NCBI GenBank assembly: GCA_020629635.1
Contig: JAHDCX010000012.1
Location: 71,623 to 135,622 of the forward strand
Length of the DNA: 64,000 bases
Direction: 5' to 3'
From: Acidimicrobiales bacterium
GTDB lineage: Bacteria > Actinomycetota > Acidimicrobiia > Acidimicrobiales > SHLQ01
In this document: positions 1-64,000 of the stretch, piece after piece
How positions within the stretch are numbered: the stretch's first letter is position 1
How the letters are laid out: each line of letters starts with the position of its first letter
Program-made: the position numbers and the translations under genes
The notes under the pieces: model-generated
The model's input: the letters and a program-made list of their open reading frames with translations, nothing else
Databases searched by the model: none
What the model was told of the DNA's origin: nothing

Positions 1-180
1 GCAGACAACACCGACGAAAACTGCAACGACACCGACGACTGCACCACCACCACCAACGGCGACGCAGACAACGGCGACGCAGACAACACCGACGAAAACT
101 GCAACGACACCGACGACTGCACCACCACCACCACCACCAACGGCGACGCAGACAACGGCGACGCGGACAACACCACCGAC
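1..180. repeat. 78-bp in-frame tandem repeat in the wall-protein gene
   Basis: A unit of 78 bp (26 codons) starts at 1 and repeats at 79. A third, partial and diverged copy starts at 163. The second unit is 84 bp because two extra Thr codons (ACC) extend its Thr run. Each full unit encodes an Asp/Asn-rich stretch with two Cys, then a Thr run and a short Asn-Gly-Asp segment. The copy number upstream of the window is not visible. Such arrays vary in length by slippage or recombination. Confidence 0.9.
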
Positions 181-456
181 GAACACTGCGGCGACGCAGA
201 GCAGCCTGGTGATGACACCACCGACGAGCCCGGCGAAGGCGACGTTGCTGACGGCTCGATCACCAACGACGGTGACGCCGCCGCCGATGACGATGACGAC
301 GGTGACATCACGACCGAGGTCGAGGGGCAGGTCGAAGAACGGCCGCTCGCTCAGACGGGAATCATGTCGGCGCTCTGGATTCTCGGCGGCCTGATGGTCA
401 TCGTCCTGGGCATGTGGTTCGCAACCGCCTCAGCGTGGTTCCGCTACGAGAACTGA
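1..456 (+). CDS. C-terminal part of a cell-wall-anchored, Asp/Thr/Cys repeat protein (LAQTG sorting signal)
   Basis: The reading frame is open from the window edge to a TGA at 454-456, so the N-terminus is missing. The visible 151 residues are an acidic repeat region (Asp, Thr, Asn, paired Cys), an Asp/Glu-rich linker, the pentapeptide LAQTG encoded at 346-360, a hydrophobic segment of about 20 residues and a short tail ending in RYEN. That order is the layout of a sortase substrate. LAXTG is the motif known for class E sortases of high-GC Gram-positives, so covalent cell-wall anchoring is the likely fate. The tail has only one Arg, which is weak for a classical sorting signal. The biological role (surface layer, adhesion, cation binding) cannot be told from this fragment. 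No sortase gene is in the window. Confidence 0.75.
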   Translation, partial: ADNTDENCNDTDDCTTTTNGDADNGDADNTDENCNDTDDCTTTTTTNGDADNGDADNTTDEHCGDAEQPGDDTTDEPGEGDVADGSITNDGDAAADDDDDGDITTEVEGQVEERPLAQTGIMSALWILGGLMVIVLGMWFATASAWFRYEN

Positions 457-496
457 CGCGGTCACCGGCCAACTCACCGCACCAGCACCAGACCGA

Positions 497-502
497 TAGT
501 CT
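497..502 (+). promoter_or_regulatory. -10 box of ettA (TAGTCT), leaderless type
   Basis: TAGTCT lies 8 nt before the ATG at 511 and there is no Shine-Dalgarno sequence. This predicts transcription starting at or next to the start codon. Confidence 0.45.
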
Positions 503-510
503 CGCCCGTC

Positions 511-2180
<1,670 letters not shown>

Positions 2181-2184
<4 letters not shown>

Positions 2185-2834
2185 CCATCGGATTCGTCCT
2201 CGCGGGCCTGGCGGGCATCGTCGACTGGTGGGCGGTCGCGACTCGACGAACCACGACCGAGGCGGTCGCCAAGCCACTGGTCGTCGTCGCCCTCCTCGTC
2301 GCGACCGCCGTTGCTGACTCCGAGGTGCCGAAGGCGCTCATCGCTGGTGCCCTCTTGCTCTCGTTGATCGGCGACATCGCTCTCCTTCCGAACATCGATC
2401 GGTTTCGGCTCGGGCTCGGCGCGTTTCTCGCGGGACACGTGCTCTGGATCGTCGTCCTCGTCGAGATTGGCGCCTCGGCAAAGACGACAGTCCTTGTCTC
2501 GTTGGTCTTGTTCGCTGGCGCAGCCATGCTGCTGCGTTTCCGTTTCGACCTCGGCGATGGCTTGATGCGGCCGGTCGCGGCGTACGCCGGGCTGTTGTCG
2601 ATCATGACCGGTACGGCGATGTCGACCGGCGAACCAACGCTGGCCGCGGGTGGGCTGTTGTTTCTTGCCTCGGACACGATCCTCGGAGTCCGACGATTCG
2701 TCCTGTCCCCACCGGCGACAGCCGCTCGGGTACTCACCCATGTGACCTATCACCTCGCCCAGGCCGCGCTCGTCGCTGGCAGCCTTCGAGGAGGAAGTCA
2801 GGCGGTCGCAACGATGAGTGCGATGTTGTCTTGA
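2181..2834 (+). CDS. YhhN/TMEM86-family integral membrane protein (lysoplasmalogenase-like), non-ATG start
   Basis: A very hydrophobic protein of about 217 residues with several membrane segments and the conserved Lys-Pro after the first helix (AKPLVV) of the YhhN family. Mammalian members hydrolyse lysoplasmalogens; the bacterial substrate is unknown. The first ATG in frame is at 2325, which would remove the first helix and the Lys-Pro motif and leave only 169 residues against a usual 200 or so. Between the upstream stop at 2127 and 2325 there is no ATG, GTG or TTG. The best candidate is a CTG at 2181 that overlaps the ettA stop and would couple the two genes. The 3' end overlaps the convergent phosphatase gene by 37 bp. 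The family call is fairly secure; the start is not. Confidence 0.65.
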
Positions 2835-3577
2835 CCGCCGGGATTGCCGTCCACGCCAACGAGCGCTCGGTGGGTCAGCGCATCGACGATGGCTCGAGGT
2901 TCGGGGCCGTGTGAGGTGACAATGTCGACGATGTGGTGCGGCCGGACCGAGGTCGACGGTTTCCGGTAGTGGCACTCATCGATTCCGTCGGTGAAGGCGA
3001 GCATCGTCGTGCCTTCGGCCGCGTCGAATCGGAAAGCCGAAGCAGGGCCGAGGAGGCTTCGATCCGTCGTTCGCACGTAGCGCGCATCGCGGTGATTGTG
3101 CGTCGTGATTGCCCCATAAGCGGAGACGGTCACGAAGGACGAGTCTCCGTAGGAGATGCCGTAGCCACGCTGTTGTGTGCGGTCGTAGACCACCGCGAGG
3201 AGTGTCGACTCAGACTCCGTCTGCGCCGGCTCGCCGTTTCGGAGATGCCCGACCATCTGGCGGAGATGTTCGAGACTCTCGGGGCGCACGGACGCCCAGA
3301 GAGCGTCCAGCCGTTCGATCAGCAGGTGTGATGCCTCGGGCCCGAAGTGTGCGTCCGCAACGGCGTATCCAGCCCAGTCTCCCGCCTCGATGATGCACAG
3401 GGCGTCCTCGTTCGGTGCCGACCGATCGTCCTTGAATTGCAGCGACGGCGACGACGGATCCGCGCCGACGCTGATCGCAACCGCGCCCTTCCCGACCGAG
3501 GTCGCGGCATACGACCCGTATTGCCCGTAGTCCCGGCCGAGCAGCGTCAGACGGCCGACCTGGCCCTCACCACTCAC
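2798..3577 (-). CDS. PP2C-like protein phosphatase domain protein
   Basis: A 259-residue cytoplasmic protein with the spaced acidic motifs of the metal-dependent PP2C fold: NED at 56-58, VADAHFG at 73-79 (replacing the usual VxDGHGG), a TDGI motif in the second half and GGQDN with D250-N251 near the C-terminus. These Asp residues normally bind two Mn/Mg ions for phosphoserine/threonine hydrolysis. The altered DAHFG motif may affect activity. No sensor or membrane domain is fused. The GTG start at 3577 has a TACACT -10 box 8 nt upstream and no Shine-Dalgarno sequence. The partner kinase is not visible nearby. Confidence 0.75.
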   Translation of the reverse strand: MSGEGQVGRLTLLGRDYGQYGSYAATSVGKGAVAISVGADPSSPSLQFKDDRSAPNEDALCIIEAGDWAGYAVADAHFGPEASHLLIERLDALWASVRPESLEHLRQMVGHLRNGEPAQTESESTLLAVVYDRTQQRGYGISYGDSSFVTVSAYGAITTHNHRDARYVRTTDRSLLGPASAFRFDAAEGTTMLAFTDGIDECHYRKPSTSVRPHHIVDIVTSHGPEPRAIVDALTHRALVGVDGNPGGQDNIALIVATA

Positions 3578-3585
3578 AGCTCAGC

Positions 3586-3591
3586 AGTGTA
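3586..3591 (-). promoter_or_regulatory. -10 box of the PP2C-like gene (TACACT), leaderless type
   Basis: Minus-strand TACACT with an 8-nt spacer to the GTG at 3577. Confidence 0.4.
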
Positions 3592-3625
3592 AGCCGTCAG
3601 AGAACTCGAACTGAATGAGCCGGGC

Positions 3626-3922
3626 TCAATCCAGTGGGGCACCGAACGGCTGCTTGGCCTCGTCATAGCACGGGGCGTGGTAGTGCACGACCTTGACCCA
3701 CTTGCTCTTCTCGTAGACGTTGCAGATCACCTGCTGGTGACGCATCTTCGCCTGGAACTTGACCCGTTCTCCGCAGTGCTCGCAGTCGACTTGGCTACCC
3801 GGCTCGACAAGCCGAGTGACCGCTCGACTCACCTTCTTGACCTTGCCGGTGTCCGTCGGGTTCTTCGAACGCGGACGAGCGGGAGTCTTGGCGGCGGTGT
3901 CCTTGGACGCGGTCTTGGCCAT
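3626..3922 (-). CDS. small basic zinc-ribbon-like protein of unknown function
   Basis: A 98-residue protein. The first third is a Lys/Ala/Pro-rich basic tail. The rest holds a CxxC pair (DCEHCGERV) followed by single Cys residues in QVICNVY and HAPCYDE, which together could form a four-cysteine zinc site. A Lys-rich tail plus a zinc ribbon suggests nucleic-acid binding, but I do not recognise a named family. It stands alone between the PP2C gene and the sulfate-activation operon, all on the minus strand. Confidence 0.7.
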   Translation of the reverse strand: MAKTASKDTAAKTPARPRSKNPTDTGKVKKVSRAVTRLVEPGSQVDCEHCGERVKFQAKMRHQQVICNVYEKSKWVKVVHYHAPCYDEAKQPFGAPLD

Positions 3923-3978
3923 GGTGACCTATCGGCCGACCGGAGGCGACGTTGAGAGATTCCGCCGGGGTTGGGCGC

Positions 3979-4581
3979 TCAGCCGCCGAATCCGGCCATC
4001 TCCAAGACCATCGCCGCCATCGCCGACGGGTCTCCCATGTCCGGGGTCAGGACGAGGTCGGGCCTCTCTGGCGCCTCGTACGGATCGCTGATTCCGGTGA
4101 AATTGGCGATCTTGCCTTCGCGGGCGAGCTTGTAGAGCCCTTTCGGATCACGAGACTCGGCGACGTCGAGCGGTGTGTCCATGTGGACCTCGTAGAACGG
4201 CACGTCGGCAGCGACGTGGATCTCCCTGGCTCGCTCCCGCCCTGCCCGGTACGGGCTGACGAGCGGCACCAACGCGACGAGGCCGGCATCGGCAAACAAC
4301 CGAGCGACCTCCGACACCCGACGTACGTTTTCGGTCCGATCCTCGGCGGAGAATCCGAGATCGCCGTTGATGCCATGGCGAAGGTTGTCGCCGTCGAGCA
4401 TGTACGTCGGCTGACCGGACTCGACCAGCAGACGTTCGACCTCGACGGCGACCGTCGACTTTCCGGAGCCGGACAAGCCCGTGAACCAGATCGTGGCGCC
4501 TCGCAGCCCGAGCTGCTCCCACCGCTCCTGACGGTCGAAGTGGCCCGGGTGCCAGACGACGTTCGTCGCGCCTTCACCCAT
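3979..4581 (-). CDS. cysC: adenylyl-sulfate (APS) kinase CysC
   Basis: A 200-residue cytoplasmic kinase that phosphorylates APS at the 3'-OH to give PAPS. Walker A GLSGSGKST is at 35-43, followed by the family motifs LDGDNLRHG, the FSAEDR segment, and SPYRAGRERAR with the conserved Arg residues. Length and motif order match stand-alone CysC, so this is not a CysNC fusion. The ATG at 4581 has AGGAG at a proper distance. It is the last gene of cysD-cysN-cysC, 17 nt after the cysN stop, so the operon makes PAPS directly from sulfate and ATP. The divergent cysQ removes PAP. Confidence 0.95.
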   Translation of the reverse strand: MGEGATNVVWHPGHFDRQERWEQLGLRGATIWFTGLSGSGKSTVAVEVERLLVESGQPTYMLDGDNLRHGINGDLGFSAEDRTENVRRVSEVARLFADAGLVALVPLVSPYRAGRERAREIHVAADVPFYEVHMDTPLDVAESRDPKGLYKLAREGKIANFTGISDPYEAPERPDLVLTPDMGDPSAMAAMVLEMAGFGG

Positions 4582-4598
4582 GTCGTTGTCTCCTGAGC

Positions 4599-5861
4599 TC
4601 AGCTCGCGGATTCGCCGAGGATCATGCCGGCGGCGACGGTGGCGTTGGTGGCCTCGTCGATGAGCACGAAGCTGCCGGTGTCACGGTTGCGGCGATACTC
4701 GTCAATGAAGAGCGGCATCGTCGAACGGAAGCTGATCCTGCCGATCTCGTTGAGCGTGATCTCCGTGGCGTCTTCGTCGCGGTGCAGCGTGTTGATGTCG
4801 AGGCGGTAGTTGATGTCTTTCACCATGATGCGGGCGGCACGTGTCGTGTGCTTGATCGCATACTTCTTCCGTGGCGACAACGACGAGGTCTCGTCCATCC
4901 AACACACCATCGCATCGACGTCCTGGGTGACGATCGGCTGATTGTTCGGCCGACAGATCATGTCGCCTCGACTGATGTCGATCTCGTCTTCGAGACGCAC
5001 GGTGACTGCCTGAGGAGGGAACGCCTCGTCGATCGGACCTTCGAACGTGTCGATCGACTTGATCGTCGACTCGAACCCGCTCGGGAGCACGACGACGTCG
5101 TCGCCGGGCTTCATGACGCCACCAGACACCGTGCCGGCATAGCCGCGGTAGTCGTGGTGCTCGTCACTCATCGGGCGAATCACGTATTGCACGGGGAATC
5201 GCACATCGACCATGTTGCGATCCGAGGCCGTGTGCACCGTCTCGAGATGCGAGAGCAGCGACGGGCCTTCGTACCAAGGCATGTTCGCCGACTTGTCGAC
5301 GACGTTGTCGCCCTTGAGCGCGGACACCGGAATGAACGACAGGTCGGGCACGTCGAGACGCATGGCGAACTCGCGGAACTCTTCCTTCACCTTGTTGAAG
5401 GCATCCTGGTCGTAGTCGACGAGGTCCATCTTGTTCACGCAGACCACGATGTGTGGGATGCGAAGCAGCGAGGCGATGAAGCTGTGTCGGCGGCTCTGCT
5501 CGATGACGCCATTGCGGGCGTCGACGAGGATCAATGCGAGATCGGCGGTCGAGGCGCCGGTCACCATATTCCGGGTGTACTGAATGTGACCCGGGGTGTC
5601 GGCGATGATGAACTTGCGCTTTGGGGTGGCGAAGTAGCGGTAGGCGACATCGATCGTGATGCCCTGCTCACGTTCGGCGCGGAGACCATCGGTGAGCAGC
5701 GCCAGGTTGACGTACTCGGTGCCCATCTTCTCGGAGGTCTTCTCGACCGCCTCGAGCTGGTCTTCGAAGATCGACTTGCTGTCGTAGAGCAACCGGCCGA
5801 TCAGGGTGGACTTGCCGTCATCGACCGAACCTGCGGTCGCGAAACGAAGAATCTCGGACAT
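4599..5861 (-). CDS. cysN: sulfate adenylyltransferase subunit 1 (GTPase) CysN
   Basis: A 420-residue EF-Tu-like GTPase. G1 motif GSVDDGKST is at 11-19, G3 DTPGH at 88-92 and G4 NKMD at 143-146, followed by two beta-barrel domains. It couples GTP hydrolysis to ATP sulfurylase catalysis by CysD, giving APS and pyrophosphate. The protein ends without an APS-kinase domain, consistent with the separate cysC downstream. Its ATG overlaps the cysD stop by 1 nt (TAATG), which predicts translational coupling and equal production of the two subunits. Confidence 0.95.
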   Translation of the reverse strand: MSEILRFATAGSVDDGKSTLIGRLLYDSKSIFEDQLEAVEKTSEKMGTEYVNLALLTDGLRAEREQGITIDVAYRYFATPKRKFIIADTPGHIQYTRNMVTGASTADLALILVDARNGVIEQSRRHSFIASLLRIPHIVVCVNKMDLVDYDQDAFNKVKEEFREFAMRLDVPDLSFIPVSALKGDNVVDKSANMPWYEGPSLLSHLETVHTASDRNMVDVRFPVQYVIRPMSDEHHDYRGYAGTVSGGVMKPGDDVVVLPSGFESTIKSIDTFEGPIDEAFPPQAVTVRLEDEIDISRGDMICRPNNQPIVTQDVDAMVCWMDETSSLSPRKKYAIKHTTRAARIMVKDINYRLDINTLHRDEDATEITLNEIGRISFRSTMPLFIDEYRRNRDTGSFVLIDEATNATVAAGMILGESAS

Positions 5862-6766
5862 TAGAAGTAGCCCTCCTTCTTTCGGTCTTCCATCGCTGCT
5901 TCAGACACCCGGTCGTCGGCACGAGTCGCGCCACGCTCGGTCTGACGCGTTGCGGCGACCTCTTCGATGATCTTTTCGACGGTGTCGGCATCGGACTCGA
6001 CCGCGCCGGTGATGGTCATGTCGCCGACCGTGCGGTAGCGGACGAGCTCCTCGTAGGGCTCCTCGCCCTCCATGCGCTGCGCGAAGTCGTTCTCGGCGAG
6101 CAGCATGCCGTCACGCTCGAACACCATGCGCTTGTGGGCGTAGTAGATCGACGGAATCTCGACCTCGTCGTCGGCGATGTACTGCCAGATGTCGAGCTCG
6201 GTCCAGTTCGAGATCGGGAAGACACGGATGTGTTCGCCCTGCTTGATCCGACCGTTGTAGAGGTTCCACAGCTCGGGGCGCTGGGCCTTGGGGTCCCATT
6301 GGCCGAAATCGTCTCGGAACGAATAGACCCGCTCCTTGGCGCGAGCCTTCTCCTCATCGCGGCGAGCGCCACCAAAGAGGGCGTCGAAGCGATGCTCTTC
6401 GATCGCTTCGAGCAACGTCGTCGTCTGGAGCCGGTTGCGCGAGGCGCGTGGACCGGTCTCCTCCGACACGCTGCCGCGGTCGATCGAGTCCTGCACCTTG
6501 GCCACGATCAGACGAGCGCCGACTTCGGCGGTGCGTCGGTCCCGGAAGTCGATGACTTCCGGGAAGTTGTGGCCGGTGTCGACGTGCAACACCGGGTACG
6601 GGATCTTGGCTGGGGCGAAGGCCTTCTCGGCCAGCCGCAGCATGACGATGGAGTCCTTCCCGCCAGAGAACATGAGCGCCGGGTTCTCGAACTCCGCGGC
6701 GACCTCACGCATGATGTGGATCGACTCGGCTTCGAGTTCCCGCAGATGGGATAGCTCGTAGGACAT
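5861..6766 (-). CDS. cysD: sulfate adenylyltransferase subunit 2 CysD
   Basis: A 301-residue catalytic ATP sulfurylase subunit of the PP-loop (adenine nucleotide alpha-hydrolase) family. The pyrophosphate-binding loop SGGKDS is at 34-39, and the HLRELEAESIHI N-terminus is typical of CysD. I chose the ATG at 6766: it has AAGGAG at 6780-6785 and gives the family's normal N-terminus. A GTG at 6793 would place the Shine-Dalgarno sequence inside the gene. It is the first gene of cysD-cysN-cysC and is divergent from cysQ, with about 98 bp between start codons. Confidence 0.95.
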   Translation of the reverse strand: MSYELSHLRELEAESIHIMREVAAEFENPALMFSGGKDSIVMLRLAEKAFAPAKIPYPVLHVDTGHNFPEVIDFRDRRTAEVGARLIVAKVQDSIDRGSVSEETGPRASRNRLQTTTLLEAIEEHRFDALFGGARRDEEKARAKERVYSFRDDFGQWDPKAQRPELWNLYNGRIKQGEHIRVFPISNWTELDIWQYIADDEVEIPSIYYAHKRMVFERDGMLLAENDFAQRMEGEEPYEELVRYRTVGDMTITGAVESDADTVEKIIEEVAATRQTERGATRADDRVSEAAMEDRKKEGYF

Positions 6767-6864
6767 GATTGCGTGCGAACTCCTTGTTGGCACCGAACGT
6801 TCATGGTCTTGATCGGCAGTCCGATGAAGACCCTGAGCAATGCGATCCTAGGTTGGAGAAATCA

Positions 6865-7629
6865 ATGACCGATGTGACCCCCGACGACCATTTCGAGGCA
6901 GCACGCCTCGCGACCGCAGCGGGTGAACTGCTGTGCGAAATACGTGACGAAATGTCGGCTGCGGGTGCCGATTCGAAGGAAATGAAAGATGTCGGCGATC
7001 GTCGGTCTCACATCTTTTTGATGGAAGAACTGGCCAAGGTCCGGCCCGACGACGCCATCTTGTCCGAAGAAGGCAAGGACGATTTGGCGCGGTTGGATGC
7101 TGAGCGTGTCTGGATCATCGATCCGGTCGATGGCACCCGTGAATTCTCTGAGCCGCCGCGGACCGACTGGGCGGTCCACGTCGCCCTGGTCGTTGCGGGC
7201 CAGCCGGTCGTGGGCGCAGTCGCGCTTCCGGGGTTGGGTCTCACGCTGTCCACTGGCGAGCCACCGACGCTGCCGGACACCGTCGCCTCGCCGCCTCGCA
7301 TGATCGTGAGCCGCACCCGGCCTCCTGCTGCGGCAACACTCGTCGCCGAACAGCTCGGCGCCCAGCTCGTTGAGATGGGCTCGGCAGGTGCGAAGGCGAT
7401 GTCGGTCGTGCGCGGGGAGTCGGAGATGTACGCACACTCGGGCGGCCAGTACGAGTGGGATTCGTGTGCACCCGTGGCCGTTGCGCGTGCGGCCGGACTG
7501 CACTGCAGCCGAGCCGATGGGTCCGAACTCGTCTACAACAACGAAGACCCGTATCTGCCAGATCTCCTCATCTGTCGGCCGGAGTTCGCCGATGCAGCAC
7601 TGAAGGCACTTGCGTCTTCGGAGATCTGA
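6865..7629 (+). CDS. cysQ: CysQ-like 3'(2'),5'-bisphosphate nucleotidase (inositol monophosphatase family)
   Basis: A 254-residue metal-dependent phosphatase of the IMPase fold. The metal and phosphate ligands are visible: Glu pair at 68-69 (SEEGK), DPVDGT at 86-91 and W198-D199 (EWDSCAP). The family removes the 3'-phosphate of PAP, the by-product of PAPS use, and can also hydrolyse inositol phosphates. Its divergent position next to cysDNC favours the sulfur role. The ATG at 6865 is preceded by GGAG. TAGGTT at 6849-6854 could be its -10 with a very short leader. Confidence 0.85.
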   Translation: MTDVTPDDHFEAARLATAAGELLCEIRDEMSAAGADSKEMKDVGDRRSHIFLMEELAKVRPDDAILSEEGKDDLARLDAERVWIIDPVDGTREFSEPPRTDWAVHVALVVAGQPVVGAVALPGLGLTLSTGEPPTLPDTVASPPRMIVSRTRPPAAATLVAEQLGAQLVEMGSAGAKAMSVVRGESEMYAHSGGQYEWDSCAPVAVARAAGLHCSRADGSELVYNNEDPYLPDLLICRPEFADAALKALASSEI

Positions 7630-7718
7630 CGGGCGGGGACCCGTACGTGGGTTATCGTCGGGACTTCGTGATCAACGGTGCTCACGAACGACATGCCAGG
7701 TGATCAACGGCGATCACC

Positions 7719-7725
7719 AGGAGGT
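7719..7725 (+). promoter_or_regulatory. strong ribosome binding site of glutamate dehydrogenase
   Basis: AGGAGGT matches the 16S anti-Shine-Dalgarno sequence almost fully and lies 6 nt before the ATG at 7732. It decides this start over an upstream in-frame ATG at 7678. Confidence 0.8.
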
Positions 7726-7731
7726 AACGAC

Positions 7732-9018
7732 ATGCCCACGAGACGCGCGAGCGACTCGAGCGAGGGAGACCGTCTCTTCGAGACGGCCATCGACCAGTTC
7801 GAGGCTGCAGCGGACCTGATCGAATTGCCGGACCCGATCCGGAAGGTGCTTCGATCCCCCAAGAACGAGATCATCGTCAGCTTTCCGGTCCACATGGACA
7901 GTGGCGAGCTCCGGATGTTCCGTGGCTACCGGGTGCAGCACAGCGACATCCTCGGCCCCTTCAAAGGTGGTCTCCGCTTCTCGCCGGAGGTCGAGCTCGG
8001 CGAGGTGAAGGCGCTCGCGATGTGGATGACGTGGAAGACGTCACTTTCGAATGTGCCATTTGGCGGAGCAAAGGGCGGCCTCGCCGTCGACCCTCGCACG
8101 CTGTCGACGGCCGAGCTCGAACGAGTCGTTCGGCGATTCACCCACGCCCTCGGCGCAAACATCGGCCCGGAGTACGACATCCCCGCACCCGACATCGGCT
8201 CGAACAGCCAGGCCATGGTCTGGATGATGGACACCTACCAACACACCCATGGCACGATCGATCGGCAGAACGTCAAGCGGGTCGTCACCGGCAAAACGAT
8301 CGAGACGGGCGGTTCGGTCGGCCGCGACAAGGCCACCGGTCAGGGGATGGCGTTTGTGCTGGCCCACCACTACGACCGCATCAACCAGGACATTCGTGGT
8401 CGGACGGCGGCCGTCCAGGGCTTCGGCAATGTCGGCGAGCACGCGGCACGGGCGATGGCGCGTATGGGCGTGACCATGACCCATGTGGCGGACCACACCG
8501 GTGCAACGATGCATGAGGGTGGGATCGACCCCGAAGCGTTGTGGAGACACACGAGCGAAGCCGGTGGCGTCGCCGGCTTTCCCGGCGGCACCGACATCGA
8601 TGTCGAGGACTTCTTTCAGGCAGACGTCGATGTCCTCGTGCCTGCGGCGATCGAGAATCAGATCACCGCTGAGCGCGCCCCCAAGGTGAAGGCGTCGGTC
8701 GTCCTCGAGGGGGCCAACGGCCCGACCAGTACGGATGGCGAACAGATCCTCATCGACCGTGGCGTGGAGATTCTGCCCGATGTGCTCGCAAACGCCGGCG
8801 GCGTGATCGTGTCGTACTTCGAGTGGTTGCAGAACAAGATGAGCAACCGCTGGCAGCTGTCCCAGGTCGACGACGAGCTTCGTCGGTACCTGTGGGAGGC
8901 GGCCGATGCAGTCGAGCACGAGAAGAAGCACCTCGCGTGTTCTCGGCGCGAGGCGGCCTATGCGGTCGCTCTCCGCCGCATTTCGACGGTGCACGACCAG
9001 CGCGGCTTCTGGCCCTGA
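7732..9018 (+). CDS. gdhA: Glu/Leu/Phe/Val dehydrogenase (glutamate dehydrogenase)
   Basis: A 428-residue cytoplasmic enzyme that interconverts glutamate with 2-oxoglutarate and ammonia using NAD(P). The dehydrogenase signature is clear: PFKGGLRF at 76-83, K102 in the following helix, and GGAKGG at 111-116 with the catalytic Lys at 114. The Rossmann loop GFGNVG is at about 230-235. Length matches the short hexameric family. The ATG at 7732 is fixed by an AGGAGGT ribosome site. It ends 3 nt from the convergent GGDEF-EAL gene with no terminator between them. TTATCGT near 7652 could be its -10. Confidence 0.92.
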   Translation: MPTRRASDSSEGDRLFETAIDQFEAAADLIELPDPIRKVLRSPKNEIIVSFPVHMDSGELRMFRGYRVQHSDILGPFKGGLRFSPEVELGEVKALAMWMTWKTSLSNVPFGGAKGGLAVDPRTLSTAELERVVRRFTHALGANIGPEYDIPAPDIGSNSQAMVWMMDTYQHTHGTIDRQNVKRVVTGKTIETGGSVGRDKATGQGMAFVLAHHYDRINQDIRGRTAAVQGFGNVGEHAARAMARMGVTMTHVADHTGATMHEGGIDPEALWRHTSEAGGVAGFPGGTDIDVEDFFQADVDVLVPAAIENQITAERAPKVKASVVLEGANGPTSTDGEQILIDRGVEILPDVLANAGGVIVSYFEWLQNKMSNRWQLSQVDDELRRYLWEAADAVEHEKKHLACSRREAAYAVALRRISTVHDQRGFWP

Positions 9019-9021
9019 GTC

Positions 9022-10401
9022 TCAACCGACTCGCCAATCCCGGCTCGGGGCTCCTTCCGCGATCCGGTCGGCAACAAATCGCCCCAGCGGCGCTGGTCGG
9101 CTGAAGAACCATCCCTGACGATGGGAGATTCCAAGCTCGCGGCACAGCTCGGCGACCGCATGATCTTCGACGCCTTCGGCGAGCGAGACGATCCCGAGAT
9201 CCGCACACATCGCGGCGATGCCCGCGACGATTTTGCGCGCCGGTCCAGGGTCGATGGCGCTGTGGACCAGGCTCTTGTCCAACTTGATCGCGCCGATTGG
9301 GAACCGAGTCAGATAGCTGAGGGCGTTGTGTCCGGACCCGAAGTCGTCGAGGGCGCTGATCACTCCGGTCTCCGCGAGTTTCATCAGCGTCTGCTCAGCC
9401 TCGTCACCGACCTGAATCTCCTCGGCTTCCACGACCTCGAGGATCAGGTCTCGTGGACGCAGACCGAACTCCTCGAGAAGCTCTGCGTGGAGATCCGCGT
9501 ATCCGGGCCAGGCGAGCTGCCGAGGGGTGACGTTGAACGACAACGCCTTGTCGTGGAACCACGGGACCTCTCGGCGCAGGAGTACGAGGTCGCTCAACAC
9601 CTTGCGTAGGCACCATTCGGTGAACATCTCTGCCCGACCGGTTCGTTCGACCCGTTGCACCAGCATCGGCGGCGGGATTGCGCCCATCTCGGCGTGATCC
9701 CAACGGACGAGGGCTTCGGCGCCCATCACCTCGTGCGTCACGAGGTTCCGGATCGGCTGATAGTTGAAGTGAATCTCGTTCGACTCGAGTCCGATATCGA
9801 CGTCGCGGTCGACGATGGCCATCGTCGCCGTTCGGTTACGGAGCTCGCTGTCGGCGAACGCAATGCTGATCGCCGAGCGCTTGGCGAGGTACATCGCTTC
9901 GTCGGCCTCATTGAGCAGTGCGGACACGCTTTGATGGTCGTTGTCGAAGGCCACCCCGATACTGACCCGCATCGGAAGTCGAAGTGTTCGGAAGGCCACC
10001 GGTCGATTGCACTGATCGGCGATGCTTCCAGCGAGTCGGGATGCAACTCGTCCGGAAGCGTCGTCTGGCACCACGACGAGAAACTCATCTCCCCCGAGCC
10101 GTCCAAATTGCGCGCGATCACGAACGACTCCATCGATGCGCTGGGCGGCGACGCGGAGAAGTTCGTCACCGGTCGAGTGCCCATACGTGTCATTGACCGA
10201 TTTGAAGCCGTCCAGATCGAGGTACAACAGCGACGGCCGAACATCCGACCCGAACTCTGCGCTCAGATGTTCGAGAATCGACGACCTACTGCAACAACCG
10301 GTCAGTTCGTCAGTGCTGGCGCGCCGATGCTCGCTCTCCACCCGTTGATGCGAGTCCATGAAAGAGGCGACGAGAGTTGCGGCGGGCGACGTGGCTCCCA
10401 C
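9022..10401 (-). CDS. GGDEF-EAL protein (cyclic di-GMP synthesis/hydrolysis), C-terminal part of a split GAF gene
   Basis: A frame of 459 residues. The GGDEF domain has GGDEF intact at 103-107 and no RxxD inhibitory site before it. The EAL domain has its EAL motif intact at 229-231, EVVEAEE, DDFGSG, a Lys in GAIKLDKS and EGVED, so all main phosphodiesterase ligands are present. No membrane segment is visible. The only start upstream is a GTG at 10401 without a ribosome site. The first 35 residues look like a helical linker, not a protein start. An overlapping frame upstream carries a GAF domain, so this is probably the C-terminal part of one GAF-GGDEF-EAL protein, or a coupled second gene. 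Confidence 0.85.
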   Translation of the reverse strand: MGATSPAATLVASFMDSHQRVESEHRRASTDELTGCCSRSSILEHLSAEFGSDVRPSLLYLDLDGFKSVNDTYGHSTGDELLRVAAQRIDGVVRDRAQFGRLGGDEFLVVVPDDASGRVASRLAGSIADQCNRPVAFRTLRLPMRVSIGVAFDNDHQSVSALLNEADEAMYLAKRSAISIAFADSELRNRTATMAIVDRDVDIGLESNEIHFNYQPIRNLVTHEVMGAEALVRWDHAEMGAIPPPMLVQRVERTGRAEMFTEWCLRKVLSDLVLLRREVPWFHDKALSFNVTPRQLAWPGYADLHAELLEEFGLRPRDLILEVVEAEEIQVGDEAEQTLMKLAETGVISALDDFGSGHNALSYLTRFPIGAIKLDKSLVHSAIDPGPARKIVAGIAAMCADLGIVSLAEGVEDHAVAELCRELGISHRQGWFFSRPAPLGRFVADRIAEGAPSRDWRVG

Positions 10402-10697
10402 TCCTCGAGCGTGGCACGAAGGTCCTCATGTCTGACGATCTGCTGGAGCCTGAACACCTCTCCGGCGATCGAGCCGTCGATGGGCTCGAGTGCTCCCGAT
10501 GAGAGGCGTTGGCCTTCGGTCGCTGTCTGGACACGGAGACTGAAGAGCCCGCCCGGCGTTGCAACGCTCACGTACTCGGCCTGACAGATTGCAGGCATCC
10601 ACTGGGCGGCCGCACGCAGGACGTCGTCGACCGATTCGGAGTCCGCAAGTTGTGTGATGAACCCCGTCGGAAGCGTCACGCTCGAGTTCGCAACCAC
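10302..10697 (-). CDS. truncated GAF-domain reading frame, N-terminal part of the split c-di-GMP gene
   Basis: About 131 residues from a GTG at 10697. They resemble the first two thirds of a GAF sensor domain: the helix VDDVLRAAAQWMP, the YVSVAT strand, the PIDGSIAGEVFR turn and HEDLRATLEEWE. The frame then leaves GAF-like sequence and stops at 10302. The GGDEF-EAL frame lies in the -1 frame and overlaps it by 100 nt. The last GAF strands are missing, which suggests a deletion or frameshift rather than a free GAF protein. The start is uncertain: the frame is open to an ATG at 10832, which would overlap the divergent UbiB-type gene, and no ribosome site supports any choice. Confidence 0.5.
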   Translation of the reverse strand: MVANSSVTLPTGFITQLADSESVDDVLRAAAQWMPAICQAEYVSVATPGGLFSLRVQTATEGQRLSSGALEPIDGSIAGEVFRLQQIVRHEDLRATLEEWEPRRPPQLSSPLSWTRINGWRASIGAPALTN

Positions 10698-10776
10698 GTT
10701 GTCGGTATCGGGACGACTGAGGTCGCAGAAGATGGGCCGAACGACACCCCATCCCGGATGATTCGGACGCACACTG

Positions 10777-12438
10777 GTGAACGTGTCTTCCCTCTTGAAC
10801 CCCGACGCCCCGGAGTCCAGTCCGGATCTCATCCATGGCGCATTCTCGGATCACGCACCGTGGCACGTTGACCCCGACGGCTTCGACTGGCGAGACGTTG
10901 TGCCGACGATCCGCGACACGATCGCTCGACAGGTTCCCGAGCTCATTGCGCCGAGACGAATCCCCGCGGGCGGACGTTTTGTCGAGGTTGTCGGGCGCGT
11001 TGGTGGCGCTGTGGGCCTGTGGGCCGCGCTGGGCCGTCGCCGCGGAGGAAGCGCCTCGACTGCCGACCTCAGCCGACGGCTCCGCGAAGCCGCCGAAGTG
11101 CTCGGGCCGACCTTCATCAAGCTCGGTCAGATCATTTCGAGTGGCCAGGGTGTCTTTCCGGCCGAACTCGTCGACGAGTTCATCAAGTGCCGTGATCAGG
11201 TTCCGGCCGAGCCCTTCGAGGTCGTCCGGTCCGTCGTCGAGTCCGATCTCGGACGCCCGCTCGAAGAGGTGTTCTCTGAGTTCGATCGTGCCCCCCTGGC
11301 GGCGGCGTCGATCGCCCAGGTGCATCGGGCCGTGCTCGCCGATCACATCGTCCCGGGCGGCGGCGAGGAAGTCGTCGTCAAGGTCCAGCGGCCGAGCGTT
11401 GCCGAGCTCGTGCACCAAGACATCCGAGTCATGGCGTGGGTCGCGCCGTTCTTGATCGGTCGCATCCCGGTGAGTTCGCTCGCCAATCCACCAGCGCTTG
11501 TCGAGGTCTTCGCCGAGACAATCACCGAAGAACTCGACTTTCGGCTCGAGGCCGACAACATGCTCGATGTCGCAGCCTCGTTGCGCGAGCTCGGACAGAC
11601 CGCCTACGTGATCCCCCGACCACACCCGTCCCTGGTCACCCGCCGGGTTCTTGTGATGGAACGGCTGAGTGGGTTCTCCTTCGACGACGTCGCCGGCATC
11701 ACCGGCGCCGGTGTCGACACCCATGCGATCGTGCGCACATCGATGATCGGCTTCCTCGAGGGGGCGATGATCCACGGGGTTTTCCACGGTGATCTCCACG
11801 GCGGCAACCTCTTCGTGCAACCCGACGGCCGCACCGCGCTCTTCGACTTCGGGATCACTGGTCGTCTGACCGAACCCAAACGGCAAGCCTTTCTTCGTCT
11901 CCTCATGTCCGGAATGATGAGCGACGTCAAGGGCCAGCTGGCGGCGATTCGAGACCTCGGTGCCCTCCCGCCCGACACCGACCTCGACCAGGTCTTCATC
12001 GACCTCGGGCTCGCGGAGGCGCCGTTGGATCCGACGCAGCTCACCCCTGACGAATTGATCGAGGAACTCCAGAAATTCGTGAAGCTACTGCTCGGCTACG
12101 GTGCCCGGCTTCCGAAGGAGCTGATGCTGTTCGTCAAGAACCTGATGTTCGTCGATGCCGCCATCGGCGCCCTCGCACCTGACCTGGACCTCTTCGGAGA
12201 AGTCACCCACATCGCCACCCACTTCGCGACCAACCACGGTCAGCGCCTGGCGAGCGAGATGGGCGTCGCCAACGGTTCGTTCGAGGTCGATCTGACGTCA
12301 TTCAAGGACAGTCTCGGTGTCGATCGTTCGCTCGACGAGGTGACCTACAGCGATCTCCAGGCGCGCCGGACGTTGATCCAGTCCCGGATGTCTGCCCATC
12401 ACGAGGAGAACAAGCGACGCCGCTGGTTCAGACGCTGA
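10777..12438 (+). CDS. ABC1/UbiB/AarF-family atypical kinase
   Basis: A 553-residue protein of the UbiB-type kinase-like family, which acts in quinone or other lipid metabolism. Family hallmarks are present: KLGQ at 115-118, the Ala-rich nucleotide loop AAASIAQVH at 175-183 replacing the Gly-rich loop, HGDLHGGN at 337-344 and DFG at 357-359. The C-terminus is basic and lacks the pair of hydrophobic helices often seen in UbiB, so membrane attachment is unclear. The chosen start is a GTG at 10777 with no ribosome site. Downstream GTG codons are possible because the first 60 residues are poorly conserved in type. It is divergent from the GAF frame. Confidence 0.85.
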
Positions 12439-12462
12439 TCTGACCTTTCCGAGATCGTTTTC

Positions 12463-12468
12463 TACACT
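12463..12468 (+). promoter_or_regulatory. -10 box of nucS (TACACT), leaderless type
   Basis: TACACT with a 7-nt spacer to the GTG at 12476, in the 37-bp gap after the UbiB-type gene. It predicts a leaderless nucS transcript. Confidence 0.5.
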
Positions 12469-12475
12469 CGGCCCG

Positions 12476-13135
12476 GTGCGTCTCGTGCTGGCTCGGTGCA
12501 CCGTCGACTACGACGGTCGTCTCACCGCTCACCTCCCTGAAGCAACCCGACTCATCATGGTCAAAGCCGATGGGTGCGTTGCCGTCCACGCCGATGGCGG
12601 CGCGTACAAGCCGCTCAATTGGATGAACGCCCCGAACCGACTCGTCGAGGACGGTCCTGAGTGGCGGGTGTCCTCCCCGAAGGGCGAGACGCTCACCATC
12701 ACGATGCACGAGGTGCTCTCGGACACCTCGTGGGACCTGGGGGTCGATCCGGGGCTCCAGAAGGACGGCGTCGAGGCGCACCTGCAGGAACTTCTCGCCG
12801 CTGATCCCACAACCATCGAGGACGGCTTTCGCCTGGTCCGACGCGAGTACCCGACGGAGATCGGGCCGGTCGATCTCCTGTGCCGCGACGAGGACGGCGC
12901 GGCGATTGCGATCGAGGTGAAGCGACGCGGAGAGATCGACGGGGTCGAACAGCTCGCCCGCTACCTCGAGTTTCTCAATCGGGATCCCCAACTCTCGCCC
13001 GTGCGCGGCGTGTTCGTTGCCCAGGAGATCAAGCCGCAGGCGCGTGTCCTCGCGACCGAGCGGTCCATCGCCTGTGTCGAGGTCGATTACAACGAGCTCC
13101 GAGGGATCGAGTCACCGCAACTGAGGCTGCTCTGA
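12476..13135 (+). CDS. nucS: mismatch-specific endonuclease NucS (EndoMS)
   Basis: A 219-residue DNA endonuclease that replaces MutS/MutL mismatch repair in many Actinobacteria and Archaea. It cuts both strands at G/T, G/G and T/T mismatches. The C-terminal RecB-like nuclease centre is visible with D133 (GPVDLL), E147 and K149 (IEVKRR), followed by the QLARYL helix. The N-terminal domain matches the DNA-binding dimerisation half ([15 protein letters not shown]). The GTG at 12476 has a leaderless-type -10 box. The stop overlaps the ATG of the VanW lipoprotein gene by 1 nt. The usual beta-clamp-binding tail at the extreme C-terminus is not obvious here (ends PQLRLL). Confidence 0.93.
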
Positions 13136-14940
13136 TGCGCGAACTTCGGCGGTTGGCGGGCCTTCTCGTCGTCGCGTGCTGTCTCGGCGCATGCGGAGTC
13201 TTCGGTGACGACGATGCCGACGCGTCGAGCGCCTCATCCACGACCATCGTGCCGGCCGAGGTACGGGTCACCCTTGGGGACCGTTGGGTCGAGGTCGACC
13301 CCACGACCATTGCGTTGTCCTCGTCGGGCGAGCCCACCGCCGCCACCCTGCAGTCGTTGGAGAGCCTGATCGCCAGCATCGATGCAGAAGCAACTGAACC
13401 AATGGCCGGTTCGATCGAGTGGGAGCCGGGCACGGGCTTCGTGGTGCGTCCGGGTACTCCAGGTCGCCAACCCGACCTTGGCTCGCTCGCTCGCTCGATC
13501 GTGGCCTCGCCAGGTTCCGACGTGGCCATGCCGTTCCAGACGATCGACGTTGCCCCATCCGACGAGCGACTCGCCGGGATCACGGCCATCCTCAACGAAC
13601 GGATTTCGGATGGGATGACCATGGCCGTCGGCGGTGAACGGCGGACCCTGACCGCCGCCGAGCTCGGCCCGGCAGTCTCGATCGAGGTCGGGCCAGAGAA
13701 CTGGCAGGCCGACGTCGAGTGGTCCGCGATCGCCGAACCGTTGCGAACCCTGTTCGACGACCTGCAAACCGAACCCACGCCAGCCTCGTTCGAGGTGAGC
13801 CCTCCGGAGGACGAGGACGGCGATGCCGTCATCACCATCGTTCCCGGTGGATCGGCGATGTTCTGCTGCGACGAGTCGTCCACGAGACGCATCGTGCAAG
13901 CGATCGAGAACGAATTCGAGCTCGCCCCGCTGATCCTCGGTGACGACCGCGGTGCGGCCAGCATTGCCGAGGCCGAGGAGCTCGGAATCGTCGAACTCGT
14001 CGGCAGCTTCACGACGAGTTACACGCCCGGCCAGAACCGAGTCACCAACATTCGTCGGATCGCCGAGCTGACCCAGGGCGTGATCCTTGCGCCCGGAGAA
14101 ACCTTCTCGCTCAACGACCACGTGGGTCGACGCACTCGCGAAAACGGGTTCGTCGCCGCCGGCACAATCGTCAATGGCCATCTCGTCGACTCGGTTGGGG
14201 GTGGCATCTCCCAGTTCGCCACGACGATCTTCAACGCCGCATTCTTCGCCGGACTCGAGTTCGAGGAATACCAGGCCCACTCGATCTACTTCAGCCGCTA
14301 TCCCTACGGCCGCGAGGCGACGATCTCCTGGCCGAGGCCACACCTCAAGATTCACAACCCGACGCCGTACGGGATCCTGATCTGGCCGACGAGTACGTCG
14401 AACTCCGTCACCGTGGACCTCTATTCGACGAAATGGGTCGACGTCGAACAAACCGGTCAATGGTCCAACGCCGTCCAGGCCGCGTGTACTCGGGTCACCA
14501 CGGAGCGGACCCGGACGTGGATCGACGAAGAACGGGTCGAGGTTGACACCGTCTTTGCGACGTATCGGCCCGAGGGCATCGCGTGCGACGGATCCGAGAC
14601 CCAGAATCCTGACGAGGAGCAGATCGAGAAGCTCGAGAACGGCGAGGACCCCGACTTCGAGAACGGGGATGCCCCTGTGGACCCGGACGCCGATCCCGAT
14701 CCGAACGCGGACCCCGACGCCGATCCGCCGGCCGAGGACCCTCCCGCGGAGGACCCACCCACCGACGATCCACCACCAGCTGACGACCCCGGGACGGGCG
14801 ATCCGCCGACGGAGGACCCTCCGGCAGATGACCCTGCAGACGATCCGCCTGCAGACGATCCGCCAGCCGAGGACCCTCCCGCACAAGACCCACCGCCCGA
14901 AGATCCGCCAGCGGACCCCGAGCCCGATCCGGCCGCCTGA
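13135..14940 (+). CDS. VanW-domain lipoprotein with a long Pro/Asp/Glu-rich tail
   Basis: A 601-residue exported protein. An N-terminal signal with lipobox LGAC places the lipidated Cys at 20. A PG-binding-4-like region follows, then the VanW domain around residues 280-410 (TSYTPGQNR, LAPGETFSLND, GGGISQFATTIFNAAF). The last 110 or so residues are a low-complexity tail of Pro-Pro, Asp and Glu repeats that could span the cell wall. VanW proteins occur in glycopeptide-resistance clusters and in wall biogenesis, but their reaction is not established. Its ATG overlaps the nucS stop by 1 nt, so it is probably cotranscribed with nucS. Longer in-frame starts inside nucS would bury the signal peptide. 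Confidence 0.88.
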   Translation: MRELRRLAGLLVVACCLGACGVFGDDDADASSASSTTIVPAEVRVTLGDRWVEVDPTTIALSSSGEPTAATLQSLESLIASIDAEATEPMAGSIEWEPGTGFVVRPGTPGRQPDLGSLARSIVASPGSDVAMPFQTIDVAPSDERLAGITAILNERISDGMTMAVGGERRTLTAAELGPAVSIEVGPENWQADVEWSAIAEPLRTLFDDLQTEPTPASFEVSPPEDEDGDAVITIVPGGSAMFCCDESSTRRIVQAIENEFELAPLILGDDRGAASIAEAEELGIVELVGSFTTSYTPGQNRVTNIRRIAELTQGVILAPGETFSLNDHVGRRTRENGFVAAGTIVNGHLVDSVGGGISQFATTIFNAAFFAGLEFEEYQAHSIYFSRYPYGREATISWPRPHLKIHNPTPYGILIWPTSTSNSVTVDLYSTKWVDVEQTGQWSNAVQAACTRVTTERTRTWIDEERVEVDTVFATYRPEGIACDGSETQNPDEEQIEKLENGEDPDFENGDAPVDPDADPDPNADPDADPPAEDPPAEDPPTDDPPPADDPGTGDPPTEDPPADDPADDPPADDPPAEDPPAQDPPPEDPPADPEPDPAA

Positions 14941-14956
14941 ACGGCGCAACGCTCGC

Positions 14957-14962
14957 TACATT
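14957..14962 (+). promoter_or_regulatory. -10 box of the flavoprotein gene (TACATT), leaderless type
   Basis: TACATT with a 6-nt spacer to the GTG at 14969. Confidence 0.45.
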
Positions 14963-14968
14963 CGAGCC

Positions 14969-16180
14969 GTGCATGACGTCTCGACGGTCGTCGTCGGTGC
15001 AGGACCCGCCGGAGCCGCAGCCGCCTACACGTGTGCGGCCGCCGGATGTGATGTCCTCCTCGTCGACAAATCCACCTTTCCCCGCGACAAGTTCTGTGGT
15101 GATGGCCTGACTACGCTGGCCTTGCGCGAGCTCGACGCCATGCGATTCGATCCCGCCATGGTTGCCAGCTGGACGCCGGTCGAGGGCGCACACTTGCGCG
15201 CCCCTTCCGGCACCGTGCACTCGGTCCCGCTTCCCGATGGCCCCGGCTGGCACGCCGCCGTTGCGCGGCGGATGGACCTTGACTCGGCACTCGTCGACCA
15301 CGCCGTACGTGCAGGTGCCGATACAAAGCTTGGCTCGAAGGTCACCGGCGTGACCCCGCGCTCGGGAGGCATCGAGATCCAGTTCGACGACGAGTCGACC
15401 ATCGTCGCCGAAGCCTGCATCGCCGCGGACGGCATGTGGTCGCCGACGCGCAAGATGCTCGGACTCGACATCGATCGCTACCGCGGCGAATGGCACGCCT
15501 TCCGGCAGTACTGGGAGAACGTTGCCGATGCGGCCGCAGAGCAACTCTGGGTGTTCTTCGAGCCAGACCTGCTCCCCGGTTACATGTGGTCGTTTCCGAT
15601 CGGCGATCGGCGGGCCAACGTCGGCTTCGGGATTCTGCGTGGCGGGCGACTCCAGACCCAGGACATGAAGGCGCTCTGGCCGGACCTGCTCGAGCGGCCG
15701 CACATTCGTGCGGTGCTCGGAGCCGACGCACGCCCAGAGAGTCCTCACCGGGCATGGCCGATCCCCGCACGAATCGACTCGGCACCATTGTCCGGGCCAC
15801 GAACGTTCTTCGTGGGCGACGCCGCGACAGCATGCGACACCCTCACCGGGGAGGGCATCGGCCAGGCGTTGATGACTGGCCGGCTCGCCGCAGAAGCCTT
15901 GCTCACAGACGCGACCATCGATGGCGCGATTCGCCGATACGAGACGGAGGTTCGCGCGGAACTGGTCGCCGATCATCGCATGGCGTCGGCACTCGGCTCG
16001 TTGATGTCGAACCCGCGAGTCGCCGAATTCGCACTCCGAGCGGTCGGTACCAACGACTGGACCCGCCGTAACTTCGCTCGGTGGATGTTCGAGGACTACC
16101 CCCGGGCGATTCTGGCGACGCCGCGCCGGTGGAGCCGGGGCATGCTCAGCGGCGACGGCGCCTACGCCAAGGTCAGCTGA
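14969..16180 (+). CDS. geranylgeranyl-reductase-family FAD-dependent oxidoreductase
   Basis: A 403-residue flavoprotein of the p-hydroxybenzoate-hydroxylase fold. The dinucleotide motif GAGPAG is at 10-15, the FPRDKFCGDGL segment follows at about 37-47, and the second FAD motif GDAATACDTLTGEG lies near residue 290. The DKxCGDG pattern is typical of the geranylgeranyl reductase family, which saturates isoprenoid chains of quinones or lipids. A halogenase or monooxygenase role is less likely because the tryptophan motif WxWxIP is absent. The GTG start is fixed by a -10 box 6 nt upstream. The 3' end overlaps typA by 8 bp. An isoprenoid-quinone link with the UbiB-type kinase 2.5 kb away is only a guess. 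Confidence 0.8.
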   Translation: MHDVSTVVVGAGPAGAAAAYTCAAAGCDVLLVDKSTFPRDKFCGDGLTTLALRELDAMRFDPAMVASWTPVEGAHLRAPSGTVHSVPLPDGPGWHAAVARRMDLDSALVDHAVRAGADTKLGSKVTGVTPRSGGIEIQFDDESTIVAEACIAADGMWSPTRKMLGLDIDRYRGEWHAFRQYWENVADAAAEQLWVFFEPDLLPGYMWSFPIGDRRANVGFGILRGGRLQTQDMKALWPDLLERPHIRAVLGADARPESPHRAWPIPARIDSAPLSGPRTFFVGDAATACDTLTGEGIGQALMTGRLAAEALLTDATIDGAIRRYETEVRAELVADHRMASALGSLMSNPRVAEFALRAVGTNDWTRRNFARWMFEDYPRAILATPRRWSRGMLSGDGAYAKVS

Positions 16181-18026
16181 GCGCCTCTTCTTCCGCCTGA
16201 CGGGCGTGCTTCAGCCGCTTCAGTTCACGAGCACGCACACCGGCGTCGAGGTGAACCTTGCGCAAGCGCACGTGATCGGGGGTCACCTCGACACACTCGT
16301 CGTCGGCGATCGTCTCCAGCGCGCCTTCGAGCGACAGGATCCGGGGTGGAGTCAACCGGATCGTGTCGTCGGAGGACTGCGTACGAATGTTGTTGAGCTT
16401 CTTCTCGCGACAGATGTTGACGTCCATGTCTTCGGCCCGCGGGTTCTCCCCCACAATCATTCCCTCGTAGACGTCGACGCCCGGCCCGATGTACAAGGCC
16501 GTCCGCTCCTGGAGCTGCTCGATCGCATACGTGGTTGACGGCCCTTTACGGTCCGCAACGATCGACCCGGTGGTTCGGGTCCGGATCTGTCCGGTCCACG
16601 GCGTCCATCCTTCGAAGATGTGGTTGGCGAGGCCGGTCCCGCGGGTCTCGGTGAGGAACTGTGTCCGGAATCCGATGAGCGCACGAGCCGGCACGACGTA
16701 CTCGAGCCGGACCCAGCCGTCACCGTGGTTGGTCATGTTCTCCATCTTGGCCTTGCGCTCGCCGAGCATCTGCGTGACCCCACCCACGTGCTCTTCGGGA
16801 ACATCCACCGTGAGTCGCTCGGTCGGCTCGTGCAGTGTGCCGTCGACGTCCTTGGTCAAGACGGCGGGCTTGCCCACCGTCAGCTCGAACCCTTCACGTC
16901 GCATCGTCTCGACCAGCACGGCCAACTGCAGCTCGCCGCGTCCCTGTACTTCCCAGGTGTCGGGACGATCCGTCGGCTGGACACGAATGGACACGTTACC
17001 GACCAGCTCCTTGTCGAGCCGGGCTTTGATCAGGCGGGCCGTCAGCTTATCCCCGTCGGTGCCCGCGAGAGGCGAGCTGTTCGTCCCAATCGTCATCGAC
17101 AAGGTTGGCTCGTCGACCGTGATCACGGGCAAGGGTCGGGGGTCGGCCAAGTCGGCAAGCGTCTCGCCGATCATCAGATCATCAATGCCAGAGACCTGGA
17201 TGATCTCGCCGGGGCCAGCGTCGGCAACGTCGACGTTCTCGATCCCCTCGGTCACGGTCAAGGTCACGACCTTTGCCTGATCGACGGCACCGTCCGCTCG
17301 ACATCGAGCAACGTTCTTTCCCTTGGTGATCGTGCCCTGCATCACTCGACAGATGCCGATTCGTCCGACGTAGGGCGACGCGTCGAGGTTGGTGACCCAG
17401 ACCTGCGTCGGGTGTCCTTCGACGTACTCGGGGGCGGGCACGGTCTCGATGATCGTGTCGAACAGCGGCGCCATGTCGGTCCCCGCCACGTCCGGTTCGA
17501 GCTGTGCAATGCCATCGCGGGCGACCGTGTACACGATCGGGAACTCGATCTGGCTGTCGTCGGCGCCCAGCTCCATGAACAGTTCGTAGACCTCGTCCAC
17601 GACCTCGGAGACCCGGGCATCCGGGCGATCGATCTTGTTGACAACGAGGACCACCGGAAGCCCGAGCGACATCGCCTTGCCGAGCACGAATCGCGTCTGG
17701 GGAAGCGGACCCTCGCTGGCGTCAACGAGGAGGATGACCCCATCGACCATCGTGAGTCCACGTTCGACCTCGCCACCGAAGTCTGCGTGGCCGGGCGTGT
17801 CGATGATGTTGATCTTGATGTCCCCACGACGAACGGCCGCGTTGTTGGCGAGGATCGTGATGCCCTTCTCCCGTTCGAGATCGGTGTTGTCCATCACCCG
17901 TTCTTGGACTTCACCATGGTCGCCGAACACGCCGCTCTGACGAAGCAGGGCGTCGACGAGGGTCGTCTTCCCGTGATCGACGTGAGCGATCATGGCGATG
18001 TTGCGAAGGTCGTCTCTGCGAGGCAC
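16173..18026 (-). CDS. typA: translational GTPase TypA/BipA
   Basis: A 617-residue ribosome-associated GTPase. G1 AHVDHGKTT is at 14-22, EKGITI marks switch I, DTPGHADFGGEVER marks G3, and NKID marks G4. EF-G-like domains and the BipA-specific C-terminal domain follow (PPRILSLEGALETI). TypA acts in ribosome assembly and stress or cold responses. The GTG at 18026 has TAGCGT at 6 nt, so a leaderless transcript is expected. It is divergent from the DUF4349 lipoprotein gene. Confidence 0.95.
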   Translation of the reverse strand: MPRRDDLRNIAMIAHVDHGKTTLVDALLRQSGVFGDHGEVQERVMDNTDLEREKGITILANNAAVRRGDIKINIIDTPGHADFGGEVERGLTMVDGVILLVDASEGPLPQTRFVLGKAMSLGLPVVLVVNKIDRPDARVSEVVDEVYELFMELGADDSQIEFPIVYTVARDGIAQLEPDVAGTDMAPLFDTIIETVPAPEYVEGHPTQVWVTNLDASPYVGRIGICRVMQGTITKGKNVARCRADGAVDQAKVVTLTVTEGIENVDVADAGPGEIIQVSGIDDLMIGETLADLADPRPLPVITVDEPTLSMTIGTNSSPLAGTDGDKLTARLIKARLDKELVGNVSIRVQPTDRPDTWEVQGRGELQLAVLVETMRREGFELTVGKPAVLTKDVDGTLHEPTERLTVDVPEEHVGGVTQMLGERKAKMENMTNHGDGWVRLEYVVPARALIGFRTQFLTETRGTGLANHIFEGWTPWTGQIRTRTTGSIVADRKGPSTTYAIEQLQERTALYIGPGVDVYEGMIVGENPRAEDMDVNICREKKLNNIRTQSSDDTIRLTPPRILSLEGALETIADDECVEVTPDHVRLRKVHLDAGVRARELKRLKHARQAEEEALS

Positions 18027-18032
18027 CTGAGA

Positions 18033-18038
18033 ACGCTA
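18033..18038 (-). promoter_or_regulatory. -10 box of typA (TAGCGT), leaderless type
   Basis: Minus-strand TAGCGT with a 6-nt spacer to the GTG at 18026. Confidence 0.5.
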
Positions 18039-18085
18039 CTTGATTCGCTTGGGAACCCGGCCGACGTGTGACACGTACAACCATC

Positions 18086-19486
18086 ATGGCCACGACACGA
18101 TTTCGACTCCTTCTTGCGCTCGTCCTCTCGGTGGCGTTGCTCGGATCCGCCTGCGGACTGAACGCCGAGGGCACGGTGACCGACGCGGCCGCCTCAGGGG
18201 ACGACGCGGCCTTCGACACCGACGACGGCGGCTCCGTCGAGACGGATGACGTCGCGGCGATGGCACAAGAAGAGGACGCGATGGAAGACGTCGCGGAGGG
18301 CGAGCCGGCCGCCGACCGCGCCTCGAGCGACGCGCTGGGCGCCGCCGGAGCGACTCCGACGGGCCTCACCGCCGCGCAGCAGGGACGCGAGATCATCTTC
18401 ACCGCGAATGTCGCGGTCGAGGTGGACGACGTCGCGGCGGCGGGCGAACGAGCCTCGCAAATCGTCGACGATCTGGGTGGGTTCGTGTCGGGCCTCGAGA
18501 CGGTCACCGAACCCGTCCCGCAGTCGATCATCACCTTCAAGGTGCTGCCAGACAACTTCTCGGCGGCGCTCGAACGAGTGAGCGGAATCGGCGAACTGCA
18601 GAACCAGCGAGTGACGACCGACGACGTCACCGAACGAGTTGTCGATCTCGAGTCGAGGATCGACGTCGCCCAGCTCGGCGTCGATCGACTCCGCGAGGCC
18701 ATGGAGAACGCACCGGATCTCGAGGACTTCGCCCAACTGGAGGCGCTCCTGTTGTCGCGCGAGAGTGACCTCGAAGTGATGCGCGGCCAGCTCCGGACGC
18801 TCCGGGACCGCATCGACCTCGCCACCATCACCCTCGTGCTCACGGAAACTCGGATCGACAACGAGATTCGCGTCACGATCAGCATCTACCCCGGTCACGA
18901 CAACGGCGTCTCCTGCCCAGGCGGGCGTGACCTTCCGGTCGAACGCGACACCGAAGTCACGCTGTGCATCGAGGTCGCAAACATTGGCGATGAGGCCGTG
19001 CAGAACGTTGCGATCACCGACACGGTGCTCGGGATCACCTCGTCGACCGACCTCGTCACTGTGTTCGGGACCCTCGACGAGATCCCCGCCGGACAGACCG
19101 CAGAGGTGGCGTTCGAGTTCGTGCCTGAGCGTGATCTTCAACTGCGCACCCGCGCCTCAGCTACGCCCACCTCCGAGGAGGGCCGAACGAGTCCAGCGGT
19201 CACCGCCGAAGCAGGCGTGCGGATCAACACTTTCGAAGCCGAGACCGACCCGGGATTTCGTGATGGGTTCGATGCCGCCACCGACCTGCTCCAGGCGGTC
19301 TGGATCGGGCTCACCGTGCTCATCGGATTCGTGGTCCCACTCCTGGTCCTGGCGCCGCTCTTGTTCGTCGCCATTTGGGCGTGGCGTCGACGTCAGCGTG
19401 CGATCGCTGAACAGGCGAAGGCCCACACCCCTCCCCCGCCGCGGTCATGGCCGAGCGCTTCCGAACCCGCGGCAGAGGAAGAGTGA
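18086..19486 (+). CDS. DUF4349-type lipoprotein with C-terminal membrane anchor
   Basis: About 466 residues. The signal peptide ends in the lipobox LLGSAC, then comes an acidic Ala/Asp-rich linker. A DUF4349-like domain starts at GREIIFTANVAVEV, with a coiled-coil stretch (VDLESRIDVAQLGVDRLREAM). A beta-rich segment with three Cys resembling a CARDB/DUF11 domain follows. A hydrophobic helix and basic stop-transfer sequence lie near the C-terminus (FVVPLLVLAPLLFVAIWAW). Both ends therefore sit in the membrane with the body outside. The function of DUF4349 is unknown. A GTG at 18068 would add six residues; neither start has a ribosome site. Confidence 0.8.
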   Translation: MATTRFRLLLALVLSVALLGSACGLNAEGTVTDAAASGDDAAFDTDDGGSVETDDVAAMAQEEDAMEDVAEGEPAADRASSDALGAAGATPTGLTAAQQGREIIFTANVAVEVDDVAAAGERASQIVDDLGGFVSGLETVTEPVPQSIITFKVLPDNFSAALERVSGIGELQNQRVTTDDVTERVVDLESRIDVAQLGVDRLREAMENAPDLEDFAQLEALLLSRESDLEVMRGQLRTLRDRIDLATITLVLTETRIDNEIRVTISIYPGHDNGVSCPGGRDLPVERDTEVTLCIEVANIGDEAVQNVAITDTVLGITSSTDLVTVFGTLDEIPAGQTAEVAFEFVPERDLQLRTRASATPTSEEGRTSPAVTAEAGVRINTFEAETDPGFRDGFDAATDLLQAVWIGLTVLIGFVVPLLVLAPLLFVAIWAWRRRQRAIAEQAKAHTPPPPRSWPSASEPAAEEE

Positions 19487-19514
19487 TCCGGCTCGGGTGT
19501 CACGGACACAGCCG

Positions 19515-19520
19515 TAGCAT
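19515..19520 (+). promoter_or_regulatory. -10 box of the PAP2 phosphatase gene (TAGCAT), leaderless type
   Basis: TAGCAT ends 6 nt before a GTG at 19527, which makes that GTG a better start than the GTG/ATG pair at 19521/19524. Confidence 0.4.
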
Positions 19521-19526
19521 GTGATG

Positions 19527-20069
19527 GTGGCCCCCCGGATCACCGTTCCGTCCACCTTCGATTCGCTCGACGAAGCGATCGACGACGCCTGGGACGCCGT
19601 GCGGTCGTTGCCGGGCGCCGATCGGGTCTTCTATTCCGCCTCGGAGTCCGCCAATTTCTCGATGGTCTGGCACACGCTCGGGGTGGTGACCGCAATCGCT
19701 CGCCGAGACCCCACGGTCGCCATCCGCAACAGCGCTGCGCTCGCTGCGGAGGCGGCCTTGGTCAACGGCCCGATCAAGTCCGTGTTCGAGCGAGAACGCC
19801 CCCACGTCGAGGCACGGCCGATGAAGCTCCGGAAACCGAAGACCTCCAGCTTTCCGAGCGGCCATGCGAGCGCCGCGACCGTGGCCGCGGGAATGCTCGG
19901 TCCGCACCTCGCGACTCCATTTCGTGTGGGGCTTCGAGTGTTCGCTGGAATTGTGGCGACGAGCCGCATCCATGTCCGAATCCACCACGCCACCGACGTC
20001 GCCGCGGGTGCGGCAACCGGGTGGATTCTTCTGCGGCTACTCCGTCCGCTCCTGCGACGGCTCGTCTGA
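19527..20069 (+). CDS. PAP2-superfamily phosphatase
   Basis: A 180-residue protein with the three phosphatidic-acid-phosphatase motifs: KSVFERERP (KxxxxxxRP), FPSGHAS (PSGH) and SRIHVRIHHATD (SRxxxxxHxxxD) with the catalytic His. Likely substrates are undecaprenyl pyrophosphate, phosphatidate or another lipid phosphate. It is short for the family and has fewer hydrophobic helices than six-pass enzymes. The start is uncertain by two codons (GTG 19521, ATG 19524 or GTG 19527). Confidence 0.82.
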   Translation: MAPRITVPSTFDSLDEAIDDAWDAVRSLPGADRVFYSASESANFSMVWHTLGVVTAIARRDPTVAIRNSAALAAEAALVNGPIKSVFERERPHVEARPMKLRKPKTSSFPSGHASAATVAAGMLGPHLATPFRVGLRVFAGIVATSRIHVRIHHATDVAAGAATGWILLRLLRPLLRRLV

Positions 20070-20087
20070 ACCGTCGCTTCAGTAGCG

Positions 20088-20267
20088 CTAGGCGCTCACC
20101 GTCTCGGGGGTCGGCTCCTCTGCAGGTACGGCCAGAAGCGACCGGACGTCGAGGAGGAGATCGGCAACCTCGCCAGCGCTCATCAGTTCGCGCGACAGCG
20201 TGAGGCCAAGGCCTTCGTCAATGAGGGCGAGCGCTTCGGAGATGTTGAGGTCGGTCGTCTCGGTCAT
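20088..20267 (-). CDS. small acidic helical protein of unknown function (59 aa)
   Basis: The ATG at 20267 follows GAAGGAG at a good distance, the main reason to call this gene. The product is acidic and mostly helical, with an amphipathic stretch (SEALALIDEGLGLTLSRE) and a Pro/Glu-rich end. It has no Cys and no membrane segment. I do not recognise a family. A regulator or toxin-antitoxin-type small protein is possible but unsupported. It is convergent with the PAP2 gene (18 bp gap) and divergent from the SDR gene. Confidence 0.6.
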   Translation of the reverse strand: MTETTDLNISEALALIDEGLGLTLSRELMSAGEVADLLLDVRSLLAVPAEEPTPETVSA

Positions 20268-20406
20268 GGTGCGCTCCTTCGGATCGGTCGCTGGAAACCG
20301 GTACAACCCGCATGGGGTACGCCCGATTCCCTCACCACAGACCGTATCGCTCAGACTCCCCGCGTGGAGATCGGATTGAGGATCTTCACGCGGCGGAAAT
20401 CCGGGA

Positions 20407-20431
20407 CGAAGTTTGCCGGAGCGAAGTTTGC
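20407..20431. repeat. two 10-bp direct repeats upstream of the SDR gene
   Basis: CGAAGTTTGC occurs at 20407-20416 and 20422-20431, 15 bp apart, 41-65 bp before the SDR start. The spacing could suit a regulator bound as a direct-repeat dimer, or the repeat may be chance. The rest of the 204-bp gap 20268-20471 shows no other clear signal except a TTGACT hexamer near 20437. Confidence 0.35.
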
Positions 20432-20471
20432 GCACTTGACTGCGGTTCATCCCCGTCGCCGAAGGACCCTC

Positions 20472-21242
20472 ATGAAGCTCAAGGACTCTGTCTGTGTCGT
20501 GACCGGAGGTGCCGCCGGAATCGGCCGAGCGCTCGCCGAACGTTTCGTCGCGGAAGGGGCACGGGCTGTGGTGATCTCGGACGTCTCGCCGGCGCTCGAC
20601 GTGACCGCCGCACAGATCGGCGCCCACCCGATTCCGTGTGACGTGTCGAACGAGGACGACATCGCCTCCCTGATCGCCCAGACGGAAGAACGCTTTGGCG
20701 GGATCGATCTGTTCGTTGCGAACGCTGGCATCGGCGGCTTTCCGGGAGGAGCGGAGGTCCCCGATGACGAGTGGCAGCGCATCTGGGAGATCAACGTGAT
20801 GCACCACGTCTGGGCCGCCCGACACATGGTGCCGCGGTGGATCACCCGCGGCGGCGGCTACTTCTTGGTCACCGCGTCGGCTGCCGGCCTGCTCTCGAAT
20901 CTCGGCACGGCGCCCTACACCGTGACCAAACACGCCGCCGTGGCCTTCGCCGAATGGCTCTCCATCACGCATGCCGATGACGACATTCGGGTGTCGGTGC
21001 TCTGCCCGCAGGGCGTACGAACCGCGATGACCGAAGGCGATGATCCCGCGGTCGCCAACGTCGTCGCCCACGGCCTCATCGAGCCCGAAGATGTGGCCAG
21101 CGCGGTCGTGGAGGGGCTCGAGGCCGAGTCGTTCCACATTCTCCCGCATCCCGAGGTCGCCGAGTACGTGAAGCACAAAGGCGCCGACATCGAAAGCTGG
21201 CTCGGAGCCATGCGCAAGCTCCAGCGCCGCTTCTTCAGCTGA
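20472..21242 (+). CDS. short-chain dehydrogenase/reductase (SDR)
   Basis: A 256-residue classical SDR oxidoreductase. The Rossmann motif TGGAAGIG is at 11-18, NAGIGG is the conserved Asn-Ala-Gly, and the catalytic Ser and YTVTK (YxxxK) follow in the second half. The substrate cannot be inferred; steroid or fatty alcohol/ketone substrates are common in this group. The start at 20472 follows a weak GAAGGA and gives a normal N-terminus. A longer in-frame start at 20364 would add a basic, non-SDR extension. A strong bidirectional terminator follows. Confidence 0.88.
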   Translation: MKLKDSVCVVTGGAAGIGRALAERFVAEGARAVVISDVSPALDVTAAQIGAHPIPCDVSNEDDIASLIAQTEERFGGIDLFVANAGIGGFPGGAEVPDDEWQRIWEINVMHHVWAARHMVPRWITRGGGYFLVTASAAGLLSNLGTAPYTVTKHAAVAFAEWLSITHADDDIRVSVLCPQGVRTAMTEGDDPAVANVVAHGLIEPEDVASAVVEGLEAESFHILPHPEVAEYVKHKGADIESWLGAMRKLQRRFFS

Positions 21243-21247
21243 GGCTT

Positions 21248-21290
21248 CTGTGGACGGTGGGCCCCGCATCGCGGGGCCCACCGTCCACAG
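21248..21290. terminator. bidirectional hairpin terminator, 20-bp perfect stem
   Basis: The arms 21248-21267 and 21271-21290 are exact reverse complements with a 3-nt ATC loop. It lies between the convergent SDR and trpB2 genes. No T-run follows on either side, so termination would rest on the very stable stem. Confidence 0.75.
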
Positions 21291-21305
21291 ATCCCAACAA
21301 TTGGG

Positions 21306-22664
21306 TCAACCGAGCACGGGCACTCCGGCCATCGCTTCAGCGATGGCATCTTCGGAGAGGTCGAGGTCCTCCATCGATCCGGCCAAGAACTCCTCGTAGC
21401 TGGCGAGGTCAAGATGACCGTGACCGCAGAGCGCCGTGAGGATGACCGTCTCTTCGCCCGATTCCTTGGCCTTCATGGCCTCGCGGATCGCCGCAGCGAT
21501 CGCATGGGTTGGTTCGGGTGCCGGCACGATGCCTTCGGTCCGGGCGAACTGGATGGCGCCGGCAAAGCACTCGACCTGCGGAATCGACTCGGCCTCGAGC
21601 AGTCCGAGCTCGTAGATGTGGCTCACGAGCGGGCTCATGCCGTGGTAGCGGAGCCCGCCCGCATGAATCGGATCCGGCACGAAGCTGTGGCCGAGCGTGT
21701 GCATCTTCATGAGCGGCGTCATTCCCGCGGAGTCGCCGAAGTCGTAGCGATACTCACCCTGGGTCAGACTCGGGCAGGCAGCCGGTTCGACGCAGCGAAT
21801 GGCAACGTCGAGGTTGCCCTTCAGCTTCTCGCGCAGGAACGGGAAGCTGAGCCCGCCGAAGTTCGACCCGCCACCCGTGCAGCCGACGAGGACGTCGGGC
21901 GTCTCGCCCGCCATCTGCATCTGTAGCAGCGCTTCTTCGCCGATGATCGTCTGGTGCATGAGCACGTGATTGAGGACCGACCCAAGGGCGTACCGGACGT
22001 CTTCGTGCGGGGCGGCCTCGGCCACGGCCTCGGAGATCGCGATGCCCAGCGAACCGGTGTGATCGGGGTTCTCCGCAAGGAGCTGACGCCCGTACTCGGT
22101 GACGTCCGACGGGCTCGGATGCACGGTCGCACCCCAGATCTCCATCATCGTCTTGCGGTACGGCTTGAGCTTGTAGCTCGCCGCGACCTGCCAGACCTCA
22201 CACTCCAGACCGAACTGGGCGCAGGCAAAGGCGAGTGAGGACCCCCACTGACCCGCACCGGTTTCGGTCGTCAGCTTCCGGACGCCCGCCTTGGCGTTGT
22301 AATACGCCTGCGGCACCGACGTGTTCGGCTTGTGCGAGCCCGCCGGGCTCACGCCCTCGTACTTGTAGAAGATCTTTGCCGGAGTATCGAGCAGCTTCTC
22401 GAGTCGACGCGCCCGGAACAGGGGCGTCGGCCGCCAGATGCGGTAGATGTCGAGCACCTCACCCGGGATGTCGACATAGGAGTCCTGCGACACCTCTTGA
22501 AGGATGAGATCCATCGGGAACAGCGGCGCGAAGTCGTCGGGGCCGGCAGGTTCGTGGGTACCGGGGTGCAACGCCGGCGGCGGAGGTTCGGGCAGATCGG
22601 GGACGATGTTGTACCACTGCGTCGGCATCTGGTCTTCGGACAACAGGTACTTGTGCTGGGACAT
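21306..22664 (-). CDS. trpB: TrpB2-type tryptophan synthase beta chain
   Basis: A 452-residue PLP enzyme of the TrpB2 subgroup, longer than TrpB1. The PLP Lys is K112 in GSHKPNTS. The phosphate-binding loop is GGGSN. The N-terminal extension (QWYNIVPDLPEPPPP) and the segment YEGVSPAGSHKPN are typical of TrpB2. These enzymes make Trp from indole and Ser, often without TrpA, and may salvage indole. No other trp gene is nearby. The ATG at 22664 has GGAG 5-9 nt upstream; an in-frame ATG at 22694 is less likely. Confidence 0.92.
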   Translation of the reverse strand: MSQHKYLLSEDQMPTQWYNIVPDLPEPPPPALHPGTHEPAGPDDFAPLFPMDLILQEVSQDSYVDIPGEVLDIYRIWRPTPLFRARRLEKLLDTPAKIFYKYEGVSPAGSHKPNTSVPQAYYNAKAGVRKLTTETGAGQWGSSLAFACAQFGLECEVWQVAASYKLKPYRKTMMEIWGATVHPSPSDVTEYGRQLLAENPDHTGSLGIAISEAVAEAAPHEDVRYALGSVLNHVLMHQTIIGEEALLQMQMAGETPDVLVGCTGGGSNFGGLSFPFLREKLKGNLDVAIRCVEPAACPSLTQGEYRYDFGDSAGMTPLMKMHTLGHSFVPDPIHAGGLRYHGMSPLVSHIYELGLLEAESIPQVECFAGAIQFARTEGIVPAPEPTHAIAAAIREAMKAKESGEETVILTALCGHGHLDLASYEEFLAGSMEDLDLSEDAIAEAMAGVPVLG

Positions 22665-22727
22665 CGGGACTCCATCGGGACGAGAATGTGTCAACGGTCA
22701 CGCCAGTCAATCAGCCGATGCCCATCC

Positions 22728-22774
22728 CCGGCAATCTGCGCATGAGCGCCCGAAGGGCGCGAACTCGCAGCGAA
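22728..22774. repeat. dispersed hairpin repeat, copy 1
   Basis: About 47 bp that recur at 34181 with two mismatches. It holds a GCGCCC-GAA-GGGCGC hairpin (22746-22760) followed by a segment ending CGCAGCGA. The loop differs between copies while the stem is kept. It lies just after the amidohydrolase stop and before trpB2, both on the minus strand. Confidence 0.75.
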
Positions 22775-22775
22775 A

Positions 22776-24482
22776 CTATCGCGGGCCGCGGATCAGGCGA
22801 CCGGGGAGCGCGCCGGTGAACTCGTCATTGTCGACCGTGACCTCTCCAGCACAGATCGTGTAGCGATAGCCGCGGGCCTTCTGCACGTATCGTGGGGCCT
22901 CGGTCGGGAGGTCCCACGCCATCTCCGGGGCGTCGACTCCGAGGTTGTCGAAGTCGATCACGTTGATGTCGGCGCGCTTGCCCGGCGCGAGGAGCCCGCG
23001 ATCGGTCAGGCCGTAGAACTCCGCTGTCTGACGGGTCTGGCGGTGCACGACGTGTTCGAGGTCGAGCGTTGGACCCCGCTGGCGATCGCGCGCCCAGTAG
23101 CTCAACATGAATGTCGGCATCCCGCCATCGACGATGGTCCCGCAGTGGGCTCCGCCGTCGGCAAGTCCCATCCGGGTTCGTGGGTGCCGATGCAGCTCAT
23201 GCAATGGATCAAGTGAGCCCGCCGCATAGGTCAGAAACGGGAAGTAGATCATTCCGGTGCCACCACGCGAGTTGAGGTGGTCGTAGGCGTTGGCTTCGGC
23301 GACTCGACGGTCGCCGTTGGCCACGGCCAAGAGACTGGACTCGGCAGCCGGCTCGTAGTCGGTTTCGCCCTCGAACGGCCACATCCGTTCGTGCGTGTCG
23401 GCGATGAACCGGACGATCGAGCGACGGTCCTGCGACCGTTCGGAGAGGATCGCCTCCCGGATTGCGGGTTCGGCAAGTCGGGTGCGTCGAGTCTGCGAAT
23501 CGAGCGAACGGAGCGACTCGAAAGTGGGCCGGCCGACGAAGGGATGCATCGTGCCGTCCCAGCTCATCAGGATCCCGACCGCTCGGCCCGGAACCTGTCC
23601 GTACACCTCGAGACCATCCGCTGCGGCCTCCTCGAGAAGCGTCACGATGTCGCGCCAAAGCTCGGGTGCGGTATCGGGGATGTTGAAGTTGAAGACCGAG
23701 GGTTTGCCGGTCCGGCTCGCGACCTCGCGCAGCCACGCCATCGACTCGGGAACGTCGACGTGGTGCAACGCCACCTCGAACACGCCGTGCCCGGCTTCGG
23801 CCATGCCGTCGGCAATCTCGAGAATCTCGCCGACCGCAGCGTTGGTACCCGGGATGAGCTCGCCATCGATGGACCGATGCAACGGCGTGCGCGACGTGGA
23901 GAATCCAAGGGCCCCCGCACGCAGGCCCTCCGTGGTGAGGCGGCGCATCTCGTGACGCTCCTCGGCCGTCGCCTCGATGCCGTCCGCGCTCCGGTCCCCC
24001 ATCACCCACGCCCGAAGCGCCGAGTGCGGCACCTGGGTGCCGACGTCGGCAACCCATCGACGTCGGTCGAGTGCATCGAGGTATTCGGGGAAGGTCTCCC
24101 AGTCCCACTCGATGCCATCGGCGAGCGCAGCACCGGGAATGTCCTCGACCCCTTCCATCACACCGATCAACCAGTCGCGCCGGTCCGCTCGAGCCGGGGC
24201 GAATCCGACGCCACAGTTCCCCATGACTACGGTGGTGACTCCGTGCCACCCCGACGGGGTGATCTGAGGGTCCCAGGTCACTTGCGCGTCGTAGTGCGTG
24301 TGCATGTCGACGAATCCGGGGGTGACGAGCAGGCCGGAGGCATCGATCTCCCGATGGCCGCGCTCAGCGACCGTCCCGACGGCACCAATGAGGCCGCCGT
24401 CGACGGCGATGTCGGCGATCCGGCCGGGCACGCCCGACCCGTCGATGACCAGACCGTTTCGGATGACCAGCTGGTGCGTCAT
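22776..24482 (-). CDS. N-acyl-D-amino-acid deacylase-like amidohydrolase
   Basis: A 568-residue metal-dependent hydrolase of the amidohydrolase superfamily. The N-terminal beta-sandwich (IRNGLVIDGSG) leads into the barrel with the metal motif HTHYDAQVTWDP, the GNCGVGFAP segment of D-aminoacylases, and the late Asp-containing LADGGAHCGT motif. The C-terminal LAPGKRADINVID returns to the sandwich. The pattern fits N-acyl-D-Asp/Glu deacylases; the exact substrate is open. Its -10 box TAACGT includes the TAA stop codon of the upstream RND gene, with a 6-nt spacer to the ATG, so it likely has its own leaderless promoter. Confidence 0.85.
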   Translation of the reverse strand: MTHQLVIRNGLVIDGSGVPGRIADIAVDGGLIGAVGTVAERGHREIDASGLLVTPGFVDMHTHYDAQVTWDPQITPSGWHGVTTVVMGNCGVGFAPARADRRDWLIGVMEGVEDIPGAALADGIEWDWETFPEYLDALDRRRWVADVGTQVPHSALRAWVMGDRSADGIEATAEERHEMRRLTTEGLRAGALGFSTSRTPLHRSIDGELIPGTNAAVGEILEIADGMAEAGHGVFEVALHHVDVPESMAWLREVASRTGKPSVFNFNIPDTAPELWRDIVTLLEEAAADGLEVYGQVPGRAVGILMSWDGTMHPFVGRPTFESLRSLDSQTRRTRLAEPAIREAILSERSQDRRSIVRFIADTHERMWPFEGETDYEPAAESSLLAVANGDRRVAEANAYDHLNSRGGTGMIYFPFLTYAAGSLDPLHELHRHPRTRMGLADGGAHCGTIVDGGMPTFMLSYWARDRQRGPTLDLEHVVHRQTRQTAEFYGLTDRGLLAPGKRADINVIDFDNLGVDAPEMAWDLPTEAPRYVQKARGYRYTICAGEVTVDNDEFTGALPGRLIRGPR

Positions 24483-24488
24483 GCACCA

Positions 24489-24494
24489 ACGTTA
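24489..24494 (-). promoter_or_regulatory. -10 box of the amidohydrolase gene (TAACGT), shared with the RND stop codon
   Basis: Minus-strand TAACGT with a 6-nt spacer to the ATG at 24482. Its first three bases are the TAA stop of the RND pump gene. Confidence 0.5.
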
Positions 24495-27194
24495 TGCGAG
24501 GGTCGGTGCCTCCGTCGCTGGATCGGCCGTTCCCGGGGCCACCTGGACACGGTTGCGGCCGCGTCGCCACGGCGTTCGGACCTTGTCGCGCAGCCACTCG
24601 ATGGCGAGGTAGTAGTACGGGAAGGACAGGATCACCAAGAAGGTGCTCGACAGCAGGCCGAAGATGATCGTGAAGGCGAGCGCCTCCCAGAACGGGTCGC
24701 TGAGCGCAAGTGGGAGCAAACCGCCAACGGTCGTGAGCGAGGTTGCGACCAGTGGTCGGAAACGGCGGCGAATCGCCGTCGAGATTGCGTCCTTGCGGTC
24801 CGCACCGTTGTCGCGTTCCTGGTTGGCGAAGTCCACGAGCAGGATCGAGTTGTTGACCGCAATGCCGATCAGGCCCAGCACGCCCAACATGACGAAGAAG
24901 CTGAGCGGATTGTCCGTGAGCAGCAACCCGCCGAACATGCCGAAGAAGCTGAACGGGATCGCCAGGAAGACGAGCAGCCACTGGATCGACGATCGGAACT
25001 GCACGATGAGCAGCACCAACATCGCCAGCAGGGCGATACCGAACGCGAGCGGCAGCGCGGCGAACGCCTCTTGGTTGTCGGACTCGAGCCCGAAGTCGAA
25101 GCCGAGCGCGTCGTCGGCGAGACCGAATTCCGCGAGGCGGTCGCCCCCCCAGTTGTCCTCGAAATACTCCTGGGTGGTGGCAGTCGTCGACGTGACCGAG
25201 TCGTTGTCGAATCGGGCCCGGACCTCGATGTAACGCGCCCCGTCATCGCGTGCCACGACGTCCTCGAGCGCAAGGTCGGTTTCGAGCACGTTGAACACGT
25301 CACCATTCGGTAGTTCGAGCGCCCGCCCGTCGAGGTCTTCACGCATGGCATCTCCCGCCGCGATCAGCGAGTCGAGGTCTTCACCGAAGACCTGCATCGT
25401 GAACGGGAACAGCAGCTCAGGAGGTCCGTTCGAGATGGCGGAGAACACGACACGTGCATCGGTGCGGGCCTCGGCGATCGGTTCCAGGCGCTCGACGAGT
25501 TCGTGCACGGTTGGTCGTCCGCCGAGCGGAGTGATGTCGTACTGCGCCAGGGCGCTCAGGTCGCTGCCGACGTACAGGTAGCCCTGGACAAGCTCGTCGC
25601 CGAGCTCCGCTTCGGCGGCCTGATTGACCTCGAGCGCAATGTCCTTGGCCACCTGAATGTCGGTGCCGGGTGGATAGGTGATCTCGAGGGCGATCGCCGT
25701 CGAGTCCTTGGCGGGCGGAAAGATGTTGAAACCGACGTTGGGCGCAAAGACCGCGAATCCGATGCCCGTCATGACCAGCGACAGTAGGATTCCGGCGAAA
25801 CCGACTGCGACGCCCGCTCCCCCGCGAATACCAGGCAGCGAGGCGACCATCTCGGCAAGCTTCTCCTCGGCCCGCACCAGCGGACCACCGGCTTTCGGTG
25901 CCCGCAGCGTCAGGAACCGTGCGGCGACCGGTATGAAGATGAACGAGAGCAGCAACGAGATCAGCAGCGCGAGGATGATCGTGATCGGCAGGATGCGAAT
26001 GAATCCACCGAGCACCCCTCCGATCAGGAGCATCGGAGCAAACACGAGCACGGTCGTGATCGTGCCCGACGCGCTCGCCGCGCCGACACGGTTGATCGCG
26101 CGGCGAATCACGGACAGATCCTGGGCCTCCGGGTCGCCGTCGTCCTCCTCATCATCTCGGAACGCATCGATCGATTCGGTGATGACGATCGCGTCATCGA
26201 CGAAGAGGCCGAGCGCCAAAATCAGCGCGAACAACGAAATGGTGTTGAGGGAGATGCCGACGAAGAAGAGCGCCCCAACCGATGCCGCCAACACCGTGAA
26301 CAAGAACAGCGCGGTGATGATCGACGCCCGCCACGAGATCAACAGCAGGGCCACGATGGCGACGACGATGATGCCGAGCAGCACGTTCGACTGCAGCGAC
26401 GAGATCTGCTGCTCGACGATTCGCGCGGCGTCGATTGCGACGACGGCGTTGAATCCCTCTGGCAGGCCAGCCTTCGCCCGCTCGAGCGCCTCCTCGGTTG
26501 CGTCGCGGATGGCGATCGAGTCGACGTCGTCGTTGGCGATGACGCCGATGGCGATCGAGGACCGGAACTGGTTGTTCTCGTCCGTCAGCTGGTTGAAGCT
26601 GGTCTCGAGGATGACGTCTTCGCCGGTTGCCGGGTTGATCCCCGTGTCGAAAAGATCCTCGACCTTGGCTTCGGAGATGTCCGGGTGGGTGATGTCGTCG
26701 ACGATGGCGTTGGCGGCCGACTCGAGCGCTTCGCCAGAGGTACCGGGCGGACCGTAGACCCCGATCAGGACGTCGAACTCCTCGAGAAACTTCGAGGCGT
26801 CGATCGAGCTCGTGAAGAACTGAGCCTGCTCAGGGAAGTCGTTGTTCGAAATGACCTCGTCGAGCAATGCGGCTCCCTCGACGCTGGTCGTTCCATCTGC
26901 GAGGTTCGCCACGACGCTGAACGAGGAGTCTCGGCTGAAGCTCAGCACACTCTCCACCTCGTCGAGCGCCAGCACGGCCTCGGCGAGGGGTCGCGTGACG
27001 TCGGCGTCAACCTGCTCCTGGTCGTCGACGAAGTAGCCACCGGATCCGATCGAGACCGGGACGTCGACAGGCGGAAACCCCTCGCGTGGCAGAAACACCG
27101 TGTACGCCGCGACGCCGAAGACGGCGATCACCAGCCACAACAGAATCGAGGGGCGGGGACGAGACGCAAAGATCTCGACGAACTTGGCCAGCAT
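24492..27194 (-). CDS. RND-superfamily efflux permease (HAE1/AcrB-like), no adaptor partner
   Basis: A 900-residue inner-membrane transporter with the AcrB-type layout: one N-terminal helix, a large extracytoplasmic loop, a block of helices (LGIIVVAIVALLLISWRA, LFVDDAIVITESI), a second loop and a second helix block (GVLGLIGIAVNNSILLVDF). The charged residues in LFVDDAIV correspond to the proton-relay region. It is shorter than the usual 1020-1050. No membrane-fusion protein or outer-membrane channel gene is adjacent, as expected for a monoderm envelope. Substrate unknown. The ATG at 27194 has a strong GGAGAAGGAG upstream; an in-frame start at 27227 lacks one. Confidence 0.88.
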   Translation of the reverse strand: MLAKFVEIFASRPRPSILLWLVIAVFGVAAYTVFLPREGFPPVDVPVSIGSGGYFVDDQEQVDADVTRPLAEAVLALDEVESVLSFSRDSSFSVVANLADGTTSVEGAALLDEVISNNDFPEQAQFFTSSIDASKFLEEFDVLIGVYGPPGTSGEALESAANAIVDDITHPDISEAKVEDLFDTGINPATGEDVILETSFNQLTDENNQFRSSIAIGVIANDDVDSIAIRDATEEALERAKAGLPEGFNAVVAIDAARIVEQQISSLQSNVLLGIIVVAIVALLLISWRASIITALFLFTVLAASVGALFFVGISLNTISLFALILALGLFVDDAIVITESIDAFRDDEEDDGDPEAQDLSVIRRAINRVGAASASGTITTVLVFAPMLLIGGVLGGFIRILPITIILALLISLLLSFIFIPVAARFLTLRAPKAGGPLVRAEEKLAEMVASLPGIRGGAGVAVGFAGILLSLVMTGIGFAVFAPNVGFNIFPPAKDSTAIALEITYPPGTDIQVAKDIALEVNQAAEAELGDELVQGYLYVGSDLSALAQYDITPLGGRPTVHELVERLEPIAEARTDARVVFSAISNGPPELLFPFTMQVFGEDLDSLIAAGDAMREDLDGRALELPNGDVFNVLETDLALEDVVARDDGARYIEVRARFDNDSVTSTTATTQEYFEDNWGGDRLAEFGLADDALGFDFGLESDNQEAFAALPLAFGIALLAMLVLLIVQFRSSIQWLLVFLAIPFSFFGMFGGLLLTDNPLSFFVMLGVLGLIGIAVNNSILLVDFANQERDNGADRKDAISTAIRRRFRPLVATSLTTVGGLLPLALSDPFWEALAFTIIFGLLSSTFLVILSFPYYYLAIEWLRDKVRTPWRRGRNRVQVAPGTADPATEAPTLA

Positions 27195-27308
27195 CAGAAC
27201 ACTTCTCCTTCTCCAGCCAGTCCTCACGCTATAAGTTCCGCTACGGATGCGCAGCGAAATTCACGGGACGCATGTCACAGACCGTGCAGCGCCGTCCGCC
27301 GACTGTGG

Positions 27309-27764
27309 TCAGTCAAGCAGCGGACCGACCATCGCCGACACTCGCTTGCCGTCGGCCTGGCCACCTGCTCGGGCCATGACGTCCTTGATCGCGGCGCCCA
27401 TGTCCTTCTTTGTCGAGTAGCCACCATCGGCGATGACGGTCTCGACGAGCGACCGGAGGTCGTGGTCGGACATCTGCTCGGGCAGATACGACTCGAGCAC
27501 CGCGAGTTCGGCGCGTTCGTTTGCGGCTCGCTCGGCCTCACCGGCGTTGTCGTAGATCTCTGCGGCCTCGATGCGCTGCTTGACCTGCGTCTTGATCAAC
27601 GCCTCGATGGCCGCATCATCGGGCGCTGCGCCCCCTTCGGCGGTGGCTGCGGTCTTGATCGAGGTCAGGATCGCTCGAAGGGTGGTTTTGCGGACCTCGT
27701 CACCGGCCTTCATGGCCGTGACGAGATCGGTCTGGAGGGTGTCGGCGAGAGACATGGGAATCAT
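27309..27764 (-). CDS. GatB/YqeY-domain protein
   Basis: A 151-residue helical protein of the YqeY family, which is related to the tRNA-binding tail of GatB. Conserved features are MKAGDEVRKTTLRAI near the start, the RIEAAEIYDNAGR-like helix and LESYLPEQMSDHDL. The function may touch tRNA or ribosome metabolism but is unproven. The ATG at 27764 has GGGGGTG about 8 nt upstream; an ATG at 27755 is also possible. It precedes the RND gene on the same strand, 114 bp away, where a TTATAG hexamer near 27227 may be a separate promoter. Confidence 0.88.
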   Translation of the reverse strand: MIPMSLADTLQTDLVTAMKAGDEVRKTTLRAILTSIKTAATAEGGAAPDDAAIEALIKTQVKQRIEAAEIYDNAGEAERAANERAELAVLESYLPEQMSDHDLRSLVETVIADGGYSTKKDMGAAIKDVMARAGGQADGKRVSAMVGPLLD

Positions 27765-27782
27765 GCTGTCACACCCCCTGTT

Positions 27783-27788
27783 GATACT
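27783..27788 (+). promoter_or_regulatory. -10 box (GATACT) of the small gene at 27796, leaderless type
   Basis: GATACT with a 7-nt spacer to the ATG at 27796. The same hexamer serves imuA' in this window. Confidence 0.35.
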
Positions 27789-27795
27789 GATGACC

Positions 27796-28044
27796 ATGAC
27801 GACGAACACCCGCTCACGCAACATCTCCCGCCTCGCCGAGGTGAGGTCCCAGCTCGCCGACAACGAGGGCGAGCGCACCTCGCCACGCATGGCTCGCCCC
27901 ACCGAACAACTTCGCCTGGTCGACACGCCTCGGAACCCCTGGGACCTCGACGACGCAACCAAAGCCGCCGGTATCAAGGGTGTCGCCAACGCTCGCGCCA
28001 TCCTTCGAGCGGCACGCCCGGTGACGCTCGACGTCGCCGCCTGA
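27796..28044 (+). CDS. small basic protein of unknown function (82 aa)
   Basis: An 82-residue protein with many Arg residues, the motif DTPRNPWDLDDATKAAGIKG and a C-terminal helix. It has no membrane segment or Cys. I do not recognise a family. Support for a real gene is the promoter-like GATACT at the leaderless distance, divergence from yqeY, and protein-like composition. The C-terminal helix resembles small DNA- or ribosome-associated proteins, but that is only an impression. Confidence 0.55.
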   Translation: MTTNTRSRNISRLAEVRSQLADNEGERTSPRMARPTEQLRLVDTPRNPWDLDDATKAAGIKGVANARAILRAARPVTLDVAA

Positions 28045-28125
28045 GACCTCTCCACCTTCGCGCAGTAGAGTCTGTGTCATCGGCGGTTGACTCCGCCCGC
28101 GGACTCTTTCCACCAGGAGCGCAAC

Positions 28126-28683
28126 GTGGGTCGTCGTCAGCCCCTCGCGCTAATCTCCAGAACGACTCGCATCCGGGTTGTACTCGTCGTTCTCTTCTGC
28201 GCAATCGCCTTCACCGGGTGCGCTCGTTCCCCTGCCCATCACACGATCCGGGTCGTCGAGGTCGTCGACGGCGACACGGTTCTCGTGACGACCGCTGCCG
28301 GGGAGGAGACGATCCGACTTCTCGGGATCGACACGCCAGAATCCGTCGATCCGAACCGCCCCATCCAGTGCTTCGGCGCCGAAGCGACGGCGAGGCTCAC
28401 CGAGCTCACCCCGCCTGGCAGCATCATCGAATTGCAGCGCGACGTCGAGCCCCGGGATCGCTACGGACGACTCTTGGCATACGTTCACCGAGACGGAGTC
28501 TTCGTCAATCTCGAACTCGTCCGAGAGGGCTATGCCGACGTCTCGATCATCGAACCCAACTCGACCCATCGTGCACAGTTCGAAGCCGCACTTCTCGGCG
28601 CCCGGACCGCGGAGCGGGGCCTGTGGGGCGCATGCGGCGGACCGGACGTCTCGGTCGAACCGCCGTGGCCAACGACCGGGTGA
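28126..28683 (+). CDS. thermonuclease-family lipoprotein (SNase domain)
   Basis: A 185-residue exported nuclease. The signal ends at a lipobox AFTGC, followed by a Staphylococcus-type nuclease domain with VVDGDTVLV, RLLGIDTPE (Arg, Asp and Glu of the active site), RDRYGRLLAYV and NLELVREGYA. It would degrade DNA or RNA outside the cell while tethered to the membrane. The GTG at 28126 is preceded by CAGGAGCG, a good ribosome site. The in-frame ATG at 28087 would spoil the signal peptide. Confidence 0.88.
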   Translation: MGRRQPLALISRTTRIRVVLVVLFCAIAFTGCARSPAHHTIRVVEVVDGDTVLVTTAAGEETIRLLGIDTPESVDPNRPIQCFGAEATARLTELTPPGSIIELQRDVEPRDRYGRLLAYVHRDGVFVNLELVREGYADVSIIEPNSTHRAQFEAALLGARTAERGLWGACGGPDVSVEPPWPTTG

Positions 28684-28689
28684 AATCGC

Positions 28690-29070
28690 TCAGCCGACGG
28701 AGGCCTTCCATGCCGACGCCCACGGGTCTGCCTGGAACAGTGGAACGAGGCCATCGAGCCACTGCTCGTAGTCCCCTTCGACCTTGATGTCGCCGCGCAT
28801 GAACGCGGCATCCCAGGACCGTTCGCCTGCGAACAGGGGCACGAGGCGCTCCTCCTTGATCGTCACCGTGACGGCAGCTTTGACCCCCCGTGGCAAGCGT
28901 CCTTCCGATGCCGTGACGAGACCGCCATCGTTGGTTTCGAGGACGAACGCGGCCTTGCCGACATCGGTGTCGGTCACGACGAAGAGCACTCGTTCGGTCC
29001 CCGCGAGTCCGGCAGCTCCGACGGCGCCGGCGAGCGTGTCACACCAGTCCTGGCCGTATCGATCGGTCAC
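28690..29070 (-). CDS. SCP2 sterol-carrier-like domain protein
   Basis: A 126-residue single-domain protein. The VTVTIKEERLVPLFAGE strand-helix and FMRGDIKVEGDYEQWLDGLVPLF are characteristic of the SCP2 fold, which binds lipids or acts as a C-terminal domain in larger enzymes. Its ATG overlaps the mca stop by 4 nt (ATGA), so it is translationally coupled to mca. A link of a lipid-binding SCP2 protein to mycothiol chemistry is interesting, since some mycothiol-dependent enzymes carry this fold, but it is not proven here. Confidence 0.75.
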   Translation of the reverse strand: MTDRYGQDWCDTLAGAVGAAGLAGTERVLFVVTDTDVGKAAFVLETNDGGLVTASEGRLPRGVKAAVTVTIKEERLVPLFAGERSWDAAFMRGDIKVEGDYEQWLDGLVPLFQADPWASAWKASVG

Positions 29071-29948
29071 GACGCGGCCGCCGGTGCATCGGAGCGAATG
29101 CCCGCAAACAGATCAGACTCGGGGACGTCCGAGTCGACCCGAGTCGCCGCGAGCTCATAGTCGTCCCAGGGGTACACCGCAGCAGCGATGTCGCGCGGAA
29201 GCGGGAACCAGAATCCCTCTTCGGGGTCGACCTGGGTGGCATGCGCAAGCAGTGCATCGCAGCGGTTGTCCCAGTAGGCCTCCACCTCGACCTTTGTCGT
29301 GATCAGGTGATCTTCGGACTCGCGATTGAGAAAGTCCTCGGGGAAGGGGCTCTCGCCGTTGACCTCGAGGCATTTCTCGTGGGTCTTCTGCAATCGTTCG
29401 AGCGACCAGGCGACGTAGTAGAGCTTCAGCGGCGTCCACGGCTCCCCGGCATTCGGGAATGCATCGGGGTCTCCAGCGCGCTCGAACGCCGGAACCGAGA
29501 TGTCGTTCACGCGGAGATGGTCAGGGTGCAGGTAGCCCTTCTGGTGATCGCTGTACGTCACGATCACGTGGGGACGTTCCTCGCGGATGATCCGAACGAG
29601 CCGTTCGACCGCTTCATCGAGCGGGGCGTTGGCAAACGCATCGGGGTGTGCGTTCTCCGGCATGTCTGGCATCCCGGAGTCGCGGTAGCCGAGCATCACC
29701 ACTCGGTCGTACCCGATGATGTCCGCCGATCGATCGAGCTCTTCGCGGCGCACCGCTGCCAGGTTGTCCCGGACCTCGGGTCGATCCATCGCCGGATTCA
29801 GGATGTCTCCGGCCTCCCCGCCGGTGCAGCACACAAGCACGCTGCGAACTCCCTCATCGTGATAGCGGGCGATCGTGCCGGCGCCCTTCGACGCTTCGTC
29901 ATCGGGGTGTGCATGGACCACGAGCATCCGGAGTTCGGCGGATTCCAT
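29067..29948 (-). CDS. mca: mycothiol S-conjugate amidase Mca
   Basis: A 293-residue zinc hydrolase of the PIG-L/LmbE family. The zinc motif HAHPDDEASKG near the start and GYLHPDH around residue 140 supply the metal ligands. The DEASKG variant and the YDRVVMLGYRDSGMPD segment point to Mca rather than the biosynthetic deacetylase MshB. Mca splits mycothiol-toxin conjugates into mercapturic acids and GlcN-inositol. The ATG at 29948 has TATCGT 7 nt upstream and no ribosome site. It heads the operon mca-SCP2. Confidence 0.88.
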   Translation of the reverse strand: MESAELRMLVVHAHPDDEASKGAGTIARYHDEGVRSVLVCCTGGEAGDILNPAMDRPEVRDNLAAVRREELDRSADIIGYDRVVMLGYRDSGMPDMPENAHPDAFANAPLDEAVERLVRIIREERPHVIVTYSDHQKGYLHPDHLRVNDISVPAFERAGDPDAFPNAGEPWTPLKLYYVAWSLERLQKTHEKCLEVNGESPFPEDFLNRESEDHLITTKVEVEAYWDNRCDALLAHATQVDPEEGFWFPLPRDIAAAVYPWDDYELAATRVDSDVPESDLFAGIRSDAPAAAS

Positions 29949-29955
29949 GCCGCGC

Positions 29956-29961
29956 ACGATA
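29956..29961 (-). promoter_or_regulatory. -10 box of mca (TATCGT), leaderless type
   Basis: Minus-strand TATCGT with a 7-nt spacer to the ATG at 29948. Confidence 0.5.
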
Positions 29962-30009
29962 CCGGTGTACCGTCGGCGTCCAACGAGACCACTCTCTGCA
30001 CGATCCACC

Positions 30010-30489
30010 ATGACGAAGTCCACGCTGCGGCACCACATGGATGCACTCGACCTCGGCCGAAGCGCCGATGTCGACGACATCAACGCGGCCTTCCGCGAGG
30101 CGAGCAAGACCGCCCATCCCGACGCCGGCGGATCTCCCGATCGGTTTGCCGAGCTGCAGCGAAGCAGAGCGATTCTGCTGGAGCGGGCGCGAGCCTCACG
30201 ATCCGGACGGGTCCGAGCAACCGACCGCCACCGCAGAGACCAGCCAGCTCCCTGGCTGTACGGACTGGCTGCCGCCCTTGTCACGATCGTGGTCATTGGT
30301 GCCGCGGCACTCGTTCTGTTGGATAGCGGACTCATCGCCGTCGCCGTGACGAGCGGCCTGGCCGTCTGGCTGACCGTGACCATTGGGTTGATCATCGTCC
30401 GCCAGCACCGGCACAACGTCGATCCGACAACCTCGTATGCGCGGGCCGAGGACGTCGTGCGATTCCGAACCGAACCACCGTCGAACTGA
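30010..30489 (+). CDS. J-domain membrane protein
   Basis: A 159-residue protein. The N-terminal third is a short J-domain with the HPD signature (AHPDAGG) at about 36-38, needed to stimulate DnaK-type ATPases. Two hydrophobic helices follow (WLYGLAAALVTIVVIGAAAL and a second one), then a charged C-terminus. It lacks the Gly/Phe and zinc regions of DnaJ. It probably recruits Hsp70 to the membrane; the client is unknown. The start at 30010 has no clear ribosome site. It is divergent from mca. Confidence 0.78.
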   Translation: MTKSTLRHHMDALDLGRSADVDDINAAFREASKTAHPDAGGSPDRFAELQRSRAILLERARASRSGRVRATDRHRRDQPAPWLYGLAAALVTIVVIGAAALVLLDSGLIAVAVTSGLAVWLTVTIGLIIVRQHRHNVDPTTSYARAEDVVRFRTEPPSN

Positions 30490-30506
30490 TCCCTCCGACC
30501 CGACGT

Positions 30507-31727
30507 TCAGAGGGGCACGAGGTCGTGCTCCCCCGTCTCGTCATCGGCTTCGAGCCTCCACCCGAAGAGCTCGGCGACCCGCTCGCGCCCCTCGTCAGGG
30601 CCATGCGCAATGATCTCGTCTCCGGCCACGAAGCGATCGCGACCAGCTGGGCGATGCCGGTAGGCCCCTCCACGTTTGATCGCCAGGACCGAGTACCCGG
30701 GCGCGACATCGAGGCGCATCTCCGCGAGGGAACGACCGTCGGCCGCCGAACCTGCAGCGACGGGCACCCGAACGACGACTTCGTCGGTGTCGGCAAGCGC
30801 GATTCCCAGGACCGGATGAATCTCGTCCCCACGTTCGACCAGCCACACCATCTGCGACGCCTGATCACCGACGTCCTCCGACGCGGCCGCGAGATGCATG
30901 AGTCCCCGTAGCGGCGATGGGTCGCCCTGTTGCGCAGCTGCACGGAGCACCCAGGTCTCGAGGTGGTCGTGCATGTCGTCGAGGCGTGATTCGAGATGTC
31001 GCACCTCGGCAGCGAGCCCCCGATCGCTCAGGACGAGTGCCGAGTACGCGAGCGCAACGGCCGTCTCGGAGACGTTCTTCATCTCGATCAGCAGATCGAT
31101 CGCCTTGTCGAGCTCGTCGATCGGCGCACCACCATCGTCGGACGGCGACTGCCACACCGTCGCACCGGCCCATTCCCGAACCAACGGGATGCCAGCGGGG
31201 GGACCTTCAAGGAACAGCACGTCGCCGGGGACAAGAATCGTTTCCCCGTCGAGATCAGTGGTCCACCCTCCGCCACCGCGGAGCGCAAGAATCCGCATGC
31301 CGCTGTGCACCGGGAGTTCGAGGTCGGCGAGCGGTCGATGGGCCATCGCGGAGCCGTCGGCAACCACCACTCGATGGGAGACCTCTTCGGCTTCGCTCAG
31401 CTCGACGACGAGATGCTGGGGTATCCCGAGCCGATGCGACACGGTCCGCGCAATGTTCACGGCGTCGTTCGCAATCCGTTCGATGGCGCTGACCACCTGC
31501 AGCACCGAGCTCATCGCCGGGGCTTCACGGGGGTGTCGAACACCGAGCACGGCGAAGGTCCGCATGTCGGAGACGAGCTCAGTCATCGCCGCTTCGAGAT
31601 CTCGGACCTCGTCAGCCATTTCTGGGTCTCCGAAGTAGACGGCTGCGTAGGCCAGATCGAGCATCAGCTCCGACGTGTCCTTGGCATCGGCGAGCAGCGT
31701 CCGGAGATTTCGGGGTTTGTCATCCAT
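30507..31727 (-). CDS. tandem PhoU-TrkA_C regulatory protein
   Basis: A 406-residue soluble protein made of an internally duplicated unit: PhoU-like helices (about 3-100), a TrkA_C/RCK-C-type beta domain (about 105-185), then PhoU-like helices (about 200-295) and a second TrkA_C-like domain (about 305-390). The helices LAYAAVYFGD and LAYSALVLSD align as the repeat. Such proteins gate potassium or other cation channels through ligand binding at TrkA_C. It lies next to a tandem MgtE transporter, so control of divalent or K+ transport is likely. The ATG at 31727 is chosen; a TTG at 31745 is possible. TACGAT lies at 31745-31750. Confidence 0.82.
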   Translation of the reverse strand: MDDKPRNLRTLLADAKDTSELMLDLAYAAVYFGDPEMADEVRDLEAAMTELVSDMRTFAVLGVRHPREAPAMSSVLQVVSAIERIANDAVNIARTVSHRLGIPQHLVVELSEAEEVSHRVVVADGSAMAHRPLADLELPVHSGMRILALRGGGGWTTDLDGETILVPGDVLFLEGPPAGIPLVREWAGATVWQSPSDDGGAPIDELDKAIDLLIEMKNVSETAVALAYSALVLSDRGLAAEVRHLESRLDDMHDHLETWVLRAAAQQGDPSPLRGLMHLAAASEDVGDQASQMVWLVERGDEIHPVLGIALADTDEVVVRVPVAAGSAADGRSLAEMRLDVAPGYSVLAIKRGGAYRHRPAGRDRFVAGDEIIAHGPDEGRERVAELFGWRLEADDETGEHDLVPL

Positions 31728-31781
31728 TGGTGTCTTCGTCGGCAATCGTAGGGAACGGTTGGGGTGAGCGGAAGGGCGACA

Positions 31782-33017
31782 TCAGGCGACACCCGTGAGA
31801 ACAATCGCGCCGACGAGCGTGAAAGCGCCGCCGAGATCGAGGACCGAATTGGTCAGCGGAATCGCGACGGTGTCTGGATCCAGGCCGAACCGGACCGCAG
31901 CCAACGTTGCGCACCAGGCGACGGTCACGACGACGACGGCCGCGCCAATGCCGGCGAGCAAGGCGACCGAGACCATGGCCAGAAGTCCAGGACTCGCCAC
32001 CCCGATGAGGGTCGCGCCGGCCTGGGATCCGGCCCCGACGAGCACGAAGACCGGGATCGCGAGTGCCACGACCGTCCGAATATCGCTCCAGGCTGGCCCG
32101 CTGGGAAATGGCCGCATGGGGACCAACCCGAGATGAACCTTCGTCCCGAGCCGAGACGAAAGAACCCCACCGAGGGCGCCGGCCATCCCGAAGTAGGTCG
32201 GCACGAGGATCAACAGCGCTGGCGCTTCGAGAAACTCGCCCAACCGATTCTCGATGAGGACCCCGGCGATCAGTGAGAAGAAGCTGGCGAGTGCCAGGAC
32301 GGGTGCCGACTCGAACACGATTCGCTTGAGGAGCCCCAGCGGACTGCGGGCGATCGACGCGATGGCACCGCCGGCGAGAACCACGGCGACAGGCCCGACG
32401 ATGGCGGACACATTCGTCTCGAGGACGAGTATCGAGCCGACGATCAGTGCAGGGAGCGTGACCAGATCTGCGGTCGCCGTGACGAGCGGTGCGGTCACGT
32501 TGTCGAGGTCCCAACCAACACGTGTGGACCCGGCAGCGAGGCCCACGGTCAGTGCAAGGACGACGATCGACGCGAGGATTCCGCCGACGATCGAAACCGT
32601 GACGTACTCGAAGAACGACATGGCTTCCTCGACCCCGAAGAACCGGGCGAGCGCCGTTGCGACGCCTGCCAACCAAACCGCGGCGATCCAACTCAATCCC
32701 GATGCCGCCAGGACGTTCTGCCCGAACACCGTGTCGGGCCGGGCCGAAATGCGAAAGGTTCCGGTGTGGATTGCCGTTCCGAGGCGACTCCCGAGCGCGC
32801 CGAAGACGTTGCCGCGCTGGGCGATGGCCGCCGGAACAAGGAGCAACAGGCCCGGGAGTTCGGAGAGGCGCGTTTCGGCCGAGGCGAGCGTCAGTCCAGC
32901 GACGAGCGTTGCGAGGAGACTGACGAGCAGCGCAACGAGTGACTGGACGACGGCACTCGGGTCGGGACCGAGCGTGCGTCCCAGCCGCTCGACAAGGAGG
33001 CGAAGAACACCCGACAC
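31782..33017 (-). CDS. mgtE: tandem MgtE-domain divalent cation transporter (SLC41-like)
   Basis: A 411-residue membrane protein with two copies of the MgtE transmembrane domain and no N or CBS sensor domains. Each copy holds the same signature: FGALGSRLGTAIHTG in the first half and GGVLSSRLGTKVHLG in the second. This matches SLC41-like Mg2+ channels or carriers. The absent cytoplasmic gate may be supplied by the adjacent PhoU-TrkA_C protein (36-bp beyond its stop lies that gene's region). The GTG at 33017 has TAGGGT at 7 nt, and a near-perfect palindrome covers the promoter. Confidence 0.82.
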   Translation of the reverse strand: MSGVLRLLVERLGRTLGPDPSAVVQSLVALLVSLLATLVAGLTLASAETRLSELPGLLLLVPAAIAQRGNVFGALGSRLGTAIHTGTFRISARPDTVFGQNVLAASGLSWIAAVWLAGVATALARFFGVEEAMSFFEYVTVSIVGGILASIVVLALTVGLAAGSTRVGWDLDNVTAPLVTATADLVTLPALIVGSILVLETNVSAIVGPVAVVLAGGAIASIARSPLGLLKRIVFESAPVLALASFFSLIAGVLIENRLGEFLEAPALLILVPTYFGMAGALGGVLSSRLGTKVHLGLVPMRPFPSGPAWSDIRTVVALAIPVFVLVGAGSQAGATLIGVASPGLLAMVSVALLAGIGAAVVVVTVAWCATLAAVRFGLDPDTVAIPLTNSVLDLGGAFTLVGAIVLTGVA

Positions 33018-33024
33018 CCCGCCA

Positions 33025-33030
33025 ACCCTA
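33025..33030 (-). promoter_or_regulatory. -10 box of mgtE (TAGGGT), leaderless type
   Basis: Minus-strand TAGGGT with a 7-nt spacer to the GTG at 33017. Confidence 0.5.
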
Positions 33031-33053
33031 TTGGGGTGACGTCTCCCCAATAG
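33028..33053. promoter_or_regulatory. 26-bp palindrome over the mgtE promoter (operator or hairpin)
   Basis: CTATTGGGG (33028-33036) and CCCCAATAG (33045-33053) are exact reverse complements around a core TGACGTCT that is itself palindromic except for one T/T pair. Twelve of 13 base pairs match. The left arm overlaps the -10 box, the position of a repressor site. It could also form a hairpin ending the tetR transcript, whose stop is at 33070. Confidence 0.55.
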
Positions 33054-33069
33054 ACAACGGCTTCGGCGA

Positions 33070-33627
33070 TCAGGCCCCGAGAGCAACCAGTGCCCGGTTG
33101 ACCTGTTCGGCGATGAAGGAGTCGTCGATCTCGCCGCCGATCTGTCTGGCCCGAAAGTGAAGCGGCGCAACCATGATCTCGATCACCTGGGCGGGTTCGT
33201 TGGGGTCGGCGATCTCCCCCCGAGCCGCCGAGCGGCTCAGGATCTGCGTGGACGCGTCGAAGCGAGCCTCCCAGAAGCCCCGTCGCAGCTCCGCCGTCTC
33301 CTCGTCGAGGTGACCACCGGCTCCGAGCAGCACCCGGCCGAGCGGTGAGGAGATCGTGTCGCGAACCGCTTCACACAGTTGCGTCAGGTCGGCGCGCAGG
33401 TCACCTGCGTCGGGGATCGGCACCGTCTGCTCTGCTGTGCCGAGTACGGCCGCGAGAACAAGCTCGTCTCGCGTCCGGTAGCGCCGGTAGATCGTGGTCT
33501 TGTTCACCCCTGCGACCGCGGCGACGTCGTCGACCTTGATCGCCATCGAGCCATCGCGAGCGATGACCTCGAGGGTCGCGTTCAGGACCCGGTCGTCGAC
33601 GACCGCTCCTCTTCGGTGGCTGGGCAT
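33070..33627 (-). CDS. TetR-family transcriptional regulator
   Basis: A 185-residue repressor-type protein. The N-terminal HTH is visible: ILDATLEVIARDG-like helix 1, then VDDVAAVAGVNKTTIYRRYRTRDELV, the TetR recognition helix pattern. A C-terminal ligand and dimer domain follows. The ATG at 33627 lies 4 bp after the SRPBCC stop at 33632, so both genes share one transcript. Two related inverted repeats upstream of the SRPBCC gene are its probable operators, which would make the operon autoregulated. Confidence 0.88.
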   Translation of the reverse strand: MPSHRRGAVVDDRVLNATLEVIARDGSMAIKVDDVAAVAGVNKTTIYRRYRTRDELVLAAVLGTAEQTVPIPDAGDLRADLTQLCEAVRDTISSPLGRVLLGAGGHLDEETAELRRGFWEARFDASTQILSRSAARGEIADPNEPAQVIEIMVAPLHFRARQIGGEIDDSFIAEQVNRALVALGA

Positions 33628-33631
33628 CGAA

Positions 33632-34087
33632 TCAGCATCCCACGTTGCGAGCGGAGCGACGCCGGACCTCCTCAACGAGCGCGTCATTGAAGGCCACGAA
33701 GCCTGCCTCGGTGTCCCGGAGGACCTTGCCCATGAGCGGCACGAGGATGCCGGAGAACTGTTCGGCATGGATCAGGCGACACCCAGATTCAGTCGGCTCG
33801 ATGCGGAACTCGTGCGTACCGTCGAACAACCCGGGAAGAACGAGGCGCCCCTTCCAGCGAAGAAGGCGGCCCGGGTCGGCGTCGAGCACGACGGGCCTGA
33901 ACACCAATCCGGCGCTGCCGTCCTCCTTCCGCATCGCATTCTCGAGCGTCTCCCCGACCACGGGTTCGCCCGTCATGCTCGCGAACAGCGGGTTCCACCG
34001 GGCGTGCTCAGGAAAGTCGACGAGCACATCCCACACCTCCTCCGGCGGCGCCTCGATCTCGATCGTCGTGTGAATGCTCTTCGCCAT
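33632..34087 (-). CDS. SRPBCC (START/Bet v1-like) domain protein
   Basis: A 151-residue single-domain protein of the polyketide cyclase / SRPBCC family. The N-terminal strand IHTTIEIEAPPEEVWDVLVDF and the later HEFRIEPTESGCRLIHAEQFSG are typical of this hydrophobic-cavity fold. Members bind or transform small lipophilic ligands. The ATG at 34087 has AAAGGT upstream, while a longer start at 34120 would overlap the putative operator. It is first in an operon with tetR; the ligand of TetR may be the ligand of this protein. Confidence 0.82.
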   Translation of the reverse strand: MAKSIHTTIEIEAPPEEVWDVLVDFPEHARWNPLFASMTGEPVVGETLENAMRKEDGSAGLVFRPVVLDADPGRLLRWKGRLVLPGLFDGTHEFRIEPTESGCRLIHAEQFSGILVPLMGKVLRDTEAGFVAFNDALVEEVRRRSARNVGC

Positions 34088-34100
34088 GTGTCGTACCTTT

Positions 34101-34121
34101 ATCGCAACTGCTTGTTGCAAT
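34101..34121. promoter_or_regulatory. putative TetR operator 1
   Basis: ATCGCAAC-N5-GTTGCAAT: 8-bp arms with one mismatch, 14 nt before the SRPBCC start. The core GCAAC-N5-GTTGC equals that of the second site. Confidence 0.5.
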
Positions 34122-34145
34122 GCAAGGTAGCGGACAAGGCCCCCG

Positions 34146-34166
34146 AACGCAACAACAAGTTGCGTT
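34146..34166. promoter_or_regulatory. putative TetR operator 2
   Basis: AACGCAAC-N5-GTTGCGTT, a perfect 8-bp inverted repeat centred 45 bp upstream of operator 1. Same core and same 5-nt spacer. Confidence 0.55.
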
Positions 34167-34180
34167 GGGTGGAGGGTCGC

Positions 34181-34346
34181 CCGGCAATCTGCGCATGAGC
34201 GCCCAAAGGGCGCGAACTCGCAGCGAGAAGCTGTTGCATGCGAGTTCGCATAGCGAACTCGGTAAGGGTTTGGCCCGAAGGGCCAAACCGACAGCCTGCA
34301 GCGAGAAACAGCGTTCCGTTGAACGTGCTTCGCACGTTCAACGGAA
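34181..34346. repeat. cluster of four triloop hairpins, including dispersed repeat copy 2
   Basis: Copy 2 of the 47-bp repeat spans 34181-34227. Within 150 bp lie four perfect hairpins with 3-nt loops: 34199-34213 (6 bp, AAA), 34241-34261 (9 bp, ATA), 34267-34289 (10 bp, GAA) and 34314-34346 (15 bp, TTC). CAGCGAGAA recurs after the first and third. No gene is recognisable between 34088 and 34337. Confidence 0.7.
34314..34346 (-). terminator. hairpin at the 3' end of dnaE2
   Basis: A perfect 15-bp stem with a TTC loop. Its upstream arm includes the dnaE2 stop codon at 34338-34340. There is no T-run, as for other stems in this window. Confidence 0.55.
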
Positions 34347-37300
34347 GTCGCGACTCATGATGGGGACGGCCATCGAGAACTCGACGAGGCGGTCGGCGAC
34401 GACGTTGATCACGCCTTCGGCGATCTCGACGCGGCCGCGCACGATGAGCGCGATGGCGGTCATCGCCACGTGCTTGTGGCGCATCCAACATCCCTTCGAG
34501 ACGACGACGTTGATGAGGCCGAACTCGTCTTCGAGGTTGAGAAACGTCGTGCCCGACGCGGTCGCCGGGCGCTGACGGTGCGTCACCACTCCGGCCACGA
34601 GCACACGATCCCCCGAGGTCTGTTCCTTGAGCGCCGACGAGGCGAGAACCCCGAGACCGTCGAGGTCGCTGCGGTGGAACTGTGTTGGGTGCCCATCGGG
34701 GGCGACACCGGTGGCCCACAGGTTGGCGAGCGCGATCTCGCGGTCGCTCATGCCAGGCAGCATGGGCGCTTCGGTGCCGGTGATGATGCCCGGCAGTCGG
34801 GCATCAGACGCTTGCGCGGCCGCACCCGCCTCCCACAGCGCCCGCCGCCGAGCCTCGGCGGGTTTCTCCCCCGGCCGGGCGAACGAATCGAAGGCACCTG
34901 CGGTCGCCAACGCTTCGAGCACTTCGATCGAACATCCCGTCCGGCGCTTGACGTCTTCGATCGACGTCCACGGCCGCCCGGCGTCGAGGACATCGGCCAG
35001 GTCATCGCCGACATGACGGATCGAACCGATTCCGAGACGCACCGCTGGTCCGCCGTGGCCCCAGGTCTCGGGCGGCGATCCGGCGGGTTGCCGAAAGGCA
35101 GGATCCTCGGGCGGGGTCGGCCATTCGAGCGTGGCGCCCGCCCCCGATTGGTTGATGTCGGGCGTGCGCACCTCGACCCCATGGCGACGGGCGTCGCCGA
35201 CCAGGGTGTGTGGCGAATAGAACCCCATCGGCTGGGCGTTGAGCAGCGCCGCACAGAACGACGCCGGGAAGTACCGCTTGAGCCAGCACGACGCGTACAC
35301 GAGGTACGCGAACGACACCGAGTGGCTCTCCGGAAACCCGTAGTTGGCGAAGGCAGCAAGCTTCTCCCAGATCTGATCGGCGATGTCGCCCACGATCCCC
35401 CGTTCGGCCATGCCGTCGTAGAGCCGCGCCCGGATCTGTTCCATCCGAAGCCGGGACCGCTTGGATCCCATCGCCTGACGCAACTGATCAGCTTCGGCGG
35501 GCGTGAACCCGGCAACGTCGATCGCCATCTGCATCAACTGCTCCTGGAAGAGCGGGATTCCGAGCGTCTTCGACAACGACTTCTCGAGCAGCGGATGCAG
35601 ATAGGTGACCGGCTCCTTGCCGTTGCGACGACGAATGTAGGGGTGCACCGACCCGCCCTGGATCGGGCCGGGACGGATCAAGGCCACCTCGACGACCAGG
35701 TCGTAGAACATGCGGGGCTTGAGGCGGGGCAGGGTCGCCATCTGAGCTCGGGACTCGATCTGGAACACCCCGATCGTGTCCGCCCGACAGATCATGTCGT
35801 AGACCTCGGGATCCTGAGGCATGGTCGCCATGTCGACATCGAGCTCGTGGTGCTCGGCGATGAAGTCGATCGCATAGTGGATCGCCGAGAGCATCCCGAG
35901 GCCGAGCAGGTCGAACTTGACCAAACCCGTCGCGGCGCAGTCGTCCTTGTCCCACTGGAGCACGCTGCGGTTCTCCATGCGCGCCCACTCGACTGGGCAC
36001 ACCTCGACCACCGGCCGATCACAGATCACCATGCCCCCCGAATGGATCCCGAGGTGCCGGGGGGCGTGTTCGAGCTCGGACGCAAGCACGGCGACATCGT
36101 CGGGCAGCTGCTCGAGCTGCGAACCCAGGCTCGTCCAGCCGTCGAGTTTCTTGGAGAAGGCGTCCTGTTGGCCGGTGGCGTAGCCGAGCGCCTTGGCCAT
36201 GTCGCGCACCGCGGAGCGCGACCGGTACGTGATCACGTTGGCGACCTGCGCCGTGTGCTCACGCCCGTACCGCTCGTAGACGTATTGGATCACCTCTTCG
36301 CGCCGGCCCGACTCGATGTCGATGTCGATGTCGGGTGGGCCGTCACGTTCGGGCGACAGGAATCGTTCGAACAACAACCCGAGCGCCACGGCGTCGGCGT
36401 TGGTGATCCCGAGCGCATAACAGACCGCCGAATTCGCCGCCGACCCCCGCCCCTGGCAGTAGATGTCGGCCCGACGGCAGAAGTCGACGATGTCGTGGAC
36501 GATCAGGAAGTAGCCCGGGAATCCGAGCGAGGCGATCAGGTCGAGCTCGTGGTCGATCTGCGCCCACGCCCCCGACACCATCTCGTCGCTGCGATTGCCA
36601 TAGCGGCGTCGAGCGCCACGGGCCGTCAGCTCCCGCAGCCACGACATCTCGTCGTGCCCTTCCGGACACGGGTACGGCGGAAGATTGGGAGCGACCAACT
36701 GGAGATCGAACGCGCACTCGAGCCCGATCCGTTGCGCCGCCTCGACCACGCCCGGATATCGGGCGAAGCGTCGCGTCTGCTCGTCGCCGCTGCGCAGATG
36801 CGCCATCGACGCTGCGGGCAGCCAGCCGTCGTGCTCGTCGAGCGACCGCCGGTGCCCCACCGACGCCAGCGCCGTGGCCAGCTTGCGATGACCCTGGTGG
36901 GCGTAGCGCACATCGTTGGTGGCCACGACGGTGAGACCACGTTCGATCCCGAGTCGAGCGAGCGCGTCGTTGCGGGTCGTGCACAACGGCGTGGCGTGAT
37001 CCCACAGCTCGACCGCCACATTGACCGCCCCGAAACGGCTGACCAGGTCGTCGACCACTCCGCCAGCCGCCGACGGACCATGTCCCGCCAACGCTCGTGC
37101 GACCGGACCCCGATCGGTGCCCGTCAGCACCATCCACGACCCCTCGGCGAGTTCGGTCAACCGGTCGAGCGTGTAGGCCGGGGCACCCTTCTCCCCCGCC
37201 ATCTGCCCCTCGCTGATCGCCCGCGCCAAACGCGCATACCCCACGGGGCCACGAGCGATCACGACCAGATCACCTTCGGGAAGTGTCAGCTCGGTACCGA

Positions 37301-37736
37301 ACACCGTCGGCAGACCATGTGCCCGTGCCGCCTCTGCGAATCGGACGACCCCGTAGAACCCGTTGCGGTCGGTCAACGCCAACGCCGACAACCCGAGGCG
37401 GACCGCTTCCTCCGCCAGATCCTCCGGCCCCGATGCCCCGTCCAGAAAGCTGAAGTTGGAGTGGCAGTGCAACTCGGCGTAAGGAGCCACCGACGTCGGG
37501 CGCACCAACTCCGGCGGCTCGTACGCCTCACGATGCCGCGACCACGCCGGACTGTCGCCCCCCGTGCGCAGCACCCCACTCGTCGGTTCCTCGGTCGATG
37601 CCCCACGTGGCCCCTCCCGCACCGCCGGCCCATCGCTCACCCACTCATCGGCACTCGGCGAATCCGGGCGCGTCCCGCGATCCGACATTCGCCGTTCCAA
37701 CTCCGACCACGGCACCGGCGGATTACGCCAACCCAT
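34338..37736 (-). CDS. dnaE2: error-prone DNA polymerase III alpha subunit DnaE2
   Basis: About 1132 residues. The short N-terminal GWRNPPVPWSELERRM motif is typical of DnaE2. It is followed by a PHP domain (ELHCHSNFSFLDGAS), the polymerase core with GRGSAANSAVCYALG and the catalytic PDIDID, a helix-hairpin-helix region and a C-terminal OB fold. It lacks the long tau-binding tail of replicative DnaE1. DnaE2 does translesion synthesis with ImuA' and ImuB as an SOS mutasome; both partners are 6 kb away. I use the ATG at 37736 (a GTG at 37754 is also in frame). An SOS box lies 146 bp upstream. Confidence 0.95.
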   Translation of the reverse strand: MGWRNPPVPWSELERRMSDRGTRPDSPSADEWVSDGPAVREGPRGASTEEPTSGVLRTGGDSPAWSRHREAYEPPELVRPTSVAPYAELHCHSNFSFLDGASGPEDLAEEAVRLGLSALALTDRNGFYGVVRFAEAARAHGLPTVFGTELTLPEGDLVVIARGPVGYARLARAISEGQMAGEKGAPAYTLDRLTELAEGSWMVLTGTDRGPVARALAGHGPSAAGGVVDDLVSRFGAVNVAVELWDHATPLCTTRNDALARLGIERGLTVVATNDVRYAHQGHRKLATALASVGHRRSLDEHDGWLPAASMAHLRSGDEQTRRFARYPGVVEAAQRIGLECAFDLQLVAPNLPPYPCPEGHDEMSWLRELTARGARRRYGNRSDEMVSGAWAQIDHELDLIASLGFPGYFLIVHDIVDFCRRADIYCQGRGSAANSAVCYALGITNADAVALGLLFERFLSPERDGPPDIDIDIESGRREEVIQYVYERYGREHTAQVANVITYRSRSAVRDMAKALGYATGQQDAFSKKLDGWTSLGSQLEQLPDDVAVLASELEHAPRHLGIHSGGMVICDRPVVEVCPVEWARMENRSVLQWDKDDCAATGLVKFDLLGLGMLSAIHYAIDFIAEHHELDVDMATMPQDPEVYDMICRADTIGVFQIESRAQMATLPRLKPRMFYDLVVEVALIRPGPIQGGSVHPYIRRRNGKEPVTYLHPLLEKSLSKTLGIPLFQEQLMQMAIDVAGFTPAEADQLRQAMGSKRSRLRMEQIRARLYDGMAERGIVGDIADQIWEKLAAFANYGFPESHSVSFAYLVYASCWLKRYFPASFCAALLNAQPMGFYSPHTLVGDARRHGVEVRTPDINQSGAGATLEWPTPPEDPAFRQPAGSPPETWGHGGPAVRLGIGSIRHVGDDLADVLDAGRPWTSIEDVKRRTGCSIEVLEALATAGAFDSFARPGEKPAEARRRALWEAGAAAQASDARLPGIITGTEAPMLPGMSDREIALANLWATGVAPDGHPTQFHRSDLDGLGVLASSALKEQTSGDRVLVAGVVTHRQRPATASGTTFLNLEDEFGLINVVVSKGCWMRHKHVAMTAIALIVRGRVEIAEGVINVVADRLVEFSMAVPIMSRDFR

Positions 37737-37738
37737 CT

Positions 37739-37828
37739 GCTTTCGCAATCGCACGTTCGCTTCGCTCGGCGTGCTCTGCTGATCGCTTTCGCAATCGCAC
37801 GTTCGCTTCGCTCGGCGTGCTCTGCTGA
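37739..37828. repeat. 44-bp direct duplication upstream of dnaE2
   Basis: 37739-37782 and 37785-37828 are identical, so the period is 46 bp. Each copy contains an imperfect hairpin around GCTTCGC that resembles the dispersed hairpin family. The duplication fills most of the dnaE2 leader between the SOS box and the start. Confidence 0.85.
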
Positions 37829-37875
37829 CTCCTTTGTCTGCCTTGGGTCACCCAGGACGGGGCGCCACTCAAGTC

Positions 37876-37897
37876 AGCGTATCGAACACTTGTTCGC
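37876..37897 (-). promoter_or_regulatory. LexA (SOS) box and -10 of dnaE2
   Basis: TCGAAC-ACTT-GTTCGC at 37882-37897 fits the mycobacterial-type LexA box TCGAAC-N4-GTTCGA with one mismatch. On the minus strand it is followed directly by TACGCT (37881-37876), a possible -10. GTTCGATAC is shared with the imuA' box. Confidence 0.7.
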
Positions 37898-37918
37898 TTG
37901 TCGAAACCTCTCGAATCC

Positions 37919-39781
37919 TCAGGATCCGTGGAAGGCAGCGTCGAAGGTGCAGCGGCCGTCGGCGTAGACCACGCCGTCAGCGCAGGTCGTTTCGATTTCT
38001 CCGTCGCCGAACTGCTCACGGTACAACTCGGCATACGCACCACGCTTCGCCAACAACGTGTCGTGATCGCCGGACTCGATGATGCGACCATGATCGACCA
38101 CGTGAATGACATCGGCGGACTGGATCGTCGAGAGCCGGTGCGCCACCGCCAACGTCGTGCGTCCGCTCACGAGCTCCCCGAGTGCGGCCTGAATCTTGCG
38201 CTCCGACGCCGTGTCGAGGGCAGACGTCGCCTCGTCCAGCACGAGCACACGCGGGTCGTGAAGCAACACTCGAGCGATGGCGATGCGTTGGCGTTCACCG
38301 CCGGAGAGCCGGAATCCTCGCTCCCCGACAACAGTGTCGTAACCGTCGGCGAACTCCATGATGCGATCATGAATCGCCGCTGCCCGGCAGGCCTTCTCGA
38401 CCTCGGCGTCGCTCGCGTCGGGTTTGCCGTAGCAGACATTGTCCCGCAGCGTTCCGGCGAACAGATAGCTCTCTTGAGTCACGAACCCCATCACGTGCGC
38501 CAAGGACTCGAACGACAGCTTCCGAAGATCGACGTCGTCGATGCTCACGACACCCTCCGTCGGGTCGTAAAGCCGAGCCACCAGGTTGAGGATGGTCGAT
38601 TTGCCCGATCCCGAGGGCCCGACGAATGCCACCAAGGTCCCCGGTGAGGCCGTGAACGAAACCGAATCGAGCGTCTCGGGCCCGTCGTCGTAGGCGAAGT
38701 GCACGTCGTCGAAGGCGACCGCGCCTCGCACGTCTTGGGAGCGCAACACCACGGCGTCTTCGGCCTCGACCACATCGGGTTCAGCGTCCAGGTAGGCAAA
38801 GATCCGGCGAAACAGCGCACGGCTCGATTGCAGCTCCACCGTCGTCTCGAGCAGCCGAGCGACGGGGAAGAACAGCTGCGACTGCAGGGTCGTGAATGCG
38901 ACCACCGTGCCGGCAGTCAACGACGAACCACCGTCGATCAAGAAGCCAGCCACGAGGTAGACGAGCACCGGCGTCGCCCCCATGAACGTGCCCACGACGG
39001 TGAAGAACGCCTGGCCGATGACCTGTTGGGCCGTCGCAGCCTCCGCCAGATCGTCGTTCGCCTGCTCGAATCGGGCGATCTCCCGGTCCTGACGGCCAAA
39101 CAACTTCGCGAGTGTGATCCCCGAAACCGACAGCGTCTCCTGCGTGACCACGCTCATCTCTGCAGTTGCAGCCTGGGTTTGCGCCGTGAACCGCTCCCGA
39201 CGCGAACCGACCCAACGGGTGGCGAGTACGAACAGTGGCACGGTCAACAGCGCCAAACCAGTGAGCGGGACCGACAAGAACAACATGGCGATGATCGCCG
39301 AGATGAACGTCACGACATTCGACAAGATGTTCGACAGCGTGGTGGTCACCGCATTCTGGATGCCTCCCACGTCGCTCGTGATTCGGGCCTGCAGGTCACC
39401 GGTGCGGGCTCCCGAATAGAACGAGAGCGACAACTCCTGCAGATGCCCGTACAGACGGTTTCGCAGATCCCGAAGCACGTCCTGGCCAAGCCGGTTGGTG
39501 GCGATGGTCCGCCATACACCCAGAGCCCCACTCGTGGCCGTGACGGTGAGCATCACCAGCGACAGCTGGACGACCAAGCCGAGGTCAGTGTCGCCCTCGG
39601 CCGGAAAGAGTCCGTTGTCGAAGACACGACGAAGGAGCAACGGGTTCACGACGCCGATCGCCGCGACCCCGAGCACAAGACCGACCACGACCGCCACCCG
39701 GCGACGGTGCGGGCCGAACAGAGCGATGACGCGCCCCCAACCGAATTCGTCCTCGTGTCCGGCCCCGCCATCACGTTCCAT
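37919..39781 (-). CDS. ABC exporter, fused permease-ATPase (MsbA/MDR type)
   Basis: A 620-residue half-transporter. Six membrane helices (about 20-310) precede the ATPase domain with Walker A GPSGSGKST, Q-loop VTQESYLF, signature LSGGERQ, Walker B VLVLDEATSALD and the H-loop AVAHRLS. It should act as a homodimer exporting lipids, peptides or drugs. The C-terminus adds an unusual tail with two Cys (TTCADGVVYADGRC). The ATG at 39781 has TAGGCT at 6 nt. Substrate not inferable from context. Confidence 0.9.
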   Translation of the reverse strand: MERDGGAGHEDEFGWGRVIALFGPHRRRVAVVVGLVLGVAAIGVVNPLLLRRVFDNGLFPAEGDTDLGLVVQLSLVMLTVTATSGALGVWRTIATNRLGQDVLRDLRNRLYGHLQELSLSFYSGARTGDLQARITSDVGGIQNAVTTTLSNILSNVVTFISAIIAMLFLSVPLTGLALLTVPLFVLATRWVGSRRERFTAQTQAATAEMSVVTQETLSVSGITLAKLFGRQDREIARFEQANDDLAEAATAQQVIGQAFFTVVGTFMGATPVLVYLVAGFLIDGGSSLTAGTVVAFTTLQSQLFFPVARLLETTVELQSSRALFRRIFAYLDAEPDVVEAEDAVVLRSQDVRGAVAFDDVHFAYDDGPETLDSVSFTASPGTLVAFVGPSGSGKSTILNLVARLYDPTEGVVSIDDVDLRKLSFESLAHVMGFVTQESYLFAGTLRDNVCYGKPDASDAEVEKACRAAAIHDRIMEFADGYDTVVGERGFRLSGGERQRIAIARVLLHDPRVLVLDEATSALDTASERKIQAALGELVSGRTTLAVAHRLSTIQSADVIHVVDHGRIIESGDHDTLLAKRGAYAELYREQFGDGEIETTCADGVVYADGRCTFDAAFHGS

Positions 39782-39787
39782 GCCGGG

Positions 39788-39793
39788 AGCCTA
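39788..39793 (-). promoter_or_regulatory. -10 box of the ABC exporter (TAGGCT), leaderless type
   Basis: Minus-strand TAGGCT with a 6-nt spacer to the ATG at 39781. Confidence 0.5.
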
Positions 39794-39810
39794 GAAGTGC
39801 ATCGATGTGG

Positions 39811-41001
39811 TCAGACCGACGTTCCGAGATCGCTGCGTAGGCGCAGGTACGCGGCGCGGACGGCGAGCGCTTCACGGACTTCGTCGTTCGAGTCGGCGAC
39901 GAAGTCGCTGCGGTAGCTCTCGTCGGTCACGAGACTGACGGCAAACTGCAGTCCGGAGAACGCCGCCACGAAGCCAGCGGCGACCAGATGCAGCCGAGAC
40001 AGGAGAATTGATTCGCCGAACAGCTCGAAGCTCGCCAGTCGTTCATCGGGGAGGTCGCCGAACTCGAGCGTCGTCCACTGAAGCACGGTCTCCTGTCGAA
40101 CCGTCAGCATGCCGAAGCCCACGTAGAAGGCGAAGATCAACAACGTGACGGCGAGCACCTGCGTCGCAAGACCCACCACGAGCCGAAGGGTCAGATTCGA
40201 CCGGGCGGCCCACCCGAGCGGCACCTGGCGCGGCCGCCCGTCGAAACGATCCGTCGCCAGCCCATCGAGCGGCGTCGATTCGAGCTCGGCACAGACCTCG
40301 TCCCAGGTGTCGAACCACCGCAGCTCGTGGATCGCCCCACGCATCGCACCGATGAGGAAGAACAATCCGAGCAGCGCCAGCCCACCGATGACGAGCGCGA
40401 AGAGCGGGAGCGGAAAGTCGTTGACGACCTGCCAGATCTCGGCGTTCAGGAACAGGAACGCGGAGAACAGCAACATGAGCGGCAGAATCCGCCCGAGCAA
40501 CTGCAACACCTGAGTCATGTGTGACCACATTGCGACGAGCCCCCAGCGGATCATCGAGAACAGCCCCCACGAGACCACGAGGTACACCACGATCAGCACC
40601 GCGATGTTGAATCCGACGACGGACAGGAACTCTGCTCCGGTTCGGTGATTCCCGATGAGCGCAAGCACGGGTGGCACGAGGACGAACAACGCCAGCTCAC
40701 CCGGGCCGATGTCGCGTGGGCGCTCGAATGGGCGGCGGCCCCGCAAACGGTTCATCGCCGCCACGGCAGCGCCGACGATCACCAGCCCGAGCACGAACGC
40801 GCCGGCCTGCTCCCAACCTTCGAGCCCGGGACCGAACGTCAGGAACATCTCGGCGAAGAAGACGAGCGTCAGAAACCCGACCGCACGGGTCCAGACGTCC
40901 TCGGACGCTGAAAAGTCGTCGATGAAGTGTGGGATCCCGTGGCGGACGAACCAGTCCTCCGCCTCTGCGACCAGAATGTCGTCGGAGGCGAGCTCGCTCA
41001 C
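39811..41001 (-). CDS. multi-pass membrane protein of unknown function
   Basis: A 396-residue protein with about eight hydrophobic helices, grouped as pairs (for example LFVLVPPVLALI, IAVLIVVYLVVSWGLF, PLMLLFSAFLFL, ALVIGGLALLGLFFLI) and a long soluble loop before the last pair. I do not recognise the family. Its GTG at 41001 overlaps the thrB stop (GTGA), so it is translated with homoserine kinase in the operon phosphoribosyltransferase-thrB-this gene. A transport or stress role is possible, but nothing in the sequence shows it. Confidence 0.75.
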   Translation of the reverse strand: MSELASDDILVAEAEDWFVRHGIPHFIDDFSASEDVWTRAVGFLTLVFFAEMFLTFGPGLEGWEQAGAFVLGLVIVGAAVAAMNRLRGRRPFERPRDIGPGELALFVLVPPVLALIGNHRTGAEFLSVVGFNIAVLIVVYLVVSWGLFSMIRWGLVAMWSHMTQVLQLLGRILPLMLLFSAFLFLNAEIWQVVNDFPLPLFALVIGGLALLGLFFLIGAMRGAIHELRWFDTWDEVCAELESTPLDGLATDRFDGRPRQVPLGWAARSNLTLRLVVGLATQVLAVTLLIFAFYVGFGMLTVRQETVLQWTTLEFGDLPDERLASFELFGESILLSRLHLVAAGFVAAFSGLQFAVSLVTDESYRSDFVADSNDEVREALAVRAAYLRLRSDLGTSV

Positions 41002-41801
41002 TCGTACACGACACCGCGCATGTCGATGTGCCCGATGCTCACCTCGCCACCGTCCGGCAGCGCAGCGGCCAGCCGTTCGGCGTGAGCGGGCTCGCAGAGT
41101 GCCGCCGCAGTCGGCCCCGAGCCCGACAGCCAGGCGCACCACGCGCCATTGGCCTGCATCGCCGCGATCGCTGCCGCCGTGTCGGGCAGTGATTCCAAGC
41201 GCACCGCCTGATGCAGCCGGTCCTGTGCGGCGTCGCTCAAGAGTTCGGTGTCGCCGTTGGTGAGCGCGGCGATCAACAGTGCGGTGTGACCCATGTTGAA
41301 GACTGCGTCTTCCAGCGACACCTGCTTCGGCAGTTTGCCACGCGACTCTTTCGTGCCCGAAAGCGTGTCCGGGACCCAGAGCACCACGTTGGCTTGCAAC
41401 CCGATCGGAATCTTCTCGACTCGGTCGCCGACGGCCACCGTGACGCCGCCGAAGACCGACGGCGCAACGTTGTCGGGATGCCCTTCGAGTTCGGTCGCCT
41501 CGAGAAACAGCCATCGTCGACATTCGTCGACGGTCATGCCCTTCTGGACCGCAGCAGCGGCGAGCCCGGCGACCCGAGCCGACCCGGAGAAGCCCATGCC
41601 ACGCGCTGGTGGAATCGTCGACGTGATCTTGAGGCCCCCGGTTCCTCCAAACTGGCGGAAGACACGAACAGCGAGGTGGTCCTCGCTTCCCACCCCTTCT
41701 TCGGCGAAGTCGACCTCCATGTAGCGGTCGATGGCCATCCCCAACACATCGAACCCTGGCCCAAGGTTTGCCGACGAGGCCGGCACACGAATCGTCGGCA
41801 T
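40998..41801 (-). CDS. thrB: homoserine kinase ThrB
   Basis: A 267-residue GHMP-family kinase that phosphorylates homoserine on the way to threonine. The N-terminus IRVPASSANLGPGFDVLG is the homoserine kinase signature, and the ATP loop appears as PPARGMGFSGSA, a variant of the usual PxxxGLGSSAA. The substrate region ELEGHPDNVAPSVFGG is conserved. Its ATG overlaps the phosphoribosyltransferase stop by 1 nt and its stop overlaps the membrane protein start. Threonine synthase and homoserine dehydrogenase are not in the window. Confidence 0.92.
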   Translation of the reverse strand: MPTIRVPASSANLGPGFDVLGMAIDRYMEVDFAEEGVGSEDHLAVRVFRQFGGTGGLKITSTIPPARGMGFSGSARVAGLAAAAVQKGMTVDECRRWLFLEATELEGHPDNVAPSVFGGVTVAVGDRVEKIPIGLQANVVLWVPDTLSGTKESRGKLPKQVSLEDAVFNMGHTALLIAALTNGDTELLSDAAQDRLHQAVRLESLPDTAAAIAAMQANGAWCAWLSGSGPTAAALCEPAHAERLAAALPDGGEVSIGHIDMRGVVYE

Positions 41802-42292
41802 CAGGCGTCCCGAACGCCGCCCTCGACGAGTGCAGGCAACGTCGACCACGGAAACTCGATCCACTGATCGGTCCGCTTCCAGACGTACTCACACTTGATG
41901 AGCGACGCCGACTTCTCGTAGAGACAGGCCGATCGCACATCGCCGACGACGTCCTCGCAGAAGTCGTACACATGGCGGAGCGTTTTGCCGCTGTCCGCGA
42001 CGTCATCGGCAATCAGGACGCGAGAATCCGTCAGGTCGAACTTGTCGAGGTACGGCGGGAGGGTCGTGGGCACGTCGAGGGTCTCGCCGACTCCGGTGTA
42101 GAACTCGACGTTCATCACGTAGAGGTTCTTCACCGAGAGGGCGTACCCCAGCGACCCGGCCACGAACAAGCCGCCTCGGGCGATGGCCAAAATGATGTCG
42201 GGTCGATACCCGTCGTCGGCCACCTGCGCGGCGAGTTCGCGTACCGCAACCCCATAGGTCGCCCAGTCGAGATGCTCGCGTTCGTCACTCAT
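41801..42292 (-). CDS. purine phosphoribosyltransferase (Gpt/hypoxanthine-type)
   Basis: A 163-residue type I PRTase with the PRPP motif VLIADDVADSGKTL and the early IILAIARGGLFVAG loop. These features match xanthine/hypoxanthine/guanine phosphoribosyltransferases that salvage bases to nucleotides. The base specificity is not clear. The ATG at 42292 has TATGGT at a 7-nt spacer, so it is preferred over the ATG at 42304. It follows imuB by 24 nt but has its own promoter, so expression need not depend on SOS. Confidence 0.85.
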   Translation of the reverse strand: MSDEREHLDWATYGVAVRELAAQVADDGYRPDIILAIARGGLFVAGSLGYALSVKNLYVMNVEFYTGVGETLDVPTTLPPYLDKFDLTDSRVLIADDVADSGKTLRHVYDFCEDVVGDVRSACLYEKSASLIKCEYVWKRTDQWIEFPWSTLPALVEGGVRDA

Positions 42293-42299
42293 CGCCGTG

Positions 42300-42305
42300 A
42301 CCATA
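42300..42305 (-). promoter_or_regulatory. -10 box of the phosphoribosyltransferase operon (TATGGT), leaderless type
   Basis: Minus-strand TATGGT with a 7-nt spacer to the ATG at 42292. It decides the start codon. Confidence 0.5.
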
Positions 42306-42316
42306 GCGACCGCAGC

Positions 42317-43894
42317 TCAATAGGTCCCAGCCAGCCACCAACGACCAGCCTCAAGATGCACCAGGACGGCACGACCATCGTCGAGTACGAGCTGGAAACG
42401 GGCGCGTCGACGGGCGCGAACCGGATCCCACCAGCGTTCGTCGACCGGCCACGGCCCCGCCCATGCGACCACTCGCCCCCGGTCGCGCGACGAGGCAACG
42501 AACCATTCGGGCTCGCCCGACAACTCCCCCCGGCCCGACACGCTCACCACCACCCCATGGACGTCGGTAACCTCGATCGGTCGCTCCTCGAACAACCGCG
42601 CCGGGGAAGGCGCCGGCAACGCGCCAGGCCATGGCCGTTCGTCCACCGCGCTCAGCGATCGACCCGCCAACTCGACCGTCCCCGCCGGGAGAAGCCGTAT
42701 CGCATCGGCGGCCTCACGGCCGCCTCGCCATTCGGCCACCTGCACGTTCTCCACACCGACCAGCGCCTCGAGACGGGCGACCGCACGTCCCGCTCGGAGG
42801 TCGGCCTCAGTCTCCCCACCCCAGAAGCCGAGTTGTCGACCAGCCGCTGGAATGCACTCATCGGGACGCAACACGAGCCGGGTCAGCCCGCCGCTCGGCC
42901 GGACCGCCGGACCGGCCTGAAGCCACCCATCGAGCTGCCACCGGACCCGATCGGTCAGCGCAGCAACCGACAAGGCACCTTCGTGACGCCACCCCCGAGC
43001 GAAGGTCTCCCCATGCTCACTCTCGGCTTCGATCGTGACGCGCGTACACGCTGCCCCTCGTTGCGCGAGTCGATCATGCAACGCGATCGCCAGCGACCGG
43101 GCAGCGAACGCCGCCTGATCGATCCGTTCGATCGGTGGCTCGAGCTCGATCGACTGGGCCATGTCCTCGGGGGGATCGGTCGCGTCCGGGAGACGTTCGT
43201 CCTCACCTCGGGCCCGGGCATGCGCCACCAAACCCGCTCGGCCGAACCGACCGAGCACGTCGGACCGCTCAAAGCCCGCAAACGCTCCGAGCGTCCGGAC
43301 GCCAAGACGCCAGAGCACATCGGTCAGTCCCGGGTCGTCGAGAAGTGTGATCGACAACGGCGCGAGGAAGTCTGGGCCCTCCCCAGAGGGCACGATCATC
43401 GGCGATGCCGATCGCACCCGAGCTGCGAGACGGGCCGTGAAGACCCCATCGGCGATCCCGACCGAGCACGTCGTCCGCCCCTCGAGTGCGTCCTCGACGA
43501 CCTCGGAGATCTTCGCGGCGAGAGACTCGTCGCCTCCGAAATATCGTGAGGGTCCACGAGTCGCGAACAGACACGTCCCGGGCTGCACGATGTCGAGCCG
43601 AGGCGTCAGCTGCTCCAACGCGCCGGCGACCGCCTCGAACGAACGTGCTTCGGCGGCGAGATCGCGTTCGGCGATCGTGAGCTCGGGACAGCGGCCCTGC
43701 GCTTCACGACGCCGCAACCCACGTACCACCCCTGCCCGACGGGCGGCCTCCGAGGAGGCGACCACCCGGTTGGCGTGCAGGACCGCTCCTGCGTCGTCGG
43801 GAGCGATTCCGGCCGCCACCACCGGCCAATCCGCACACCACAGGAGCGCGACTCGCTGTGGCTTTCGCCGCAGATCCTCAGATTCTTCGGCCAT
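42317..43894 (-). CDS. imuB: ImuB, catalytically inactive Y-family polymerase
   Basis: A 525-residue mutasome hub protein. The N-terminus RVALLWCADWPVVAAG takes the place of the DMDAFF catalytic start of active Y-family polymerases, so the metal Asp is missing, as known for ImuB. The Y-family palm and finger layout continues to about residue 340. QLGFWG at 354-359 fits the beta-clamp-binding motif (QLPLWG in mycobacteria). The C-terminal region is the part known to bind ImuA' and DnaE2. It overlaps the imuA' end by 17 nt. Confidence 0.93.
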   Translation of the reverse strand: MAEESEDLRRKPQRVALLWCADWPVVAAGIAPDDAGAVLHANRVVASSEAARRAGVVRGLRRREAQGRCPELTIAERDLAAEARSFEAVAGALEQLTPRLDIVQPGTCLFATRGPSRYFGGDESLAAKISEVVEDALEGRTTCSVGIADGVFTARLAARVRSASPMIVPSGEGPDFLAPLSITLLDDPGLTDVLWRLGVRTLGAFAGFERSDVLGRFGRAGLVAHARARGEDERLPDATDPPEDMAQSIELEPPIERIDQAAFAARSLAIALHDRLAQRGAACTRVTIEAESEHGETFARGWRHEGALSVAALTDRVRWQLDGWLQAGPAVRPSGGLTRLVLRPDECIPAAGRQLGFWGGETEADLRAGRAVARLEALVGVENVQVAEWRGGREAADAIRLLPAGTVELAGRSLSAVDERPWPGALPAPSPARLFEERPIEVTDVHGVVVSVSGRGELSGEPEWFVASSRDRGRVVAWAGPWPVDERWWDPVRARRRARFQLVLDDGRAVLVHLEAGRWWLAGTY

Positions 43895-44585
43895 CGATCA
43901 GCGTCAGGCGAGGAGTGGGCGTGGATGCATCGAGACGGCGCACCGCTCCGTCCTCGCCAGGAAGCGCAAGGGTGGATCGCCGCTCACGCCCTGCCCCGCG
44001 ACGCCCACCGCCGACCACGTCCACCACTCGCGACCGCAGTACCCCATGGCCCCGTCCGACCCCCTCCCATCGGACCGTGTCGCTGCGAAACGTCAGATCC
44101 GCAGACAACTGCAGCCGATCCGAGTGACCGGGGACCTCGACCAGGACCGTGCCCCGTTCTCGGGCACGCGATGCCAGCCGACGCTGTTCCGACGGAGACA
44201 CTCGACGTCGCGGCGAACCAATCATGACCACGTCGACCGCCCCGACCAACGCGCCGACGACCGCGCTCCATTCGTCACGCGACCCTGTGGTGTCCACCAC
44301 CAGCACGCGCTCGACCGCGACACCGACCTCGTGCGCCGCCATCAGCCCTACCCCGTCGATGTCGACGGCCGCAATCCATCCCCCAGTTGCCGTGACTGCC
44401 CCGAGAAGGGCCCAGGCGAGCACACGCGCGGTCGGCCCACCCGACACTCCGATCGTCGACCCTCGTTGCAACCCTCCACCCGGGAGCAACGAAACGAACG
44501 CCTCGGGGACGGGGAGCACCTGCTCCCCGGCGAGGACGACTGGCGCGACGCGTCCGATTTCCTCACGAAGTTCCGCATGAACCAT
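43878..44585 (-). CDS. imuA: ImuA', RecA-like mutasome accessory protein
   Basis: A 235-residue protein similar in layout to a RecA/SulA-type core with a weak P-loop region (STIGVSGGPTARVLAWALLG). The classical Lys of Walker A is absent, as expected for ImuA'. It is the first gene of imuA'-imuB. The ATG at 44585 lies 6 nt after a GATACT -10 box embedded in a LexA palindrome; a TTG at 44603 would lie inside that site. Together with DnaE2 this pair carries out damage-induced mutagenesis in Actinobacteria. Confidence 0.85.
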   Translation of the reverse strand: MVHAELREEIGRVAPVVLAGEQVLPVPEAFVSLLPGGGLQRGSTIGVSGGPTARVLAWALLGAVTATGGWIAAVDIDGVGLMAAHEVGVAVERVLVVDTTGSRDEWSAVVGALVGAVDVVMIGSPRRRVSPSEQRRLASRARERGTVLVEVPGHSDRLQLSADLTFRSDTVRWEGVGRGHGVLRSRVVDVVGGGRRGAGRERRSTLALPGEDGAVRRLDASTPTPRLTLIDGRRI

Positions 44586-44589
44586 CTCA

Positions 44590-44617
44590 CCAGTATCGAA
44601 CAATTGTTCGATACTGG
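44590..44617. promoter_or_regulatory. LexA (SOS) box of imuA'-imuB, 28-bp perfect palindrome
   Basis: The core TCGAAC-AATT-GTTCGA (44596-44611) equals the mycobacterial LexA consensus exactly. The symmetry extends to 28 bp. Confidence 0.88.
44592..44597 (-). promoter_or_regulatory. -10 box of imuA' (GATACT) inside the LexA box
   Basis: Minus-strand GATACT with a 6-nt spacer to the ATG at 44585. LexA bound here would block RNA polymerase directly. Confidence 0.55.
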
Positions 44618-44717
44618 CAAACCATCAGGATTCTCCCAGTTGACGAGGGACCATAGATGCTGTTTCAATGCTTTTCATGATTCATCAAAGCTTCCCCGAG
44701 CTCCCGGACTTCTTTCG

Positions 44718-45140
44718 ATGACCACCGACTTCGAGCGCAGAGAACTCGAGCGCCAGCTCTCCACTGCACACTGGCGCCGCAACACTGCGCTGGCCGACGC
44801 GTCCCGCCTCGAAGATCGGGTCGCCGAGCTCCGCCGTGTCGCCTCTCGAATCGACTGGGCCGCCCAACCGCTCAGCTCCGTCCTCACCGCCGTCGGCGCC
44901 CTCCACACGCTCGACACGTGGGAGGGCAATGCTGCGGTCCAGAGCCGGCGTCGACTTCGAGAGTCGGAGGACCGCACCGACACCGCCCGAAGCCGAATCG
45001 ACGGCTTGGTCGAGGACCTCCGAACTGAGGCCAACGCCGAATCCACTCGACTCGCGACCGCAGAGTCGGTCGCGGCAGCAGAACTCCGACGAATTTGGTC
45101 GATCGAGATCGAACTGGAACGAGACGACGTCCTGATCTGA
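44718..45140 (+). CDS. coiled-coil protein of unknown function (140 aa)
   Basis: A 140-residue highly charged helical protein with heptad-like stretches at both ends (RRELERQLSTAHWRRNTAL and LVEDLRTEANAESTRLATAE). No membrane segment, Cys or known motif. It starts 100 bp from the divergent LexA box. Nothing suggests SOS control on this strand, but the site lies between both genes. The start has no clear ribosome site. It is followed 55 bp later by the transglycosylase gene. Confidence 0.65.
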   Translation: MTTDFERRELERQLSTAHWRRNTALADASRLEDRVAELRRVASRIDWAAQPLSSVLTAVGALHTLDTWEGNAAVQSRRRLRESEDRTDTARSRIDGLVEDLRTEANAESTRLATAESVAAAELRRIWSIEIELERDDVLI

Positions 45141-45163
45141 ACCGTGGGTAGAACTTCCTGCTC

Positions 45164-45241
45164 AAGGAGTACGAAAAGGTGCCGAACGGTCAGCGATGGT
45201 GTCGTTTCGGTCTGCGTACTCGCGCGTCCTTGTCGTTGTGA
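45164..45241 (+). promoter_or_regulatory. Shine-Dalgarno sequence with a 20-codon upstream ORF
   Basis: AAGGAG at 45164-45169 is correctly placed for a GTG at 45179 that opens a 20-codon frame ending with TGA at 45239-45241. The real gene starts inside it at 45196 in another frame. Translation of the small frame could affect the main start. Confidence 0.35.
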
Positions 45242-46908
45242 CAGTCGTCGGCTCACTCGTCGCCGCCACCCCGGAGATCGCTGGTGCCGAAGACACCGAC
45301 GACGCGTCTTTCGGGGACGTTCATGGACAGACCTACGACACCGATCCGAGCGACGATCCGTGGGTGGATCCGGTTGTCCTCTTCGACCTCGACCCCGCCG
45401 CTCTCGAGGCGACACCGGTCCCCGACCTCGACGAGCTCGCCCTCCTGCGATCGGACGTGCTTGCCGATGACGTCGTTCGCATCGCCGTCGAGGACGACCC
45501 GCTCCCTGAAGCCGTCGAGCGGCACCGTTCGGCGCTGCATGCTGCGGCGGTACTCCGAGTCGAGGTCGCTGCTCTCAGCGACGAGATCCGGGATCGACTT
45601 CCCGACCTTGCCCGACTCGCCGACGAGATCGAGACGCACCGCAACACCGAGGCGCGGCTACTGGACGAGAACGCATTGCTTCGAAACGCCATCACCGAGT
45701 TCGCGATCCAGACGTTCATTGGCGGCGAAGCCGAATCGACGATGGGCCTCGATCTCACCGAGAACGCCTCGACCGACGCCCTCCGCATCCTCGACAAAGA
45801 GGTCCGCGACGAGCACCTCGCTCGCATCGAAGAAAACGAAGACCAACACGCACGAACCGTCCGCCAGCGAATCTCCACGGAAAGCGATCTCGCCGAACGT
45901 CGAGAAGCCATCGACGCGCTCCGCGCCGAGCGGCTGAACCGCTGGGCCGACATTCGCGCCGCCGACGACCTGGTCGCCCAAACTCGAGCGGATCATCAGC
46001 GGGTACTGCACAGCCGCCTCGACGCATTCGTCGTCGGAAGCGACATTCCGCTCGTCGCCCTGAACGCCTACGTGATCGCCGAACGAGTCCTCGCTGACGA
46101 ACGGCCAGACTGCGGCGTTGAATGGTGGATGCTCGCCGGAATCGGGCGCATCGAGAGCCTGCACGGACACTTCGCCGAATCGACCCTCGACATCCACGGC
46201 ACCACGACAGATCCAATCTTCGGACCAGCGCTCGACGGCCGGATTCTCTCGGGTGGCGACGAGCTCCCCGACGGGGTCGACGCTCCAGACCCGACCGGGC
46301 GGAGCGAGGATCAAACGGTCACCGTTCCTGCCGAGTCCGCCCCGCCCGCCGCCGTGGCGTCGGTGGACGAATCGACCGGTGAGCAGACGGCAGGGTCAGA
46401 CGAAGCAGCTCCTGGCGACGCGGAGACCGGCGAAGCCGTCGCTGAAGTCGTCGTTCGGCGCCTGGCGCTGATCCTCGATACCGACGGGGGCGAACTCGAC
46501 GCGGACACGGTGTACGACCGTGCCGTCGGGCCGATGCAGTTCATTCCCCAGACGTGGCGCGGCTGGGCGACCGACACCGACCGAGATGGCGACGCCAACC
46601 CGCAGAACATCTACGACGCGACCGTCGCCGCGGGTCGATACCTCTGCGCCGCGTCGTCGTTGGGCTCCGCGGACGGCCAGGAACGGGCCTTCTTCGCGTA
46701 CAACCACGACGATGAATACACCCGTCTCGTCTCGACGGCGGCCACCGTCTACCAATCCCAGATCGTCCTCACCGATCGCGACGACGCAGAAGAACAGCCG
46801 ACCAAGACACGACACCTTGGGATCGCCGAGGACCCGGAGGATGATGTGCCCGACCTCCAGCTCGACGCCTTGTCCGAATGGCTCGGCAGCAACACGTTCG
46901 GGTCCTGA
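45196..46908 (+). CDS. secreted lytic transglycosylase-like protein with coiled-coil region
   Basis: A 570-residue exported protein. A signal peptide (VLVVVTVVGSLVAA, cut near IAGAE) leads to an acidic region and a long coiled-coil (about 95-265). The catalytic domain of the SLT_2/MltB type is split: WWMLAGIGRIESLHG supplies the catalytic Glu and AVGPMQFIPQTWRGWATD comes about 130 residues later, separated by an acidic low-complexity insert. DGDANPQNIYDATVAAGRYLC completes the domain. It likely cleaves peptidoglycan; the coiled-coil resembles RipA/EnvC-type regulators. The ATG at 45196 has no close ribosome site. Confidence 0.85.
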   Translation: MVSFRSAYSRVLVVVTVVGSLVAATPEIAGAEDTDDASFGDVHGQTYDTDPSDDPWVDPVVLFDLDPAALEATPVPDLDELALLRSDVLADDVVRIAVEDDPLPEAVERHRSALHAAAVLRVEVAALSDEIRDRLPDLARLADEIETHRNTEARLLDENALLRNAITEFAIQTFIGGEAESTMGLDLTENASTDALRILDKEVRDEHLARIEENEDQHARTVRQRISTESDLAERREAIDALRAERLNRWADIRAADDLVAQTRADHQRVLHSRLDAFVVGSDIPLVALNAYVIAERVLADERPDCGVEWWMLAGIGRIESLHGHFAESTLDIHGTTTDPIFGPALDGRILSGGDELPDGVDAPDPTGRSEDQTVTVPAESAPPAAVASVDESTGEQTAGSDEAAPGDAETGEAVAEVVVRRLALILDTDGGELDADTVYDRAVGPMQFIPQTWRGWATDTDRDGDANPQNIYDATVAAGRYLCAASSLGSADGQERAFFAYNHDDEYTRLVSTAATVYQSQIVLTDRDDAEEQPTKTRHLGIAEDPEDDVPDLQLDALSEWLGSNTFGS

Positions 46909-46948
46909 GTTCGGTCCAGCTTTCGGCGCGCGGCGCGACCCGTGGCCC

Positions 46949-46954
46949 TAGGGT
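46949..46954 (+). promoter_or_regulatory. -10 box of the TrmH-family gene (TAGGGT), leaderless type
   Basis: TAGGGT with an 8-nt spacer to the ATG at 46963. Confidence 0.45.
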
Positions 46955-46962
46955 CGACGGCG

Positions 46963-47595
46963 ATGAGCGAACGAAGCATCGGCGTTGGCCCACATCCACA
47001 TCCGTGGCCCGACGATGAGCGATTCGATCCGGGGTTGCTCGAGCAGGGCGACACCCGAAACGTCGTCGACAAGTACCGCTACTGGACCCGAGAGGCCATC
47101 GTTGCCGACCTCGACACCACCCGCTTCCCGTTCCATGTCGCCATCGAGAACTGGGAACACGATTTCAACATCGGCACCGTGGTGCGCAATGCGAACGCCT
47201 TCCACGCCTCCGCAGTCCACATCGTTGGCCGGCGGCGATGGAACCGTCGAGGAGCCATGGTGACCGATCGCTACCACCACGTGCACCATCACCCCGAGGT
47301 GGAGGGATTCGTCGAGTGGGCGGCGAGCGAATCCCTGGACGTCATCGGAATCGACAATCTGCCGGGTTCCCGCCCGATCGAGCATGCGGTGCTTCCCGAA
47401 CGCTGTGTGCTGGTCTTCGGCCAAGAGGGGCCCGGGCTCTCCTATACGATCCGAGACGCCGTCGCGCAGGTCTTGTCGATCAGCCAGTTCGGGTCAACAC
47501 GCTCGATCAACGCTGGGGTGGCATCGGGGATCGCGATGCACAGCTGGGTGCGGCAGCACCGGATCTCCGCGATTGAGGATCAGCCCTCGACCTGA
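46963..47595 (+). CDS. TrmH/SpoU-family RNA 2'-O-methyltransferase
   Basis: A 210-residue SPOUT methylase. The N-terminal motif ENWEHDFNIGTVVRNANAF, the motif FGQEGPGLS and LSISQFGSTRSINAGVASGIAMHSW are the three conserved SPOUT blocks forming the SAM-binding trefoil knot. The target (tRNA or rRNA ribose) is not predictable. The ATG at 46963 has a -10 box 8 nt upstream. It overlaps the convergent Nfu_N-like gene end by 16 bp. Confidence 0.9.
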   Translation: MSERSIGVGPHPHPWPDDERFDPGLLEQGDTRNVVDKYRYWTREAIVADLDTTRFPFHVAIENWEHDFNIGTVVRNANAFHASAVHIVGRRRWNRRGAMVTDRYHHVHHHPEVEGFVEWAASESLDVIGIDNLPGSRPIEHAVLPERCVLVFGQEGPGLSYTIRDAVAQVLSISQFGSTRSINAGVASGIAMHSWVRQHRISAIEDQPST

Positions 47596-47912
47596 GCCAT
47601 GAGTTCTTCGTCAGAGGGAACCTCGACGCCGTCGACCCAGTAGGTGTAGAGGTCGACGATGACTTCTTTGAGCCCATCGGCGTCGTTTGTGTGCAGCTCA
47701 ACGGTGACGACGTTGCCGTTGATCGACACGCCGTCAACCTTGCCCGTCTCGAGCAGACGGCGGGCGAGTTCGTCGGCGGGACGGTCGCCCCGAATCTCGA
47801 CGTCCGCACGGTACCGCTCGTGCCCCATGCCCGTCAGCGCACGGTTGAGCACGTACCGGACAATCCCGGGACGGCTGGACGGCTTTTCGATCACGGAGAC
47901 GAGCTGACCCAT
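47580..47912 (-). CDS. small conserved protein, Nfu_N-like fold
   Basis: A 110-residue protein. The stretch from PSSRPGIVRYVLNRALTG to RRLLETGKVDGVSINGNVVTVEL resembles the N-terminal domain of Nfu iron-sulfur scaffold proteins (start of a strand, helix near the LARRLLET position, then a VTVEL strand). It has no Cys, so it cannot hold a cluster itself. The resemblance is moderate. The ATG at 47912 is 22 bp after the rnhB stop, so it is probably in the rnhB operon. Confidence 0.65.
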   Translation of the reverse strand: MGQLVSVIEKPSSRPGIVRYVLNRALTGMGHERYRADVEIRGDRPADELARRLLETGKVDGVSINGNVVTVELHTNDADGLKEVIVDLYTYWVDGVEVPSDEELMAQVEG

Positions 47913-47934
47913 GAGCGTGAGCGTAGCGTGCAGC

Positions 47935-48642
47935 TCAGTCGAACAGCCGACCCTGGCGGTCGTCTTCGACGGAGAACCCCCGACGAGCCGTGCCTTGCCA
48001 TTCGAGGTCGTCCATGAATGCCCAACTCCGTCGATGAATGGCAGAGACACCCACGGATCGAAGAACGGCTCGGTGCCGAGGACAGGGATATCCCTTGTTG
48101 TCGGCGAAGGAGTACCAAGGGTGCTGCTCATCGAAGTCGCGCATGAGCCGATCTCGGGTGACCTTGGCGAGGATGCTCGCTGCCGCGATCGACAGACTCA
48201 CCCGATCGCCTTTCACGATGGTGGTCGCCCGACCTCCGCCGATGAAGTCCCATTTGCCGTCGAGCAACACCCGATCGACCGGTCGACCGAGCCCCTCGAG
48301 TGCCCGTCGAGCCGCCAACCGTTGGGCTTCCGACATTCCCATCTCATCGCATTCCTCTGGCCAGGCATGTCCAACGCTCCAGGCGGTGCACCATGCCGCG
48401 ATGCGCTCGAACATGGCCTCCCGTTCGTTCTCGGTCAACATCTTCGAGTCTCGGATCTTGTAGATCCGCCGATCCTCCGGAACGATCACCGCGCCAACCG
48501 TGAGCGGGCCAGCCCACGCCCCCCGGCCGACTTCGTCCATACCGGCGACGGATTGGCCGAGCTCCCAGATCGATCGCTCGTGGCGGAGACCCGGTGACGA
48601 CTTCTTGAGCGCTCGTCTCAGTGGGCGAACCGACGACGTCAT
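47935..48642 (-). CDS. rnhB: ribonuclease HII
   Basis: A 235-residue RNase HII that removes ribonucleotides from DNA. The catalytic motif appears as GMDEVGRGAWAGPL (Asp-Glu), then DGKWDF with the second Asp and the later TRDRLM region. A basic N-terminal extension of about 35 residues precedes the domain. The ATG at 48642 overlaps the upstream gene stop by 4 nt (ATGA), so the two genes are translationally coupled. Confidence 0.93.
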   Translation of the reverse strand: MTSSVRPLRRALKKSSPGLRHERSIWELGQSVAGMDEVGRGAWAGPLTVGAVIVPEDRRIYKIRDSKMLTENEREAMFERIAAWCTAWSVGHAWPEECDEMGMSEAQRLAARRALEGLGRPVDRVLLDGKWDFIGGGRATTIVKGDRVSLSIAAASILAKVTRDRLMRDFDEQHPWYSFADNKGYPCPRHRAVLRSVGVSAIHRRSWAFMDDLEWQGTARRGFSVEDDRQGRLFD

Positions 48643-50312
48643 CTCGACGTCGTCGCCCAGCTCGGTGCGGCGAGAAGCGCCTCTCCGGATTGTTCGCCGC
48701 TCGACCAATTCGGATCGAGCGCACGGCACGTGAAGACCGGCGTGCCGCCGCCGTCGAACTCCCAGAGAACGGCGGGGCGCTCTCCGTGCCATCGGATCGA
48801 AAAAGACAGCCGTCCCCCACGAACCGGTAGGGCCGTGACGTCGACCGAACGACCCAGCCACGTGTCGAAGGCACCGGGCGCACAATCGATCGACGTCGAA
48901 TCATCGACCACCATTCGGCGGAGCCCGAGCACGACTCGGGCTCGTCGATCTGGGTCATCGGGTGCGCTGTTGGACGCCCACGACCACGTCGATCCGGCCG
49001 CGGCCCGCACGTCGACGATCGGGTCCGGATTCTGCAATCGAGCGTTGGGGCCTGCGCTCATGATTCGACCCATCGCCCGCTCGAAGGCGTCGTCAGCCTC
49101 GGGAACGTTCGATTCGCCCTCTCCGAACCCCAGTCGGCGCCCGTCTCGAGGGTCGTTGGTGACTGCGCTGGCGGCAGCATCGCTCATCGCACGAGCGCCA
49201 GCGATCCGACCGAGCAGTGCGTGCGCATCGGGTCGTAGGCCTGCCGGAATCACGTGGAGCGATGCCACCACGAGCTGAGCGGCGAGATCGTGTTGGGTCG
49301 TGGGCGGATCGACGCCGAGGCGGGCACAGACGGAGAGGGCCACGGCGAGCTCGCCAGCACCGCGAGGGTCGAGCGCGCCGTGCAGCCAGGACTCGAGCGC
49401 CTGATCGGCAACGGCCTGAACGGTGGCTTCGTCGGCACCAATCGCCGCCGAAGCGGCCAGCGTCGACCCTGGCCGGCCGAGGCCAGACGTCGCCGCAGCG
49501 AGGAGAACACCGCTCGTCGCCGCCGGCCACAGATGCGCTGGCCACGCCGGCACGGACACGGTGGCGAGTCCGTCGAGATGACGGGACCACCCATCCCGAA
49601 TTCGCTCGATCGCGGGAGCCACCGATCGCTCGGGCTCCGATCCGTCAACGACACGAATCGTTCGTGTCGTGCTCGGGATCATCGGCAGGAGCGCAACAAG
49701 CCCTGCATCGCGCCCGCCGGACTCGACGATTCGAGTCGGATCGGCGTGGCCGGAGACCACCTCACCGAGAAGTGCTCCGAGACCGCCGTCTTCGAGGGAG
49801 CCCGTGACGACATCTCCCGGTAGCCGGCCGAGCTCGACGGCCGGGCGTCCGTCGATGACGATGCGCTCACCTGCCACGCGCGCCCGCTCGATTGAACCAA
49901 CGCCCTCGAGTCGCTCGGGCGTCACCGCGAGCCCCAGCGTGAGCGCATCTGCGCCCTCCGTCTCGATCTCGACGATCGTCCGACCGCTCGGACCGTCCTC
50001 GTCGGCGGCGACTCGCCACACGACGTCATGTTCGCCGACTCGGAGACGGCACTCGATCACCGGAAGGCCGCCAATCCGCGTCCTTCGTACGGGCCCGTCG
50101 ACCCCAAACCAGGACTCCCCTGTACTGATGACGATCGACAACGACCAGCTTCGGTCATGCGGATGAATGCGACCACGTTCGTCGACATGGGAGACCGCGC
50201 CCACCCCGAGCGTCCCAACAGCGTCGGCTGCGGGCATCGGCGACAGGAAGCGTTCGCCCTCGGGGTCCCCGACGGGCCCGTGTTGCCGGCGACGTAGCGA
50301 GAACCGAGCCAT
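48639..50312 (-). CDS. large conserved protein of unknown function, possibly alpha/alpha-barrel glycosidase-like
   Basis: A 557-residue soluble protein without a signal peptide. The N-terminal third is beta-rich (HERGRIHPHDRSWSLSIV-like strands). The middle is Ala-rich and helical (LLAAATSGLGRPGSTLAASAAIGADEATVQ), and the C-terminal part is beta-rich again (LSFSIRWHGERPAVLWEFDGG). This order recalls six-hairpin glycosidase or amylo-glucosidase-like proteins, but no catalytic motif is certain. It shares a 24-bp divergent promoter region with cofC and is coupled to rnhB. Confidence 0.7.
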   Translation of the reverse strand: MARFSLRRRQHGPVGDPEGERFLSPMPAADAVGTLGVGAVSHVDERGRIHPHDRSWSLSIVISTGESWFGVDGPVRRTRIGGLPVIECRLRVGEHDVVWRVAADEDGPSGRTIVEIETEGADALTLGLAVTPERLEGVGSIERARVAGERIVIDGRPAVELGRLPGDVVTGSLEDGGLGALLGEVVSGHADPTRIVESGGRDAGLVALLPMIPSTTRTIRVVDGSEPERSVAPAIERIRDGWSRHLDGLATVSVPAWPAHLWPAATSGVLLAAATSGLGRPGSTLAASAAIGADEATVQAVADQALESWLHGALDPRGAGELAVALSVCARLGVDPPTTQHDLAAQLVVASLHVIPAGLRPDAHALLGRIAGARAMSDAAASAVTNDPRDGRRLGFGEGESNVPEADDAFERAMGRIMSAGPNARLQNPDPIVDVRAAAGSTWSWASNSAPDDPDRRARVVLGLRRMVVDDSTSIDCAPGAFDTWLGRSVDVTALPVRGGRLSFSIRWHGERPAVLWEFDGGGTPVFTCRALDPNWSSGEQSGEALLAAPSWATTSR

Positions 50313-50336
50313 CGATCGAACCCTAGACTCGAATCG
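50313..50336. promoter_or_regulatory. overlapping divergent leaderless promoters (cofC / unknown gene)
   Basis: The 24 bp between two start codons contain TAGACT (50324-50329, plus) and TAGGGT (50325-50320, minus). They share the TA base pairs, and each sits exactly 7 nt from its ATG. The hexamers read from one ACCCTAGACT. Confidence 0.65.
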
Positions 50337-50954
50337 ATGGTCTCGGCGCAGTCGGATTCGGCAGTCGGAGTCGTGATTCCGTTGCGCTCTCTCGACGAGG
50401 GCAAGACCCGGCTGGATCCGGCACTCTCGACCGCCGAGCGTCGAGCGTTGATTGTCCTGATGGCGACCCAGGTCGTTGATGCGGCGCACCAGCTACCAGT
50501 CTGGATCGTTCACCAGTCCCCAGAGGTCGCCGCGTTCGCCGAAGACCATGGAGCGTCCGCAGTGGCCGTTCCCGAACCCGGACTGGATCATGCCGTCCGT
50601 GAAGGCATCCGCCACGCGGCCGCCGCGGGCTGTCGGCACGTGATCATCGCCCACGCAGACCTCCCGAGCGCCAAGGATCTCCGCCCGGCAGCAGTCGAGG
50701 GCGCCATCACCATCGTCACCGACCGACACGGCACGGGGACCAACGTCCTTTCCTTGCCAACCGATCTTCCGTTCGACTTTTCCTTCGGCGAGGGGTCGGC
50801 GCGACGGCACCTCATCGCTGCCCGCCAAACCGGTTGTCGAACCTTTCTGGTCGACGCCCCGGACCTGGCGTTCGATGTCGATGAGCTCGAGGACCTGACG
50901 AGTGACCTTCGCGACCGAATTCCTGCTGACGACCCGGAGGAACACACTCCATGA
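50337..50954 (+). CDS. cofC: 2-phospho-L-lactate guanylyltransferase CofC (F420 biosynthesis)
   Basis: A 205-residue nucleotidyltransferase that activates phospholactate or phosphoenolpyruvate with GTP during coenzyme F420 synthesis (CofC/FbiD). Family features are VVIPLRSLDEGKTRL near the start, HAVREGIRHA, the metal motif IAHADLPS and DRHGTGTNVLSL followed by FGEGSARRH. No other F420 gene is in the window. Its stop overlaps the start of the PIG-L deacetylase gene by 4 nt, so the two form an operon. Confidence 0.9.
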   Translation: MVSAQSDSAVGVVIPLRSLDEGKTRLDPALSTAERRALIVLMATQVVDAAHQLPVWIVHQSPEVAAFAEDHGASAVAVPEPGLDHAVREGIRHAAAAGCRHVIIAHADLPSAKDLRPAAVEGAITIVTDRHGTGTNVLSLPTDLPFDFSFGEGSARRHLIAARQTGCRTFLVDAPDLAFDVDELEDLTSDLRDRIPADDPEEHTP

Positions 50955-51697
50955 CACTCCCACCGACACGCGACCTCCCGACACCCGCAACTGCGCTTGC
51001 GATCGGCGCCCACCCTGACGACATCGAATTCGAATGTGGAGCGACGCTCGCCAAGTGGGCCGCAGCGGGAACGGTCGTCCACCACCTGGTGTGCACCGAC
51101 GGTTCGAAGGGCACGTGGGACGAGCACATCGACCAACACCAACTCATCGAGACGCGTCGGGTCGAACAGCGTGAGGCGGCGGCGCGGCTCGGCGCAACGG
51201 GGACGGTGCATTTTCTCGACGCTGTCGACGGTGAGCTGACGTCGGACCTCGACATGCGACGCGAGGTTGCACGCGTCATTCGCCAGACGACTCCCGACGT
51301 CGTGCTCGGACACGACCCCTGGAAGCGGTGGCGGTTGCACCCGGATCATCGTCACGCAGGGTTTCTCGCTGTCGAGGGGATCGTTGCGGCGCGGGACCCG
51401 TTCTTCTTTCCGGAGCTCGACCTGCCGCGACATCGTCCTGAGGTGCTGCTGTTGTTCGAGTCCGAGGCGCCGAACCACGTCGAGTCCGTCACCATTGCAC
51501 ACGCGGACGCGAAGATCTCCGCCTTGCTCGCCCACGAGTCGCAGTTCGAGACCACGATGGTGATCACCGACGACCCGACGAACGAGACCGCAGCCTTCCG
51601 AGATCGTGAGTACGACCAGCTCCGCTCTGCTGCGGCTGCCGCGGCATTGACGCCGTCGGAGTTTGCCGAGGCGTTTCATCGCATCGACGATCTCTGA
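50951..51697 (+). CDS. PIG-L/LmbE-family deacetylase
   Basis: A 248-residue zinc-dependent deacetylase-like protein. GAHPDDIEFECG near residue 19 and WRLHPDHRHAG around 120 supply the zinc ligands. It is a paralogue-type relative of Mca, but no mycothiol-specific segment is evident, so it may act on another N-acetyl sugar or lipid. It is coupled to cofC. The last codons and the stop lie inside the first copy of a 30-bp tandem repeat. Confidence 0.85.
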   Translation: MTLPPTRDLPTPATALAIGAHPDDIEFECGATLAKWAAAGTVVHHLVCTDGSKGTWDEHIDQHQLIETRRVEQREAAARLGATGTVHFLDAVDGELTSDLDMRREVARVIRQTTPDVVLGHDPWKRWRLHPDHRHAGFLAVEGIVAARDPFFFPELDLPRHRPEVLLLFESEAPNHVESVTIAHADAKISALLAHESQFETTMVITDDPTNETAAFRDREYDQLRSAAAAAALTPSEFAEAFHRIDDL

Positions 51698-51770
51698 TCG
51701 TCGACGAATACACCGAACGATCTCTGATCGTCGACGAATACACCGAACGATCTCTGATCGTCGACAACCA
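51688..51770. repeat. 30-bp tandem repeat spanning the PIG-L stop codon
   Basis: Copies start at 51688, 51718 and 51748; the first two are identical and the third keeps its first 18 bases. Each contains the inverted repeat CGATC-TCT-GATCG. The first copy forms a 9-bp stem (51684-51704) that includes the stop TGA at 51695. Confidence 0.85.
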
Positions 51771-51789
51771 CAACGGAACGAAAACGACG

Positions 51790-51819
51790 ACGCCCCCGAC
51801 TCCGCAGAGCCGGGGGCGT
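51790..51819. terminator. bidirectional terminator between PIG-L and MscS-like genes
   Basis: Arms 51790-51802 and 51807-51819 pair over 13 bp with one mismatch, around a CGCA loop. T-rich sequence follows on the plus strand (TTCGTTCAGTTTC), and a GTTTTCGTT stretch follows on the minus strand. Confidence 0.75.
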
Positions 51820-51876
51820 TCGTTCAGTTTCCGACTCCGTTGTGAGCCGGCCCGCCCACGAAAGGGCGATGCAGAA

Positions 51877-52536
51877 TCAGTTCTCGACGGCGTCGTACAC
51901 GCGTGGCCAGAAGCGGTCACGAGCGGCCCAGATGCCACCGACGCCGAACTTGATCACGAAGATCGCTGCGAGGCCGGAGGTGAGGGCGGTCCAGAGCTGG
52001 TCGATGATGTCACGACCGAAGCCGAGCTGATCGATCGCCATCATGCCGCCGATGACCCAGATGGCCGCAGTGACAATCTTGAGGAGCACGTCACCCGCTG
52101 CCACGTTGGCGAGCGAGGGGCTGAGGACGTCCTTCACGAAGTTGGCGACGGCGCCGGTGATGACCACGAGGATGATCGCAATGATCACGTTCGGGATCCA
52201 CTCCACGAAGGTGTTCACGAGATCGGTGATCGCGTCGATGCCGAGGGTGTTCACGGCGAGGCTCACGAAGATGAGCATGATCATCCAGCCGACGATGCGG
52301 GCAAGAAGGAAGCCCGAGTCCGGGTAGCCGGCGCGCTCCACGTAGGAGCCGAGACCGCTGCGGTCGACGATGTTGTCGAACTTCACAGCCTTGAGCAGCT
52401 TGTGGACGAGGCCTGCGACGAACTTCGCGACGAAACGACCGATGAGGAGCAGGATCAGTGCTCCGACGATGCGGGGGACGAACTCGATGAAGAGTCCGAT
52501 CATGTCCGCAAATGAATCTCTGATGTCGTCAATCAT
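51877..52536 (-). CDS. MscS-like transmembrane-helix protein
   Basis: A 219-residue membrane protein. The first half has the conserved TM_helix pattern GALILLLIGRFVAKFVAGLVHKLL, as found in small-conductance mechanosensitive channels of the CmpX/YggB type. Four to five hydrophobic helices follow. The beta-barrel domain of MscS is missing. It may tune osmotic or membrane stress. The ATG at 52536 has AAGGAG upstream. It is divergent from the ECF sigma operon whose third gene encodes another protein of this type. Confidence 0.75.
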   Translation of the reverse strand: MIDDIRDSFADMIGLFIEFVPRIVGALILLLIGRFVAKFVAGLVHKLLKAVKFDNIVDRSGLGSYVERAGYPDSGFLLARIVGWMIMLIFVSLAVNTLGIDAITDLVNTFVEWIPNVIIAIILVVITGAVANFVKDVLSPSLANVAAGDVLLKIVTAAIWVIGGMMAIDQLGFGRDIIDQLWTALTSGLAAIFVIKFGVGGIWAARDRFWPRVYDAVEN

Positions 52537-52934
52537 GTTTTGCTTTCTACTCCTTGTCGTGGGACAGGGATGAGACGCGCCGTCCAGCCCTGAAGTCGCG
52601 AAGACTCGAAGATTTTTCTAGTCGGTCGAGCAGACGAGTCGCAATTGGCAGCCAGATTTCCTCTGTCCACGGCCTCCGAGGACCGCAGACCGCAGTGATT
52701 TCGTGGTTTTTGCAACTTTTCGCCCATCGAAGACGTCAAGAACTCATGCACGCCATCGCTGTGTCGCCGTGGGCTCGCCATCATCCGCTTCTCGGAATGC
52801 TGATGTCCGCCCTGACCACCGGCACCAGTCGACCGAGCATGCGCAACGATCGAATTGAGAATCGGAGAGGACAGGCGAGTACGCTGCCAAGCAACCCTGA
52901 GGGGCGGGATCGGACAATTCCCTCAGGCGGAGCA
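52537..52934. other. 398-bp intergenic region between MscS-like and ECF sigma genes
   Basis: I see no convincing gene or RNA. It holds the MscS-like ribosome site, AT-richer stretches (52610-52620, 52705-52722) that may be promoter DNA, and near the right end an 8-bp inverted repeat at 52896-52927. Confidence 0.6.
52896..52927 (+). promoter_or_regulatory. hairpin next to the ECF sigma ribosome site
   Basis: CCTGAGGG (52896-52903) pairs exactly with CCCTCAGG (52920-52927), loop 16 nt. The right arm ends in the AGGCGGAG ribosome site of the gene starting at 52935. It could limit translation. Confidence 0.4.
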
Positions 52935-53447
52935 ATGGACACGGACGCACCACCGGCCGAGCAGCTCGAAGCGCTCGTGCGAGACCATCTCGACGCGGTC
53001 TACCGCGTCGCCTATTCGGTGGTCCGCGATTCCGCACTTGCCGAGGACGTCGCGCAAGACGCGATCCTGAAAGCATGGAAGGCGCTCCCGACCTTCCGTG
53101 GAGACTCGTCCCTGCGCTCGTGGATGCTGCGCATCACCCACAACACGGCGATCAGTACGATGCGTCGTCGACGTGAAGAGCTGCGCGAACCCGATCTGCT
53201 GCCCGAACGCGAACAGGGAATCACGACCGAAAAACGGGTCGTCGACTCGCTCTCGCTCGACGCGTTCGAGGAGGCACTCAGCCATCTCGACGAACTGTCT
53301 CGAGCCATTGTTGTCCTTCGAGAGATCGAAGGCATGAGCTACGACGAGATCGCCGAGACGCTCGACGTCCCGCTCCCGACGGTTAAGACGCGACTCCTCC
53401 GCGCCCGTCGCACACTGGCGACCGCGCTCGAAGGGTGGAAGCCATGA
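52935..53447 (+). CDS. ECF-type RNA polymerase sigma factor
   Basis: A 170-residue sigma-70 of the extracytoplasmic group. Region 2 spans about 10-75 (DAVYRVAYSVVRDSALAEDVAQD, then FRGDSSLRSWMLRITHNTAI), and region 4 spans about 110-165 (LSRAIVVLREIEGMSYDEIAETLDVPLPTVKTRL). The start has AGGCGGAG upstream. The next gene encodes a zinc-site protein overlapping by 4 nt, the usual anti-sigma arrangement. Two MscS-like proteins around this unit suggest an envelope or osmotic stimulus. Confidence 0.92.
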   Translation: MDTDAPPAEQLEALVRDHLDAVYRVAYSVVRDSALAEDVAQDAILKAWKALPTFRGDSSLRSWMLRITHNTAISTMRRRREELREPDLLPEREQGITTEKRVVDSLSLDAFEEALSHLDELSRAIVVLREIEGMSYDEIAETLDVPLPTVKTRLLRARRTLATALEGWKP

Positions 53448-53752
53448 TCGGCCGCCACCCCAATCGCCGCCAGCTCGCCCGCTGGCTCGACGGCGACGCG
53501 CCTGAACTCGACGATCACATCGACGGCTGCGAGAAGTGTGCACAAACCCTTGACGCCCTCGCCGCCGCCGAAACGACAGACTTGCGACCAGCATTGCTCA
53601 CCTTGCTGGCACCGCCGACCGATCTCGAGGAGCGCGTGAGCCGGCGTCTGGCTGCCCGCCTCCAGTCTCGGGCGGACGCCGAATTGTTCGGAGCGCTGCT
53701 CGGCGTTCCGATCGAGACCGGCCGAGTGGTTCTCGAGGCTCGTGAGACATGA
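53444..53752 (+). CDS. putative zinc-binding anti-sigma factor
   Basis: A 102-residue soluble protein. LDDHIDGCEKCAQTL supplies an H-x3-C-x2-C zinc site of the anti-sigma (ZAS) type near residues 26-33. The rest is helical, and there is no membrane segment. It overlaps the ECF sigma stop by 4 nt (ATGA), strong context for a cognate anti-sigma. A cytoplasmic ZAS protein could sense redox state, or it could be controlled by the membrane protein encoded next. Confidence 0.78.
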   Translation: MIGRHPNRRQLARWLDGDAPELDDHIDGCEKCAQTLDALAAAETTDLRPALLTLLAPPTDLEERVSRRLAARLQSRADAELFGALLGVPIETGRVVLEARET

Positions 53753-53783
53753 GACTGAGATTTCCTAGCGGGAGGGCTGAGAA

Positions 53784-54563
53784 GTGACCGTGATCGCTCA
53801 AGTATCGGATTCGAGTGCAACCAACGCGGTGATTGCCGTCTTGGTCATCGTTTCAGGATTCGTGCTCGGAAGCATTGCGGCCGCGATCGCCCGACGAGTG
53901 TCGTCCTCCGAACGACGGCGGGACGCCGTCCGGACGTCTGCGCCAGCGATCGCGACACTGGCGTTCTCGGTGATCTTGATCGTGGCGCTCGTGGTTGCGC
54001 TGGGTGTCGTGAACAGCGCGGCACTCGACCAGCTCACCACGGACCTCGTGTCCTTCCTGCCTCGTGCGCTTTCGGCGGCCATCGTGCTCATCTTGGGCAA
54101 CGTGATCGGTGCACTTGCGGAGACCGGCGTCGCGCGCAGTCTCGGACACGTCGCCGAGGATGTCCGGACCCGGGTTCCCACCCTCGTGAAGTATGCAGTC
54201 ACCGGGTTCGCCGTCGTGATCGCCGCCAATCAGCTCGGCGTCGACACGACAATCATCCTGGTTGCCGTGGCGGCCCTGTTCTTCAGCGTCGGTCTGGCCG
54301 CGGCCCTGCTCGCTGGACTGGGTGGACGCAAGATCGCCGAGCGGATCGCCGCCGGGCGGGCGCTGCGGCAAGTGCTCGAATCCGGTGATCAGATCACCAC
54401 GAGCTCGTTCAGCGGCACAATCGTCACGATCGGATCGACGACGACCCAGATCGACACACCCGCCGGGGACGTCGTCCTGGTCCCCAACGAAGAGGTCCTC
54501 GGGTCCGCAGTTCGCGTCGACTCCACTGGCCCTGACGAGGGGCCGTCCGAAATCACCGCCTGA
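53784..54563 (+). CDS. MscS-like membrane protein (TM_helix type)
   Basis: A 259-residue protein with an N-terminal signal anchor, a long helix pair (AIATLAFSVILIVALVVALG and AIVLILGNVIGALAETGVA), a third helix pair (IILVAVAALFFSVGLAAALLAGLG), then a small beta domain similar to the MscS barrel (QITTSSFSGTIVTIGSTTTQI, DVVLVPNEEVL). The barrel sequence supports a mechanosensitive channel. The GTG at 53784 has GGGAGG upstream. It follows the sigma/anti-sigma pair by 31 bp and is probably in its operon. Confidence 0.8.
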   Translation: MTVIAQVSDSSATNAVIAVLVIVSGFVLGSIAAAIARRVSSSERRRDAVRTSAPAIATLAFSVILIVALVVALGVVNSAALDQLTTDLVSFLPRALSAAIVLILGNVIGALAETGVARSLGHVAEDVRTRVPTLVKYAVTGFAVVIAANQLGVDTTIILVAVAALFFSVGLAAALLAGLGGRKIAERIAAGRALRQVLESGDQITTSSFSGTIVTIGSTTTQIDTPAGDVVLVPNEEVLGSAVRVDSTGPDEGPSEITA

Positions 54564-54746
54564 CTCCGACCGTGTCGCAGCACGCAAGGCGCGAAGGCCG
54601 GGCCCTTGTTGACGCTCACCGTGAATTGTGTGTGCCGAATACGCGGTAGAGGCCGAAAGCCGGAGTAAAACAGCGGGCGAAGGCTCAACCGACGCGCGCG
54701 CTTCGCCGATCGGGAAAGCTCAGACGTCGAGGAGAACGAACGGCAC

Positions 54747-55823
54747 ATGGCGATGAGTCCAGAAGAGATTCGCAACAAGACGTTCAGCATCGTGCGCAAG
54801 GGGTACGAGCGAGGCGAGGTGCATCGGTTCCTCGACACGATTGCGAACGAGATCCAATCGTTTTCGTCTTCGTCTTCGGCCACCGACGCGCTGATCGTCG
54901 GCGACGCCATCGAGCCCGCGCCGGTCGATACGATTTCGATCAGTCCGCCCGTCGAAGAACCCGACGACGCCGAGCTTCCGGACCTTGGCCTGCTCGACGT
55001 CATCGACGAGCCGTCTTCGACCATCGCCGCATCTGAGCCGGAGCCCGAGCCGATCCCCGAACCCGAGCCAGTCTCCGCTTTCACCGAGCCGGCAGCCGCC
55101 GTACCCGCGGCCTCCGCAGGCCTGACGGATTACGACGGCTTCGATCGTGTGGGCAATGAGATCTCACTCATGCTTCGTCAGGCGCAGGAGAGCGCCGTGA
55201 AGATCCGGACGGATGCCGAGGTCGAGGCTCGGGCCCTCGTCGACCAGGTCCGGCTCGACATCGAAGCCGATCGGCTGGCGCACGAACGTGCCGCATCCGA
55301 CCTGATTGCGCGCACCGAAGAACGAGCGTCGCAGATGCGAACCGAGGCGGAGCGCTACGCAGACGACACGCGCCGTTCGGCAGACGACTACTCGCTCGAG
55401 CAGCGCAACGCCGCCGATCGGGCCAGTGCCGAGGCGCAGGCCTCCGCCGAGGCCGACCGAAAGCTCGCTGCGGACAAGCTCGAAAGCGCCACTCGAGAGG
55501 CAGATGCGACGATCGCAGCAGCCCGCGAAGAGGCGACGAACATCGTCGACGGTGCGGAGCGTCAGGCGCTCGAGACGTCGGATCGGATGCTCGCCGAAGC
55601 TCGTTCGACACTGACGAACTTCGTGGGCGCCGAGCAGGCGACGCGGGACAATCTCACCGAAGCGCGCAGCGCCATCGACGCCGCGCTCTCCCAACTCCGG
55701 CTCACCGACATCGACACCGACGCCCTCACGTCACCGACGACGGTCGCCGCGGAGGCGGACGTCATGACGGCGTCATCAGAGGACTTCCTCAGCACGTCGT
55801 TGCTCGAGAACTCCGACGACTGA
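54747..55823 (+). CDS. DivIVA-domain coiled-coil protein
   Basis: A 358-residue protein. The N-terminal SPEEIRNKTFSIVRKGYERGEVHRFLDTIANEI is the DivIVA membrane-binding domain. A Pro/Glu-rich linker and a coiled-coil rich in Ala/Glu/Arg follow (about 140-310). DivIVA-type proteins mark curved membrane and organise polar growth or division in Actinobacteria. The ATG at 54747 has GAGGAG upstream. A TTGACG hexamer near 54609 may be part of the promoter. No division genes are adjacent. Confidence 0.9.
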   Translation: MAMSPEEIRNKTFSIVRKGYERGEVHRFLDTIANEIQSFSSSSSATDALIVGDAIEPAPVDTISISPPVEEPDDAELPDLGLLDVIDEPSSTIAASEPEPEPIPEPEPVSAFTEPAAAVPAASAGLTDYDGFDRVGNEISLMLRQAQESAVKIRTDAEVEARALVDQVRLDIEADRLAHERAASDLIARTEERASQMRTEAERYADDTRRSADDYSLEQRNAADRASAEAQASAEADRKLAADKLESATREADATIAAAREEATNIVDGAERQALETSDRMLAEARSTLTNFVGAEQATRDNLTEARSAIDAALSQLRLTDIDTDALTSPTTVAAEADVMTASSEDFLSTSLLENSDD

Positions 55824-55827
55824 CTCG

Positions 55828-56181
55828 TCATCGAAGCCCGACGGGCAACACAAAGGTTCCGTCCGCGCCCGGCGGGAACGCGATGTACTCGGTGACCGCG
55901 CTTATCGGCAGCGCCGCATACAAGTGCGGGAAATCCTCGTCCTCGCCATGGGACCCCGGCTCCCAACGCAGGGCGCCCTTGGGGAGTCGGTGGGGATCGA
56001 CTCGGAGAAGCGACAGGTCCGTCCGACCCCGGTAGAGCAGGTTCGCAGGTCGAAGAATCTGGTGGAGCCCGCTCAGGTGCACGAACCCGGAATCGGCAAG
56101 GCTCGCTGGCCGATGCGCCGCCTCGCGCTGGGCGACGACGAGATCTTCGTCGCCGATGATGTGAAAGACGTCTTCAGCCAC
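55828..56181 (-). CDS. DUF952-family protein
   Basis: A 117-residue soluble protein of the DUF952 family: VFHIIGDEDL near the start, SGFVHLSGLHQIL, LLRVDPHRLPKGALRWEP and HLYAALPISAV are the conserved blocks. The family shares its fold with ADP-ribosyl-type proteins but has no established activity. TAGCGT lies 7 nt before the GTG at 56181, so that start is preferred over GTG 56187. It ends 5 bp from the divIVA gene and is divergent from the helicase. Confidence 0.8.
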   Translation of the reverse strand: MAEDVFHIIGDEDLVVAQREAAHRPASLADSGFVHLSGLHQILRPANLLYRGRTDLSLLRVDPHRLPKGALRWEPGSHGEDEDFPHLYAALPISAVTEYIAFPPGADGTFVLPVGLR

Positions 56182-56188
56182 GGCCACG

Positions 56189-56194
56189 ACGCTA
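56189..56194 (-). promoter_or_regulatory. -10 box of the DUF952 gene (TAGCGT), leaderless type
   Basis: Minus-strand TAGCGT with a 7-nt spacer to the GTG at 56181. Confidence 0.4.
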
Positions 56195-56218
56195 GTCGGC
56201 GATATCGTCACGGCTTCG

Positions 56219-57847
56219 ATGTCGCACACGGTCACGCTGAGACGCTGGCAACGAGACGCCTTGATTGCGTTCGGCGATCGTCCGATGGGCGATTTTCTCG
56301 CCGTTGCGTGCCCCGGCGCAGGGAAGACCACGTTCGCCCTGGCGGCGCTTCGAGCCGAGTTGGCCGGCCAGGCGCGTCCGGTGGCGATTTGTGTACCCAC
56401 CGCTGCGCTGAAGCACCAGTGGGCGTCCGCCGCCGAACGGTTCGGTCTCCATCTCGACCCCGACTGGCGAACGGGTGACCCGGTCGCTGCCGACATGCAC
56501 GGGCTCATCGTGACCTATGCCCAGGCTGCCACCGCAGCGAAGCCGCTCTCGCGATATGTCGAGGGCGGCGTCGCGATTCTCGACGAGGTCCATCACGCCG
56601 CGGAAGACCGCTCATGGGGCGATGGTGTGCGGGCCGCGTTCGCTCCTGCACAGGTGCGGCTACTCCTTTCAGGGACACCGTTCCGATCCGACGACAACCC
56701 GATTCCGTTTGTCCGGTACACCTTCGGGGACAGCGGAGATGCTGTGGCTGACTTCGAGTATGGCTATGGCGACGCGCTCCAGGAGGGCGGAGTCGTCCGC
56801 CCGGTCTATTTCCCACGCTTCGACGGGCACATGGAGTGGGTCGATGCCTCTGGCGCCCTGAAGGAAGCCACCTTTGGCGACGATGTCAGTCGTGACGACT
56901 GGTCGGCACGTCTTCGGACTGCGCTTTCCGCTGACGGAAACTGGCTTCCGACCGTCCTCGGCCATGCGCACGGGCGGCTCGAACGGATCCGGTCGAATCA
57001 TCACGATGCGGGCGGCCTCGTCATCGCCATCGATCACGAACATGCCCGCGAGATCGCGGGCATCCTTGGTCGGATCGCGGGCGAAGAGCCGACCGTCGTG
57101 CTCTCCGACGATCCGGCCGCAGATCGACGCATCGCCGAATTCGCCGCAGGCGAGGACCGATGGGTCGTCGCGGTCCGGATGATCAGCGAGGGAGTCGACA
57201 TCCCGAGACTGCGGGTTGCGGTGTATGCGACCACGACCACAACCGCACTCTTCTTCCGACAGGCGGTCGGCCGAGTCGCCCGATGGACGCCGGGGCTGCG
57301 TACTCAGCCGGCCTATGTGTACGTCCCCGACGACCATCGGCTCCGTGGCCATGCAGCGACCATCGCCGTGCAACGCCGACACTCGATCGACAAGCGCGGC
57401 GAGCGGGCGAACGATCGCAACGACGCAGCGCTCGACGATGCAAGCGAGCAAATGTCGCTGTTCGCCGCGTTGTCCGCCGATGTGCTCGAGGCACCGATCG
57501 CCGATGGACTCGATCCGGACGAACCGTCGCTCGGCGCACGCACTGAAGAACTGGTCGGCCATCCGTTCGACCTGCCTCCCCCACCGCCGCTTGCGGGACG
57601 CGAGCCGCTGGACCCCCACAGCGCTCTTGCGGATCTTCGAAGCCGATTCGCCGGAAAGCGCGAACTCCGCGACCGCAACAGCGAACGGGTGAGAACCATC
57701 GCCCGCATCCTCGGATGGGAGCATCGTGCCGTCAACGCCGAGCTCAATCGCCGATCCGGCGTGCACCGTGTCGCTGAGGCAACCGTGATCGAGCTGGAGC
57801 GGCGACTTTCGGCCGCCGACGACTGGCTCGAGGAGTTGACGGCCTAG
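56219..57847 (+). CDS. SF2 DNA/RNA helicase
   Basis: A 542-residue superfamily 2 helicase. RRWQRDALIAF is the Q-motif-like entry, then motif I PGAGKTT, motif II DEVHH, motif III SGTPFR, and in the second RecA domain SEGVDIPRLRV and QAVGRVARW (motif VI). The C-terminal 130 residues are helical and Arg-rich, of unknown role. It resembles the restriction-enzyme/UvrB-type group rather than DEAD-box RNA helicases. The start is an ATG at 56219; TATCGT lies 10 nt upstream. Its stop overlaps the convergent membrane protein gene by 4 bp. Confidence 0.85.
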   Translation: MSHTVTLRRWQRDALIAFGDRPMGDFLAVACPGAGKTTFALAALRAELAGQARPVAICVPTAALKHQWASAAERFGLHLDPDWRTGDPVAADMHGLIVTYAQAATAAKPLSRYVEGGVAILDEVHHAAEDRSWGDGVRAAFAPAQVRLLLSGTPFRSDDNPIPFVRYTFGDSGDAVADFEYGYGDALQEGGVVRPVYFPRFDGHMEWVDASGALKEATFGDDVSRDDWSARLRTALSADGNWLPTVLGHAHGRLERIRSNHHDAGGLVIAIDHEHAREIAGILGRIAGEEPTVVLSDDPAADRRIAEFAAGEDRWVVAVRMISEGVDIPRLRVAVYATTTTTALFFRQAVGRVARWTPGLRTQPAYVYVPDDHRLRGHAATIAVQRRHSIDKRGERANDRNDAALDDASEQMSLFAALSADVLEAPIADGLDPDEPSLGARTEELVGHPFDLPPPPPLAGREPLDPHSALADLRSRFAGKRELRDRNSERVRTIARILGWEHRAVNAELNRRSGVHRVAEATVIELERRLSAADDWLEELTA

Positions 57848-58563
57848 CCGGCCTCGTTGCGGCGACGAGCTTCGAGCGCCTCTCCGATCGACTCGAACAA
57901 GGTGAGGACACCCGGAAAACCCGGGATTGGACGAAGCCCCCGATCGGCGTAGAGCGCCGCAGCGAAGAACCCCACGAAGCCAGAGAGCCAGCCGACGCCG
58001 GTCCGGATGAGCAGGAAGCCTGTTCCGGAGTCTGTGTTCGTGAGCAGCCAGATCTCGAACGCAACGGTGACCAACTGATAGACGGCGTATCCGAGGGTCA
58101 GGTTGCGCATCGTGAGGTGATAGCGGCGGTGGGCCCGAACGTCGTCGTCGAAGGGAAGCACCAAAGGTGCCAACTCGCCGGCGAGCGGTCGACCAATGAC
58201 GACCGAGGTGAGCGCAGCGAGGCCAAGCGCGACCTTCAAGCCGATCCCGGTCGCCAGGAAGACGGTCTCCCCCCAAATCAGTCCGGCGATCCCTCGCGCC
58301 AACAGGTACACCGCGACGGCGGGAATCCACCATCCGATCGACTCGCCCCGGCGACGGCGCTGCACGATTGCCCATCCGGCAGCGAACGTCATCGCGAGGA
58401 TGGCGAGGCGGGCACCGATGCCGTCATCGAAGAGCCGACTCCCGATCTGGTCACCGAGCACATAGCCGAGGATCGGAAGAAGCCCCTCGGTCGTGGACCG
58501 CGACCGATAGGCGAGCGGAAGCTCGTCGAGTGGGCCGTCGCCTCGGTCGACGGGCTCGTTCAC
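57844..58563 (-). CDS. membrane protein, DUF3159-like
   Basis: A 239-residue protein with five to six hydrophobic segments. ATGIGLKVALGLAALTSVVIGRPLAGELAP recalls the repeated pattern of DUF3159 proteins (VxGRPL). The function is unknown. Its GTG at 58563 overlaps the HlyIII stop (GTGA), so the genes are translationally coupled; GTG 58566 is also possible. A Gly/Arg-rich C-terminus ends the protein. Confidence 0.7.
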   Translation of the reverse strand: MNEPVDRGDGPLDELPLAYRSRSTTEGLLPILGYVLGDQIGSRLFDDGIGARLAILAMTFAAGWAIVQRRRRGESIGWWIPAVAVYLLARGIAGLIWGETVFLATGIGLKVALGLAALTSVVIGRPLAGELAPLVLPFDDDVRAHRRYHLTMRNLTLGYAVYQLVTVAFEIWLLTNTDSGTGFLLIRTGVGWLSGFVGFFAAALYADRGLRPIPGFPGVLTLFESIGEALEARRRNEAG

Positions 58564-59252
58564 CACGGCATTCGTCCGGTGACGATCATCCAGACCATGA
58601 CGTAGTGGACGAGATTGCCGACGATCACGAAGACGTGCCAGATCTCGTGATAGCCGAAGACGGTCGGCGCAGGGTTGGGTCGCTGGGATCCGACGATGAA
58701 GGCCCCGACGGTGAAGACCGCACCACCCCCGAGCAAAAGCGCGAGCCCCCCTGCCCCCATGCCGCGATACAGGGCAACCGAGAAGAGGATCGGCCACCAC
58801 CCCATGATCAGGAAGACCGTGTTCATGAAGCCTCGGGGCGGGTGGAACGGCAACCAGACGGCGACGAGTCCCCCGGCCATCGCGACGAGCATGCCGGCGA
58901 GAAGCAGCCATCCGCTCGTTCCACCAACGGCGACGAGGGCGATCGGCGTGGTCGACGCCGCGATGAACACCATGATCATGCTGTGGTCGAACTGGAACAG
59001 GAGGAACAGCGTTCTCGGTTCCCAGATCTTGTGGTGGGCCGTCGCCGAGACAGCGTACAGCCCGATCGTGGCCACGCCGTAGACCAGCGCACTCGCGCGC
59101 GCGACTCCGGGATCAGCGGCGGCCACCAGCATGACGGTGAGCACGATGGCGACCGGCACCATCCATCGGTGCATCCGACCCCGCCATGCGGGGCGAGGCT
59201 GGTCGAGGACCCGGCGAACCGTCGGGCTGTACACATCACGGGGCTCGCGCAC
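58560..59252 (-). CDS. hemolysin III / PAQR-family membrane protein
   Basis: A 230-residue protein with about seven helices. The HlyIII hallmark residues are present: SATAHH, FQFDHSMIM and HEIWHVFVIVGNLVHY near the end, forming the metal-dependent ceramidase-like centre. Bacterial HlyIII proteins lack a proven in vivo role. The GTG at 59252 has CAGACT 5 nt upstream. A terminator hairpin lies 27 bp before it on the same strand. Confidence 0.85.
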   Translation of the reverse strand: MREPRDVYSPTVRRVLDQPRPAWRGRMHRWMVPVAIVLTVMLVAAADPGVARASALVYGVATIGLYAVSATAHHKIWEPRTLFLLFQFDHSMIMVFIAASTTPIALVAVGGTSGWLLLAGMLVAMAGGLVAVWLPFHPPRGFMNTVFLIMGWWPILFSVALYRGMGAGGLALLLGGGAVFTVGAFIVGSQRPNPAPTVFGYHEIWHVFVIVGNLVHYVMVWMIVTGRMPW

Positions 59253-59270
59253 GCCACAGTCTGCCGCACG

Positions 59271-59318
59271 AAAAAGGTCTCAGCCCGCTCCGAGGCGGGA
59301 TTTTCGGAGCGGGCTGAG
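59271..59318 (-). terminator. intrinsic terminator on the minus strand with no gene upstream
   Basis: A 14-bp perfect stem (59279-59292 / 59305-59318) is followed on the minus strand by ACC and TTTTT (59275-59271). The orientation points toward the HlyIII gene, and no annotated minus-strand gene precedes it. Confidence 0.7.
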
Positions 59319-59375
59319 GTCTCACGCTCGGCGGGATCGAGCGACGAAAGTGAGCCTGCGGGAAAGGCTCCCCGT
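59271..59375 (-). ncRNA. candidate small RNA or leader RNA
   Basis: On the minus strand, two 6-bp hairpins (59352-59370 with a 7-nt loop and 59325-59343 with a 7-nt loop) precede the intrinsic terminator. Three hairpins in a row, ending in T5, without coding sequence, fit a small RNA of about 100 nt or an attenuator leader of HlyIII. No known RNA family is recognised and no promoter is clear. Confidence 0.35.
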
Positions 59376-59463
59376 CAGGAAAGTGGAATCGTCTCGCGCC
59401 GGCAATGAGCAGACTTGCCCAAGGCCGCCGAAGCTCGGTCGGCGGGCACGGGAGCACAGACCG

Positions 59464-59469
59464 TACGCT
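59464..59469 (+). promoter_or_regulatory. -10 box (TACGCT) of the gene at 59476, leaderless type
   Basis: TACGCT with a 6-nt spacer to the ATG at 59476. Confidence 0.45.
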
Positions 59470-59475
59470 GACGCC

Positions 59476-59835
59476 ATGATTCGGTTCGTGTTGGCGATCC
59501 TCGTGCTCGTCCTGGCCATTGCGTCGCCAGCGACGGCGCAAATCGAACCGCTCGACGACGAGCCGGGTGCTGAGGCACCGGGTCTCGGCGACATCGTGCC
59601 GAGACCGGACGCCGGACCAAAGCCAGAAGACGCTGGCGATCGCGGGGGCTGGGCTCAGCTGCTGCTAGGCATGGCAATTCTGGCGGGCGGAGCGGTCTTC
59701 GTCCTCCGACTCGCCCGGCTGGCCAACGGCGGGGACCGAGTCGGCTCCAACCCAACCGGTGTAGTAGAACCGAGCCGTCGGGAACACAGAACACAAGGGG
59801 GACCTGGCGGTGGAAGACAAGCTCGCAACGATTGA
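59476..59835 (+). CDS. small exported membrane protein of unknown function
   Basis: A 119-residue protein with an N-terminal signal sequence (VLAILVLVLAIASPATAQ), an acidic Pro-rich exposed segment, one hydrophobic helix (LLLGMAILAGGAVFVLRLA) and a basic tail inside. No family recognised. Its 3' end overlaps the cyclic-nucleotide-binding gene by 26 bp, so it may be the first gene of a four-gene operon reaching rbsK. Confidence 0.65.
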   Translation: MIRFVLAILVLVLAIASPATAQIEPLDDEPGAEAPGLGDIVPRPDAGPKPEDAGDRGGWAQLLLGMAILAGGAVFVLRLARLANGGDRVGSNPTGVVEPSRREHRTQGGPGGGRQARND

Positions 59836-60217
59836 GCTCTTCGCTGAGCTGAGCAAAAAGGAACTCAAGGCGGTCTCGCGTCTGATGACCACGATCGACA
59901 TCAAAGCCGGCCGGCAGCTCATGACCGAAGGCGAGCCCGGACGGGAGTTTCTGATCATCGTGGACGGCACCGCGACCGTGCGCCGCAGTGGCCGGGTTCT
60001 GGCACAAGTCGGGTCGGGGGACTTTCTCGGCGAGCTTGCGGTGATCGCTGGCGTACCCCGTACGGCGACGGTCACTGCCGACACCGCGATGACCGTGTCG
60101 GTCCTCAACCGCCGCGAGTTCTCGGCGTTGTTGGACGAGCAGCCTCGGCTCGCCCGCAAAGTGCTGGTCGGCGCCGTGAAGCGGCTGCACGATCTCGACA
60201 GCGGGCTGACCAACTGA
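59810..60217 (+). CDS. cyclic nucleotide-binding (Crp-like) domain protein
   Basis: A 135-residue protein that is a single cNMP-binding beta-roll: IDIKAGRQLMTEGEPGREFLIIVDG, then the phosphate-binding cassette GDFLGELAVIAGVPRTATV with a short helix at the end. No HTH or channel is attached. The Glu-Leu-Ala and Arg-Thr-Ala positions fit cAMP binding. The GTG at 59810 is preceded by a purine-rich AAGGGGGA. Its output must act through a partner, perhaps the neighbouring membrane protein. Confidence 0.85.
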   Translation: MEDKLATIELFAELSKKELKAVSRLMTTIDIKAGRQLMTEGEPGREFLIIVDGTATVRRSGRVLAQVGSGDFLGELAVIAGVPRTATVTADTAMTVSVLNRREFSALLDEQPRLARKVLVGAVKRLHDLDSGLTN

Positions 60218-60224
60218 TCTCGCC

Positions 60225-60935
60225 GTGTCGACCGACTCCTTGTTGGCGGTTCGCCCGCACCGCGACCTCGCCAAGTTCGAGTTCGAGGACCTCCTTTTGC
60301 GCGAGGCGCTCCCCAACGCCTTGAGGGCGATCGGCGGACTGGTTTCGTTGGGGCTTGACCTCCGAACTGAACAGCAGGGCCGTGACGACCGAGTTCCCGA
60401 TGATCTCGGCGCCATGGTGCGAGTACGCGAGTCGTCGTCGGGACGTTCGGCCGCCCGCGCGCTGATGACCCAGCTCGGTGATGCCGGGATAGTCGATGCG
60501 GCCTGGGCGGTTCGACCGACGATGCCGACAACGCCCGGGGCGCAGCTCGGCACCCACGTCCCGGGGGTGAAGGACTGCTGGTTTCTTCGGATGGGCGAGG
60601 CTGTTGACTCACCTGATCTGTTTGCGCCGCAGATCAACGCGGCAGTCGAGGCAATCGTCACCAGCGCGCCTCCTGCACAGATCAGTGTCCTGTTGGTCGA
60701 GGACGACCTGATGGCCTCGCCGGTGACCGATGCGTTCGTTTCCGTGCTGATGGACTCCCACGCAGCCCTCGACGCAGTCCACGCCCGCCGGGGGTTCGAC
60801 CCGCTTGTGCGTCTCGAGGACGCTGGCGCCTCGATCTTTCGCGTCCGAGCGATCGAGCATCGGCTCTCGCCCAACCCGAACCTCTGGTTGATCGACGCCG
60901 AACGACCCGAGGTCGAATCGGTGACCATCACGTGA
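60225..60935 (+). CDS. conserved protein of unknown function (236 aa)
   Basis: A 236-residue soluble protein, GTG start, 7 bp after the cNMP-binding gene. I see two alpha/beta blocks (ALPNALRAIGGLVSLGLDL and QISVLLVEDDLMASPVTDAF) but no motif I can name. It overlaps the ribokinase start by 4 nt, so it is translated in the same operon. A regulatory or metabolic role beside a cAMP-binding domain is only context. Confidence 0.65.
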   Translation: MSTDSLLAVRPHRDLAKFEFEDLLLREALPNALRAIGGLVSLGLDLRTEQQGRDDRVPDDLGAMVRVRESSSGRSAARALMTQLGDAGIVDAAWAVRPTMPTTPGAQLGTHVPGVKDCWFLRMGEAVDSPDLFAPQINAAVEAIVTSAPPAQISVLLVEDDLMASPVTDAFVSVLMDSHAALDAVHARRGFDPLVRLEDAGASIFRVRAIEHRLSPNPNLWLIDAERPEVESVTIT

Positions 60936-61819
60936 TCACGGTGGTCGGTTCGGCGAACCTTGATCTCGTCGTGTCGGTTGATCGCCATCCCGCAACGGGA
61001 GAGACGGTCCTCGGGGGCGACACGTCACGCTTTCCCGGCGGGAAAGGAGCCAACCAGGCCGTCTCGGCCGCCCGACTCGGCGGCGACACGAGCTTCGTCG
61101 GGTGCATCGGCGAGGATGCGGCGGGCGAGACCCTCACCCGATCGCTCGCCGATGCCGGCATCGACCTCGGGTCCATGGAGCGCTCCTCGAGACCGAGCGG
61201 TTTGGCGTTCATCACGGTCGACAGCGACGGCGACAACGCGATCGTCGTCAGCCCCGGGGCGAATGACGCGCTTCTCCCCGAGCACGTGACGACCGACGCC
61301 GTACGCGACGCCGACATCGTCCTTCTCCAGCTCGAGGTACCGATGGCGACGGTGGCGGCGGCCGCCGCCCATGCGTCCGGGGTCGTGATTCTCGACCCTG
61401 CTCCTGCCCGGCCGCTCCCCGCGGAGTTGCTCGACACCATCGACGTGCTCGTGCCGAACGAGACCGAACTCGCGATGCTCGCGGGCGTCGATCCGGACGG
61501 CCCGATCGACGACCTCGCAACTGCCGCACGAACGCTCGGCCCACCGACGGTGATCGTGACGCTGGGAGCTCGAGGTGCGCTCATCGTGACCGCGGATTCG
61601 GCAACGCTGATCAGCGCGCCGACGGTCGCTCCCGTCGACACGACTGCGGCGGGCGACGCGTTTCGTGGCGCGTTGGCCGTCGGGCTTGACGCTGGTCGCC
61701 CACTCGAAGAGGTGGTGACCGCCGCGGTGCGGGTCGGCGCCGCAACCACGATGGTGGCCGGGGCCCAGCCAGCCCTGCCGAGCTGGTCCGACGTGGACGA
61801 ACGGATCGGCACCACGTGA
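60932..61819 (+). CDS. rbsK: ribokinase (PfkB family)
   Basis: A 295-residue sugar kinase. VVGSANLDLVVSVDRHP and the glycine signature FPGGKGANQAVSAARLG are ribokinase hallmarks; DTTAAGDAFRGA holds the catalytic Asp and anion hole. It phosphorylates ribose to ribose-5-phosphate. It overlaps the nucleoside hydrolase start by 4 nt, which suggests joint use of ribose from nucleosides. Confidence 0.92.
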   Translation: MITVVGSANLDLVVSVDRHPATGETVLGGDTSRFPGGKGANQAVSAARLGGDTSFVGCIGEDAAGETLTRSLADAGIDLGSMERSSRPSGLAFITVDSDGDNAIVVSPGANDALLPEHVTTDAVRDADIVLLQLEVPMATVAAAAAHASGVVILDPAPARPLPAELLDTIDVLVPNETELAMLAGVDPDGPIDDLATAARTLGPPTVIVTLGARGALIVTADSATLISAPTVAPVDTTAAGDAFRGALAVGLDAGRPLEEVVTAAVRVGAATTMVAGAQPALPSWSDVDERIGTT

Positions 61820-62733
61820 GCGACGCAGCGTTTCTACTCGACTGCGATCCGGGGATCGACGACGCTTTTGCCATCTTTTGCGCAAGTGCCTTCGGAGACT
61901 GCTCGAAGATCGCCACGGTGAGCGGCAACGTCCCGATCGAGCACACGACGCGCAACGCTCGCTACGTCGCCGAACTGGCTGGACTCACGGCGACGATCCA
62001 TCGCGGCTCGGATCGCCCTCTCCGCGTCGAGGCATCCTTTGCCGGCGAGGTCCACGGCCCGGCTGGGCTTGGCACCTCCGAGACGCCGGATTCATCGATC
62101 ACCGAATCAGCGATGACTGCAATCGACGCGATTGTCGAGCACGGCTCGACAATCGGCGCGGTCTTCGTCGCGACGGGACCGCTGACGAACATCGCTCGGG
62201 CATTTCAGCAGGCTCCGGAGCTCGTGGACACGATCGGCCATCTGCATTGGATGGGCGGCTCCCTCGGACCCGGCAACGTCACCGCGCACGCCGAGTTCAA
62301 CGCATGGGCCGATCCCCATGCGGCCAAGCAGGTGCTCGAATCCGGTGTGACGATGACCATGTATGGGTTGAACCTCACCCACCAGGTCAGGATGTTTCCC
62401 GAGCACTCGTCCCGCCTGCGAGCTTCTGGGACGCCGACCGGCCGGTTGGCTGCCGACTGGCTCGACTTCTATGCATCCCGGGGGGCACCGGGGTCCGGCC
62501 AACCAATGCACGACCCGTGCGCGATCCTCGGACATCTGCGCCCCGATCTGTTCGACTTCGAGCAGATGGTCGTGCGCGTGGATGCCGATGAGGCGGCCAC
62601 GCGAGGAGCTACGGTGAGCGTCGCATCGGAGGACGAAGGCGGATCGTCGATACGCGTGGCGGTCAGCGCGTCCGTCGACGAGATCCTCGACCTCATCATC
62701 GATGCCGCGACGCTGCCAACTCCCCGCAGGTGA
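61816..62733 (+). CDS. inosine-uridine-preferring nucleoside hydrolase family protein
   Basis: A 305-residue hydrolase that splits nucleosides into base and ribose. The Ca2+ site motif DCDPGIDDAFA is at about 9-19. VSGNVPIEHTTRNA and GSLGPGNVTAHAEFNAWADPHAAK are the further ligands. The GTG at 61816 overlaps rbsK. Hydrolase plus ribokinase would form a nucleoside salvage route. Specificity for purine or pyrimidine nucleosides is unknown. Confidence 0.92.
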   Translation: MSDAAFLLDCDPGIDDAFAIFCASAFGDCSKIATVSGNVPIEHTTRNARYVAELAGLTATIHRGSDRPLRVEASFAGEVHGPAGLGTSETPDSSITESAMTAIDAIVEHGSTIGAVFVATGPLTNIARAFQQAPELVDTIGHLHWMGGSLGPGNVTAHAEFNAWADPHAAKQVLESGVTMTMYGLNLTHQVRMFPEHSSRLRASGTPTGRLAADWLDFYASRGAPGSGQPMHDPCAILGHLRPDLFDFEQMVVRVDADEAATRGATVSVASEDEGGSSIRVAVSASVDEILDLIIDAATLPTPRR

Positions 62734-62737
62734 CGAC

Positions 62738-63385
62738 ATGTTGGAAGATCTCGAGAATGCAGCGCCCGTCGAGTGGATTCGGGACCTCTTCGTCGATGCA
62801 GACGCCGAATCCATGTTCGGCTGGATGGTGGTCGGTTGGGCGGTCCTCGCCGGGGTCCTGATCGTTCTGGATCGAACCGGCTCCATACTTCTCGGACGGT
62901 CTCGTCCGCTGCAGCAATCGCCGCCCGCACGGGCCCGCGTCTGGCGATGGCGGCGAAAGTCCGTACCCGAGCTGTTTGCGCGGCACACGACCACCACGAT
63001 CACCCCTGCGCCACGTCCGGCGCCGAAGCTCGCATCGATGGCCGCCTTGCCAGCTGGCCCGCCGGTCGACGTCCGAGGCGAAGACGCCATTGCCCTTTCG
63101 GGCGTCGGAGTCGATGACGAGACCTTCTGGTCTGGAATGGCCGACGATGGCGCGCCGTGGTTCGGTTCAGAGAACAACGCCCGTCTGCGGGGAGGTTCTG
63201 CCCCCCAGCGATACAACCCCGTGCTTGGGCGGATCGAGACGCTCGACCGATCTGCGACCACCGGCGCGGTCTTCTGGCCCCAACGGCCAGCCACGCGCAT
63301 CGATCTTCATGACGGCTTCGGCCTCGACAACGTGGACGGCGGCGACCAGCTCGAGGAAGACCACGCTGAGCGTGTGCAGACATGA
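62738..63385 (+). CDS. membrane-anchored protein of unknown function (215 aa)
   Basis: A 215-residue protein with one hydrophobic helix near residues 25-45 (MFGWMVVGWAVLAGVLIVLD), a basic segment after it and a long soluble C-terminus. AGGTGA lies before the ATG at 62738. It overlaps the next gene by 4 nt, so both are translated together. No family recognised. Confidence 0.65.
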   Translation: MLEDLENAAPVEWIRDLFVDADAESMFGWMVVGWAVLAGVLIVLDRTGSILLGRSRPLQQSPPARARVWRWRRKSVPELFARHTTTTITPAPRPAPKLASMAALPAGPPVDVRGEDAIALSGVGVDDETFWSGMADDGAPWFGSENNARLRGGSAPQRYNPVLGRIETLDRSATTGAVFWPQRPATRIDLHDGFGLDNVDGGDQLEEDHAERVQT

Positions 63386-63939
63386 ACCCCGGACGCACCC
63401 TGGCGGACCGCTTCCGGGCGCAGCGCACGGACCGTATCCGTGTCGACGAACAAGAGGTGATCTCGATGGTCGAGATCACCGTGTCCGAGCCGCTCGTGAT
63501 CGAGGTGGTCGTCGAACAACGGCGCGACGACCACCAGGTGCTCATCGTTTCGACCTCGCTCGAGGCCACCCTCGGGCACGCCGACGGCGGAACGCTCGGG
63601 ACCGAGGCCCGACTCGACATCGACGTGGAATCTCCGGTCGAGCTCGTAGTCCTGCCCGCTGACGGACCGCTTGTTGTACGCCTGTGGAACGCGTGGGACC
63701 TCGTCGGCGTCGAGCATGCGTGGACCGGAAACAGCGGCTGCATTCGCGAGGACCTACCGATCCCCGACGGCGCCCTCGGCCGGTTTCGGCTGTGGTGCAG
63801 TGACGGGCTCGGCGAGCCTTCGTTCGACGATCTCGTCGTCGTCGTCACGACCGCACAACTCGAGGATGCGGTTGCGGGCGAACGACGTGAGGCTCATCTG
63901 CTCGACCTCGCTGCCTCGATGCTGTGGGAGGAAGAATGA
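63382..63939 (+). CDS. beta-rich protein of unknown function (185 aa)
   Basis: A 185-residue soluble protein without signal peptide, with beta-strand-like segments (VEITVSEPLVIEVVVEQ, DVESPVELVVLPADG) and an acidic end. It has a Trp-rich middle (VRLWNAWDLVGVEHAWTG). No family recognised. The ATG at 63382 overlaps the previous gene (ATGA). It is the last complete gene before the window edge; 63940-64000 shows nothing I can call. Confidence 0.65.
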   Translation: MNPGRTLADRFRAQRTDRIRVDEQEVISMVEITVSEPLVIEVVVEQRRDDHQVLIVSTSLEATLGHADGGTLGTEARLDIDVESPVELVVLPADGPLVVRLWNAWDLVGVEHAWTGNSGCIREDLPIPDGALGRFRLWCSDGLGEPSFDDLVVVVTTAQLEDAVAGERREAHLLDLAASMLWEEE

Positions 63940-64000
63940 CCCAGGTGGGTGGTTCTTTCCTCGCCGGTGGGCCGTGTGGCACACTGTGCTTCAGGTGAAC

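Follow-up and report, generated by a model that had tools for sequence, protein, structure and literature searches.

The window analysed here, a 64,000-nt stretch of genomic DNA from an Acidimicrobiales bacterium, encodes the components of the ImuA'-ImuB-DnaE2 mutasome and carries a long palindrome built around an SOS box immediately upstream of imuA'. The relevant features are as follows.

34338-37754, minus strand: dnaE2 (1138 aa), error-prone DNA polymerase (NCBIfam NF004225, 1419 bits, cut-off 939; PF07733)
37882-37897, minus strand: SOS-like box of dnaE2, GCGAACAAGTGTTCGA, with one mismatch, followed by TACGCT
42317-43894, minus strand: imuB (525 aa), Y-family IMS domain (Pfam PF00817, 58.7 bits)
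43878-44585, minus strand: imuA' (235 aa; NCBIfam NF058630 ImuA', 112.3 bits, cut-off 65)
44590-44617, no strand: perfect 28-bp palindrome CCAGTATCGAACAATTGTTCGATACTGG, the longest even palindrome in the window
44592-44597, minus strand: -10 hexamer GATACT, conserved in relatives and followed after 6 nt by the imuA' ATG
44596-44611, no strand: exact actinobacterial SOS (LexA) box TCGAACAATTGTTCGA, TCGAAC-N4-GTTCGA
44610-44615, plus strand: mirrored GATACT in the outer palindrome arm, with no leaderless start codon behind it
44615-44620, minus strand: -35 hexamer TTGCCA, separated from GATACT by a 17-bp spacer
44718-45140, plus strand: small protein gene (140 aa) beside imuA'

All three members of the mutasome are thus present, with imuB adjoining imuA' and overlapping its end by 17 nt, and the LexA repressor is encoded elsewhere in the genome (TIGR00498, 227.4 bits, over the cut-off). 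The mutasome forms two separate SOS units, the dnaE2 start lying about 6.8 kb from that of imuA' with an ABC transporter gene and others in between. Downstream of its SOS-like box, dnaE2 has an approximately 110-nt leader; leaderlessness is therefore not a general property of the cassette in this genome. Among relatives, five loci (L179, L186, L188, L190 and L191) have dnaE2 itself in a leaderless SOS layout, GATACT-N8-9-start.

On the minus strand, the elements upstream of imuA' are arranged in the order TTGCCA-GTATCGAACAATTGTTC-GATACT-GGTGAG-ATG, with the ATG at 44585-44583. A preliminary description of this DNA had reported a perfect 28-bp palindrome containing TCGAAC-N4-GTTCGA, which we recovered at 44590-44617 with the core at 44596-44611; the bordering bases, A (44589) and C (44618), are unpaired, and the palindrome is therefore exactly 28 bp long. 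The position 44585 given there as the beginning of the site is in fact the A of the imuA' ATG, and the gap between palindrome and start codon, described as 5 nt, measures 4 nt (44589-44586). The core box ends 10 nt before the ATG and is the single exact match to TCGAAC-N4-GTTCGA in the whole window. It was also proposed that the box covers the -10 element. This holds for the palindrome, whose outer arm contains the entire hexamer, but not for the core box, which fills the spacer between -35 and -10 and overlaps only the first two nucleotides (GA) of GATACT; the whole -10 is contained only in the outer arm, beyond the core. The reported 6-nt distance from GATACT (44597-44592) to the ATG was confirmed (GGTGAG). 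The -35 hexamer TTGCCA (44620-44615) had been overlooked. Together, TTGCCA and GATACT form the only sigma-70-like promoter in the region 44300-45300, where shuffled sequences gave an expectation of 0.0.

This geometry has the features of a leaderless promoter, which typically has its -10 about 6-7 nt before the start codon: the spacing here is GATACT-N6-ATG, and there is no room between the -10 and the ATG for a Shine-Dalgarno sequence at the usual spacing. A second in-frame start candidate, TTG at 44603, would give a longer protein; this codon precedes the -10 and does not coincide with the conserved start. As to the box itself, it is an exact 16-bp palindrome of the actinobacterial SOS type in the promoter of a damage gene, it is conserved at orthologous loci, and LexA is present in the genome. 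The genome probably contains many leaderless starts, since TAnnnT-N5-8 precedes one of the first six start codons in 11 of the 38 predicted genes of the window and was found at internal codons, taken as a control, in 3 of 38.

Of 59 related genomes, 52 have an imuA' homologue, and 80 imuA' loci were taken from named records, mostly metagenome-assembled genomes of Acidimicrobiales and Acidimicrobiia. The -35/box/-10/ATG layout recurs upstream of the relatives' genes. Among 70 promoters from across the order, part of which were collected with a pattern that itself demanded a start codon 3-9 nt away and TT near box-minus-9, the TTG of the -35 was present in all 70, with a spacer of 17 bp in 57 and 18 bp in 13. 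In the same set, with the same demand placed on part of it, the distance from TACT to the start codon was 6 nt in 46 promoters, 5 in 11, 7 in six, 8 in two, 9 in four and 3 in one, thus 5-9 nt in 69 of 70; the start codons were ATG (47) and GTG (23). The subset derived by tblastn, chosen with no requirement for a -35 or a start distance, has T at box-minus-9 in 48 of 48 cases. In eight further sites TAnnnT directly follows the box, i.e., the -10 has moved 2 nt downstream, and in five of these eight the start codon lies at 12 nt instead of 10. This joint shift indicates that the distance kept is that from -10 to start rather than from box to start; a leaderless mRNA requires just such a coupling of start codon to -10. 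Among 297 genomes of the order, 65 contain the exact string box-TACT-N3-9-RTG, and none contains the reversed control; outside the class it was found in only two genomes among 198 sampled across the phylum. The boxes of Micrococcales imuA' genes lack this layout and are placed otherwise, e.g., GATAA|TCGAAC in Demequina.

From the elements, spacing, conservation and gene identities, all observed directly, we infer that the locus is very probably a LexA-repressed, DNA-damage-inducible, leaderless promoter of the imuA'-imuB mutasome operon in an actinobacterium of the Acidimicrobiales type. The order-wide spacing and the co-shift of -10 and start codon strongly support, at the sequence level, a leaderless promoter occluded by LexA, and so uphold the earlier proposals of an SOS box in the imuA' promoter and of a leaderless imuA' start. 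The promoter is well supported as an ordinary SOS promoter with a tidy leaderless geometry. Occlusion of promoters by LexA, with release through RecA-stimulated cleavage, is established LexA biology. At this locus, a LexA dimer bound to the 16-bp box (44596-44611) would occupy the spacer between TTGCCA and GATACT, so that RNA polymerase would be unable to engage both hexamers; occlusion by the bound dimer is thus to be expected, despite an overlap with the -10 of just 2 nt. Upon DNA damage, RecA-stimulated self-cleavage of LexA would free the promoter, transcription would start at or beside the A of the imuA' ATG to give a leaderless mRNA, and imuB would be expressed downstream through its overlap with imuA'.

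The predicted regulation agrees with that of Mycobacterium tuberculosis, where imuA', imuB and dnaE2 are controlled by RecA/LexA and respond to mitomycin C in a RecA-dependent manner (PMC8151990). The two systems share the genes (ImuA' family NF058630), an SOS box ahead of them and the presumed RecA/LexA control, whereas in the present case the spacer between -35 and -10 is taken up by the box and the distance from -10 to ATG is fixed at 6 nt. The lexA gene of M. tuberculosis is leaderless, with coinciding translation and transcription starts (PMC2897130), and so resembles the imuA' case as an SOS gene, although it is a different gene and its start site was determined experimentally, while ours is predicted. 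In Streptomyces venezuelae, according to the available part of the source (PMC9380542), the 16-bp actinobacterial SOS box likewise occurs near the dnaE2, recA and lexA promoters; their positions vary between about -20 and -162 relative to the start codon, and that part describes no fixed leaderless layout. Our literature search found no paper mapping this box/-10/ATG geometry for imuA', and none on SOS promoters of Acidimicrobiia, as judged by titles and abstracts.

The complete GATACT on the plus strand, in the mirror arm, could make the site a bidirectional LexA promoter that drives a divergent SOS transcript, e.g., of 44718-45140, which would also explain the extended palindrome. A homologue of this plus-strand gene precedes imuA' in each of the ten loci examined from the genus, the window's own included, and is divergent from imuA' in nine of them (on the same strand in L024). 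We nevertheless consider such a promoter improbable, since the mirrored -10 was lost in six of these ten loci despite the retained neighbour, the plus-strand -35 is poor (TCACCA), and a reverse -35 is not enriched in the sites compared (G 36, C 24, T 17 and A 16 at position 9 of the right arm). With the mirrored -10 kept in only four of ten loci, SOS control of 44718-45140 via the mirror arm is unlikely, and conservation of a mirror promoter together with the neighbouring gene does not hold within the genus. A divergent leaderless gene sharing the operator was also considered and rejected: the start-like codons at most mirrored sites do not open a reading frame, and the few longer ones seen are unsupported. 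The product of 44718-45140 has no Pfam or NCBIfam match.

Between imuA' and the plus-strand neighbour, seven of the ten same-genus loci carry a direct-repeat motif resembling TGAAAnRYATTGAAACA, located 83-105 nt before the imuA' start (L016-L019, L022, L023 and L025). The motif has eight matches in total in the 102 kb of same-genus loci, none of them elsewhere in these loci, and is possibly an operator or a divergent promoter.

An imuA' gene that is not leaderless but transcribed from a promoter further upstream, with the palindrome serving as an operator or as an RNA hairpin in the 5' UTR, would fit the in-frame TTG at 44603 and the 14-bp hairpin that could form if the site were transcribed. 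It gives no reason for the fixed -35/-10/ATG spacing of the 70 promoters or for the fact that -10 and start codon move together, and the left arm is missing in about half of the sites; we regard it as very improbable. Chance origin of the palindrome in a TCGA-rich genome is practically negligible: degenerate boxes are indeed frequent (121 sites with up to three mismatches in the window versus 59 expected), but 28 bp is far beyond the simulated lengths, with no palindrome longer than 24 bp in 20 simulated windows (1.28 Mb, second-order Markov model), and the orthologous position and order-wide conservation refute it. The next-longest even palindrome in the window has 18 bp. Genome-wide, there are ten exact SOS cores and, allowing at most one mismatch, 108 SOS-type sites versus 10 for the reversed control pattern.

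The promoter does not need the bases outside the box on both sides, the right-hand TACT being part of the -10 and the left-hand AGTA lying mostly in the spacer. We compared 95 distinct sites, mostly of imuA' with some of dnaE2 (at least L174 is counted in both orientations). The palindrome outside the SOS box is all-or-nothing across species: 43 sites extend the perfect match by 0-1 bp past the box, 12 by 2-5 bp and 40 by 6 bp or more. Where AGTA/TACT is matched (46 sites), position 5 pairs in 44 sites and position 6 in 41, against 33.5 and 34.2, respectively, expected with shuffled partners (p 0.0002 for each), where the p-values ignore relatedness and are indicative; the coupling at these two positions is absent from sites with no AGTA/TACT match. 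At position 5 all four complementary pairs were seen (C-G, A-T, G-C and T-A). In the ImuA' tree, the sisters L067 (ACAGTA/TACTGT) and L071 (GCAGTA/TACTGC) have position 6 changed on both sides, and a further sister pair consists of L050, from the genus of the window (CAAGTA/TACTTG), and L016 (CCAGTA/TACTGG). The extended state requires at least 17 changes on this tree and is therefore not one inherited block.

LexA reading its operator half-site by half-site does not predict covariation with changing bases, whereas arm-to-arm template switching does. We tentatively propose, at somewhat less than even confidence, that the outer arms have been homogenised repeatedly by template switching, with no base-by-base reading by LexA. 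The spacer-side arm would receive the -10 arm (TACT and its neighbours) as one block, later changes would be copied across, and the operator of a mutagenesis cassette would thereby evolve as a hotspot of templated mutation. A weaker alternative is that selection favours a hairpin or cruciform in the operator DNA. Template switching during replication has been reported to give rise to RNA hairpins and to preserve them (PMC8794818), and quasipalindrome mutations are described in E. coli (PMC7202029). The arms discussed here share with these cases the multi-base changes coupled from arm to arm, and differ from the RNA hairpins or reporter sites studied there in belonging to a repressor operator inside a promoter. 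If this reading of the arm coupling is true, templated mutation in bacteria would have left a natural record in SOS operators: across many aligned promoters, function holds one arm constant while the other can be overwritten. An extreme case is L180 (G293:C24), where a 52-bp perfect palindrome, centred near locus position 1593, occupies the imuA' promoter: an inverted copy of the start codon and the bases after it (ATGCCCTC) lies upstream of the -35, so that the -35, the -10 and the first eight coding bases are all mirrored. This palindrome arose either by template switching or through misassembly.

Further SOS boxes were seen in genome G000 at six copies of a repeated gene start (L001, L002, L004, L007, L008 and L009), several of them at contig ends. 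The ORF of L008 (402 aa) has no Pfam or NCBIfam match and resembles the actinobacterial 13E12/DUF222 HNH repeat genes. At all six gene starts, an exact SOS box lies just downstream of a -10-like TACAAT or TATAAT (TACAA|TCGAAC).
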